Under the pieces are notes generated by a model. That model was given only the letters and a program-made list of their open reading frames with translations. It searched no databases and was not told where the DNA came from. From contig CP141136.1 in assembly GCA_035236585.1 (NCBI GenBank), forward strand, positions 49,927,136 through 49,991,135: 64,000 nt of DNA. Direction: 5' to 3'. A program made the translations under genes and the position numbers. The stretch comes from Warburgia ugandensis. Lineage: Eukaryota > Streptophyta > Magnoliopsida > Canellales > Canellaceae. Each line of letters opens with the position of its first letter. The stretch's first letter is position 1. Shown here piece after piece: positions 1-64,000 of the stretch.

Positions 1-1698
1 ATGATCTTATTACTTATGATAAACATTATGTCATTTAAACTGTGCATTTTATATATGTGTGATTATGAGAATGATTACTTGTGAATGATAAAAATTAGTA
101 ACTTGAAATGCTATATGAATGACATGCTTATAATTGATACCTACTAGTGACATTATTATATACATGCAATCTGTTCTTAAAAATATCATAGGTGTTCACT
201 GTGATAAAAAGACATTTATGGTACATGGGTACCATTATGTCATATGTGATGTATGAGTCTAGGATTTTACAATACATCCTTGGTGGGCGATCACTTAATA
301 AGTGAGGAGTTATGATTATGATGAGATATTCATATATATTATGGACAGGCAAGTCACCTGTATATTATTATTTTACATCTAGGCGTGGTGGCTTGAGAGT
401 TTGTTTTAGAATGGCATAGGCATGGGGATGCTATGGTAGGAGAGTTATGAGGGTTTGGCCACCCGCTCTCAGAAATTGTGATGATATGAATACCAAGCCC
501 AAAGGGGGCTAAAAGTCGGGTGGGTCAATCATGGGAAGCCCCCCACTGTGACAGCCATGGTCCTCGCCCATGCAGACAAGGATTTTGTTATTTTCACCTT
601 GGTATCAGCGGATTATTATGCAGTTATCTAGGCACACTGTACAAATTTAGATTGCGGCATAGTAGTCTTTATATTTGATGCACTATGGTGCGTATATAAT
701 AGCATGATGACATGCATATATGATGGCATGATGAGATGCCTCATATGATGATGGCATGATGAAATGCCTTATATGATAATAGCATGAAGAGATGCCTTAT
801 GTGATAGCATATGAGATGTCTTTTATGATGTTACCAGCAATGGCTGGAGTTTTATAAACCCCATATGGGAAGGGGTATATGTATGAGACCTAGTATATTC
901 AGGGAATGTAGGTTATAAAACCTATGGATTATGTTCATAACTTTGTATGACTTTTAACAATTTTGAATATATGATATAGTCCTATATGTATGTGCTGAAG
1001 GACATAGTTTCATAAAAGTTTTCGTATGGGGAAGTGAATGGGTAGATATATTATGCAAAGTATGGTTCATAGAATTAGAGTATGGCATCATATGGAAAAT
1101 GATAATGATAAATATTTGAAATACTAGTGAATTATATATATCAAATATATCATGTAAAGTGTAATATTTAAAATGTGATTATTATATTCATATTATGAAG
1201 AAGAATTATAAATAACTATTTTATCAATGACTTGTAGATAATTGAATTATTAATGAAATTATTGAATTATGAACTATGACCTATGAAATTATTAAATGTT
1301 TTATGTTTACAATATCCCAAATACAGACAAATAGGAAAAGACATACACAAGCAAAAGGAGTTTAACAGCCATACTTTTGCGCTCAGGTTTATATTTTGTT
1401 AAAGTTTTTATATTGTGTAGTTAGTTATTTGGATTATGCTGCTTGGACATTTAGTATAATGATTATGGGGGCTGTGTATGTGAACCACTGAATGGGTCCT
1501 GTTATTTCATAAAATACATGTCTATCTTCTTTAAAAACTATATTATGTATAGTATGGGAGTTGAGGTGACATCTAGGTTTTTGGGAAAATGAATTTCATA
1601 GAAAAATCTTCCACTGTTTTTGTATTTTAAAATTTAGAAGCGCACCACCTTTGAAAAATAAATGCAAAATTTTGTTTTGAAAAACCCGGGGTGTCACA
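1..1698 (+). mobile_element. Long-LTR fragment (3' part, plus sense), Ty3/gypsy-like fossil
   Basis: No gene is seen. The segment ends at 1698 in a GGGGTGTCACA-type LTR terminus. Read on the minus strand it aligns by eye along much of its length with 56364-57800, including a shared block at about 400-560 (counterpart about 57540-57740 on the opposite strand). The left end is outside the window. A degenerate repeat of about 33 bp (unit like GATGGCATGATGAGATGCC) occupies about 710-820. The fragment is old and strongly diverged from its relatives. LTR identity rests on the homologous solo LTR at 56364-59822, which has a target duplication. Whether it is a solo LTR or part of a larger element cannot be decided. 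Confidence 0.7.
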
Positions 1699-3228
1699 TT
1701 TTTGCTCAGTGGATGTTATGTTGGGAGGGATATAGGGTTGGCCACCTATCCTTTGACTTTGAGAGATGATTAGACAGCTACCCCATAGAAGGGCAAATAC
1801 ATTGGAAGTGGTATCATGGGTAGTCAACTCTACACATCCGATCAGTACCCCATTCATGACAAATACTTAGTCTCCCATTCTAGTGTTAATGGGGAGTAGT
1901 AGTTGGTAGACCTAGGAGTTGGTTACCATTGCAGTATAGCAATCCATGAACTTCTTGATGATTGATTGTATCACATTGCAAGGTGAGTGTGCTAGGATGG
2001 ATATTCTCTATATACCCATAGCGTGATGATGTGTGGAGGAGTGGTATGAGTATTCATGACGAAAGATTCAAGTGTATGGGACACTCATGGAACCTGTGTA
2101 TGAGGGTGCCCTTGCTGATGACTTGCACATTCATTGATATGTTCTCCAAGCTTTTGATGCTTTGTATTGATGTGGTTTTGGAATATTTATGAGCCATAGA
2201 AGATAAGTTGATTTGACATGTATTCAAACAGGTGGTTGGCTTGAGTTACATTGATTTGATACTGGCATTTTGATGAGCTTGAGAGGTTTTATTTACTTAG
2301 GATGTTTTGGAAACATGCAGATGGCTTGGATGCATTGCTTTGTTTTCAGCATTATTATGAGCTTTAATGCTTTGGCTGTTGTCGCCAGTTTAGTTGGGTG
2401 TACGCTAATTATGCCATACTTGATCATTATTTATTCTCGTATTTGATATCATACTAGAATTATTTCTATGAGGAAGATATTATCACATACCCTGAGGTTT
2501 GATACATGACCATTTTATATTGTGTTAAATATCTATAAATTATTATTATTGTCATCACCTACACAAGCATAGCTTGTTGAGGCTGTGATGTTTTTGTAAT
2601 TCTTTAGATACAAAGAGAGATAGCAGGTAATGCAAGAAGTTAAAGAGCAAGTGAGGGAATTGGCGGCCTTTAAGGTACATAGAGGAGATTTCAACGATGT
2701 ATATGGTTTGTTCCAAACCTTAACTTAGATATTATTTATGGACTGTAAATGTGTATGGTTTACACTTTTGTGACTTGGATGCATGAATATCATTTGGTTG
2801 GATGTGATGGCTGTGTATGGATAGACCTTGGCTAGCATTGTTGTTTCTTTTTTTATTTATTTTTACTCTACTATTGAGGTATTGGTTTTATTGAAACTGT
2901 GTATGATACGGATGGATGGACATAGAGATTGAGTCTCCAGATTTTATATTTATATTTATCGTATTTGTGTAGTGTTACCGCATCACATGTGTCAAATGAA
3001 TTGGTAAAAAATACAGAGGAGACTGTTAGATTTTTGGTAGAAATGAGAAGATCATTTCACTATTAAATCTATGCTTTGTGAGTCGTATGACTCCCGGGGC
3101 TTTGAAACGAATGCTTTTTACTCAAAATTTATGTGTTCAGTTGCTTTTAAAGTTAAAAAATTTAACTAGGGATCCTGACTTTTTAAAATTTGGTATATTA
3201 TATCATGTGTAAAACTTGGGGTGTCACA
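1699..3228 (+). mobile_element. Second LTR 3' fragment, plus sense
   Basis: This stretch ends at 3228 with the same kind of terminus (CTTGGGGTGTCACA) as the LTR ending at 1698. It has the layout seen in the 3' parts of the related LTRs, with an AGCATAGCTTGTTGAG-like block near 2570. An inverted inner arm of the terminus lies near 3088-3104. No start is visible. It may be an older LTR into which the copy ending at 1698 inserted, or an independent fragment. No coding signal is present. Confidence 0.5.
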
Positions 3229-4120
3229 CATACTTCAAGAAGGCCTCTATTGAAATTTACTTCAATGATGTAACTAAGGACTTTCTAGCTTAGATGTATG
3301 TGATCAAACATTTGATTAGCACTAGGTATTTGGCTCTGCTAATATGATATAAGTGAGTATGTGTTTAGGCCTCCATGGATGGTTAAATGGACCTCATCTG
3401 AACCCTAGGGGGTGCACTCATTTAAAATGTTGATTGTGTTTGAATATGGTAACAAAGTTTTGTTGTTTAAAAACAAAACTTATTGATATGTACCAATTTT
3501 AGGATTGGATTTTAAGATTCATTTCATGAAAGATATGTTTTCTACATTATGTGTCCTCATGTACATTCATATATGGAGTTAATATTTCATATTAAAAAAA
3601 ACTTTTAGATATTCAAGCTATGATTGTGGTGAAGTTATATCAACTTTCATTTATTATAAATAATGAACTAGGAAATTTATTATATATGTGAATGAAACGA
3701 ATAAAAATAAAGTAATTAGTAGTTAGTGTACTTATCGAACATGAGTTCACTGAGTTATTGTTAAATATCTTAGGTTAAAGAAGCTAACAAGGAAAATGAA
3801 TGAAGTTTGAATTAAAAGAAGATAGGTAGATAAGAATTCCTCAAGGGTGATTGTAGTTGGAAGTGTTTCTTATTTATTTTACTTATTCAAAGTATATTCA
3901 ATGTATAAGGAAATACTTATTGGATATCCAAGGAGTTGTAATAAGTTATATTTAGTTTTTGATAGTTATGAAGTAGCAATATTAGAACCTTATATGATCT
4001 AGTTGTAATAAATGAATGAACTTTAGAAAAGCAATTGTAAAATGATATTTAAATTTTAAATCTCATGTTTGACTACTCTAAGAATTTGTTATGTTTCTAC
4101 CATTATCATAAATATTCTGC
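3229..4120. other. AT-rich stretch without recognisable features
   Basis: I see no open frame, RNA gene or clear repeat here. Composition matches the surrounding transposon-derived DNA. Confidence 0.5.
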
Positions 4121-4199
4121 ATTTTGGGGCACGACAATATAGTTCCAAATAAAAAAGATCCATTGGAGATATTTTTACCCATAATAGAGATAAGAATTC

Positions 4200-5000
4200 A
4201 AATTAGAATTCACATTTGGCACAACTACCTCCAATTCTAGATGGTTAAAATTGCCATTTTAGTCGGCTAATTAATTCCTTCTACAGTAAATTCAAAATTT
4301 CATCTTAGAAGAATATTTAGCTTCTCTTCATTCTTAGTTGTCTAATTGTAAACCTAGAAATGAAACCCACTTGGTTTCCACTTTAGTTGGCTAAATCCTT
4401 CAATTAGTCAGCTAATTTCTCAAGAAATCATAATGCTCCAAAATCTAGCAGACTTGATTTTCAAAGTTAGTTGATTGCATTTCAAAAAATCCACTTTAGT
4501 TGGCTAAATCCTTCAATTAGTCGGCTAATTTCTCAAGAAATCATAATGCTCCAAAATCTAGCAGACTTGATTTTCAAAGTTAGTTGATTGCATTTCAAAA
4601 AATCATTCCAATGTTATTGGAATGAATTGGTTGGCTAAATCTTGCATATGAGCTAAAACCATGTAATACCTCTACTATTGATTCTAACTTTACTCCATTT
4701 AGTGGGCTAAAATAAAAAAAAACTTTGTCTTGAAAGGAACAAAACACTTTAGTTAGCTAAACATGTATGAATAGTTGATTAAAATTCAAAATATACTCCT
4801 TCACTCTTGTTGTCATTTAATTGGCTCAATCTTCATTTTAGTAAACTCAATGTATCATTTTAGAAGGTAGATTTATAGGCCATTGACTAGATTTTTAAGA
4901 CTAGTGGGTTATCTTGGCAACTTCTCACACATGTTATATTTATAGGCTATTGACTAGATTTTTGAGACCAGTGGGTTGTCTTGGCAACTTCTCGCAACTA
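4200..5000. repeat. Palindrome-rich region, probable Sirevirus (Ty1/copia) LTR fossil
   Basis: The near-palindrome TTAGTYGGCTAA and close variants occur about nine times between 4259 and 4829 (4259, 4383, 4404, 4496, 4517, 4627, 4699, 4749, 4817). Sirevirus LTRs are known for clusters of short palindromes, which is the basis for the family guess; no LTR ends or coding parts were found here. A second local duplication (about 56 bp, at about 4870-4926 and 4938-4993) follows. The fragment is old and decayed. Confidence 0.45.
4378..4603. repeat. Tandem duplication, 2 x 113 bp
   Basis: Positions 4378-4490 and 4491-4603 are head-to-tail copies that differ by one base (AGTCAGC versus AGTCGGC). The near identity shows that this duplication is much younger than the decayed repeat it lies in. 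Confidence 0.95.
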
Positions 5001-5845
5001 AGTTCGATACTTACCTAAATCCCAATTTTGGCATATTAAAATATTGATACCTAAGCTATTGATTGAAAATCTCATCATATTGATACATGTTTGTTTCTAA
5101 ACTTTTATCCAATCATGTATACATATAAACATGTTAGAAATGTATATATTTGAAGTTTTGTTATCATAAAAAATATGGAGGCTTCGATTAACAATACTAA
5201 GTCACATATTTTTTAGGGAAATAGGCTAGCGACATATTGTCCAATTATACCATTGAATCTGAGGATTGTAATGTTTGGATTGATAAACCACCAGGCTTTT
5301 TACTTGCATTTCTATGGATTGTAATAGCTCATGGGTGTCCTATTCTTTAAGCAATAATATTAACTCTTTCACAAGAAAAAAACTCAATAACAACAAGAAG
5401 ATAATTGCTTATGATAAACAAGAGAGAGAATGAGTGTCATATGCATGAACCATTTTATGAATGTCTCAATTCAATGATTATCTTAGGTAGATCCATTTTT
5501 TCTCCTGCTTCAGAGTTTGTAGTCCAAAATCATGATGATTGGATGATTCTTGTATTTGAAAATTTTATATTTTGCACATTGAATGTGATACGTTGTTTAT
5601 GCAAATTAAGCTTCAAGTATCTCATTTTCAGCGATGAGAAGTACAAGTTTTAAGATGTGAGATCAATCACACGTAGATATTAGAAGTTGTAGATAGTAGA
5701 TGAATGAGACAAATCAACAAAGGTGGGCTCATTGTGTACAAGCATAGTGCCTACGACAACTCAAGATGGAGTACTCTGCTATCAATCATGGAAATGTTGC
5801 TATTTATAAAAAGATTAGGAGCAATAGAATAGTGTCACCTTTCGT
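5001..5845. other. Intergenic, no supported feature
   Basis: AT-rich sequence. A frame of 82 codons at 5405-5653 shows no similarity that I recognise and has no gene-like context, so I treat it as chance. Confidence 0.5.
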
Positions 5846-5999
5846 AGTCTCACCATTTATTTTTATTTTTTTTGTAATGGTAGACTCATGCACTCACTTA
5901 GACCCCTCCTTTGAAGAACTTTGAACTTGTGACCTTCAGCATTGAGGACTCACTTTTGCACCACTGCACTATATCACACGCCTTTTTTACAGTCTCACC
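5846..5999 (-). mobile_element. tRNA-derived SINE with 9-bp target-site duplication
   Basis: On the minus strand the body (5855-5990) has an AGTGCAGTGG box-A-like block, a GGTCACAAGTTCAA box-B-like block, and an A-rich tail (complement of about 5855-5872). This is the layout of plant tRNA-derived SINEs. The exact direct repeat AGTCTCACC flanks the body at 5846-5854 and 5991-5999 and is the expected target-site duplication. The body is about 136 bp, short for a SINE. It lies about 1.05 kb upstream of the B'-kappa start codon. The insertion is well supported; the SINE family is not assigned. Confidence 0.75.
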
Positions 6000-6400
6000 T
6001 GCCATGTCATTGCCAAGCTTCTTCCTAAGACGCGCTGCGAAAGACATGCTTCCCTGCTCAACCAAGCAAATAGGGAACTAATACCCGGACATTCACAGCA
6101 AAACAATGGCATTAAAGCACAACATCTAAGCCATTTGATGGATGAGATCATCTATAGCTACTTCCTACAAGTGTACCAGGCACATTACATTTTTATCCAT
6201 CGTATCTTTAGCCAAATTTATCTTTTTTCCTCAAGAGCCCCTCACTACATTCTACAAATAGATACAACTGTAGGGCAGCCCAGGTTCCTCAAGATCCATA
6301 TCATTCACTATATCTTCTGTTTTAGATGATATATATTTTGAAATTCTCGATTATGAGATGAACTAGTAATTCCTGCATTTAGTTGTAAAATAAATGGTAA
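6000..6400. other. Intergenic upstream of the B'-kappa gene
   Basis: No gene is recognised here. The 64-codon frame at 6135-6329 has no recognisable similarity. Confidence 0.5.
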
Positions 6401-7047
6401 AACCTTTTACTGGTATTTTATAACTGAAAAAACAGTAGCTAAGATCTCCTAATGGCTGAAAATTTTGGAGCTAGAGAGGGCTGACGAGGAAAAACGATGC
6501 TGCGGGTAATTTAATTCTTCTTGGGGCATTTTTCTCTTTCCCAACAACCAACGAACTTTACATCTTACTTTTGCCTTCTCTGCGTTTCTCGGAAAATGTC
6601 ACATCCTTTCTTCCTTCGAGGAATACTCCATCTCTCATGGCGGTCGGTGTCACCAGAAGCACCCCGTTATCCTTCGAAACGTCGCTCTAAGACCAACGTA
6701 TTTCATTCTCCTGGATCTTCTACACCTCGATCTAGCTTTTCTCCTCAAATTTCTTTTCCAAATTCCAGTCTTGAGATGAAGAAGCGCCATTCTGTGATCT
6801 CTATATCGAGCTCTAGGGTTTCATCTTTTATGCTCGAGATCTGGTTTTCTTCTGTGTGCCAGTTTGATCTTTAGGACCGAGATCCAGAGCTACTCGGTCG
6901 ATCTTGCATTTTCTAGCACAAGATCTGAATCCATTTCGCTGCTTCCATTGTGACAGATCTGAGGTTTTTAGGATGTTGTGGCCTTATTTACTATTTTTAT
7001 CGGCATGATCTTCATCTAGGGTTTTTCTTGCCTTCCTAATAACGGTC
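6401..7047 (+). promoter_or_regulatory. Promoter and 5' untranslated region of the B'-kappa gene
   Basis: A TATA-like TATTTTATAA lies near 6413-6422. Pyrimidine-rich sequence typical of plant leaders begins near 6520. The region between about 6470 and 7047 is richer in GC than the flanks, as expected for a leader. It holds several upstream ATGs, including a 117-codon frame at 6521-6874. Plant B' genes often have an intron in the leader, so these frames may not be in the mRNA. The transcription start cannot be fixed from sequence alone. Confidence 0.4.
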
Positions 7048-8199
7048 ATGCTGAAGCAAATCCTCAGTAAGCTCCCTCGAAAGTCCTCAAAGTCCGACAA
7101 TGCAGATTCTGTGGCGAGCAATTCTGGAAGTCATACTTCCTCTTCCGGCAACTCGATCCAACGGTCTCGCAGCGCTAGTGCCGCTTCTACCAGATCCACC
7201 ATCGTTAAACGAATGTCATCGGCGGTTTTCCCGTCCAGTCTTGTCGCCGGAATAGAACCTCTTTTGACCTTCAAAGACGTTCAAAATGCCGAGAAGCAAA
7301 ACTTGCTCATTAGTAAGTTGAATCTTTGCTGTGTCGTTTTCGATTTTAACGATCCAGACAATAACTCAGTAGAAAAAGATGTAAAACACCAAACCCTAAT
7401 AGAACTGGTGGAGTTTATTACCTCCGGGAATGCTAGGTTTACTGAACCAGTGATCGCAGCCATCTGTAAAATGACGGCTATGAACTTATTTAGGGTTTTT
7501 CCACCGAGTTACCGATCAAATTGCGCTACTGAAGCAGAAGAAGACGAGCCAGTGTTTGATCCAGCTTGGTCGCACTTGCAGATTGTGTATGATTTAGTGG
7601 TTAGATTTATTGCTTCTTCTTCACTTGATGCAAAAGTAACTAAAAAGTACATAGATCATTCATTTATTCTGAAGTTGCTTGATCTCTTCGATTCAGAGGA
7701 TCCAAGAGAAAGAGACTGCTTGAAAACAATCTTGCATAGAATATATGGAAAATTCAATGTTCATAGGCCGTTTATAAGGAAAGCAGTTAGTAATATCTTT
7801 TACCAGTTTATGTTTGAGACGGAACGCCATAATGGGATCGCGGAACTGTTGGAGATTTTTGGTAGTGTAATTAGTGGGTTTGCTTTGCCGTTGAAGGAGG
7901 AGCATAAGGTATTCTTGTGTAAGGTGTTGATTCCTCTACACAAGCCTAAGTCTGTGGGGCTTTATCTTCAGCCGTTGACATTCTGCATAACACAATTTAT
8001 AGAGAAGGAGCCGAAGCTGTCAAGTACTGTTATTAGGGGGCTGTTGAAGTACTGGCCACTGACAAATAGCCAGAAGGAGGTGATGTTCTTGGGTGAGTTG
8101 AAGGAGTTTTTAGAAGTAACCAGTGTATTAGAACTTCAGAAGTGCATGATACCCTTGTTTCAAAGAATTGGTTACTGCCTTAACAGTTCTCACTTCTAG
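7048..8199 (+). CDS. B'KAPPA: PP2A regulatory subunit B' (B56 family), kappa type: exon 1, ending in TAG
   Basis: This exon encodes residues 1-383 of a B56-type PP2A regulatory subunit, which recruits substrates to the A-C core enzyme through a HEAT-like repeat fold and binds LxxIxE motifs (family knowledge). The start [12 protein letters not shown] matches the usual B' amino terminus. Residues about 12-55 are Ser-rich and probably disordered. The core begins near [20 protein letters not shown] and includes hallmark stretches [54 protein letters not shown] and ITQFIEKEP. The one-exon core and the C-terminal TAVLV motif in exon 2 point to the kappa isoform. The last codon before the GT donor is TAG (8197-8199) where the family has Gln (CAG), directly before VAERALFLWNN in exon 2. 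As written, the protein is truncated at 383 residues, against about 500 for the family. No other disruption is seen. Confidence 0.95.
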
Positions 8200-9032
8200 G
8201 TGATTCTCTTCAGTATTTCTTTTGTTTTAATATGCATATTTAGTAATTAGATGTTTTTTGTAGTTCATCTTTTTTTGCTGATTTTCCGGATCTTACGAAG
8301 TATCTGGCTTCTTGCCTCACTCCACCGATTTGGTTCTGTTGACTAGTAATGTCAGTCTGTGGTTCATCTTCCATCTGCATCGGAGGGTCACTCATGTTAG
8401 GCCTATAAAGTATAAAAGGGTGAATCCATGTGGAAAATCTTCATATTTTTGGTTCTGTTGAATGCTGAATTCCTTCACAGACCATTTTTTAACTGTTGTC
8501 TGCATTATGAAGTAACTTGCTTAGGCTTTCAGAGGGAAATGAAGAAACAAATCAAATTGATTAAATCCAGTTAGAGAATCACTTTATATAGTTTAAAAGA
8601 ATCAATTTTCTGTTAAACTGCATTGAGTGCTCAACTTTGCAGCCTGAATTGGTTCTCTAATTTTCATTGCTAAGTAGTTATAGTGTTGTCTTTCATTCTC
8701 TGCTTCCAGAGTAAAGCTGATTTTTCGTCGAGGACTGTAGGTGCATTCTTGGGTGGTCATGCTTTGAGGAAAACATTGCATAGGTTCTGAGTTGGATAGG
8801 AATGTCTGTCCTATCTTCTTTTTGTTTGGTGCATGTATTCTTTGAAAATAAAGAAACATAAATTGCTTTGAATAAGAAACACTTTTTGTGCATTTTATCC
8901 ATATAAATTAACCCCCTTCTAATGATTCTGGTATTACACTTTATTTTTTAAGTCCTCTGCATTTCATTGAAAATTTTCTCTGAATCCACCACCTGCTCAC
9001 TCATGTGCTGATATTGAGTATTTTATTTATTG

Positions 9033-9105
9033 GACAGACATCATCATCATCAAAGCCTTATCCCGATTAGGGGTTGGCTACATGAATCTAAGAGTAAAAT
9101 ATTTC
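9033..9105 (-). mobile_element. 3' tail of a plant RTE LINE or LINE-derived SINE
   Basis: CATCATCATCATCAAAG followed by CCTTATCCCGATTAGGGG and GTTGGCTACATGAATC is the minus-strand form of the common plant RTE 3' end (GATGATGATG tail). No coding part accompanies it, so this is a strongly 5'-truncated insertion within the intron. A related but more diverged tail lies at 13845-13900. Confidence 0.7.
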
Positions 9106-11205
9106 ACTACACTTTTAAGTTGTTTTTCTTTCTGGTCAATTTATATGTTGTATTTTATCGAACATCAAAAAGAATACAATATTTTAATGCATATTTAAGT
9201 TGCTTTGGTTTCTTGTCAATTTGAATCCTCTTGAAGTTGTGGGGCAGTTTTCTACAAACAGAGTTGTTTTTGCATATCTAGAACTCCTTTCAGCTATTTT
9301 CCGTTGAAAATAACAAGATCAAAGAGATCCTACCTTGCCTGCTTTGTTGGAAATGTCATACCAGTTGCAGAGGAGAGAAATCTCCAGAAATTCTTCAAAA
9401 CCGCACAAAAACTAAGAAAAAACAGATGGCTCCTGGTCGGCTTTGTATGAAAAGATTTCGTTCAAGTTTTTTTAGGACAAAGTTGGTATTTTCTGCAGTA
9501 TCTAGCCATGTTCGTCATGTGGCTGCAGCTCTAGGGCATACCATTAGGACAAAGTAGTGGAGGGTAATTTAGGGAGAAGGAAAAACCCCTGAAACAGTTT
9601 ACTATAAAATGCCAGACTGAATGGTATTGACTGGTATTTAACTGGAACTGGTTTTCCATATTTTCTGTACTGATTGTGAGCTGAAACAGGAAATACTGGT
9701 GTACACTGGTGGTACTGTACTGGTATTGACAACCAAGGTCATTTATCATCTTGTTTGTCTCCTCATGACATGGTGCCTAGGGCTTTGTGCTTCATTTGTT
9801 TGATTACATGTGATTCTTCTTTGTTTCCTTTATCTTCTTAAAGAGAAACCTTGTTCCTTCTTGAACACGAAGAACTGCAATTTCTGCTTCACCTTCCCCT
9901 TTATATCATAAAATAAGGAATTGTATGGAATGCTGCTGGCATCTCTCCCTTTGCTTCAGCATTTCTTCCTGGTTGGTCAATCCTTTATTTCACTACTACA
10001 GAAAATTCCATTTCCATCATACCTTGCATGACAGATTTGAAAAGACTCTTGAAGATGCCAATATATTTTTAGGTCAAAGGATTTCAGAACATACTTCCTC
10101 TTTATTTCTATAGGACTAGAGAATGATTAATTTCGCTAGTGAGACACAATTTTCTTAGTAGTATTCATCTATAGTTTATCTTTTACATTTTTCTTCCCCA
10201 CTTCTTTTGAGGGATTAGTATTCTCATATAGCTGCACTAGGGTGTTGGGTCTACTTTTGTAAATATTTTCTTTAGTCTGTATAAGTATGTGTTCTGATAA
10301 GTACGGAAATAGGGAAAGCTGACTGGGAGTAACCTTTAGGCTGGTAAGCTCAATCAAAGTCACCTATGCCAGCAAATAAATGGTGAAGCCAGTATTCATA
10401 ACAAATGCAGCACATGTTTTGTATTCAGTGCTGTTTGCTCATTTTGTTATGTATTCCAACAATGCACTGTCATTTACATTGGGCTCATCTTTCTTTTTTG
10501 AGACCAGTTGAGAAAGTCTCAAACTGGTGATGTATTTCAATCAAAATGGTCACTGCCACTTGTTGGTGGCTTTAGTCCATGAATATTAATGAGAAAGGAC
10601 TCCTCAAGTGCATCAAAAACTTCAGTCCGCAAATGTTAAGTTTTATAGGCATTCTTTAACTAGTCCAGTAGGTTAGTAACTAAAAGCCATCTTTCCTTAA
10701 AAGCTAAATTAACTTGGTGTGCATTGAGTCCTCTGTTTCTTTGTTGCAGTTATCTTGGCCACTTTCAAATTTGTTTCTTCACCTCCTCTGTTGATACCTG
10801 CTGATGAGGAATCAGCTGAACTCAGCTGCCATTTTGGAGGATGTTTGGAACTGAAGGGAAGAACTGGTGTGGGGCAGTGAGTCAGTGAACACTTTTTTGT
10901 GTGCTTAAAAGAAAACCCAGTTCGGTTAGTTTTTCTTGGGGGCAGTTTTTTGTGCACCATTGATGGGGATAACAATTTGAAGACACTCTTTGTCACGGGA
11001 ACAAAATACTGCCACTTTAGTTATAATTTCTGAAGAAGGAGACAGCAAAGTGTTCACGTAGAATAGGTGGAATAAAAGAATTCCAGATTGCATGTACAAC
11101 CTATCTAAAGAAATGGATTTCACCATGGCTGGACTCCACAGTTTTGCCGTCACTGAGTTACTCTGTTAAACATGCAAGTCTTCTCTAGCTCCAAGATTTC
11201 ACTTT

Positions 11206-11208
<3 letters not shown>

Positions 11209-11249
<41 letters not shown>
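11209..11249. repeat. (TC)n microsatellite
   Basis: About 20 uninterrupted TC units lie inside the B'-kappa intron. The tract is likely length-polymorphic. Confidence 0.98.
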
Positions 11250-11252
<3 letters not shown>

Positions 11253-12405
11253 GTTTCTCTTTTTCCTGTTTCCTTCTCAATAGAAATGCCATGGACGATG
11301 TTTTGGCCAGTAACCAACTATCTGAAAAAGTATTTATCGATTATGTTTTAATGGTAAGCAGAGTACCCAAATTGTATTTTGTTTTACTTGATGGATTCTT
11401 CCACCGTTAGTGAATGGAGAGAGGGGTTCTATTTCTTCTACTTCTCTCCTATGATAGTTTATGAAGTGGGTTTCTGTTTTACTTCTTTCTGTTGTAGGCA
11501 GTTTTTTCTGTGGGTTTTATACCCTTTTCTCATTTTTTGCTGAGGTTCTTAAATTAAGATTTTCCAGTGTTTCACAATCCTTAGATTTTTTCCTTTCTTC
11601 TGATTTTGCTGGTGTATTTATTCCTTCTTTTCTGATTACAGACAATTGAAGTTTTATGCTGTCATCACTGGTATCCTTGAATTTTTATGCCGATAAATGG
11701 AGATAATTGATCCTGCAGAATCGCCCAACTATATTCTGTATGAAATTGAATCATGAACTAATTTTGCTGAAAATTTGGTCTTCCCACAGAAAACTTCACC
11801 AGCTTTTCACAAACCCCTGGAGTTCATCATAGTTCTCAATAGTTGTACTTGTTCATACAAAATAGTGCAACCCTTTATTATGACATCTGACTACCTCGCC
11901 CTTTATGAATTTTGGTATTATCTTATGAAGTTTAGTGTTCAGAATTTCGTTCATTGCATTCAGAGACAATTCATGTCATTCATGGTTTGACGATTTTCCA
12001 GTCCATGACCTTCCATTTGATATAAGTAAGTTACACAAATTGCAACTGGAACCTATATTGCACGGAAAGCACACATCAGCTGATAACTACTGGGATTTTG
12101 TATACTTAGATGGTAAATCAAGCTCCATCATTCCTGAGTTCAGTCAAGTCATCACTGTCATCACAAACCAATCACTGTGATTTCACATTTTGATATGAAA
12201 GGATTCGTTTAATGGGGATTGTATCTCAGCTAGTGAAATGGCGGTGTATAAAGCAAGTGAAAGTCACTTTTTCCCAATCACCCTATATTAGTTATATATG
12301 TCACTCGCCTGTACTTTTACCTGATTGGATGTTGTATTTGTGATTGTGCTTGACATGTTAAAGTGACAGTTGGATCAAAATGCCACTTACCTTTTCAAGT
12401 TTCAA

Positions 12406-12432
12406 ATATATATATATATATATATATATATA
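12406..12432. repeat. (AT)n microsatellite
   Basis: An uninterrupted AT run lies about 70 bp upstream of the intron acceptor. Confidence 0.97.
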
Positions 12433-12500
12433 CACTTCCTGACCATTCTTCATTTTTAGGTTTAGTTGTTGAGGCTAATTGGCATGAGGTATCCTTTCAG

Positions 12501-12869
12501 GTTGCTGAAAGGGCACTCTTCTTGTGGAATAACGATCATATTGTCAGCCTGATAGCCCAAAACCATCAAGTGATTCTGTCGCTCATCTTCCCAGCCTTGG
12601 AGAAAAATGCCAGGAATCATTGGAACCAATCTGTACTCAATCTGACACTGAATGTGCGGAGGGTGTCCTTTGAGATGGATGAGGAGCTTTTCCAGACTTG
12701 CCAGAACAAGTTTGAGGAAGATGAAGCCAAGCTAAAAGCAGCTAATGAGAAGCGGAAGCTGACATGGGAAAGGCTGGACACAGCTGCTGGTTTACGGCCA
12801 GTGACTGGGAACACAGCAGTTCTGGTAAATCCCATAACGGCTTCTCCAATTGTTGCTAGTCTTGGTTAG
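12501..12869 (+). CDS. B'KAPPA: PP2A B'-kappa: exon 2, conserved C-terminal part
   Basis: The exon encodes 122 residues in phase 0, starting VAERALFLWNNDHIVSLI and ending at TAG 12867-12869. It carries the last HEAT-like helices of the B56 core, including ALEKNARNHWNQSVLNL, then a charged helical tail (EEDEAKLKAANEKRK). The C-terminal TAVLV motif near PVTGNTAVLV resembles the C terminus of kappa-type plant B' subunits. The frame is intact and well conserved, which argues that the gene was under selection until recently. In the spliced reading it is separated from exon 1 by the TAG at 8197-8199. Without readthrough or a different haplotype, this part is not translated from the main start. Confidence 0.92.
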   Translation, partial: VAERALFLWNNDHIVSLIAQNHQVILSLIFPALEKNARNHWNQSVLNLTLNVRRVSFEMDEELFQTCQNKFEEDEAKLKAANEKRKLTWERLDTAAGLRPVTGNTAVLVNPITASPIVASLG

Positions 12870-13410
12870 ATGGCTGTATCTCTTGCTAATCCTTGATTTG
12901 ACACCTGATGTTTTGAAAGATCCTCCCAGACACTGCATACATGGGAGCTTTATGCACCGGGGCTGCCTTATGTTTTAAAAGATCCAAAGATGCCAAATTA
13001 AGTTTTTTTCTTGAGGTGTCATGTATAACTGGGTCAGATTTGCTGCTGCCCGGAATGCATGCCGAAACTTAGCCTGAATGCTTTGATGTCCATCTGGAAC
13101 TAACAATTCTCAGGACAAAGAGCATTTTGAAAGGGGAACATACTTACCAAGTTACTACAAGTTATTTCCATGGTTTGCCTTTATCTTGGTCAGCATGTAA
13201 TAGGCTTTCAGCCTGTACTCGTAACAATTTAGGTCACTGTTGTACTCTGCGAACAAAACGCTACTATTTCCGGATGGCTGTCTTGTGATGCAACCCTGAA
13301 ACCCCTTTTTTACATGCATAAAAATCCCATCCAGATGGTGATTGATTGACAGTGCATAAGGAAGCTCTCCTCATATGGTTGGGTACTTGCTTGAAAGATA
13401 AAATGGAATG
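12870..13410 (+). terminator. Probable 3' UTR and poly(A) region of the B'-kappa gene
   Basis: Sequence after the stop has no coding signal. GATAAAATGGAATGTGAATG near 13398-13417 resembles a plant poly(A) signal region, but the cleavage site is a guess. The first 100 bp contain a SINE tail. Confidence 0.35.
12918..12975 (+). mobile_element. SINE 3'-end remnant in the B'-kappa 3' UTR
   Basis: GATCCTCCCAGACACTGCAT followed by GGGAGCTTTATGCACCGGGG and CTGCCTTA closely follows the 3' half of the widespread angiosperm tRNA-derived SINE, whose tail is GACCC...GCATxxCGGGAGCTT.GTGCACCGGGCTGCCC. The tRNA-like head is not recognisable. A sister copy of the last 25 bp is at 32325-32352. Confidence 0.65.
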
Positions 13411-13844
13411 TGAATGTTATTCATTTTCTTGAGTCGCTTCAAGGTGGGCGGTCATATCTTCATGTTGTTGAGGAAGTTCAATGGAACTATAATTCGCAGA
13501 TAAGTGAAAAACCAAGAACTATACCAAGGCAAATGACCGGCATATGGCTTCATCTCGTTTTCCGAATTCGTTGTCAGCTTTCCTTGAAGTAGGACAGGCA
13601 CTTCGGCATTTCTGTTTATCTCGTGGTCGGTGGCGCTTCGATGTCCGCCTTCCTGGAAGTGCGACCGGCACTTCTGCTTTGTTTTGTTTTGTTTTCATCT
13701 CCGTTAGCACCTTGATGATTAGACCTTGATGATTAGAGGACAAAGGTCTGTGTCTCGTAGACCATGGGAACAGAAATGAGAGGAAGAGAAGTGATAGAAG
13801 AAGACAGGCAGAAGAAAAAGGCAGCGGTGACGGTTTTACATGCT
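13411..13844. other. Downstream intergenic stretch with a small hairpin duplication
   Basis: No gene is seen. Two related blocks, TTCCTTGAAGTAGGACAGGC (about 13572-13595) and TTCCTGGAAGTGCGACCGGC (about 13650-13672), each continue into CACTTC. The second forms a perfect AAGTGC/GCACTT stem. A 12-bp duplication, CCTTGATGATTA, lies near 13710-13735. Confidence 0.6.
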
Positions 13845-16190
13845 TATCATCATCATCAAGATCTTATTTGAATTATGGGTCAGCCACATGAATATTGTTC
13901 CTATATTCTTTTCTATTAAGTATCATTGCTTCATTTAGTTTGGTTTTCAAATCTTTTTTCACCACTTGTATCTACGTTTTTTAGGCCTTTTCCCTTGCCC
14001 TTTTAGAACATTCTACTTGCACTTGCCTCACTCCTAATTGGTGTTGTAATTGGTGCTATTTTGAGTCTTTGTTGGACAAGTCTAAATCATGTAAGCGTAA
14101 TCTCCTTCATATTGTTACTTATTAGTGTTATCCTTAAGTTTTTTTTAATATTATTATTCTTAATTCTGTCCTTTCTTGTCTTGCTACTCATTCATCTTAA
14201 CATTCTCATTTATGCTATTCTCATCCTTTGAACATGATGTTCTTTAATTGTCCACAACTCCAAATGCACATTTGCATTTGTTCCAACCCACTTGTATTTT
14301 TTGGATAACCTCTCTCTCAATCTTTACACTCTCATGAATCATCGATCTTAAGTAGCATAAGTGGTCTTTTACGGGGAGTTCTTAGTTATCAATCTTTACT
14401 GATGCTACACTCCTGCTCCTCTCATTGGTAAAATTGCATTTCATATATTCTGTTTTAGTTCAGCCGATTTTAAATTCTTTAGGTTTTAATGCTTCTCTCC
14501 ATAACTCTAGCTTTGTATTTATGCATTTCCTTGTCTTATCAATTAAAACTATATCATCTACAAATAGCATGCACTATGGAATCTCCGTGTGTAGATGTTT
14601 TGTTAACTCATTCATAACCAATATGAAAAGGCTGAGCTTAATGCTAATCCTTGGTGCAATCCTATAGTGACAAGAAAATCACTAGTCTCTCCCCTAATGG
14701 TCTTAACATTTATTATCGCTCATTCATATATATCTTTAATTATATCTATATAACCTTGTGAAATCTCCTTCTCTCCCAACACCCTTCATATTAACTCTCT
14801 AGAGACCCTATCGTAAGCTTTTTGTAAGTCAATAAAGACCATGTAGGGGTCCTTTCTCCTCTCCTTATATTCCTCTATCAGTTGTCTTAGTAAGAAAATA
14901 GCTTCCATAATAGATCTCTCAAGTATAAAACTAAATTGGCTCTCTGATACACTTGTCTCATGCCATAGCTTCTTCTTAATAACTCTTTCAAAAAGTTGTA
15001 TAGTATGACTTGTGAGTTTGATCCTCTAATAAATAGTGCAGTTCTGTATGTCTCTTTTATCGTTATAAATTGGTACAATAAATCTCTTCCTCCATTTATC
15101 TAGTATTTTTTTTTAATTTTTAATATTGTTAAACAACTTTGTCAGCAAAACTACTACAGTATCTCCTATATGCTTCCAAACTCCATTGGTATAACCATCA
15201 AGCCTCAAGGTCTTTCTGAATTTTATTTTTTTCAAGGCCTCTTTCACTTTAGGTATTCTAATTCTACACTCGTATCTATAATGTCTAATGTGATTTAGGT
15301 TTATAGCACTTTCAATTCCTATACTCTCAAGGCAGTTGTCATTTAGTAATTTTTGAAAGTAACTTTCTCACCTTTATTTGATTTCGTTATCTTTGACCAG
15401 TACTCTTTGTTCATCACTTCTAATGCATTTAACGTGGCCTAAGTTCTTATCCTTTTGTTGTCTTATTTTTGCAAGTTTAAACACATCTTTGCTCACATTC
15501 TCTTGATCCTAGTCTATTATAGAGATAATAATATGCTTTGAGTTTAGCCTCACTTACTATTCTCTTAGCAATCATTTTAGCATTTTTATACTATTCATAG
15601 TTTTCATTATTTTTAGTCTTTTGTCATGCTTTAAAACACTCGTTTGTCTTTAATAACTTTTTGTACTCTTTCACTCCAGCACCAAGTTTCCTTCACTAAT
15701 TGCCTTTTAACTTTAGATACTCTTAGGACATCTTTTGATACTTTCTAATGGACTTGGCCATATTAATTAACATGATGTTTACTTTTGTGTCATTGTTCAA
15801 GTTTTCTTTTACCATTAATTTATTTGTGAAGTTATTTTCTCCCCTTATAAGTTCCACCACTTAATTTTTGGGTATCTATTAAGTTCATTTCTTTTTTGTC
15901 ATCTTTTAATGTAGATATCAATAATCATTAATCTATATTGTGAGGTTAAACTCTTATTGGGTATCACTTTACAATCCTTACACATTGATCTTTCGATATT
16001 CCTAAGTAAAAAAAATTCTATTTGGCTTTTATGGAGTCCACTTTTAAAGGTTTTTAAGTGTTCATCTCTCTTATTAAAGAATGTATTTTCAAGAGCTAGG
16101 TTATATGCGAAAGCAAAATCAAGAATTGCTTTTTCCATCTCATTTCGTTCTTTGGTACCAATTGGCAATAAGAAAGCTCCCATCAAATTT
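13845..16190 (-). mobile_element. Decayed non-LTR retrotransposon (LINE), RTE clade
   Basis: Read on the minus strand from right to left, the element shows the following. At 15899-16186 there is an endonuclease part, with DFAFAYNLALENTFF, LKTFKSGLHKSQIEFFLLR and CKDCKVIPNKSLTSQ in one frame. At about 14880-14940 there is an RT block reading QFSFILERSIMEAIFLLRQL. At about 14801-14847 the block FIDLQKAYDRVS appears. At about 14550-14572 is the catalytic box MLFVDDIVLIDKTRK (F-x-D-D). A block LWREALKPKEFKIG, then TKTEYMKC, follows to the left. The element ends in a GATGATGATG tail at about 13845. These blocks and their order match plant RTE LINEs. Total length is about 2.35 kb against about 3.3 kb for the family, so the 5' part is missing, and several stops and frame changes separate the blocks. 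Confidence 0.88.
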
Positions 16191-16324
16191 ATCTTTTAGA
16201 GGCTTTGGCCTTTTATGTTTGGGACTAAGCACTTTAGGAAGATCAAGAAAGGGAGAGGGTAAAGATGGTTTATCTTTCAGAGGCTACTCTGCCTAAGTAG
16301 TATAAAGTGGCTGTTTCGGATGCT

Positions 16325-16448
16325 CATGTTCTCTCTCCCTTGTTGAACTTTGCAGATACATGCTTAGATTACTCAAGATAGACTACCATGTTCTCTCTCC
16401 CTTGTTGAACTTTGCAGATACATGCTTAGATTACTCAAGATAGACTAC
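16325..16448. repeat. Exact tandem duplication, 2 x 62 bp
   Basis: 16325-16386 and 16387-16448 are identical, each starting CATGTTCTCTCTCCC. No difference is seen between copies, so the duplication is recent, or possibly an assembly or PCR artefact. Confidence 0.97.
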
Positions 16449-19419
16449 CCTCTCCCGTTGATGATGCACCGATTTTCTATCTTGTTTTGCTACTTAGCGT
16501 TGCATAACAACTTACCAGGGAGGAGACATTTGTAAGAAATGCCACGTTGAATCTATAGGATAGGAATTTTTCCTTTAGCTTTATTCTCTTTGGAGGTTGT
16601 CTTTCTACAATCTTGGGCATGTAGTTTATGATGTAAATCTCTTTCCGAACCTCGATGTTCTCTTTTTCATGCATTTTCTCTTGGATTTCTCCTTTTATGT
16701 GAACCGCATAAAGACGAGCCGTTGTGTGTCTTTATTGTCCTAATGCAAACTGCTCAAGAGACAATCGACTTACATTAGAGGCCTAGTTAGGCTACTTGTG
16801 CAATGGACTTAAAGGGGCAATGAATTTATTTTCTAGCTCTTTCCTGAAAAGCTTATCCAAAACCAAGAAATGGAAGAAGTTTGACGCATCTTCTAATCCT
16901 GTTTCTAGTTAAAATTAGAAGAAAACTATAGAAGATATGAAAAGAAATGCTTATCGTACACGTGTAGTGATGAGGCGTTTGACAGTTAAACTTCCTTATC
17001 CAATCTCATGCCATTTTTACCTGTTAGCGATTAACTATCTTTACGGTAAGAGCAGCTAGCTTCTATCGCACTGGCACAAATCCTTTGAGCTATCAAAGGA
17101 CATGATTGGGATCTCCAATGGAGCTCTCATCTTGTCGGGTGTGTATCAGTGACCCAAGTTTCCTTCGCATCATAGTGTTTGAACTTGTATGTGAATGTGC
17201 ATGTCCATTTGGAACAACTAAGACAAGTTGGGGATGTATTTGGATTTGAACCATGCTAAAGATCACAAGTTTTCAAGTCAAGTCATTGACAAGGAAATAT
17301 AGATAAATTTCATCGGTGGGTACAATGACAGATATATCAAATTTATCACTCAATCGAAGGAATCACCTATAATGAGCTACCTCACTTTAGAAACAGCCAC
17401 AAATATATCACACTCAATTTTGAGAAATATTCCGTATCAGTTCAAATGCTCATAATATTCATGACACTTACAAGACTGTTACATCTGCTACAAGGCCAAT
17501 CACATTCACATGTTGCCAAAATGTCACATTTCAAACCAAATACAAGCTACCATTTTTCATTATGACATCATTCCATAAAATAACCATGAAGCTAACAAAA
17601 TAAGGCCTCACATATACCAAATACATTCCATTCACATAACAGCATCCACACTTTTAACATTTGTGTTACATTTCTCACAATTTAATTTGCTTTTCATTGT
17701 CAATTTACTATTTCTTGAATATAGATGAGAAAAGATAAGTATAGCAAAGAAAATCAACATTCAACATAGCCATCAATGTGAGATAGTTTCAATATATCAA
17801 CTAGATTAGCATGCAACTATCAAACTAGGATTTCACACATTATCATATAAAATAATAAGAAGAAAGCCCTTAAATATTAACACACATTTCTAGTTTCTAC
17901 TAAACTTGAAAAGTGCACAAAACAATCCTTGAATGAGGAAGCACAAGTTGACTGATAAATACCCTCATAGTCACTAAACATCAAAATATATCTTACTCAC
18001 TTTTCTCATAAAAATTCAAATAAAAATATAAGAAACTTGGAAGGATAACTTAGAGTAATCCATAGACAAAACCCATATCCCAAAATTTTAGTTATGATAA
18101 AAAAACCATAGAAATGTTATTTTCAGGTTTTTTTCTTCTAGAAATTTGAAAAAATATCAAATGATCTAAAAAAGATATGGAAACCTAGACCTTTAGATTT
18201 TTATTGAAAAATTGTATCACATACTAAATTTCAAAATGAAATTTGAAGCACAAATCAAGGTCTAATGATAATATGCTATGTATTGATAGTACCTTTTTAA
18301 ATTTAGAAACCATACCAAACAAACTCTAATTTGCATGGAACTTATCTCTTTTGAAATCTCTTGATGAGCATTACTAACCTTCAAAATTTTAGATCAAAAA
18401 TCAAAGTAAAGCATGAATTACATGGGAAACAAGTTTCATGGTAAATCTTTAAGTTCGTAAAACTTTAAGGTTTAAAAAACACTACCAAATCCAATTCACA
18501 CTTAGCTAGTAATCATGAAAATCAAATCCCAAAACATGCTTTTTCAGAAAATTTGTCTCCACAAATTCAGCTCCCATACAAGTCAAAATGAAAAATCCAT
18601 CATGATAAACCCTTTCATGGGTAAATTTCAAGAAGAATCAGACAAGTTTTACTATAAATTTTGCAATATAAGAAGAAAATCTCACTAGGCTGATTTTGTC
18701 CCCTTCCAATTTCTCATCAAAATCAACAAATGAAGGGTAATCCATCCATAAACATAATCCATGAAGATAATAAGGGACGTTCATTTCAAATTTCACTAGC
18801 TAACATCATTAATCCGTGACATACTAAAACTACCTAAATGAAAATCATCTTCAAAAAAATATATTAACAAAACCTACCCACCATAAAATGGCTCTCATTC
18901 CTCAGTCTCTACCCCGTCTAAGCTAAATCACGTCAAGATCAAAGAAAACTCACCTAGAAACTTGGTGGGAGCTTTCTTACTGCCAATTTCTTTGAGCTTT
19001 GTCCTCTCTACCTTCTCTAACCTTTACATTGTTCAATAATTCAAATTGGGTCTTGATTTAAGACAGATTTTGGTTAGGTGGGATCTTCATTGGAAATAGG
19101 GTAAAAAGGAGGAAGAAGATAAAGGTTAGAAGAGTCCCTTTAGGACTAGAACCAAATTTCATGAATGGACAATTGTACCCTTTTTGTTGACTACTATATC
19201 TTGGGCCTATTTTTAAGTGTTTTCTTTTGTTTTTCAATCTGGGGCCATTTAATTGATGCCCAAACCCATAATTCTAAGTATGAATAATCTTTTTAGCTTA
19301 TTCTCATAGGATTAGAGAGTTATTTTGTTTCTAAAAAAGGATGAGCCCAATCAAAGTTAAGCTAAATTCAAGGGACTCTAAGGGTAAGCCTTACAAAAGG
19401 AGACTAGGATTAATATACA
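16449..19419. other. Unassigned AT-rich DNA, possibly another minus-sense LTR
   Basis: No gene is supported. About 17460-17540 resembles the terminal module of the long-LTR superfamily (CATGACACTTAC...CCAAAATGTCACATTTC). About 19160-19190 (GACAATTGTACCCTTTTT) resembles its 5' region (compare 45816-45836), so 17.46-19.4 kb may be an old minus-sense LTR. The similarity is weak. Confidence 0.3.
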
Positions 19420-22170
19420 AGCCCTGAATATGAGCTATTTGCTTTGAAGCTTGATGAATCTATAACTAACATATTCACAAGGTTTACAAATATTATTTTG
19501 AAATCTCTTGGAAAAGTGCTTACTTATGATGACCTTGTAAGTACTATTCTATAGTCTTTGTCTAGGTCTTGGGATCCAAAGGTCAAAAAACAAAGGATCT
19601 TAACTCTCCAACTTGATCAGCTCATGGGTTCTCAAATGACCTATGAAAATTAGCCAAAAAAACAAAGGAGATGAGGTCCCAAACGAGAAAGAGGACAAGG
19701 AATTACATTCAAAATAGTTCTTGATGATGATGAGAATGACAGCATGGAAGATAGGTATAAGGAAGTGGCTCTCCTAAATAAGATTTGACAAATTCATCTA
19801 AGAAAAGAAGAGTGGAGATAGGAAGAAGTTCAAGAAGGCTATGAACAGAATGGACATCTAAGAAAAGAAGAGTGGAGATGGGAAGAAGTTCAAGAAGGCT
19901 ATGAACAAAATGGACATCTAAGCCAAGAAGGACCACATTGTATGCTTCAAAAACAAAAGTCCTAGACAAATAAAATTTGAGTGTCCACTTTTGAATAACA
20001 AGAAGACCCAAGAGAAGAAGAAGGCACCTGCTGCAACTTGAAGTGAGAGCGAAGAACCATCTTCTTCAAGTGCTAAAGAAGAAGTTGTCGACAAATGTCT
20101 TACAACAATAGAATAATAAGATTAGCAAGAATATCAAAAGGTAACTAATCTTACTTTTGATGAATTGAAATCAGAGTTTGTTGATTTGCTTTATGAGTTT
20201 AAGAAGCTTGGATTAAAATCAAATTTCTTAGAAAATCTTTTTCTAAACTTGTGAGCATGATAACTTAGTGTTTGAAAATGATTGTTAGAGATGAAATTTT
20301 AAAATATTGAAATATGAAAATGATGCTTTGTAAAACAAAAGGTTGCTTTAATTAAGGATTTTGAGAGTTTGAAAAATAAGTATAGATTTCTATTTTGAAA
20401 ACTCAAAGAATTTCTATGAATCATACTTCATATTTTTATTCATCTTATTATTTTAAAAGGGAGCTAATAGTCAAGAAAATACAGGTGCTCAAAGATAGTG
20501 CTATTGCTTCTAGAACCTCTTATGAACTTAAACATCAACTATGTTTACCAAAAATTAAGCACTGACTATTGTTTCATAGGTGTCTTGAATCCAAAGCTCA
20601 TAACAGATTATGGTACTTGGATAGTGGAAGCTCAAGACACATGATTGGAGAGAAAACCCTATTCACGAATTTAGAATTAAAAGATGGAGGCTTATTCTCA
20701 TTTGGAGAAGATGAAAAAGGAAAACCTTGTTTTATAGGTACAATTGAAACCTTTCCACCATGTGTTCAGAGTATTGTAAGTTGATGGTTTGAATCACACT
20801 TTGCTTTCTTTTAGCCAATTGTGTGATAAAGGATAAAAGTCAAGGTTTAATTGTCTTTGTGCTAGATTGTAGATAAGAATGATGATAATGTAAAGTTATG
20901 AAAATATGCTTATTTTGATTTAGAAAGCATGTTTAGTTTAAATGATAAATGCTTTACTTTCTAAGAATGATGAATCTTGGTTGTGGCATAGATGATTAGG
21001 TCATACTAATATAGATTATTTGCAAAAAGCCTTTTAGAAAAGATCTTCAGTTGGCCTACCTAAGCTTTCTTTTGAAAGAGGAAGAACTTTATGATGCTTA
21101 CCGAAAGGAATGCAAAGAGTTTTTTCAAACCAAAGAATGTAATTTCAACTAAAAGAACATTATAGAAGTTGCATTTCAAATTTGTTTGGCTCTTGTAAGA
21201 CATCTAGATTTGGTGGTAAAAGGTGTACGTTGGTTTTGTTGATGATTCTTAAGATTTAAATGGGTTAGAATTTTATCTAAAAAAGATGAAACCTTACAAA
21301 CTTCAAAATTGGAAAGCTTTAACAATCTCATCCATTAATAGTGATAATGGAGGAGAAATTGAAAATTAGGATTTTCAAAATGGTGTTCAAGATATCGATC
21401 ATAACTTTATAGCTCTTAGGACTCCTCAACAAAGTGGTGATTTGAAGGGAAAAAAAAAAATCTTCAGAGGAACTTGCTAAGACTATGCTTAATGAAAATG
21501 GTTTGCCAAAATATTTTTGGGTAGAAGTTATGAACATAACCTCCTATGTTTTAAATATATACACCATGAGACCTATTTTAAAAGGGTCTCCATTTGAACT
21601 TTAGAAAGGTAGAAAACCTAAGGTTTCATACTTTCATTCAATATAGCCTCCTATGTTTTAAATATATACACCATAAGACATATTTTAAAAGGGGCTCCAT
21701 TTGAACTTTAGAAAGGTAGAAAACCTAAGGTTTCATACTTTCATGCATTTGGTTGCAAGTGGTTCACTTTGACCAATAATAAAAATAAGCTTGGAAAGTT
21801 TGATGCAAAATCTAGTAAATGAATCCTCTTGACTATTTAACTTGAGATCTCTCATAGTAAAAGAGTTTGCTCAGGTTTCTTTTTTTGAATATGCACATTC
21901 TTTCAAAAAGCCACTTAGCTTGGATAATGAGGATGATCTCGTAGAAGGAATAAAGGAGCTCAATACCGATGCAAAAGAAGTTATCCTAAAAGAATAGAGA
22001 CTTCTCAACCACAATAAGAATTACCCTAAAAGAATAAATACTTCTCAACCAGAATAAGAAGATATACCTCAAGCATTTCCAATGGTAAGAATAAGAGTCA
22101 ACCTTAGAAATGTATGCCAATTTAAAGATTTCCTATCTGAAATTGAATTTAAAACTACTTATGACTCTTT
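19420..22170 (+). mobile_element. Ty1/copia retrotransposon fossil (gag, protease, integrase parts)
   Basis: Coding remnants read left to right. A gag-like Lys-rich region with a Ser/Glu-rich tail lies near 19780-20100. A protease block, WYLDSGSSRHM, lies near 20610-20645. A GAG-pre-integrase histidine region is near 20980-21020. An integrase core part, NSDNGGE, is near 21335-21355, followed by YFWVEVM and KGSPFEL-like blocks downstream. The domain order protease-integrase before RT and the WYLDSGSSRHM block are diagnostic of copia. A 60-bp unit is repeated in tandem in the gag part (19795-19854, 19855-19914, then a partial copy), and one larger internal duplication is present. The fossil is broken in many places, no RT/RNase H part or LTR pair is recognised, and it appears old. 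A Sirevirus affinity is possible but unproven. Confidence 0.85.
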
Positions 22171-22815
22171 ATTAGGTATGACTGGGCATGGATGGGTATA
22201 GGTTGAATCAATTTGAAGGAATCGGGTGTTGAAATTTCATGCAGTATGGGAATGTCCATTTATTGTTAAAGAAGTCTCACCACATATGTCATGGTTCTTA
22301 TAGATATGGATGGTGAGGAAATTTGGGTTTCATTAACATGAATCAATTTAAGATATTTTATCAATAATTTGTTCTAATCAATATATTAATTTGTTTGCCA
22401 GTATAACTATTGTATCAATGTAAAAGAAGAAAAAGAAAATTTGAAAAATGAGAATGTAAACAAATTGTGTGAGGTTGAATTTTATATGACAAGTACGCAA
22501 CCATCCTATTTTTAGGTGTGGCTCCAAAGATTAATGAAATCCCATTTCCTCTGCATTACATTTAGTATATTCATTCCTTAAAAAATAAAATAAAAAAAAT
22601 CTAGGCATGGAGAAATGCTTTTTGAAACCTCCATTGAGAATAATGGTAAGGATTAGTGAAGACCTTTTCTTAAGGTATGAGGCATAAATAGTTTAAAAAA
22701 GAAAAAGAAAAGAAAGAAGAAAGAAAGCAGCCTATGATAGTGTTGCACAATTTTATTGCTTCCAATATAGTTCCACATTGCATATAAGCTCTGTTACATA
22801 TATAGCTAAATAAAC
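22171..22815. other. Intergenic, no supported feature
   Basis: Low-complexity purine-rich tracts (near 22690-22730) and AT-rich sequence. No gene or repeat family is recognised. Confidence 0.5.
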
Positions 22816-23770
22816 TTGACAAGTTCTACTTTATTTCAATCCAAAATAGTTTGTCTAGCCAATACATTCATGTTGGGTAACTCATTAAGTTGGAAATTCT
22901 TATTCTACTCTCTTCATCAATTCCTTTTTAATTCTTCTCTCATGTTCTCTAATTCTTCCATCAAAATTTTCTCTTTTATTTTGATTTCTTCTCTAATTGC
23001 AGCCTCTTTCTCTCCAAACATGTTCTTGATGTATCTTTCATATTGTTTCCTTGTATCTTATTTCCTCTCTTCCAAGTTTACACTCTCTTCCATCATTCCT
23101 TGTTTCGAACCTTCAACAACCCTATCAATGAATTTTCCCAACATCACTTGTATAGAGGAGAATCAACGAGGTAATTCAACTATTGTTTCAGTTTTCCTAT
23201 ACTTTTCTCATCCTTGAAAGAATGCCAATACTATGGTTGTCCAACCTACTAATCCTCACACACCATCTTTCTTAGTTTCCCACATAAACTTCTTTGACTC
23301 CATGGCAACACCAATTGGTACCTTGTGTAGTCAATTTCATTATTCCTCTAAGTCATCCTTACCTCTTAATGCAATTATGCAGCAATGGCTTCTTTTAAAA
23401 ATCCTTCAACAGTGAAAAATGATCTTTTAGGGGTAACACCATACCCAACCTATACAACAACTAAAACTAAAATATAAAATTAAATTCATCATCATACAAT
23501 TCATCATGATAGCATAGGGGATGAATTGATTGATCTTATATAGAGCAGCATAGACAATCCCAACTACTAATCCAATTTGAAATTATCTAGGCGATCCAAA
23601 ATTTGACCTACGATGAAAGTATTTAGGTCCTTACCCTCCTTCACCGGAGAAACCGCATTGATTACAATAGCATCAACCATGCACTCCTAATCCTTAAGAA
23701 GAATTTGGTGTGGATATCCAACACCAAAGCATTTCTCCTCACAAAGGTAAACTTTTTTTGATGTCATGGA
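22816..23770 (-). other. Coding-like remnant with coiled-coil composition, unrecognised
   Basis: The minus-strand translation of about 22920-23130 is rich in Lys, Glu and Met with a heptad-like pattern (for example ERYIKNMFGEKEAAIREE, KEKILMEELENMREELK). Further right, coding-like pieces appear at about 23230-23340 (VPIGVAMESKKFMWETKK) and 23580-23760. The pieces are interrupted by stops. I do not recognise the family. It could be a decayed transposon protein or a dead host gene. The plus-strand frame of 133 codons at 22816-23217 is its shadow. Confidence 0.4.
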
Positions 23771-23814
23771 ATTCTATATCATGTAAAAATAAATACTTGT
23801 AAATGTTTATCAAT

Positions 23815-24000
23815 AACATTGAGTTGGCTTAGTTGGTCAAGCGGTGAATCTGGAACAGAGTTCAAGTCATCGAATTACAACTTAACTATCTTTTTGAGTA
23901 ATTTGACTCTAAGGCAATAGATATTTAGGTTATATGGACTAGGAATGATCTTCATTGTAGAAGATTGAATGGCTAGGATCATAGACAAGGTTGAATCTAA
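23815..24000 (+). mobile_element. Possible tRNA-derived SINE
   Basis: TGGCTTAGTTGGTCAAGCGG (about 23825) fits an RNA polymerase III box A. GAGTTCAAGTCATC (about 23860) fits a degenerate box B at the right spacing. It lacks a foldable tRNA acceptor stem, so a SINE head is more likely than a tRNA gene. The 3' end and a target duplication are not identified. Confidence 0.45.
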
Positions 24001-24540
24001 GGTAGACATCTTAGATCAATGATTGAGATGCACAGACAATAACAATTTGATCATGAAAGAAAATGAATGGTTCAGAGGAGATGATGGCGTATCAATCCTA
24101 GAAGATTGGATGGTTGATAGTAACAACAATTGGAGTAGGAGATAAAAGTAAATAAATAATGTGAGATTGTAAAAGAGTATAGGTTGGGATTTACAAGGAA
24201 AACTCATGCCTAACTCCATGGAATGTTGGATCTTGATTGGGCCAGCAAAGAAATTGATTAGAAAGGGGCATATGGATCCAATCTAGATCCAATTTGGAAG
24301 CTCCCTACCATGTCTATATTGAAGACACAATGAACTACTAGAAAGAAAGAAAGAAAATGCAGTGAAAAGAGAGGAAAGGAAAGAAAGAAAGAGGAAAGAG
24401 AAAGATAGGAAAAAAAAAACAAAGTAAGAGAAGGAGGGGGAAACATGATGTTGTAGAGGCTGACAAAGGAGGATCAGTTCTTTATAACTTAGAGGCATAG
24501 TTTGTTCTAAAATAGGAGTGAGATCACAACAGATAGGAGG
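24001..24540. other. Purine-rich intergenic stretch
   Basis: GAAAGAAA-type runs lie at about 24340-24440. Frames on the minus strand here are Phe/Ser/Leu-rich shadows of this composition. AGATAGGAGG at 24531-24540 could be a polypurine tract of the LTR that follows. Confidence 0.4.
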
Positions 24541-27184
24541 TGTAGGATCTCGTATATTTAGGCCATTATTTTTTGCTTATAAATTTGGTGATAAAGCATT
24601 GAAAAACTTGCTTTTTTATTAGATCATAATGTTTTGAAGTTCTGGTTTAATCATGTACCATTTTGTATGTTTCGAGAACGTCTCTGATATGATTTGGATG
24701 TTTGAGACAATGATAGAACACTATTTTTCAGTCTTTGATTCGTCATATTGAAAAGCTAAGTCACTCATGTATTTCCATGTTGGATTTCATGGATGAATCC
24801 TAAGTTTCCAATGGTTTTAGTAAAGTATTTTTATTTACATACTAAGTAGAACTTAGAACTTGAACCAGTGAATGACTGACTCTAGGATACTTAGTTTTTA
24901 ATTGAATGGGAGTCAGCATTTTTCAATGTTCTGAAAGTAAACTATTGTTATTTACTCCTTGTTCACCACTTAATTATTAGGTGGTTGATACAAATTCATT
25001 GTTAATTGATCTAAAATAGTAATATAGCCTCTAACACTTCCAATTCTTCCAATTCTATTATGCTCTAAAGCTAAGTGATTGAAGGACTTCAAAAATTGAA
25101 GTTAAATTGCTCATTGCTGTAGGCAAAGAACAATTCAGTTCAAATGTTAGTTGGGCTACAACATAAAGTATTTAAAAGAATTATCAATAATTGATGGAGA
25201 GCTAATTGTCAGAATTTGATAGTCCACAAGTCTTAGTAATTGAACTATTGCAGCCCATAGCAAAAAGAAACTATGTTCTAGCAATCATAGAAGAATTTAT
25301 ACCACTTGCAACTTCTCCAAAGATCAGCATACAAATAAGTAATAATAGTCAGTTGGTCCCTTAGAAACTAAACTGAAAATATAATGGAAAACATGGTGAA
25401 ATTTAGATGTGTAGAAATCTAAATTCCCTATAAATTTTTGCTACAAAGTGAAGTAAATCCTGTTATAAATCAACCCCCAAATACTATGATTATATGCTGC
25501 GAACATAGTCCAAGCCTACTATAAATAGTCCATGATTATAGTGAATTCGTGCTAAAGTCTCAATCATTACATACAACAAAAGAAAAGCCTCATTCAAAAC
25601 TACTACAAAGTAGTCCACATTTGCTGAAAATTTTTGCTACAAAATGTTATCTATTTTATGCTACTAAACCATCCTTGCTTCCAATTTAATCCATTCATAA
25701 AATAGTTTGTAACTTTAACTAAAACCTAAGTAAACTCTAAGGTGAAGATAGTCCAAAACATTCATGAGTTCTGGTACAACGACAATCCAAACTCTACTCT
25801 AAACTTTGACTCTTTCTGCTACATGCAAACAATCCTAGTGTTAGTAAAAAATAATTATACTTTCTTTGCACCTTATCACCAAATAGTAAAATGAATTATC
25901 CATAATAGTAAACGAACACCTAATATTAACACCAAGAAATCAGTGCTTTGCTACTATAGAGACCATTCCAATAGTAGTAATAATAAACAAAATGAAATGA
26001 ATTGTTTTCCTCATATGCTTGACTATGAAAGTTTCTATAGACACCAAAATTTAAAAATAAAAAATATCTTATTAGAATTGAGTTTGATAGATTGATAAAT
26101 GAATGCTCTTGCATTATAGAATTTGAAAGATATTGAGATCTCATGTTTTTCACCATGAGAGGTGTTTGGTTTTTGAACCTGATGTGGATATATGTTGTAA
26201 AACTATGCACTATGGGTATGAACAATATAGATAAAGATATGAATGACTGATGATAGTCATATAGATGGTTATATACCCAAATGGATCTATGCTAGTGGAC
26301 TCAGATTGGCCCCTAGCCTCCTAAACAGATACCACATGAAATAAAGGTTGATAGATATGAGTAGTAACATGGAATGACTACTCTCATATAGGTCTAGTGC
26401 TCCCATTTAGGTTGGAGCAGTTTGTGTGGTATCTATGGACAAATGTAGATAGATGGTGATCCCTCTACATGCATAGTAGACCATATAATTATTTTAACAT
26501 GGACTGACATGTTGGTCAACCTTGAGGGTATAAACTAGTTGCTAATAAGACCATGTGGTAGTATGAAACCTACGACTCAATGATTTATATATGACATGAT
26601 CTGATAGGATAGTCTTTAGTTTTTAACATGGCTTATGATTTTCTAATTGTATTGAACCGATTGATCACTATGGATTTGACATTGATAGTTTAATTGTATG
26701 CATTTATTTTGTTCAACAAATATGTATGATTTTGATAGCTTTTGGTCTATCATAGGAGTTTCCAATTGAGTGGTCATACTCACCCCCATAAACGTTATAG
26801 GTGAATTTTTAGAGATTAGTCTGCTTGGTGAGCAAAAGCATTTGTAGGACGAAAGACTTAAAGTACAAAGTGTAGTTTTAGTTTTAGTTTAGTTATTTTA
26901 AATATCATGTACTTGTTGTCGATGAACGTGTATTAAGGAAACTAAGACTTTATTATATGGTTTATGAATTCATTTAGTTGTTTGGGCTTGGCTCCTGGTA
27001 GTGCTCACTTTGTGTTTATTTTGATTACATATGAAGTTTTGAAATGACACCTAGGATTGAAGAAGCAGTTTTGGAAATTTAAACATATGGTATGTTTCTA
27101 AATTTTTTTAAAAAAAGTTGTAATGATTTTTCATATTTCCAAATGACTCTTAAAATGCAATTTCTAAAAATGTGGGTCATTACA
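24541..27184 (+). mobile_element. Long LTR (plus sense), Ty3/gypsy-like fossil
   Basis: The right end (GTGGGTCATTACA, 27172-27184) matches the 3' termini of the other long LTRs here. It is preceded at 27043-27060 by an inverted inner arm (TGACACCTAGGATTG). The proposed left end is TGTAGGATCTCG at 24541, right after a purine run. The 3' end is better supported than the start. No target duplication is visible. No genes are seen inside; the 99-codon frame at 25926-26225 is not recognised. Confidence 0.5.
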
Positions 27185-27334
27185 CTTTTCATCCTTTCTC
27201 CTAGGATGCCAAGCATAAGCCTTCTTTTCTAACATAATAGCTTTGGTGTAGAATTCCATGTCTTCAGCCATTTCTGTCATCAACAACCCATTAAGCTCTT
27301 TCTAGTATGCCTTTTTCTTTTCCACTCCCCATAC
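27185..27334 (-). pseudogene. Coding-like scrap between two LTR ends, unrecognised
   Basis: Between a plus-sense LTR end (27184) and a minus-sense LTR end (27351) the minus strand encodes peptide-like sequence with normal amino-acid composition: KELNGLLMTEMAEDMEFY, then KAIMLEKKAYAWHPRRKDEK. One stop lies near its left part. I cannot assign a family. It may be a trapped exon fragment or part of a retroelement protein. Confidence 0.3.
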
Positions 27335-27350
27335 TTTTGAATTTGTGGAG

Positions 27351-28900
27351 TGTCACATCCTAGTTTTCTAATACAATATTTGGAAACTTCCTTTATTTAA
27401 TAAAAATAAGTTAGAAAATCATAATATTCATATATTCTAAAAAGACCCACCTTTGAACTGGATGCCCTGTGTGAAACCTTCTCAAATATATTGAAGGAAA
27501 ATGCGCTAAATTAATTTTCTTTGCCACATGATCCACTAGCCACAATTTAAATTACTAATTAAAAGCACACTTTCATATATTCTTTATACAGTTTACAATA
27601 TAACAAGTATCAACCTTCAACTTATTGTCAAAACCACTAACATAGCCTATTATAAAAGTGAAGTGCTAATATAACCAATTGCTCCTTAGCTCACATACGT
27701 CCATAGTACGATGCGAATCACTCAACTACAGAAGCACCTCCTCTCTTACTTTGCCCTTGTTGACGTCTCACCTAGAATGGTTGTAGAGGAGTGAGCATAA
27801 ATGCTCACCTTGGAATAAAGATAATACTAAGTCCTTCAAATGACTAGATAGGCCATAATAAAAATGTACATGTAAATAAGCACTAAATAGCCAACATGAT
27901 GAGTTCAGGTTTACATAGTACTAAGTTTACATGATGTGTTTAGGTTTACTAGATAAGCACTAATTAGAGCATGTACATTCAACAAATGAATAGGTATAAT
28001 TACAAGTATGCTGGAAATGAACAATTATATTGACTCTAACAAAATTAACATAGAACTAGGAAAAATCCAGATAATAATTTAAATCAAACTCTTATATAAA
28101 ACCTCGATTGATAAATCATCGATAATGAAAAGCATAATGAAAGATGATTTGATAAGAAAATAATAATGATTTCACAATCATGCCTAAAAAATCATGCAAA
28201 TACTCGTATCTATCAATATGGGGTGACAATTTAGTTTGTCGCAAGGACACTGGCATACGCATACTACCAGCAAAGACCTCCATGCATATCCAATGCTCAT
28301 AGACCATAAAAAATAGATATCCCATTCTGTTGAACTCTCCTAGACATCAGACACATCTCCTGTACTGTCCAACTCTCCTGGACATCGAGCACATCACTCA
28401 TACTATCCAACGCTCCTGGACATCATTAGGCCTTACAACTACTCAATGAGTACATGCCTTAGGGTCTACCTACTCAACTCGACACCGAGCAGCTTTTCCC
28501 TTAATATCAAATTAAACCTCATAGGCTTTACACCATCTCCAAGAGTCATAGGCTTTCAATAAATCAATTTCCAAATCAAGTATAACTTCAAATTTAGAAA
28601 GGTTAAGGTTTTACACCATCTCTTGCATAATCGAGAATTTTCAAATGACTTCCATTCATAGTGCAATGATTCATGGATCATCAATAACCATTCCAAGTCC
28701 TACAGGTAGTAGACTCATAGATGTTTTCCACATGTCCTCATTACATACATATTGTCATGGGCAAGACTAAAAAGATAGATCATGAATCTAAATATTACAT
28801 ATTCCTCACAGTTTAATGTATAATCATAAATGAAAACAATTTGAAAATGGTTAATAAAATAATACAATTCAAGTAACCATCATACCAATCATAAAGTACT
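27351..28900 (-). mobile_element. Long LTR (minus sense), 3' part; right limit unclear
   Basis: It starts with TGTCACATCCTAGTTTTC at 27351, the complement of the superfamily's 3' terminus, and continues rightward with a layout like the copy at 56364. It includes a region with three 38-bp tandem units at 28327-28432, where related LTRs carry their own local repeats. The right (5') limit was not found, and homology fades after about 28900. Confidence 0.5.
28327..28432. repeat. Three 38-bp tandem units
   Basis: Units start at 28327, 28365 and 28403. Each contains CCAACTCTCCTGGACATC or a variant, and they differ at several positions. They lie inside the minus-sense LTR. Confidence 0.85.
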
Positions 28901-31580
28901 TATTGGATGGTTCACATATAGACATTGATGTACTTTAATTCATGCCACTTCCTAAGAGTGTGTTAGACGTTTGTTTTACCAAAATACTCAAGCTAGATAC
29001 TAGAGGTATACATTAATTGGTTTGGAGGTTAAGGTAGTATGGTGAAGGTTCTTTGTCTTTTATATGCTAAGTGTTTTCATGTATGCACTTTAGAATATGC
29101 ATTTTTTTGTATAATTTCTCCTCGAGTTATTCCTTAGCTCATAAGATGTTTAGCTAAAAGTCTAATGCCATTGATTAGTTTTTGTAACCATCTTAACATG
29201 GGATTTTAGAGCATGCATCATACATGCATGTTTTAATGGCTCAAATCACTCAAGAATAAATTCATGGAATATATTTAAGAATAACCTAAGTGGGATTTCA
29301 ATAAAACCCAAGTGTAACAAGTATAACATGAAAAACTGAGATTTGCCGACAAAAGTTGAGATTTGCTGATGAACCCAAAATAGCATTTTTTAACAAAATA
29401 TAATCAACCTACTGCCTTAATGGCTTGAATAATTCAAGAATTTTTTTTTATGATAATTCAATAGAGATATTCCAAGTGTTATTTTAAGCAAAAATCCAAA
29501 TACAATTCTTATAAAACATATGATATTTTAAGCAAAAATAAACCAGTACCTCAACAATGCCCTAAAGAACCAAAACAAAGGAATTATGCAGCTGGAATTG
29601 AGCTGCCTAGCAGGATGCGTGCTCTTCATATAGTGAGGCATCCTCCTTATTTAAGACCCTATTTAATCTTAAAAAATTTCTTCCTTAGTTGATGTTAGAA
29701 TCCTCTTCAAGTATTCTCTATTTGTCCTAACTTTTGGGCACCCAAAATAGTCTAGTTTCAAGGGAAAATCCAACAGGTTTAACACACCTACTACCTGTGC
29801 TGTATGCAGTTCCTAGGCTCCCATGACTAGCCCTTGTTCCTTGTCAAAAACCCTTCTTTTCTCCTTTCCTTGTCACCGATTTAACCTAGCATCTATTTCA
29901 CTCAAGCAATGGCCTTCAATATCAAAGAGTTTTGTGGGTTTTTATCTCCAACATCAGCTTCATCCTTGGGCTGAAATTCGAGTTCATCCCAAGCTTGTAA
30001 CCTTTCAATCTCCAAGCCTTCTATGTATGGGAAAGAAGAGAGAAAACCCTAGCTTTTGGTTTAAGATGTCATAATTTGCATCTTAGGGAAAACAACATGG
30101 GGTTTTAAGCATGTTAATTTAGCCTTGCTTAAGTTCCACATGACTTGTGCTGGTTTCATTTATGTAAAACCCAACCTGGGTGATTTCTCATTTCTATCCT
30201 TGTTTAGTTCAAGTAATGGCCTTTTTCGCTCACCCCCTCTTCTCCTAAGACTTGATCTATCATACCCCTAACTCCTTGCCTTACTTTCCAATTCCCTGCA
30301 CTCTTATCCTAGTATAAATTTGTAAGTAATTTCTCCACCATATTGTTAAGTAAATGATCTCCTAAATGCATTCGTCTATGAGTTACAATGGATTAACATG
30401 TTGAAACATTAAGAAGTTGATGTGAAAAAGAGGAGGGGAATGAAAAAAAATCCTCCATTTTTTTTTTATTACTTCCATATATATTATTTGAGATTTAAAT
30501 GGTCATTAGTATTACATGGACATTAATCAAAGTGTCAAAATTTTCAACAATAGGACACCTCCTGTGTCCCAAATATGAAAACAAGCTTGTTGGAGTGCTA
30601 ACACTGAATTGTAGCTTTGAAAAGTTACCATTAAGGTGTATTTCAAATCTTTGGCACACTCACTCCCATGATAAGCATTACTTCACTAATGCATGTGGCC
30701 TACTCCAATTATCCACACATCAATAGGGGCTTGTTTATTTTCCATATTTTTGGAAGAATGACCTGATTGATGATGATATAGACATGAAACAATGCAATGG
30801 CTAATGGTGAAAAGTATCATAGCACTATAGTGAAGGCATGAATCTAGTGCAACATTGTTCTTTTAAGTAGACATCAAACCATACAATTAGAAATCATTTT
30901 TCTAGAAAGATCTTTTAGTGCAACATAATATTTTTTCTCCAAATGTTGCAATGTTTAATTTGCTTCTCCAATAGAATATGAAATCATCCATATTTTGTCA
31001 TTTTTCTTTTTTATGAGATTTTGATTGCATGTAGTGCTTCTATTTCTTTTTCCATGGCAATAATGACATATCATACTCAAAATTCATGAGGAAATAATCA
31101 CTTTTTCCATTGAATGTCATGAACTTCTCTTTCATCTTTATTATATCCTTGGAGGTTGTATCTTGTTTTTTACAACTTTTCTTTTCCCATTTCCCATCCC
31201 TTCTCTATTACTCTTATTTTTCACTCCTTTCTCACTATTGTAAGAGTTTTTTGTTGAACTATAGATTATTTCACAAATCTCACATTTTTTTCTTCAAAAT
31301 TTTCAAGGTTAGTTCATTTCTATTGTTTCTCACTAAGTACATAATCCTCATAAGCACAAACTAAAAAAAAACATCTTTTTTCATAACTCTTCATTGATTG
31401 CACACCAAACTCTTATTTTTAAGGACATCACAATTGCTCTATGCTCAGTTGAAGGTCCCAATGTTGTATAGGATAATTGTGAGAAGTCTTCACATGAAAT
31501 CTATCCATCTTTGTTTGACTTGCTATGTAACTATTTTAGTTTGTGTTTGAATTATTTGCATTACATTTTTGTGACTCTTT
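28901..31580. other. Unassigned transposon-like DNA
   Basis: No host gene is supported. Small frames (29823-30074, 30499-30726, 31110-31364) have no family similarity that I can see. About 30960-31080 on the minus strand has a block MEKEIEALHAIKI that faintly recalls the N-terminal part of a copia reverse transcriptase; this is too weak to call. Confidence 0.4.
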
Positions 31581-31590
31581 ACATCATGTT

Positions 31591-31850
31591 CAAGTCTTCT
31601 CACTTGGTATGTTACACTTTCAAGTCTTTTTGACTTGCAACATTCCACATTTAAGTCTTTTTGACTTGCAACACATCATTTTTGAGTCCTTTGACTCGAA
31701 TAAGCCAACACATACAATCCTCTTGACATGCAACACAACACATTCATATCTTTTAAATTAGTAACACTATACCCCTAAGTCTTTTGATTTGCAACAATTT
31801 TCAAATGTTTGGACTTACGATACAACAAGTTTCAAGTTCTTTGGCTTATG
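31591..31850. repeat. Minisatellite of palindromic units, about 9 x 31 bp
   Basis: Units containing the near-palindrome CAAGTCTTTTTGACTTG start at about 31591, 31621, 31652, 31683, 31717, 31745, 31776, 31802 and 31833. Spacing is mostly 30-31 bp. The second and third units are nearly perfect and the outer ones are degenerate. Each unit could form a 6-bp stem. Confidence 0.85.
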
Positions 31851-32324
31851 CATTATGTCTTTCTTTTCCAATTATTGATGACAATTAGTGTACCTCTTCT
31901 CCCATTACCACCTGATTACACTTATTCTTCTTCTATGCTACAAAAATTTCATCACTCCTCAACATTCATTGTTACACAATCATTCACTTTCGATTTTTTC
32001 ACAATCATAATTTTCCTTCTAACAAATTCCTACAGATGTGGGTGATTTCCCAGGGATGCTTTCAATCAAGGGCCTTCTTTATATGGTTTTACACTTTCTT
32101 TTGCAAAATGTCCTCACTCAAACATGGACATTACAAGCATCACACACTGTTGGACTTTTTAACTCCAACACTCAAAGTGGGCATTTGTTGATGCCCAAAT
32201 ATGACTTAGAACAATCAAATGAAGGCCAAATTTGTTTGACTTGTTTTGATTTTTTTTTTTAAACATGTCTTACATCTATGTACCAAACCATAGTGAGCAC
32301 TATTGATATATTTGTGTCATAATG
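31851..32324. other. Unassigned, possible retroelement edge
   Basis: GTGGGCATTTGTTGATGCCC near 32177-32196 could be a purine tract followed by an LTR start, but no partner end was found. No gene is seen. Confidence 0.3.
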
Positions 32325-32352
32325 CATAGGTGGGAGCTTCGTGCACCGAGGC
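32325..32352 (+). mobile_element. SINE 3'-end remnant
   Basis: GCATAGGTGGGAGCTTCGTG followed by CACCGAGGCTGCCC is the same angiosperm SINE tail as in the B'-kappa 3' UTR (12918-12975). No tRNA-like head was found upstream. Confidence 0.55.
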
Positions 32353-32382
32353 TGCCCTTCTTTTGCTAAACTACATTATATG

Positions 32383-32861
32383 GTGTACCTTTAAAATTAC
32401 TCACAAGTGCACGAATCAAAAAAGTATTGCAGATGAGAGAGGTCGATCCTATGAGGAATCTCACAGAATTTTGTATGCCAAATGGATCTTATTTAAAGTA
32501 CTTAACTTCATCCAAAGACAGAAATTGAATTGGATTTGAATTTAAATTAAGAAAGTAAATGGAAAAAGAAACAAATATACACAAAATTAGAAATTACAAT
32601 TAAAGGAAACTTGCTAAAAATAAAATAGGAATGGAATTAGAAACTAATCTAACTAACATGCATTCAATTAAAGGAAACTAATGCAAAACTAGAATGAATG
32701 AAACTATGAAATTTAAACTAAAGGAAACTTGCTAAAAATGACACTTTCCTGAACTAGAATTAAAAACTTTCTAACACCAAATTAGGAAGCTTTCTAAAAC
32801 TAAACTAAGATGTAAACAACAAATTAACAATTGCTAAACTAAGATTAACCAACAAATAAAG
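32383..32861 (-). mobile_element. Athila-like LTR fragment (3' end), minus strand
   Basis: Read on the minus strand this aligns with about 60560-61095, the 3' end of the large Athila-like LTR. It includes the block TGAGATTCCTCATAGGATCG (counterpart TGAGATTTCTTGTGGGATTG) and the repeated AGTTTCCTTTAATT-type motifs. No internal region accompanies it. It ends where the next LTR starts at 32862. Old and partial. Confidence 0.7.
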
Positions 32862-34139
32862 TGTGACACCCTGGGTTTTCAAAAATATTTTTTGAAAAAA
32901 CTATTTTAAAATTTAGGATATCCCTTGTTTGAAATTGTTTTTGAAAACAAAATAGAAAATTTTTTCTTTTCTACATTGAATTTTTTTTTTGAAAAATCCT
33001 GAGTGTCATTTCTTACACAAACGTCATGCTACTTTCAAAGTACTCATGCTGAAATTATAAGTTCTTAGATCATACACTTATTGAATCAGTTTACATGTAC
33101 AATTCATTGTAGCTGATGAATCATCGTGTGTAGTGATTTCAAAGAATATCATTATTGCCTTTCTTCCCGAGGATTTAACCACTCTAGGCTTTTATCTTTT
33201 CATGTAGATTTAATTTGTAATAAGATAAATTTTCATTGATAGACAAAAGCATCTTGCCTTTATTCACAACATACAGTTCTTCAAAATTGTTCATCACACA
33301 TGATTATTCAAGTTCTCCCTATAAATGTCTAAATTGTTTGTCACTCGATAGTTAAATTAACTTTCGAAGAGTGAGGTATCCAACTTATTTATTATCATGT
33401 GTAAAGGCAGTTATTTAACATCTTTTTCTTCCTAAACTGAATGCAGTTTCATATGCAAGAATAATTCAGTATGTGATCATGCAAAACTCACTCATAATGC
33501 TAGGGTAATTTGACTGTAAGTTGACCATGGTAAAACCATTAGTTACGAAAAAATCAACATGAAATATAATACTAATGGAAAAGCCAATAGCTAGGTGTAA
33601 GCATCAAAGCATGATGTAGATAAAAGATGAAGTAAGTCAATAAGGTCAAAAGTTTGGTCATCAGCAAACCAATGTTTGATAAAACTTCCACTTGGCCAAA
33701 CCAAAATCTGTTTGTGAATTTTCAAAGCACAATCAATGAATTCATAAGTGCAAATAGGTCTTTCACCATTGAATAAAACTAAAATCATAAATGTGAAAAT
33801 CAGTCTCATATATGTGAGGTGAAATCTACGAGGAAAGACTAGTGATCTCAAATAAATCATAATTTCCAAAAGAATTTGATAAGTCTGTTAAACCAATGTA
33901 CTTGAAACAAATAAGACCGAATGAAGGCGCATAACCCTTAATTCAAAATGCAAAAATCCATGCCCACATCACCATGGAAAATTGATCACTTCAATCACAA
34001 TAGCATATAGTCCTACCACCTTGGATTAGGTCTAAACTCTCAAGAAATGACCCACATAACATCAAGACATAGACACCTATGCTCATAGGGCCCTACGTAG
34101 TCCATTAGCAATGACCATGGCCTCCACATTTGCTCATGA
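32862..34139 (-). mobile_element. Long LTR (minus sense), 3' part
   Basis: TGTGACACCCTGGGTTTTC at 32862 is the complement of the superfamily 3' terminus. The inverted inner arm (GAAAAATCCTGAGTGTCA) lies at about 32991-33008. It abuts another LTR end at 34140, which may have inserted into it. No gene is supported; the 92-codon frame at 33591-33869 is not recognised. Confidence 0.55.
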
Positions 34140-35185
34140 TGTAACAACTCAATATTTTAAAACACATTTTTTTTTTTAAAGTAAGATAGATCCCTAAATT
34201 TCCCTTTTTGTTTTGCCAAAAGAATAAAATGTGAGTAAATTTTTTTATAGCATCATTTAATTTTAAAACTCCTAGTGCATTTTATCCATACACACACACA
34301 CCCCTATATATAGATATAGTGGTGGCCCACATATGAACCCATATAATCATACTAAAAAAAATCAATCCCAAGGATAATCGTCTATCACAACCATGTTCCC
34401 TGATTATCTCAAATGAAAATAAAAAATATTTCTATCATGAATGATCATAATCACATAGCTCTTAAATAAATCAAGCAAGACATCTCTTCATGTTTTCTCT
34501 AGATGGAATGATGGTCCAAACACTTTACTCCTTGATCTTTGCATTTCCATAAGGAACTGCATTTATATTGTAGGTTGAGTATATGCATATACCCAATAGA
34601 TAAATTTAAACTGACTAATACATCGAAAACAATAGCATCCAACATGTACATGTTTTGAAATCATATTTTGTGCGCAACTAAAATAAATAGCACCTTACCT
34701 AGGTTACTTTCACTTTATATTCATATGGAGGCATTTATAATGCATTTTCAAATATCATTCGCACATAGCACTCATAAAATCATACTTTCTAGAAGTAATA
34801 CGATCAAAAGAAGAGTAAACAAAATCTCATCATCGGTCTCTCCAACAGATAAATGTAATGCACTACAGTACATAAGAGAAATAATTCAAGTAATAAAACT
34901 CCTAAGTGATCATCCACCACTCATCCAAGGCTCTATTTTAGAACCAAAAATTATAATCCTTAGGAAACCAAATCAAAATCTAATAAAGTCACCTAGGACT
35001 CACTGTGCCCATGATCAGGTCACTGTATTGTGTGCTTTCCAATACTGTAGAAAGAATTCGATTGCATCCTCATGGGGCCTACGAACTACCTCAATAGGGT
35101 ACCGTGGATCACCTACTGTGGCCCCTACCACTAGTTGAGAAATATACCCTTTTTGGGTGTTGGATGTCATCCCACTTTTCAAGTT

Positions 35186-35199
35186 GGGGGGGGGGGGGG
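35186..35199. repeat. G14 homopolymer
   Basis: An uninterrupted run of 14 G in AT-rich DNA. Its length may be unreliable in the assembly. Confidence 0.95.
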
Positions 35200-37117
35200 T
35201 GCGGGTTGCCAAACCCACACTACCCTCTAGCATAGTTCGCATTGGGTCTTGAACCCGTAAAAAATCATATACTAGGTACTTTACACCCATCACATTTATC
35301 CCAAATGACTAAACTGCCTGAGGGGATAATTTTCATTCATCAGCTCATACACATTATGCAAAGTTTGAACCATCGACTTTTCACTTTTAGTAAGAATATC
35401 TAGCAACTCCTTTTTATACTAGTTCCTTTTCTTATGACAAGTGTCAAGATTCAAGGTCTAACAATCATCAATCAATGTCATAGATGGTATGTCCAACATT
35501 ATAGATCAACCATGTATCAGATGGTCATAATTCATGCAATTAAGGAGATAGAAATTGCTCAATCATATATTAGATGATAATAGAACATGCTATCTAATAA
35601 TAATTTAGTTGATAATGTATTGTAAGATCTTAGATCATATAATCAAGGCTAACAATCACTCAATCATATTACTAAAATATCATGGATCATACAATCAATC
35701 TATCCTATATCAAAAGATATATAAAAGATATCTATGTGCAAAGATTAGGGACCTTGAATTGTTAGATCTATGTACACAGAGTAGGAATCCAAAGGTGGTT
35801 TGGTGTGCACAGGTCGAAGGTTTATTTTTATTATTCTAAGTTCTTAAGTTCGTATTCCAGGTGGTCAAATAAGCGTGCTTGGATTAAGGATCTGTGATGA
35901 TAAATCTCCACCCTTGGATAGATAGCATGAAATGCTAGATCTCTAGGCTTAGATCAATGCCCAAGATGATGGGTCTATGCATATGAATCCATAACCACAT
36001 GACCAGATCTATGTGCATAAATCAATGGCACAAAACCAAGTCTAGTACGCATGGATCAACATCCCTCCAAGATCGATCCATAAATGTAAAATCCTAGTTG
36101 AATTTTCTAGATCTATATGGCTATAACATGTGTCTGAAATAGAGAAGAACCATGTGCATGGATCAAGATCCAAAGGAAAAGGATCCTTCACATGGATCAA
36201 AGATTAATAGATTATATAGATTTATAGAAATAGATTACATAACAAATAAAAATGTAAGTGACCGAACTGATATCTATATGTGGACGTCCATCAACCTTGT
36301 GATTTGTAGAAGAAAGAGTGGTCCAACTTTCAAGAGACAATAAAACTAAAAACTTAAAGTGGGTCTGACAACTTGTATAGACCTTTTATAATTAGGCGAA
36401 TATGCCCAATTTGCATCATAGTGTTCAACTAAAGTTTTCTTAATAGAATGAGCATTATAGATCCCATGAGTTTTCTAAAACATACATAAATTCACTTGCT
36501 TGATTGAAGACACGCACGATGTCAAAGGGAATTAAATTTACAAATTGTGAAGCTGTTGCCATTTCAAAATAATGAAATCCATTTGTAATAAGTTCTTCAT
36601 CACACATTGAGAGTTTTGATATAATTTACTAGCATTACTAATAGTCCAAATCAAATCATGTGCATGGAGTCATGACCTAAGAACCCATATGCATAGACCT
36701 TTCCTTTTGCTATAATATTCCATGTGCATGGATCTAAAGGTCAATTTGATAGGTCATGCTAAAGTGTTTAACCAGCCAGGAAGTTAATGGTTTTCTATAA
36801 TGAATCATGTACATGGGTGGATGCTTATGACATGTGCATGAATCAAAAGGCCAATTATATAGGCCATGCAAGTTAGATCACTAATCCTAGGACAACCTTG
36901 TGCATTGGTTAATAGTCTCAATTGGGATGAACCATGCACATGAACCCAATTAACAAGGATTCCTCCGCATGGATCCATCACTCCTTTATAACACCTCATG
37001 TGCATGAATCTATATGCATGCATGTAAGAAGTTTCCCCTTTATTTTTTATCATAGTCCATATGCATGGTTATTCTTGGATGCTTAATAATATTTTCCTAT
37101 TGTCATCATCTCATATA

Positions 37118-37213
37118 CATACTAGCAATCATCTATACTATTTCATCCTATTATAATCACACATATATACTAGCAATCATCTATACTATTTCATCCTATT
37201 ATAATCACATGTA
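37118..37213. repeat. Tandem duplication, 2 x 48 bp
   Basis: TACTAGCAATCATCTATACT and its continuation are repeated with a 48-bp period and almost no differences. Confidence 0.9.
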
Positions 37214-37970
37214 ACATTTATCCATCAACACATGCTTTTCCTCAATGATACACATGGATTCTATTATATGGTTCAATCACATGAAATATGTATAGATTTA
37301 TTATAGCATGGGTACGTATGAATCAAAGTCTCATGAACACATGCAGATCAAGCGTAAAATACCACGCATACATTTATCCATTTAAACCCAATTAAAATTC
37401 ATGTTTACAAATTTTTAAATAAATCTAAAAAATGAGATGGGCAGATCTACCCACCTCACTGTATATCGATTGTTCTTCTTAAGATTTTTCCCTCTCTCCA
37501 CTTCTTTCTCCTACATCTTCCTTCTTCTCTCTCTCTCTCTCTCACATGCGCTTTTCTTCTTTATTTTCTTTTGGATGCTCAACATCCTCTATTAAAGAGT
37601 CATGAGTATCATATTTACTCTCCTAACTTCCTTCCTTTTGATTGGTTTTTGGTTGTAAGTTATTTAGATAGAGATCCTCCTTATCTTTATTTGTTATATC
37701 CTTAGGTTGATTGTATTTGGACATGTTTTATTTACATTTCTTTAAATAGTCTATTATGATAGATCTAATTGATAAAGATCACATCAAGATCATCAATCAT
37801 TAACTATCTATGATTGTGCAACCCACTCCAAAAAACTTGTAACTAATTTTATCAAGTGGGTGCCAATATCCCCACCGTCAAATTTACACTACCTTATAGT
37901 CATTGGATTTCTCCTCTGAAGCTTAATCTATTGATAGAGTTTTCATAATCTAATTATTTAGATTGTGCAA

Positions 37971-40440
37971 TGATATGTATCTAATTTTGCATAAAAGCCA
38001 CCCGATTACTTACCCATATATTATAACTTATAGTGGTAAAATAGGGTTTTGACCAAGATTTGTAATACATGCATTTTTGACCTAATGACTCAAAATTTTC
38101 ATATTTTGTAGGACTAGAGGCCAATCTAAGGTAAGTATATAATTAATCATATTTTTTGAAATTTAATTAAATTTTAACTTTTTGTAGGAAGCGAGATGGT
38201 GATGCAATAGTTGAGGTCGATTAGGATGAAAATGGAAGATCAAGATCAAAAGATCAAGTCAAGACCTAGAGATCATCAATCCAAAATGAGATTAAATGTC
38301 AAGATCATCTTTAGAAGAATTAATGGATGCAATTAGAGGAGACAATGGTGGCCAAAGTGGGCCCTTGCACAAGCCATGTAAAGTCCACCACCTTTGCATG
38401 GTTTTACTTAAGCCACTTAGCTATATTCAAGCTACGAGCAAGGTGACAAACTAAGGACCCAAGCCAGCAACCAAAGGCAAGGATTTAAGTCAACAAGCTA
38501 TGCCAAAAAATCCATCCAAGCCAGCCATGGAGACAATAGTTCTGAAAGTTAACCATCATAAGCCACATAAACCAAGCTATATAGAAGGCCATGATTGGAG
38601 GAAAATCCAAAGATTTATCCTTGGGATTAATGGGGATATTTTGAAAGAGAATTGATGGAAATTCCACTAGGATAAGGTAGCATGTACGCCAAAAAAAAGA
38701 GAACCCTTCATTTTTTATGTTTTTCCTATTTTTTTTCTCAATTTCCACTTTAGCACACAAACCTACTACGAATTTTAACCTTTCCACTTAAGGAGTTTGA
38801 AATTTCTAAAACTCGTTGACGAACTCACCATTCTAACTCTATCCAATCCCTCATTCCACTTCTTTCCTCTTTTGTCTCCATCTTTTCTCACTTCTACATC
38901 TCTTTCCTAACCACCTATCTACCTAAAATTAATCCTAACCAATACATATCTTAGTCATCTCCACCCTAGGATTATATACTATAAAAGAGGAGAAGGAAGC
39001 CACCTATATAACTCCTCTAGGGCTTCCACATTGGGGGATATCTTTGGGAAGGAAGGAGGCTCCTAAGAAAGTGGCACCTCCCTCCTCCTTTAGCTCTTTT
39101 CCACGCCTCCCATTCTAGAATAGAAAATCAAGGTGGAATGCTTAGAAGTGGGATGCATCCAACACCTCCAAGCCATCTCCAACCTTTCTTCTTTGATTCC
39201 TCACTCATCTACAAGGTAATTCTTCTAGGCTTGTGTTCTTGTTCATGGTTTTATTAGTTTTCCTTTGGCTGGATTGTTTATGCATAGTGATTCCTCTTTT
39301 GCTTTTCAACTTGTTTTATCCTTTGTTACCCATCAATATTTGTTATTCATAGATCCAAGGTTTCTTTCCTCTTGAAGTGACAGTCAAGGGAAAGCTATCT
39401 TTTATCTTCACTTTGTTCTAGATATGCATCTAGGTGCTTTCCTTTGCAATTTTCTAGCCTTTGATCACTTCTTTTCTCCTAAGGGTTCCACCCATGATGC
39501 TTGATGATATTGGCTATGAATAATGGGTAGTTTAAGGTGGTTTTGGTTGAGATTTTCTTGTTAGAAGAGTGTGCACCATTTCATTATTCAATACATGTAC
39601 ATGCATACTACTCTATATGTAGTTTGGAATCAATAAAATCACTTGAATGTTTAGCCTTCTCTAGTTTGATTTGAATGTTTCATGGTGATATTAAGAAGAT
39701 TTTGATGATAAGATTCACACACAAGGTTGCATGCTTTAGTTAAATGTTCCATACATTCTTTTCTTAAAGAATCGTACAAGTTGTGCCTTGGATATTCTCA
39801 TGCAATCCACGATTTTCTATTAGCATTGAGGGTCATTTAGATTTAGCAAAAGAAGTCACACGCTATCATCCTTGAACCATGTGTACACCTTTTGGGTCAT
39901 ATGCATACTTATGAGGGGGTGTTATATGAAGTTATTTGATGCATTTGCATGTTCCATTTAGATAGTTACCATAGATGAATTAAGATTACATTCTTTTAGT
40001 TTTCATCTAAAACATCTTGTAGTCCTTTCATCATAGGATCATACACACCATCCATTGGTGTCATGTGCATGATTGTTAGATGAGTTTCTTACTCTATTTG
40101 TTTGGTTCATTAGTTGAACATTAGTTAGAGAGTTTTCAGTTTTAATCTTAGAAAGTTTAGTTTCAGTTTAGAAAAGTGTTATTTGTAGAAAGTATGTTTT
40201 TAAGAAAGTTTCCTTGTTAATTTCTTTACTTTTATTTCCATATGTCATGTGTTCAATTTATGTCAAGTTTCCAATCTTAGTTTTAGGTTTAAAATCTCAC
40301 TATCTTTGACTAGGTTATTTAGTCTAGGTAAGGACCCACATAACACACAACCATTTCATTCCCTATGGGATCAACCTCCTCGCATGAATTACTACATTTG
40401 ATTCATACGCATGTGAGTTTTAACTTAAAATCACAACAAA
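37971..40440 (+). mobile_element. Athila-like 5' LTR fossil
   Basis: The left end aligns with 55024 onward (TTATAACTTATAGTG, then TTTTGTAGGACTAGAG versus TTTTGCAGGTTCATGA). The right end TTAAAATCACAACA (about 40425-40440) matches the end at about 61082-61095. Length is about 2.5 kb. The two LTRs are visibly diverged over their length, so the insertion is old. Confidence 0.75.
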
Positions 40441-42949
40441 TTTTTAGTGATGCTGCTAGGGAGTTGCAATGTTTTGTGTAGTGGACCATACTTTAGATTA
40501 TTTACCTATAGTCTAGGTTTAAGGTGCATTAGTTTAGGTTTTTGCATTATTTTTTTTATTTAATTTCTATTTTCCTCATATTCACCATTATTGTTTGATT
40601 TTTGTGTGAGGGAAATCGACAAAGGAGTGGTGGAAATCTTGTGGGCCAGGGCTTCATCCGCATAGATTACCTTTTTATTTCTTTTGTAGATTAGGATTTG
40701 AGTGAAATTGTAGTGAGGCACATTGTAATTTTAAATTCAATTTTATTTAATATGTAAATGGGTTGTACTAATACAGGGCAAATGTGGGGTATGGTGGCCC
40801 ACACTTGTTCATCATCAGACCTCTCACTATGAGCAATCCTCACCCAAATTTTAACTTTTAGGTTAAAGTGCACTTTGTATAATTTGGCATTTGTGACGGT
40901 AGAATAATTCATATAAATTAGGGTCATGCATTTATAATTATTGCATAATACTTAAGATTATTGCATTAATTCAAGCACCCATTTAATAAAGGTTAGCTTG
41001 TGCTTGGCTATAACCAAAGCATAAGCTACATGGTTATAGTGTCTCGTCTGGTAAGGTGCTTGACCCTTTATTAAGTAGCATATAGGTAGCCATTACTTTT
41101 ATTTTTTTTTTGTATTGCATGTTTACAACTTTATGGTCGAATGGAACTTAATGTTAGTAAGGCCCTACAAGAACCCTTATAAAGATAAGAAATGAATTTC
41201 ACCACCATCTCCTTGGCCCACTTAGGAATCAATCAACATCCTTGTATGCTACGATCCCAACCCTTGAACATTAATTTAAAATCAAGTAGGAAGAGACTTA
41301 GGGTATCAAGCTCATAGGACCCTTTTAGAAGGACGAGATCTATCGTCACTCTAGTGGATTCTAAACAGTATGGTTATAGTGGGTGTCTTAAATTTGAAGT
41401 GATTTTCACATAAATGCCTACTGACATGTGGACTATATTAACCACTTTAAAGGATAACTCAACTGGTAGGCAGTAATCCAATGTGGATAAAAGGAGGAGT
41501 TGTCTAGATCTAGGTTTAAGAAGATACCACCTATGCACTAAGAAAAGATAATCAACACATTGCTCAATTGGTGAACACTATGATTAAATTGCACATCACT
41601 TAGAGTTAGAGTCAACATATAGATAGGACAATAAGACTAGGATAGTTTATGTAGGGGCATCGCTCTTGAAACTTAGAGTTAGCACCTTTTGACCTAGAGA
41701 TTCAATGCAACCTTGGGCAAGGGGAAAGAAATCAATTTCCTATCTCTATGGCTGAATCACAAGAGAAGTTGAGTACAAATCTATTAGAGATTTTTATGCA
41801 CCACTCCAGCTCAACACCCTATCTTGCATAGCTCTACCTCAACAAATGTAGACCATTTTGAGTTAGAGCCAAGAGTCATACAATTACTCCCTACTTTTTA
41901 TGGTTGAGATAGAGAAGACCTTTACCTACATATCAAGGAGTTTCTTGATATTTGCACCACATTTAAGTTCTAGAATTTTTATGATGATATTATTAGGCTT
42001 AGGTTATTCCCATTCCTCTCAAGGATAAAGCCAAGTCATGGCTCATGTGGGTTCCATAAATATGTGGGACCCATTGTCTAAGAATTTTTTGAACAAATTC
42101 TTCCCCATTCACAAAATAAATGCCCTTCATCAAGAAATTATAAATTTCTAACAAAATGATGATGAATAGTAGAATGAATATTGGGAATAGTAGATTGAAC
42201 TATTGCAAAATATGCCTCATCATGGATTTGAGAAATAGCAGTAGAAATATTTCTATGAGGCATTGAAACCTCCAAATAGACAAATGGTAGATGCTGCGAG
42301 TGGTAGGCCCCTCATATTAAAAGATGATAGAGAGGCTTGAGAATTCTTTTAGACATTGGAAGATAACTCCTAGCAATGGGATTCCTTTAATAGAAGAGAG
42401 AAAGGGGGTTTATATGAGATTGGAATGCATACTGATCTAGCCCATAAGCTCGACTCTATTCTTAAAAATGGATAAGTATGATGGAAGAGTGAACAAACTT
42501 AAAACTATGTTTTAGTTCCTTATGGCTGCTACATCTATTAATCTCCACAAGAATTCTATGCACTTTGTTGATCAAGCAAATGCATTAAATGCATATTGCC
42601 AACCTAGCAACAACCCATATTCTGAGGCCTATAATCTTGGATGGGATAGGCATCCAAACTTCTTTAGGTCAAAGAATAACTACTAAGGGGGGACATCTGT
42701 GAAACCCTACCCAAAACATTCTTAGAATTATAGTTCCTCAGTAGCCACCTAGCTTCCAACAACCTCAATAGCCAAATAAACGATCTTTTGAGGAAAACAT
42801 TTAGGCCTTTATTGAAATATCCTTAAAACAAAATGAAGACATCAAGAAGGCTCTAAACCAAGCCAAGTTAGAGATGCAGGTAATCTAACTGTGAGTTGCA
42901 CTACATGATAGAGGAAAGGGTCAATTTCCTAGTCAGCCCATCCTTAACC
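40441..42949 (+). mobile_element. Athila-like internal region: primer-binding site, leader and gag (fossil)
   Basis: Just after the LTR, GTGATGCTGCTAGGGAGTTG (about 40448) is a degenerate form of the tRNA-Asp primer-binding site used by this lineage. Gag remnants follow, recognisable at about 41850-42900 (for example LFPFSLK-like and NGRCC-like blocks, and a GKGQFPSQPI-like block near 42905). The 42480-42700 part resembles the gag C-terminal region. Many breaks are present. The second copy at 61096-62517 aligns along most of its length. Confidence 0.75.
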
Positions 42950-45900
42950 TGTGATGACCCGGGTTTTTTATGATGCAAATTTGATAAAAAGGTGAGATCT
43001 CTTATTTTAGAAATATGAAATGCATGAAAATCTTTTTGTTTTGGAAAACAATCTTTCGTATAAAACCCCGAGTGTCAAAACACATTTTCAAATTATATAG
43101 CCATGGTATAGTTTTAAATTGACTCTATTCCCAAGAAAGTGTTAGTCACAGCCTCAGCTACAGAGAGTAACTACAATCAAGTAACATTGAAAGATAAGGT
43201 AGGGGTTTACTTACTTGTACTAAATCTGGGTGTCTTCTGTCACAGGCGTACCCTATCCTTAAGTGTTTACTTTGTGTCTAAAAAATGTTGAGGATTGGGT
43301 GAGTATATACTATACTCAGTAGGAGTCCATCACTGCTAGTTTTACAATGCATGCTATGTTTAAAATCATATGCTCTTTAAAACATGTGCATGTTTGAACA
43401 CTCATGTTCAATATTGATATTAAAAACCATTGTCGAATTGGAATACTGATGACTTAAAGAATCGCATAATCTAAGTCGAAAGTATCATAGATATCATAAA
43501 CATAATGATATGCATAAGATGCTCAACTGAATCCAACTCATGGATATATGGTATGGTCGACGAACCTCATGTCATGCCATATGCAATGCAAGTAAATCCT
43601 CAAAAACATAGGGCCCACTATGCTCACGACCTCCTCGCCGTGTGGTCCCCGGGTACCTGGGGACACTCGGTCATAGCCTCCACGGGGCATATGACACATT
43701 GACCTAGTTCCGTGACACCAGTGGTAGCCCCCTGTACCACATGTAGTCGACGTAGGGACATGCTTTTTTTGGCGTGGTACCCTTTCCACCTAATAGTGGT
43801 AGAGGCTAGGAGGCCACCCCAGACCTCTCGGCATAGCGTCCACGAGCTTACTAGCCCAAATCATATACAATCAATCAAGTAAAAACCTCTTTTTCAAAAC
43901 CTGCTCTCTTTGGATCCCTCACAACTGCCTGGCCCTCATAACTGCCTACCCAGCGTCTTTTGGGCACTCCAATGTCTTTTGGTAACTCTCAAGGACATGC
44001 AATTTTTCAAAACTCAATAACCACAAATCATGCAATTTATGCAATCATTCGCAAAACACGTCTATGCATAATGTATTTATCATATGCATGCTGAATTCAT
44101 TTATAAAATTAAGTCATGCTAAACAAGTCATATATAAAATTAAGTCATGCTAAACAACTCATATAATTTATACTTAAAACATGCATTCTCAAAACAATCA
44201 TGGGCTCTTTTTAAAAGTCTAATAGCGATAGAGCACCTACCTAGTTTGATCACACTAGTCCCCTTGTCCTTGTATGCTCCTGAACATGGTTTAGGGAAAA
44301 AGGTTAGCTTGGCCTATTTTTCCTCACTACTTAGGCATTAGGGGTTCATTCCCATGCCTATGGGTCTCCTAAGGTCCTAACTGGGCCTTGGTATCGTTAG
44401 GTTTACAAAGGTTTAGTGGCCCCGCCCCACTATCATAGTTTAAGGGTTGTGCCTACCTTAGATAGGGCCTTGATCAAGTATTTTATGGTCTGGGTGTGTC
44501 CACATCATCGATACGGATACAACGCCTTTCACGGCACCTCAATCGGAGTCCTAGAACTCAAGTTATGGGTGTTTTAGTATTCAGAATAAATGGAAGGCCC
44601 ACAAGGTGCGTCCACAGACGCACCGGGCCTTCTGCCCATTTTCTCATTTGCGAGCGCGTCCACGGACGCCTACGCCCCAAGTATCGCCCCTTTTATCGGT
44701 GATCTAAGAGGGGTGATCGGTTATGGGCGAGACAGCCCAATTTGGACTGTCAGATCACCCTACCATGGATCACCATCCATCTCTCAACATCAATGGCTGA
44801 GATCTCATCTCTTGGGGTTTGGGCCCTAGGAAAACATCCAACAGCTCAGAACTTTCATCTAAGGCATCCAAAATGGGGATCTCAACCCTGTTGCTAGATC
44901 CATCGTTCTCAATGGATTAATGGCCGGGGAGAACACTTGGAGGTTGGAAAACCTCAAGTTAACGCTGGAATGAAAAGGTGAGAGAGATATGCCAGCTACT
45001 TGGGCTGGCCGGTGAAGAACATCACTGAAGATTAGAAATAATGCCAAAAACCCTAGCTTGGTTAGAAACATATATAGACCAAGCCTTCTTCATCGTCGTT
45101 GCTGGAAAATGTTGGGAATCATAGGGCAATTGTAGATCTCAATGCTAGGAAGCTATCCAACAGTTTAAGATCAAGAATATCTGGTTTGATCGGCTAGAAA
45201 TAGATGGAGAACTTGTTAGAGACAGTGATGATGCCGAGGTTCTTCTTCATTTTAAAATTACTAACGATCTAGATGGTGGATCATCCAAATTTCTCAAGGC
45301 TTTTGTAGATCAACCCTGTCTGAACACATCTGATGGTGAAGATTGAAAATTACTGGTTGGAAGTGGATGGCTAATTGAATTAGTGTTTCCTAGGTAGAAA
45401 CCCTAGTTCATTGGGGACGATGTGTCCCTTGACGTGCCCTAATAACAGACATGGATTGTCTGTCGGGTGCGTCTGTGGACACTTTCCCAGGGAAAGAGGG
45501 AGAAAGACGAAAAGAAGAAAAATTTGGGGCAGATTGGGGAGGATTTTGGACCTGGGATTTTAGGGCATGGTAGGGGACCTTGTGAAGAACATTAGAAAAT
45601 GTTTTTGGGAATTTTATGGGCCATTTATAGGGATTTTTGAAATTTCCATTATTGTATGTAATTATCATGTTTTAATTCTTTTTATTATTAAATTGGCATT
45701 GGATTCCCACTACCACCTCCTTCTCCACTAGTAGCTAGCATTGGTTTGACTCATGATTACATGTTTTCTGGCTGTTGGATCCATTTGTGGGCCCCCCAGA
45801 GGTGTGAAAGGACCATTTTGCCCTTTTATGGAGAAAAATCCATTTTATTCCCTCGAACTTAGAATTGAGCGCACTTAGTGGCGTTGGAATTGTATTTTCG

Positions 45901-46548
45901 AGCACATTCTAAATATTGTTGTCTTAGGTCTCGGTTATGAGTAAAATTACTATTTTACCCTTTTATTCATAAAAATAGAGAAAAATAAAGTTTTTTCATC
46001 TGGACTCAGAATTTAGCACACTTATAGTCATTCTGATCGGTTTTTGGAGTACATTACAAATATCTAAGTTTTAAGACTTGATTTTATTTTTATAAAAAAG
46101 AATTTTCCTAGAACTCAAAGTTCTAGTTCCACTTTTAAAAATTTAACTTTTAACTTTTTGATAATTCAATTATATTCATAAAAATTGGGGTTATTACAAT
46201 CTTCCCCCTTATAATAATTTTGTCCTCAAAATTTGCATATCAACTCACTCAGGAGTTTTTCGTGGCTCTTTCATGGCTTTACACATGTGGCTTTGCTGCT
46301 TAAGGAAATCTCTACTTCCTTTCATTCAGTTCTCATACTACCTTCTCCTCAAAGGTATAAATCACATGATTGGTTCATCTATTGACATATTAAAATACTC
46401 ACACATGACTAACCTTACTAATGCATTATTCACTTTTCTAGATTTTCACTAGACTTTGAAAAGGATTAATAACTCTTAACTAAGTTATCCTTCTGTTTCA
46501 AAACCTTCTATTTCACTTGGCTGGTATAATACTTTTACCAATCCTAAC

Positions 46549-48500
46549 TGTAACACTTCATATTTTCTTATCCTTAAGCTATTTATCAAAATTCACATCT
46601 TGATTTGATTCTAAAAAAATTCACTGAAATTAGAGTCCGGATGAATTTCACCCAAAGAAAATAAACTTTTATAGAAATGGAATTTTGAGTGGAAGCATGA
46701 ATATTTGAAATGTAGTAAAAAAATTGAGTCAACAACATAAAGAACACTGAAATCGGAGTTCGGATGTATTTGATCCTAAAATCTTACTATTTCATGAGGA
46801 GGTTATGAGTTTTCAAGGAGTATATCTTTTGATATAAGTATAATTTGAAACTAAAATTAAAACCATTAGATAGTACTTAGAAAATGGAATCCAATAAGCT
46901 AAAGAATGCTGAAACATAGTTTGGATGAAGAAGTTATGGGCCTTTGAAGTAGGGTTAATATAGTAATTAAAAGATAAAAAAAACATAACTTAACGGAAGG
47001 GGGCCAAATTGATATTGGCACCCCCCCTCACATTGGAAACCCAATGTAATGTCGGGTCTAGCTCTCTCTCTCTCTCATCTCTCCAATCTCCCCGCTCCAT
47101 CCCCAGAAACCCTTTTCCTGGTGACAGAAAGAAACCCAAAATGGGTTTTTTCAACAAGTAGTCGTTCACCTCCCCTAGGGTCCTCCCTTTTTCCGGTGAC
47201 AACAGATAACCCAGATCGGGTTTTTTTTTTTCCACAGATGTGCAGCAAACCCTCTTCCCTAGGTAGATTTCCATGTCTGGAGTGGCGTGATCTTGAATGC
47301 TGACATCTCCCCTCTTTCCCTCTCTTCTTCCCCAAACAAATTCCTGATTGCAGGTTAGTCCAGCCCCTCTGCTCAAACCTCATCAACGACATCCACCTCC
47401 TACGACCAAATCTCCTTCTCTGGCAAGCTACCTCCATTCAAACCCTCTTCAATACCCTCTTTGTCCAACTTAACAAATTGAAAACCCTCTTCCTTCGATC
47501 AACCATTCCAATAAGTTGCTATCTAGAGTAGCACTACGCTATCCAACAATGTAGACCGAACGGCGTTAAAAATGACACCCACAGAGGCATGAAACCCTTT
47601 TTGACCTCCCATCATCAGCACACGAGCTCCCTTTCGATTAGATCCCCTCTCATCCTTGATTTTCCCCTCTGCTTCACTTCATCTAGTAGATCCCTAGTCA
47701 AGCTAGGTTTCCCATCTCTAATTTTTTCGGCGACCAACAAGAAACCAAATCGAGTTTCTCTGTTAGGCCTGCATGCTAGATCCACCTGAAAAACCCCATT
47801 TCCCCTCCATTTTCTGGTGGATTTGTACCAGACACTGACTGGAAGTCATCAGATCTCTGGCAAACCCAATTTTTGGCGTGTCTAACCCTTTTTGCCCCAA
47901 TTTGTTTCCCTGTTGTGGTTGGGCAGTGACCCAATAGGTGGCTGCCAGCTACCACCATTACCCTATATGCTCCTCGGACATCAGCATGGCCAGGCTTGAG
48001 GAGCCTGGCTTGCTCAGGTCGCACGGGCTAATGTGCTCTGTTCCCCCTGACCATATTAGGTTTTGGCTAGGAATTAGGAGCCGCTCGACCACCACCATCC
48101 CTGCCATTGTCCCCTGCATTTCCCTATCACTAGCACAACCTAGTTTAACCCTTGACCTTTAAACCTGGATTTTGAGCAATCTAAGAGGAGTTTGGAAATC
48201 TGAGAGTACCCTCGTGATCCTTGTGATGCGAGGAACAAAGCCCATCTTTCCAAATATCAATCCAGGAAGATCCAACTCTTGAAAATATTAGACCTGTGAT
48301 CAGAAGTCAAGTCATCTGATCAGTGGTGATCTAGCTTCCCTTTTCCTATCCAAATAGTCTATCATGACCCTTAGGACATGCAAATCACAAATCCTATAAG
48401 ATATTAGGATTAGAAGCCTATTAGAGATGATCTCACTAACCTGGAGCCATGGCTCAGATCAATCTAGGTATTTAGGTATGGAATAAGATCATATTCTATG
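46549..48500 (+). mobile_element. LTR 5' part, plus sense, inside the minus-strand element
   Basis: TGTAACACTTCATATTTTC at 46549 starts a block that matches the 5' part of the LTR at 62518 and the complement of 59330-59822. It contains the GGGGGCCAAATTGATATTGG motif near 46997 and then a GC-rich region (47040-48150). Frames there (47049-47437, 47776-48162) lie in opposing strands and are LTR composition effects. The right limit is uncertain (48150-48560). Confidence 0.55.
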
Positions 48501-48559
48501 ATGCATACCATAAAAGTTGTTAAAAAGGATTATTCCATTAGGACTACCATGCTACAGTT

Positions 48560-49330
48560 TGATCAATACTAGCATGCTTGGATAACTACCCTGTTCACCA
48601 CTAATACAACAGTGGAAAATATTGTGTCACTACCTGTATGGGGAGATAGGACTTTCACAGTGGGGCCTTCCCATAATTGCCCCACCAACTTTTAGCCTTT
48701 GTTTAGGCAAGGTATCATAATATCATCAAATTTCGGGAAGCAGGTGGCCAAACCCTCATAACTTCCCTGGCATAGCATCCCTAGGCTTATGCCTATTTAA
48801 AACAAAACTACAAGCCTCCATGCTTGTATCTAAAATACTTCTTGTACATCTCAGATGACCTGTCTGTTTATATTACCATCCAAGTATTTAATATCCTCAT
48901 ACTAAGGATATAATTTAATTTCTAGATTTAGGGATCCTCATTTACAATGAATGATACCCATGTTCATATAAGTATACGGATTAATCATTTATTGTAAATG
49001 ATCCCCATTTTCTTTAATTTGGTATTCATATATCAAATGTTATTAAGTATAAGGATACTCATTTGATACAAATGATATCCATTACTATTATGTTCTTATC
49101 TAAATTTAGGGATAATCATAAATGACACCCACGTATTTATTCTGTATTTCATCAAATTTCAACACTTATCGCTATCTCATATACATGAATTATGATTCAA
49201 ATGTAACTAAGCATTTTATCATTCTTAAGCATTATAATGTCTATGTATAACAATAATTCCATAGACCATAGGTCTTGTATTCTTAAAGTTCCACCTACCT
49301 TCGTGTAGTAATCCATCCCTTCAAATCCTC
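48560..49330 (-). mobile_element. LTR middle part, minus sense
   Basis: It aligns with 57490-58080 (GGGGCCTTCCCATAATTGCC, CAGGTGGCCAAACCCTCATA, TTCCACCTACCTTCGTG). The orientation is opposite to the LTR 5' part immediately to its left, so the junction is not a single LTR. Confidence 0.6.
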
Positions 49331-51189
49331 TATGATTGACATATGTAATCTATAAATACATACACACTGTCATTATTTGTACAATTTTGGAAAATCTCCT
49401 ATCTATATTCCTTATCTAATCTTGTCTTTTGATATAAAGGATTCAGATCTGTCATGTGTTCCTATCATCCATACAATATATCTTTCTCAGATAATATTTT
49501 ATCCTATTGATCAATAGATTGACGATTAAAATGACCTTCTACTTGTTCTTGATCTTTCATAGATCCCTTGATCAACAATCTATACTTGTTGATAAAGATC
49601 AAGGTCCTAGATCTTGTATTCTCTTGTTCTCCTTTGATCTAAGTTCAGTTATTTGATCATCCCTAAGGAGGATGATCTTGGTTCTCTTACTTGAATCATA
49701 TTTGATCAAGGGTTTGGATTATCTAATCTAATGATCTTGATTTGATCTACAACATACATACTAATAAACACGCATACTAAGTACAATACAATGTTATCAT
49801 TCTTATTGTTCTTGATCATTCAGGATCTCCTTATGGATATTGTTTGATCTTGATTATCTTACTTACCATTTTTATTAAGATTAGATATTTTACTAACCTT
49901 TTATGATATTATTATTATTATTCAACCAGTTAATGTTTTAGTGGTTGAAGATAGCTTATTTCGTCCTAAGTTTAAACTGCTCCTCATATTTCTAATTGAC
50001 TAAAGCTTACTAGTTGAATGGCTAAACACAAAGTGGTTACTTGAATCCTCATGTAAGAAGGTGTTTAGACCTCTCAAACGTCAACAGAAGGTAGGGGAAG
50101 AGCGAGGCTCTATCAGAAAATTCCCTTAATCACCATGTTCAGCATTCACTAGTAACCTTAGCTCAACCTTTCATAAGGTTCCTATGAACATTTTAACCCT
50201 AAGTACTCTTTCTAATTGATTTTAATTAAGTCTATGAACATTTAAAATGTCATTCATGGGTTTAGTATTCTCCTAGTTTGGGCCAAGGATTGAATTATCC
50301 TTATATTGTCCTACTAACTATAACCCTTACTATCATTAAGTCCATGTCATTCATTCCATGTAAATGTCCTTTAACTCGAATTTTCATTTAATTACATTTT
50401 CAATGTAATTTACATAACATAAGCATTAAAGCATAAATAAATACATCCACATTACATTTAATTACATTTTCAAGAAGATCTTAAGCCATTTTTATCCAAT
50501 TTAAGGGCACAGATCTTAATCTATCCCAATTTATCATCATCAATCCATATGATCTTAACTTTATATCATCATCCAAATACATCCACACCATCCAATGATC
50601 CTTGATCTAACTGATCAAGGAGATTACCATTCACTTTTATGGATTTTACTACTTTTAAAGGTCAAGATCTTAAGATCTGCCAATTCAGTTACATCAAACC
50701 CATCTATTGAAGTTATTACATCATTATATCATCATCCAAAATGATTTTTGATCATCCCAGATCTTGTAGGTCAAGGAATCCAAACCAAGTTTTGGATCTC
50801 AATTTGGAGTTAAATTGAGATCACAATTTGGATTTTGATATTTTAGCCAGTTTAAGGGGTTGATATTGATCTTTATTGTTTTTGCTCAATGAATCAATCT
50901 ATGGATCTAGAATTTTTACTGTGATCATGGTCCTTAAGGTTTTAGGATATTTTGAATCCATCCATCAGTTCTGATTTTCATTTTAAGGTCGTCTTGATAT
51001 TGTATTTTAGTAATTATCACAAGTGAATACAATTAAAAACATAAATCTAATACCTCCATTACATTCTACACAATATCAAAAATTCATAGCAACTTTTTTT
51101 TATCTAAAATCGAAGCTAAATTGAGCTCTTAATTGAAGAAAAAAGGTTTTAGTACAATTATTGGACAGCTTAGATCAAATTTGGGCGTA
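49331..51189. other. Unassigned AT-rich DNA rich in GATCTTG/GATCAAG words
   Basis: No gene is seen. Repeated GATCAAGG/CTTGATC words occur at about 49540-50960. It may be part of the LTR to its left or a separate element. No ends were found. Confidence 0.4.
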
Positions 51190-52750
51190 CCAAGTGTGGG
51201 GACAACCAGCGGCCCGCGCCTGTTACCACCTTTTACTTGTATATGAGAGGGGTGACAAGTTATGGGTGAGATGGTCCAATCTGGACCATCAGATCACCCT
51301 GCCATGGATCACCATCCATCTCTCAACATAAAGGCCTGAGATCTCATCTTTTGGGGTTTTTGGGCCCCAAAAAACCATCCAACGGCTCAGAAGTTTCATC
51401 TGAGCAATCCAATATGGGGATATCAACCCTGTTTGCTAGATCCGTCATTCCCGACAGATCAACAACTGGGGAGATCACCTGGAGGCAAAAAAACCTCAAG
51501 TTAACATAGGAATGGAAAGAGGAGGGAGATATGCCACCTACATGGGCTGGCCGGTGAAGAAAACTTCACCAAAGATTAGATATAGCACCAAAAACCCTAG
51601 CTTGGTTAGAAACATATATAGACGGTGCTTCCTCTGTCACTGTTGCCCAAAAATGTCAAGAATCATAGGGCAATTGTAGATCTCAATGCTAGGAAGCTAT
51701 CCACTGGTTTAAGATCAAGAATATCTGGTTTGATTGGCAAGAAATAGATGGAGAACTTGTTAGAGACGATGATGATGCCAGGGTTCTTCTTCATTTTGAA
51801 ATTACTAACAATCTAGATGGTGGATCATCCAAATTTCTTAGGGCTTTTGTAGATCAGCCCTGTCCGAACACATCTGATGGTGAAGATTGAAAATTACTAG
51901 TTGGAAGTGGATGGCTAATTGAATTAGGGTTTCTTGGGCAGAAACCCTAGTTCATTGGGGATGACGTGTCCCTTGATGTACCCCAATAACATACATGAAT
52001 TGTCTGTCGAGTGCATCTGTGGACACTCTCCCACGGAAAGAGGGAGAAAGACGAAAAGAAGAAAAATTTGGGGAAGATTGGGGAGGATTTTGGACCTGCA
52101 ATTTCAGGGCATGGTAGGGGACCTTGTGACAAACATTAGAAAATTTTTTTGGGAAATTTATGGGCTATTTATAAGGATTTTTGAAACTTCCATGATTGTA
52201 TGTAATTATCATGTTTCAATTCTTTTTATTGTTAAATTAGCATTGGATTCACACTACCACCTCCTTCTTCACTAGTAGTTGGTAGTGGTTTGAGTCATGA
52301 TTACATGTTTTCTGGCCGTTGGATCCATTTGTGGCCCTTTGTGGGCCGCATAGAGGTGTGAAAGGACCATTTTGCCCTTTTATGGAGAAAAATCCATTTT
52401 CTTCTCTTGAGCTCCAAATTGAGCATACTTAGTGGCACTGGAATCATATTTTTGAGTACATTCTAAATATTATTGTCTTAGGTTTCAATTATGAGTAAAA
52501 TTACTATTTTATCTTTTATTCATAAAATAGAGAAAAATAAGGATTTTTCATCCGGACTCAGAATTTGATGTCCTTATAGTCATTCTGATCGATTTTTTGA
52601 GTACATTATAAATTTCCAAGTTTTAACTCTTGATTTTATTTTTGTGAAAAAGAATTTTCTTGGAACTCAAAGTTCTAGTTCCACTTTTAAAATTTCAACT
52701 TTTAAATTTTTAATAATTCAATTATATTCGTAAAAATTGGGGTTGTTATA

Positions 52751-55023
52751 TTATGAGTAGTCATCAAGTAGAAAATAATGTAGGGAAAGCTAAGGAAACT
52801 TAAGAGGAAAAGTAGGCAACCAAAACATAGGAGAAAGAGAAGAGATAGAAATCTCCTACAAAACTTACATTGGAGGCACCACATGTACCCAAAGCCTGTT
52901 TCCTTAGTTGTTGAGCAAGGCTAGAAAGGGCACGAACTTAAACGAGCTTAAGGATGTATTTAAACATGTCCAAACTAACATTCCATTTCTTAATGCAATA
53001 AAAGATGTCCCCACCTATGCCAAGTTCTTGAAAGAGCTCTACACTAGAAAAAGAAAGCTAAATGTATAGAAGATATCTTTCCTCACCAAGCGAGTTCTTT
53101 AATATAACACAAGACCACACCAAAGTTTAGAGACCCAGGGTACCCTACAATTTCTTGCACTATTGGAGACCATGTCATAGATAGGACACTGCTTGACCTA
53201 GGGGCAAGTGTTAACTTATTGTCATACTCCATCTATAAGCAACTAATGCTTGGTGAGCTTAAATCAACCACTAACATGCCATAATTAGCAGATAGATCAG
53301 TGAATTTACCTTCTAGTTTTGTTGAAGATGTGTTGATATAGGTGGACTAGTTTTATTACTTGGTTGATTTCATTGTACTAAATACCTAACCTATATTTGG
53401 TAGATGTTAAGGGGATTGGTGGGAATGTGCTCATATCTATTAATAGGCTTTTGGTTGACATGACTAAGTGCTGTAAATGCTTGCCAAAAAGCATTTGTAA
53501 CCAATGGTGTAGGGGATTTTGGTTTGGACGTCCATTCCTAGTGATGTCCAATGCCATTATTAACTATAAGAATGGTGTAATGAAATTGTCATTTGAAAAA
53601 ATGAAAGTTAAGTTTAATATCTTTAGCACTAACCAATAACATTTAGACCTTGACGATTCTTGTGCTGTGAATTTGATCAAGAGTCTAATTCATGACATTC
53701 ATCCACCATCTTTGACTCACTAGAGGCTTGTCTTATGCATCTTTAACGGAGATTTTGATTTAGACAAGCCTATTAAGGAGGTAAACAACCATTTAGAGGT
53801 TTCTACAACCATGAATACCTCTAAGTGGGGCCCTTATTTGAGGCCACTCCCTCCTTTAGAGTCTGTTCCCATACCCTCTATAGAGTGACCACCTTCTCTA
53901 TCCTTATAACTCTTGCCTAACAACCTCAAGTACTCTTACTTAGGACCAGATGAAACATTATCTATGATAATAACATCAGATCTAGACAAGGAGCAGGAAG
54001 GAAAATTACTTAAAGTTCTTAAGGAACATAAGACTTTTCTAGGATGGACCATAGTAGACATAAAAGGGATTAGTCTAGTTGTATGTGTACATAGTATGCA
54101 CCTAGAATAAATGCAAAACCCTCTAGGAAAACTCGAAGATGACTAAATCCCCATATGAAGGACATGGCTAGACATGAAGTCCTTGAGCTTCTAGATGTTG
54201 GCATCATATATCCCATCTTTGAGAGCACATAGGTCAACCCCGTTCAGGTTGTACCCAAGATATATGGGGTCATAGTACTCAAGAATGAGGAAAATGAGTT
54301 AGTACCCACCTGCATGACCACCAGGTGGAGAGTCTGCATTGATTACAAAAAATTGAATGCAATCATGAGGAAATACCACTTTCCTCTACCATTTATAGAC
54401 CAAATACTTGAGAGTTTAGCTCTATATAGTTATTATTGTTTTCTAGATGGTTATTCTAATACAACCAAATTCCTATAGCACCTGAGGATTAGGAGAAGAC
54501 CACCTTCACCCACCCTTTTGGGACCTTTGCTTACCATGTATGCTTTTGGGCTTTGTAATGCTCCTTCTACATTTAAAAGGTGTACGCTGAGCATCTTCTC
54601 TGATATGATAGAAAGGATTCTAGAGGTGTTCATGGATGAATTCTTGCTATTTGGATCCTCTTTTGATGAGTGCTTGCACTATTTTGAAGTTATTTATTAC
54701 AAAGTGTTAGGAAAAGAATTTGGTATTAAACTGGGAAATGTGCCATTTTATGGTACAAAGTGGGATAGTTTTAGCCACATTATATCACATAATGGCCTAA
54801 GCTAGATTTAATAGGCAACCTTCATTCACCACGTATGATGAAAGAAATATGCTCTTTTCTAGGACATGCTGGATTCCACAGAACATTCATCAAGGACTTT
54901 AGCAAAATTGCCAAGCTGCTTTGTAATTTATTGAAAAAGGAGGCCAGTTTTGACTTTGATGAGAACTGTAGGAAAGCTTTTGAGTAGCTAAAGGATGAGT
55001 TGACCTTTGCACTCATTATCCAA
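52751..55023 (+). mobile_element. Athila-like internal region continued: late gag, protease and reverse transcriptase (fossil)
   Basis: The region resumes after the inserted element. A protease-like block lies near 53130-53250 (LLDLGASVN-like). Reverse-transcriptase blocks include KEHKTFLGWTIVDIKGIS (about 54025-54078), WRVCIDY near 54328, FGLCNAPSTFKRC near 54547 and EVFMDEFLLFGSSFDECL near 54625-54680. FLGHAGF is near 54860. These blocks are typical of the Athila/Tat group of Ty3/gypsy. The reading is broken in many places, and the LTR starts soon after the RT part, so the rest of pol is not present here. Confidence 0.85.
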
Positions 55024-58000
55024 TGATAAAAGCTCAATTTTGTGTAAAAAGTACCCAATTAGTTGCCCATGTGTTATAACTTATAGTGTTAAATTAGTAT
55101 TTTTTACCCGAAATTTTGTAACACATGAATTTCTAACTTAATATTTCAAAAGTTTGATATTTTGCAGGTTCATGATTTAATCTAGAGTAAGTATGTGAAT
55201 GATCAGAATTTTCTATGGCATCAATCCAAGGTGTAATGACGATTCAAGACTATCCTAGGGCTTGAAGACAATTGGAGAAGAGAAAGGTGACTAGAAATGG
55301 ACTAAGCCCAAGCCATGCATTTCCACCACCTTTACGTGGGAGCCATTAAATCCATGAAAAAGGGTGATAACCATATGAGCTGCTCAAGCCATGAAGCAAC
55401 TCAAGCCACCAAAGAATGATCCATCAAGCCAAGGAGGAGTGCCACATGGAGTCACATAATTGGAGCATCAAATTCAAGCAACTTTCCTATGTTAAGAGTG
55501 ATTTTTAAGGGATTTTGTGAGATTAATGTAAGGGTAAGATGATCACGTTTTAAGGGACCATAAAGAGAGAAAAACCCACCTTCCTAATCCATTTCCTTAC
55601 CCTAATCCACCCATCCTACTATGGTTCCATATTTTTAAGTGAAGGAGGGAGCAACCTTCCAAAAGAAAGATGCCCCCCTTTCTTAATTGGTTATCAAGTG
55701 GTTTTGTAAATAGGAAATCTTGGATCTACTTCAATTCAATTAACTTCAAAATCCTAGATCTTTCTACATCTTTCCTAAGCCTTATTCATCACGTAATTCC
55801 TTGACTTTCCACCATTCAAATTCCATCCAATTAGGAGTGTGGAGAACCACTTTTCTTCTATGGAAAATAATGCCTTCCCCACTTTCTAGTTTAAAGACTA
55901 GCCACCACATATTAATTTCTCTCTCCTAACCTTCCTCATTCAATAACCTAACCCTAAGGCCACTTTCCTCATGTTTTTAGCCCTTTCTAAGTTAGGAAAT
56001 CACTCATCTATATATAGCCGTATAGTCCATACGATTTTCCGAAGTGAAGGTGGGTCACACACCTTAAAATCAAGCTTTCCTTTGGTATTATTTGCTATTG
56101 AAATTTGAGATTTCTTAGATGCTTTTATCCCTTTGGATTTCTAGTCATTGTATTGATTATTTGCACTCCAATTAAGGTTAGTAGTTTGCTTGCTTTGGTT
56201 TATTTTTCATTGCTTAGTTTCCATTGATTTGCTTTCTAATTTTGCACCTTTCTTTCCGTCTAGCTGTCTCCTTTCTTCTTTACCTCAATTCTAATTATTT
56301 TCTTTTTTATTCAATAAAGATTCATGTTATTTTTTCTCTGGTAGATAAATCCAAGAGAATAGCTATGACACCTTAGGTTTTTCATGAAATTTTTTTCCGT
56401 TCACTTTCAAAAGGTGGCATGCCTCTAATTTTAAAATTCAAAAATAGCAAAAGATTTTACTTTGAAATTCATTTTTCCAAAAACCTGAATGTCACATTCA
56501 TGCTCACACTATACATACATATATATATATATATTTTCTAGAAGATAGAAATTCATTTCTTAAAATAGGACCCATCCAGTGGTTCGCTTGTACAGCTGCT
56601 ATAACATTATATTAAATGTCCAATATCACAATTCAAATGACTAACTACACAAAACAAAAGCTTTAATAAAATGCATACCTGAGCGTAGAAGTATAGTTGC
56701 TGAATTCCTCTTCTTGAGTACATCTTCTCCTTTCTATCTGTATATGAGATATTGTAAACATAAGACATTTCAATATCTCAGCAAGCTATGTTTGGTAGGG
56801 GAGTTTAAGAAGCATGCTGAATCTTAATATACATTAATTATTCCATAGTAATTAGAATATTCATTTTCATAGCAATTATATTGAATTGGATTTACTGTAT
56901 GTTTCACATTTCAATAATCCATTTATGAACCAAATATCTACATGTTTCATAATCATTAACAATCCATTGAGAAATCAATTATTAACATGTTTCATAATTA
57001 TCAATATCTACATGTTTCATAATTATAAGTAATCCATTGATTTATCAAACATATTTAATTATTATTTTTTATCTAAATAAACTAACCCAATTCCATGAAC
57101 CATACTCTGCATAACAGTTCTACACATTCATATACAACATGAAACTTATATGAAACTACACCCTCAATCATATACATATAGCATACGTACACATATATAG
57201 AAATTGTTAAAAGGCATACAAAATTGTGAATATAATCAATAAGTCTCCTAATCTACATTCCTAGACTATACTAGGTTTCAGAATCACACCCCTCATCATG
57301 TGGGGTTTATAATCATCTAGCCTTTGCTAGTATATCAATATAATCCTCATGCCCCTCACTATACGGGGTCCACAATCCTCTAGCCACCATTGGGAAAACA
57401 ATATAAGCATATCATCATGCCATATCATATAAGGAATCTTATAATGCCAGCATATAAGCACCATAGTGCATCAAACATAAGGACTACTATGCATGAAGTA
57501 AGAATCCATACAGCATGCCCAGATAACTACTCAATAATCCACCTATACCATTCTCATATGGGAGGACCATGGTTGTCATAATGGTGGCCTTCCCATAATC
57601 GCCCCACCCGACTTTTAGCAACACATAGTGCTCGGTATCCATAACATAATAAATTTTAGAGAGCAGGTGGCCAAACCCTCATAACTCTCCTAGCATAGCA
57701 TCCCCAGGCTTATGCCTGTCTAAAACAAAACTCTCAGGCCTCCATGCTTAGATGTAAAATAATCATAATAGCATGCAATTTTCCTATAAACCTAGACTTA
57801 TACATCATCAATACTGACATGGTACCTATATATCATAAACATAATTTTACAATTCACATACATGATGTACAAGTCATAAGCATCAATTATAACATGTAAT
57901 TCTTTTAATTAACATTATTTTCATCATTACAATTTAAAGCATGTCGAATATCAATCATGCCATTTTAGTTTCATAACTTCTATAATTAGAAATAAGACAA

Positions 58001-61000
58001 TGTTTAGAACATGCATCTTATTATTTATACGCGTTGTCTTAAATTTCCACCTACCTTGTGTGATGCATTCACTAGATTCCACTAGCTTTAATCGCCCTCT
58101 TCTCCACGATCAACCACACACTTAAATCTTATTCAGGTAATTAAATTAAGTCAGAATACACACAACTACAACAACAAAAAGAACAAAACATGTTTTAGGA
58201 TAAGCAACTTGCCTTATCCCCTCTATTGTAAGCTTTACTGCAATACCAATGGCTTTTATGTTGACAACCGTTAATGAACCCATCAAAGAATAGATGTCCA
58301 AGTAAATTTCTCCTTCCTCTAATTTCCTTTCTTCTTTGTCTTAACTTTACTTTCTTCAACCTCATCCTCACTATCATCAATCAAAACATGACAAATTTGG
58401 AGCACAGACATGGTGCTGATTGAGAGATTGATCATGATCAAGGGGCAGATTTGTGTGGGTTTGCACAGATTGGATGTAGAACAGGGGTCATTGGTGTAGG
58501 GTGGCCATTGGGAAAGAGAGCCAGGTGTGCGAGCATTAGTCACTGGTTTGACACTAATGGAGAAATTAGATGGGTAAGAGAGAGATGGGGCTTTTGGGTT
58601 TCGGTTGGTGCAGGGGAAGAAAGTCGAAAAGGGGTTCTGCACTGGTGCCAAAGAGATGAAGAGGGATGGTCGTCGCTTGGGATCAGACCTAAGAAAAAGA
58701 GGGGTTACCGGTCAGTTTTGGGCATGCTGGCATGCCTAAAAGCTTGGCTATGCCGGTGCCATGGAAGATGGTCAGCTTAGGTAGTGCGCCTGTTGGGGAA
58801 GGTGAGGGAAAAATTGTCCATGTAGGTGGTTGGCGCACCAGTGGAACTGCACGAGCTGAAAGAGAGCAAAAGGAAACAGAACTAGTAGAGAAATTACCTA
58901 TGGAGTGATCAATATCCTTCATCACCACTGGAGAAGACAATTCTCTGTTGAATTTTTCCAGCAACCCTTCACGCGTTCACTGTTCCCCACTTCGATCCAG
59001 TATTGTTTCCTCTCTGATCACTGCAAAACAAAAGGGCTTTTGATCATGCCCTTTTATAGTTCAGATCCATTGGTCGGATTGGAGATCAGAGCCGTCGTTG
59101 TCTCTGGCAAGCTCTATTTCTCTAGTGACCTAAAAAACTCAAAATCCCCATTTTCTAGTAATATCGCCATTTTTCGGCATGACTGGGCTTCCACCCTTGC
59201 TCCCTTTCTCTTCTCTTCTCTCCTCTCCTTCTTCTTCTCCATTAGTTCTGTCATTTTCGACAGGTTCGGGTTTCATGGCTTGAGAACAGATTGTATGATC
59301 TGTTCTTCTTTTGGAAAGTCACAAAAAGGGGGGGGGTGCCAATATCAATTTTGGCCCCTCCTTTAATTATTTTATTTTATTTTCCTTTTCCATTAATTAG
59401 TTTATGTTTGTTGTTAATCAAGATGTTTTTCTTCATCATTCCTCCCAGACCCATATTTTTGCAAGTGGGGTACAATTACCAAATTACCCTTTGAAAGAAA
59501 ATTCGCGATTTATATGTCCGAACTCCATTTTCAGCAGTCTTAGTGTCCTTGGATTAGTATCAATGAGTAGAACCTAGATTTAATAATTTTAATTCCCAAG
59601 TTATAAGTTTATTCTCTTAGTTACCAAAATACCCCTGACTTCAAAGTCTCATAACTTTCTCATCCGGACTTCATTTTCAGCATTTTTTGGGTTGATTAAA
59701 TTCTATTTTTTGAGTAGAATATAATCACTTATGTTTCAATTCCTAATTCTAATTTCATAAAAAATTATCCTCCTAGAAAACTCATACCTCGATCACAGTA
59801 GTAGAATTTTGGGGTTGTTACAATAGCTAGCTTAAATCCTTGATTTTTTCAATTGAATTCTACATTTTCTACCCTCTTTTTTTCTTAGTTTTGGGTAGTT
59901 TTTCCATAGTTAGTTCACCCACTTAACTTTGTTTTATTTTTAATTCCCTTCTGGGTTTTCATTGCATGTCATTGTAATTTAGATTATGAGCATTATGTTA
60001 TAATTTTGATGTTGTTTAGATAAGAATTCAGGCTTTAGAAAAGTGTGTAATTTTCGTATTGCATGGACAGTTTTATGCTCATAATTTTGATGTAAATTGG
60101 ATGTGATTGAATAAAGTTCTTTGAGAATTATTGTTATGGAATGTTTATTCATCAAATTACTTGAACTCTGGGTTATTTCCTTGAATAAAAATTATGGTTT
60201 TAATAGCTTTCTAATGCAAGAAATTGGTTTTTCCTTAACTTTGTGTTTTAATATCACAAAAACATCTTATTTTCCTGAATCTTTATGTACATATTTAGAT
60301 TTTCATATTTTTTTATTAGATCACATAGTTAGTTTTCATAGTAACTCACTGTACGTGCATTAAATTTCACCATCTTTAGGCTCCAAAATGATGCACATAG
60401 TCCAAAAACTAGGAGCATGGTTCTAAATCCCATTCCTTTTGGATTTTTACTTACTTTAGTTTCTTAATTTAGTTTTAGAAATAGCTAGTTTATTATTTAC
60501 ATCTTATTTTAGGTTTAGAAAGTTTCCTTTTTGAATTTTAGGAAGTTCTATCTTTAGGAAGTTTTAGGATTTTGAAAGTTTCTTTAATTGTAGTTTCGAT
60601 TCACATGCATGTTTCTAGTTGATAGTTACAGTTATTTGGATCTCATTTGTTACTTTTTTTGCATTTTAGTTTAGTGTTAGAAAGCTTCCTAAATTGGTTT
60701 TAAGAAGTTCTATTTTGAGAAAGTTTCTAATTCTAGTTTAGGAAAGTGTGATTTTTGGCAGTTTCCTTTAATTTAAGTTTCTTAATTTGATTCATGATAA
60801 TTTAGCATTGGTTTCCTTTAATTACTTGCATGTTAGTTAGGTTAGTTTCTAATTTCATTATTTAATTTTAGTTTTTAGTATGTTTCTTTTATGTTTAGTT
60901 TCTAATTCCATGCATGCTTCCATTTCACGTTGTTTAATTTTCTAATTTAATCAATACTCTTCTTCTTTTGTTGAAGTTAATTAATTTGAATAAAATCCAA

Positions 61001-61095
61001 TCCATTTCAAATCTTTGAGATTTCTTGTGGGATTGACCTTGCTTGTATGAAAATACTATACTGATTTGTGTGCTTGTAAGTTAACTTTAAAATCA
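55024..61095 (+). mobile_element. Athila-like LTR, interrupted by a solo LTR
   Basis: The left part (55024-56363) aligns with the start of the LTR at 37971. The right part (59823-61095) carries repeated GGAAGTTT/AGTTTCCTTTAATT motifs and ends TTTAAAATCACAACA like 40440. The interruption is 56364-59822. Without it the LTR is about 2.6 kb. It is followed not by flanking DNA but by another primer-binding-site-like stretch and gag, so it is shared by two internal regions. Confidence 0.75.
56359..59827 (-). mobile_element. Solo LTR, 3459 bp, with 5-bp target-site duplication
   Basis: The body runs from 56364 (TATGACACCTTAGG) to 59822 (GGGGTTGTTACA). Flanks ATAGC (56359-56363) and ATAGC (59823-59827) are an exact 5-bp target duplication, as made by LTR-retrotransposon integrase. 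Sense is minus, because the GC-rich and 5' parts are at the right. No internal region is present, so this is the product of LTR-LTR recombination. Open frames at 58319-58780 and 58905-59366 fall in its GC-rich core and overlap on both strands, so they are not treated as genes. Repeats of TACATGTTTCATAATTAT lie near 56940-57030. Confidence 0.88.
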
Positions 61096-62517
61096 CAACA
61101 AGTTTTTGACATAGTTTTTAGGGAATCATATCAGATTTGTGGTTGGATCCTTATTTAGATTGTTTATCTTTAGTCTTAATTTTATGTTGCATTAGGTTAG
61201 GGTTTCGCATCATAGTTGTTTATTTTATTAATTCCTCACAAAATTAATCCATTTTACTTATTTTGTGCATGAGGAATTCGGTGAAGGAGCAGCTTCATCA
61301 ACTTAAGATTTGCTTTCTTAGATTAAGGTTTTCCTTTTCTTAGAGTGAAATTTGTAGTGAGGCCTAATGTAACTTGCAATTTCAATTTTAATTTTAAATG
61401 AATTGCATTAAAATAGGGCAAGTGTGTGATATGGAGCCCACACTTGATCATCTTCAAAACCCCCACTATATGTATCCTTCACTTTGATTTATTCCAGTTA
61501 GGTTGCAGTTAGTATAATTTATATTTGGTTGGTAGAATAATTCACATAGTATTGCATTATGCGTTTATCGCTTTCCTGTGGATAGATATAATTTTAGTAA
61601 GGCCCTCATAGGTTGAGGTCTAAATTCCATCTGAAAATTGGATTCTAGTAGGTGTCTTAAAATCCAAGTGATTTTCTCGCATCTTCTGTTGACATCGGTT
61701 GAGGTCTAAATGCCATCTAAAAATTGGATTCTATTAACCACTTTTGGGAAAAACCTAAATGTTAAGTAGTAGACAAACCTAGAAAAAAGGAGGACCTATC
61801 TAGATCTAGGTTTAAGAAGCTACCACCTATGCAATGAGAGAAGATAAACAAGATACTATTCGATTAATGCATACTAGGATTTGATTGTGCATCACGTAGA
61901 GTTAGAGTCAGCATATAGATTAGGACATTTAGATTAGGATAGTTTATGCAAGGTCTCTAATAGCTTTGCACTCAACTTCTACTAGTGATTTAGCTATGGG
62001 GATATGAACTTAGTTTCTATCCCCATTCACATGGGACCAATTGTGTAGTAAGTTTTTGAAAAAATTCTTCCTCGTTCACAAAACAAATTTCCCTTCATCA
62101 TGAAATTAATAATTTCCAACAAAAGGATGATGAACAATATTGTGAATTTTGAGAATGATGGAATGAAATATTGGAAAAATGCCCTCATCATGGATTTAAG
62201 AAATAGTAGTAGGTTCAATACTTCTATAAGGCATTAACTCCTCAAAATAGGCAAATGGTGGATGCTACAAAGTGGAGGGACCCTCATGCTAAAAGATGAG
62301 TGAGACACATAGGAGAACTTTTAGACATTGGCAAATAATTCTTAGCAATGGGATTATTCTAATAGAAGAGAGAGAAAAAACCAGTCTCCAAAGAAAGGGG
62401 GTCTATATGAGATTGGAGCACATACAAATCAATCCTATAAGCCTGACTCTATAGTTGAAAAATTAAACAAACTAGTGCCTTTAGGTGGAGGAATGGACAA
62501 ACTTGAAACTATATTTA
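61096..62517 (+). mobile_element. Second Athila-like leader and gag part (fossil)
   Basis: It follows the shared LTR and repeats 40441-42480 of the first copy. The leader (GTTTAAGAAGCTACCACCTA near 61810 versus the same block near 41516) and gag parts near 61960-62480 (GGAGCACATACAAATCAATC versus GGAATGCATACTGATCTAGC) correspond. It ends at 62517, where another LTR is inserted. Broken and old. Confidence 0.75.
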
Positions 62518-64000
62518 TGTAATGCCCGAGAAATTTATGCTATTTTAGACATTCTATGGGAAATAAACTGTGTTAAATGTTTGACTTTATTTAAAATAGT
62601 AAATGAAGGAATTTGTGAGGAAACTTGGCACCATTAGATTTTACTTGAAAAATGGAATCTAACGCCTCAAAGAACGCCAAAAACAGAGTTCGTATGAAGA
62701 AGTTACGACCGTTTAAAGATCAGGGGCAATTCTGTAATTTAAATAAAAAACAAAAAAGAACGAAAAACTTAGGGGGGCCGTTTTGATAACGGCACCCCCT
62801 GTCGTCTTCCACCTCTAGATTTCTCCAGAAACCCTCCTCTCACGAATTTTCCAGAAAACACAGGGGAAATGGAGGCACCGCCATTGAGGGGCACCGCCTT
62901 CTTCCCTCTATAAATTCCCTATCTCCCCCTATCCAAAAACATGATTTTCCGGCCATTTTGAGATTGGGGTTTATGGAAAAAATCAGAAACCCGTCTCAAG
63001 CCAGTCTCCCCTACGTTTGTCGGCAATAGCCAGGCCCGAGTCAGGCCGGCCATTGCCATCTCCCCATTTCCCCTCTTCTCCTTTCCGGTCTGGCATTGGG
63101 GTTTTCCCCTTCTTCATGGGTTCCGACAACATAGATTTTCGGCAGAGGGAAATGCACCACCGGGAAAAAGGGTGTCCCCAGGCTACCCAAGTAAGCCCCT
63201 CCTTACCTTCTCTCTGTTTTGCTTCCCCCAGGCCAAGATCCATGCCGGATCTGGTCTTTTTCCAGTCGAATTTCTTGGCCGGAAAATGACCCAGCCGGTT
63301 CCAACCGGCTCTGCACGAACAAGGCATCCCAGGGATGCCATGCTTCACCTGCGCCTGGGACTGGGTCCCTGGGACAGGTTCCAGGCGTACGACAGTGCGT
63401 ACACTGTCCCAGGTGCGGCCTTCGGGTGTGCGCGTGATGCGGGGCACGGGTCCTGGCTCGACCAAGATGCACGGGGTGCCCTAGGAGCTGAGACGCACCA
63501 TGCTACACCAAAGGTGCGTCCGTGCAATGCCATCCAGGACGCACGTCATAGTGACTCACTTGAGCATGCATGTGAGCGTGCAAAACGCGGTCCCTGGCAC
63601 GGCCTTTGGGCGCACAGGCACATGAGGCGGTCGCGGTTCAACCAGGATACATGGGTGTCCTGGGAACTGGGACACGCGGACCTAATGAGACTTTAAAGTT
63701 AGGATTAGAGGACAATTTACAGAGTTTAACTCTTGAATAGTAGATCCATATCATAGGATCTAACCTGACAATGAATTAGGCAAGGACCATGGACCCTAAA
63801 AGGAAAATCTAGCGATCTAATGTCTAAATAGAATGAAATTGATAAGGACTCCTTGTATCCATTCATACCCAGGACTTTATAAATGAGACCTAGGGACGGG
63901 TTGAGTGATAAAGGATGCGACTCTAGGAGACTTTGAGGTAGGTGCTCTATCACTACTAGACTTTTTTTAAAAGGAACCTATGATTGTTTTGAGAATGCAT
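62518..64000 (+). mobile_element. LTR 5' part (plus sense), GC-rich core, runs off the window
   Basis: It starts TGTAATGCCCGAGAAATTT. It matches 46549 onward, then has a GC- and CpG-rich core (about 62790-63690). It ends in the window with GGTAGGTGCTCTATCACTAC, AAACC-like spacer and GATTGTTTTGAGAATGCAT, which match the complement of 44180-44245. It is therefore the same family as the LTR at 42950-46198. Frames of 90-174 codons on both strands (62983-63696) reflect the GC-rich core. CpG sites are much better kept than in the other copies, which suggests a young insertion. Confidence 0.75.

Follow-up and report, generated by a model that had tools for sequence, protein, structure and literature searches.

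A stop codon on an exon border

The window, a 64,000-nucleotide stretch of Warburgia ugandensis contig CP141136.1, carries a gene for a PP2A B'/B56 regulatory subunit (Table 1). Exon 1, its last codon included, spans 7048-8199 and reads MLKQ...NSSHF-TAG, and the TAG is followed directly by a GT donor (GTGATT, 8200-8205), exactly the placement at the junction of exons 1 and 2 given in the original prediction. Exon 2 opens at 12501, after ...TTTCAG, with VAERALFLWNND. Both exons had been described as otherwise open and conserved, in agreement with the open frames and Pfam B56 matches recovered here, and no other early stop or frameshift was found in the exons of the window copy. The sequence beyond the stop encodes 122 residues, and the predicted product is accordingly shorter by the 122 C-terminal residues first proposed and by the junction residue in addition.

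Table 1. Coordinates in the window of the B'/B56 gene and of two candidate donors within its first exon (a slash marks the splice site).
Feature	Start	End	Strand	Comment
Exon 1, coding part, PP2A B'/B56 regulatory subunit gene	7048	8196	+	383 codons, open
Candidate in-frame cryptic donor AAG/GTATTC	7909	7910	+	use would skip the TAG and delete 96 residues up to F383
Candidate in-frame cryptic donor GAG/GTGATG	8080	8081	+	use would skip the TAG and delete 39 residues
In-frame TAG, last codon of exon 1	8197	8199	+	CAG in 7/8 other B' genes
Phase-0 intron, GTGATT...TTTCAG	8200	12500	+	4.3 kb
Exon 2	12501	12869	+	122 codons plus normal TAG stop (12867-12869)

Both exons matched the Pfam B56 profile (PF01603, cut-off 25), exon 1 with 450 bits over profile positions 3-316 and exon 2 with 106 bits over positions 318-413. 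Since the first match ends at 316 and the second restarts at 318, position 317 falls on the TAG, and the frame over the whole B56 core is interrupted at position 317 of 413. When set against the human B56-gamma chain 2npp_B, the window match skips from position 340 to 342 at the junction, with E values of 1.9e-107 for exon 1 against the human B56-gamma chain and 3.6e-20 for exon 2 against a human B56 chain. Neither exon nor intron appears as a word in the main text of PMC4463637. As a member of the plant PP2A B'/B56 family (Pfam PF01603), the window gene matches nearly the whole profile with its two exons together and shares the phase-0 junction with the other B' genes of the genome, but differs from them in having a stop in place of the junction codon and in several changed family-invariant residues. 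It is probably of the kappa type of plant PP2A B' (B56), the label B'-kappa (Arabidopsis At5g25510) being one that we presume to apply.

The sister copy and the uneven evolution of the pair

The assembly (1.12 Gb, 14 contigs) contains nine B' genes, the window copy included. Amongst the other eight the acceptor is AG/GT throughout and the donor CAG/GT in seven, and the one junction codon that is not CAG, in a divergent gene on C4, is apparently GAG. The second copy with CAG that was sought lies on contig C12 at 19.39 Mb; this sister is 91% identical to the window copy in exon 1, its reading frame is open in both exons, and the two introns are 82% identical over their aligned parts. A 31-base junction pattern, with C or T at the tested base and up to two mismatches allowed, was found twice in the assembly, with TAG in the window and CAG on C12, and the TAG is therefore a single-codon difference of the window copy within the assembly. 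The proposed conversion of a CAG-type codon to TAG at the donor is thus upheld by the sister and by most of the relatives. The intact C12 copy is not perfectly conserved, since it lacks one exon 2 residue beside HW (NA-SHW versus NARNHW in the window copy). No third complete copy was found among eight DNA matches to exon 1 and 44 to the exon 2 region (best 40 of 145 candidates scored). A partial copy comprising the end of exon 2 and the 3'UTR is present on C11 at 55.326 Mb and stops short of the junction.

The window copy and C12b form a clade of their own among the B' genes of the genome (support 100). Six other B' genes, with C4 set aside, served to define invariant columns, and at these the window copy departs 13 times and its sister twice (binomial p = 0.007), the lone departures falling 10 in exon 1 and three in exon 2 of the window copy and two and none, respectively, in the sister; the changes in the window protein include Q309P as well as M237N, which lies three positions ahead of R240. 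The same count gave 14 versus 2 for the C14/C6 pair, in which an internal TGA interrupts the C6 copy, and found no skew in two intact B' pairs. Protein branch lengths were 0.103 for the window copy versus 0.026 for its sister and 0.107 for the C6 copy versus 0.039 for its partner, with values of 0.043/0.021 and 0.066/0.050 in the control pairs. The relative-rate chi-square exceeded 3.84 with four of seven outgroups for the window pair, the exceptions being C5 (3.57), C9 (2.79) and C4 (1.67), and with six of seven for the C6 pair; it did so in none of the 14 comparisons made with the control pairs, of which there were two. In the window copy, coding transition differences lean to T/A (53 versus 27, p = 0.005, TAG included), whilst non-coding ones are even (195 versus 195). 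Ka/Ks of the pair came to 0.23 for exon 1 and to 0.31 for exon 2, the latter value implying that constraint acted on exon 2 over most of the period; the 2.3 obtained for its last 25 codons comes from six differences only, too few to read. By these sequence comparisons it is the window copy that has evolved under the weaker constraint of the two, a pattern that establishes weak selection on this copy rather than the reality of the TAG.

Probable gene loss and its alternatives

We consider ordinary loss of a duplicate the likely explanation, in which purifying selection on the window copy would have been weaker than on its C12 sister ever since duplication, and a C to T change would recently have turned the codon at the donor into a stop. 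A disabling TAG stands here beside an intact sister with CAG, and constraint is relaxed relative to that sister, although the relative-rate difference is not significant with three of the seven outgroups. The TAG/GT donor would still be used and translation would end at codon 384, giving a product that would be missing profile positions 317-413, with the last helices of B56, and would form no normal holoenzyme, the sister presumably covering the function. The stop appears recent because neither a frameshift nor another early stop accompanies it. The loss as a whole is likewise dated as recent by the neutral probability of at most one stop and no frameshift, which is already low at distances (0.066 at 0.02 and 0.015 at 0.03) far below the window branch of ~0.1. 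The lack of frameshifts, together with Ka/Ks ratios far under 1 for exon 1 and for exon 2 taken whole, led us to reject a long-standing pseudogene.

It had been suggested that classical junction-dependent decay may not remove the message, the stop lying at the last coding junction. This stands for the intron-based route, which according to the text available from PMC3711448 requires in plants an intron >50 nt downstream of the stop, so that the junction is not counted; it does not extend to nonsense-mediated decay (NMD) in general, since long 3'UTRs are described in the same text as a trigger in plants as well. Use of the stop at 8197 would turn exon 2 into 3'UTR and lengthen the latter by 369 nt, and long-3'UTR decay may remove the window message, or much of it. 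As ordinary gene loss, the change carries little weight beyond annotation, where a stop exactly on an exon border is easily overlooked and automatic gene models may mask the TAG by moving the intron.

That the TAG is instead a base error of the assembly, the plant having CAG and an intact if fast-evolving gene, is unlikely. A lone substitution as the only lesion, in a frame open elsewhere, is what such an error would leave, but chance would have had to place it on a duplicate under relaxed constraint, and the C14/C6 pair of the same family repeats the pattern with a separate stop. Single-base errors are, moreover, rare in modern assemblies. Because the window copy is a relaxed duplicate, a real loss-of-function change is the likelier of the two. 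The TAG may also be a segregating null allele.

Exon 1 contains 27 phase-0 GT sites besides the native donor, and splicing from one of these, for instance at 7909 or 8080, would bypass the stop, an outcome that we hold to be very unlikely. On a weight matrix with plant frequencies the native donor, which has lost strength through the C to T change, scores 7.17 (sister 9.02), and some upstream sites come near it: 7909 at 7.66, 7636 at 6.59 and 8080 at 6.10, 1.07 below native. Any in-frame use would, however, delete at least 24 residues, 7636 costing 187 and the other two the numbers given in Table 1, and the least costly donors, 8116 (27 residues) and 8125 (24 residues), score just 3.92 and 1.79; weight-matrix scores also predict poorly inside exons. 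The 7909 donor is missing in the sister, which has an Ile codon there.

Still less credible is a short form with a function of its own, such as a substrate trap that would compete with full-length B' for clients yet bring no phosphatase. Exon 1 does retain all five residues of the LxxIxE pocket (H230, R231, R240, K283 and H286), as mapped by alignment to 2npp_B with an offset of 43 and with 2npp_B positions taken as residue numbers, whilst the C-terminal repeats are gone; the human B56-gamma equivalents are H187, R188, R197, K240 and H243, as given in the text available from PMC4930772. Against this, invariant residues have changed more often than in the sister, M237N and Q309P among them, a stop this young gives selection little opportunity to have acted on a short form, and of the 14 solved B56 sequences found none ends at the exon 1/exon 2 boundary, every one being matched by exon 2 (shortest match 31 residues). 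The more specific idea, that one change leaving the donor usable is turning this B' duplicate into a C-terminally clipped B56, a natural antagonist that would oppose its sister by trapping substrates, with the pocket kept and phosphatase docking lost, ranks lower again. If stable, a short product could block PP2A-B' signalling; nothing here points that way. Least probable of all, and with nothing found in its favour, is readthrough or editing of the TAG: the spliced stop is followed by GTTGCT, which is not among the contexts known to be leaky, and nuclear U-to-C editing is not known from plants.

Cause of the substitution and origin of the pair

For the substitution favoured here, the CHG context of CAG, a common site of methylation and deamination in plants, had been pointed out. 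A special role for CHG methylation was not supported: in colinear alignment blocks, with out-of-order repeat blocks dropped and differences not polarised by outgroup, T-ward and C-ward CHG differences between the copies number 43 and 42 (coding 14 versus 7, p = 0.19; non-coding 29 versus 35), and on this overall balance we reject CHG deamination as a special driver.

The four close B' pairs have exon 1 Ks values of 0.195, 0.248, 0.248 and 0.292, similar to one another as one whole-genome duplication would give, and from this sequence pattern the window/C12 pair was most likely left by such an event. Flanking sequence of the window (1-6400 and 60000-64000) matched repeats only, among the best 40 of 10671 and the best 40 of 24037 candidates scored, respectively, and two of the four pairs share one set of contigs, C11 and C12. 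Fractionation of gene pairs left by whole-genome duplication is a familiar concept in plants. The window/C12 pair resembles such pairs in a Ks close to that of the three other B' pairs and in having one fast-evolving member with a disabling change; it differs in showing one recent stop and as yet no frameshift or sequence deletion. It makes a neat example of one B' duplicate fading whilst the other is kept, and the C14/C6 pair offers a parallel case in the same genome.

The window gene and its junction stop

The window gene encodes a PP2A B'/B56 regulatory subunit in two coding exons, the first of which ends in a TAG placed directly against the splice donor (see table). Exon 1 matches the Pfam B56 profile over positions 3-316 and exon 2 over 318-413, and the match to human B56 chain 2npp_B passes from 340 to 342 over the same gap; since each skips one position at the junction, a single residue is absent and the stop stands in its stead. 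The TAG is a real feature of the assembly.

An exon-wise Pfam search of the assembly (1.12 Gb, 14 contigs; 20 of 20 first-look candidates scored) gave 18 matches, nine per exon, and thus nine B' genes. Arabidopsis has nine B' genes in four clades, kappa being one, and phi is a fifth plant clade absent from Arabidopsis, according to PMC10418862. CAG precedes the GT at the homologous junction in seven of the eight other genes (C12b, C5, C9, C14, C12a, C11b and C6, named by contig), whilst the donor of the divergent C4 gene apparently reads GAG|GT. The original reading that a Gln CAG codon at the donor had become TAG is thereby supported, and a second, CAG-bearing copy, for which a search had been suggested, is present: this is the sister C12b at 19.39 Mb, the nearest copy, with 91% identity across exon 1. 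Over the 31 junction bases searched, the two differ by the junction C/T and one more base. In exon 2 (from 8876 of its locus, L009), the otherwise intact C12b is one residue short next to the conserved HW (NA-SHW vs NARNHW in the window), a gap found in none of the seven other B' genes.

Features of the window, with candidate in-frame donors that would skip the stop
Feature	Position	Strand	Details
Exon 1, open part	7048-8196	+	383 codons
Stop at exon 1 end	TAG, 8197-8199	+	then GTGATT
Exon 2	12501-12866	+	122 codons, then normal stop; begins VAERALFLWNND; preceding intron ends TTTCAG
Candidate donor	7909	+	score 7.66; costs 96 residues
Candidate donor	8080	+	score 6.10; costs 39 residues
Candidate donor	8116	+	score 3.92 (weak); costs 27 residues
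Candidate donor	8125	+	score 1.79 (weak); costs 24 residues
3'UTR recurrent stretch	12924-12977		~45-55 bases
ORF	54479-54805		weak reverse transcriptase match, 19.2 bits (curated cut-off 29.6)
Plant C/D snoRNA snoR71 match	62090-62196	-	42 bits (gathering 40)
Dispersed repeats	1-1700 and 62510-64000		high-copy; matched dozens of times across many contigs, mostly at 82-91% identity

Duplicate pairs and unequal constraint

Eight of the nine genes fall into four pairs, with Ks in exons 1 and 2 of 0.248 and 0.175 (window/C12b), 0.195 and 0.261 (C5/C9), 0.292 and 0.248 (C14/C6) and 0.248 and 0.327 (C12a/C11b), values such as one whole-genome duplication would give. Contigs C11 and C12 together carry two of the pairs; the flanks searched for synteny gave only repeat matches, 40 candidates having been scored out of 10671 in one search and 40 out of 24037 in the other.

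For each pair, departures were counted at columns invariant in the six other B' genes (for the window pair, 216 exon 1 columns and 49 exon 2 columns), taking changes in one pair member alone, leaving out the junction codon and excluding C4, which is too divergent and whose exon 1 start was not found. The two members of the window pair depart together at 38 of the exon 1 and 7 of the exon 2 columns, as for a separate clade. Lone departures numbered 13 in the window copy (10 + 3) vs 2 in C12b (2 + 0; two-sided binomial p = 0.007) and 14 in C6 (including one stop and one gap) vs 2 in C14 (p = 0.004), with 1 vs 3 and 3 vs 5 in the control pairs C5/C9 and C12a/C11b. Branch lengths (LG+G4) agree, at 0.103 vs 0.026 for the window copy and C12b, 0.107 vs 0.039 for C6 and C14, and 0.043/0.021 and 0.066/0.050 for the controls. 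The relative-rate statistic exceeded 3.84 with four of seven outgroups for the window pair, falling below it with C5 (3.57), C9 (2.79) and C4 (1.67), with six of seven for C6/C14, and in none of 14 control comparisons.

The C6 gene (L017, G000:C6:71599800-71602000, and L018) carries many changes at family-invariant residues. It has an internal exon 1 TGA where C14 has TTA, making it a second B' gene of this genome with its own stop, and it is a second decaying duplicate.

Origin and timing of the stop

Between the window copy and C12b, Ka/Ks is 0.23 in exon 1 and 0.31 in exon 2, or 0.19 when exon 2 is limited to its B56 portion; the value of 2.3 for the last 25 codons comes from only 6 differences. 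With the intron as neutral yardstick (2371 aligned bases with 431 substitutions and 38 indels, of which 34 have a frameshifting length), the probability of finding no frameshift and no more than one stop is 0.066 at a neutral distance of 0.02 and 0.015 at 0.03. The branch since duplication is about 0.1, half the intron distance of 0.208, and the window copy was therefore weakly constrained over a long time and probably disabled late. The likeliest account of the TAG is a recent nonsense substitution in the weaker copy of a duplicate pair, a case of ordinary gene loss. The TAG may alternatively be a null on a single haplotype; a base error in the assembly at this site is improbable.

Deamination in a CHG context, the cause originally proposed, is not borne out: unpolarised transition differences between the copies at CHG sites are balanced, 43 vs 42 overall (coding 14 vs 7; non-coding 29 vs 35). 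The window coding sequence shows a T/A excess (53 vs 27 transition differences, likewise unpolarised, p = 0.005) whilst non-coding differences balance exactly (195 vs 195), a pattern that fits relaxed selection rather than methylation.

Predicted consequences and neighbouring features

On a weight matrix built from plant frequencies, the native donor scores 7.17 vs 9.02 in C12b, so that it is weaker but plausibly still usable. The two in-frame sites cheapest in residues are those at 8116 and 8125. The AAG|GTATTC site at 7909 arises from an Ile to Val difference and is absent in the sister.

The suggestion that the message may escape junction-dependent decay holds in part. The TAG lies 0 nt upstream of the exon junction, short of the intron more than 50 nt downstream that intron-based decay in plants requires; long-3'UTR decay also operates in plants (both from PMC3711448), and use of the TAG would lengthen the 3'UTR by 369 nt. 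The predicted truncated protein would retain the LxxIxE-binding residues of human B56-gamma, as given in PMC4930772, and lack the remaining B56 core; all 14 solved B56 sequences found extend beyond this point.

The same contig carries, at a distance of 5.4 Mb, a partial copy that spans the final 64 codons of exon 2 plus 3'UTR and is open to its stop (at about 5404-4966 on the minus strand of L033, G000:C11:55320900-55330800); the match goes no further into the gene. Matches to both this copy and the sister stop at the recurrent 3'UTR stretch and restart beyond it; with 44 matches listed, the stretch recurs in at least 34 further places, and it appears similar to the 3' terminus of a plant Au-type SINE. 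C11 has two more copies of the repeat at the window start in the 80 kb upstream, and the ORF in the table is probably a retroelement remnant.
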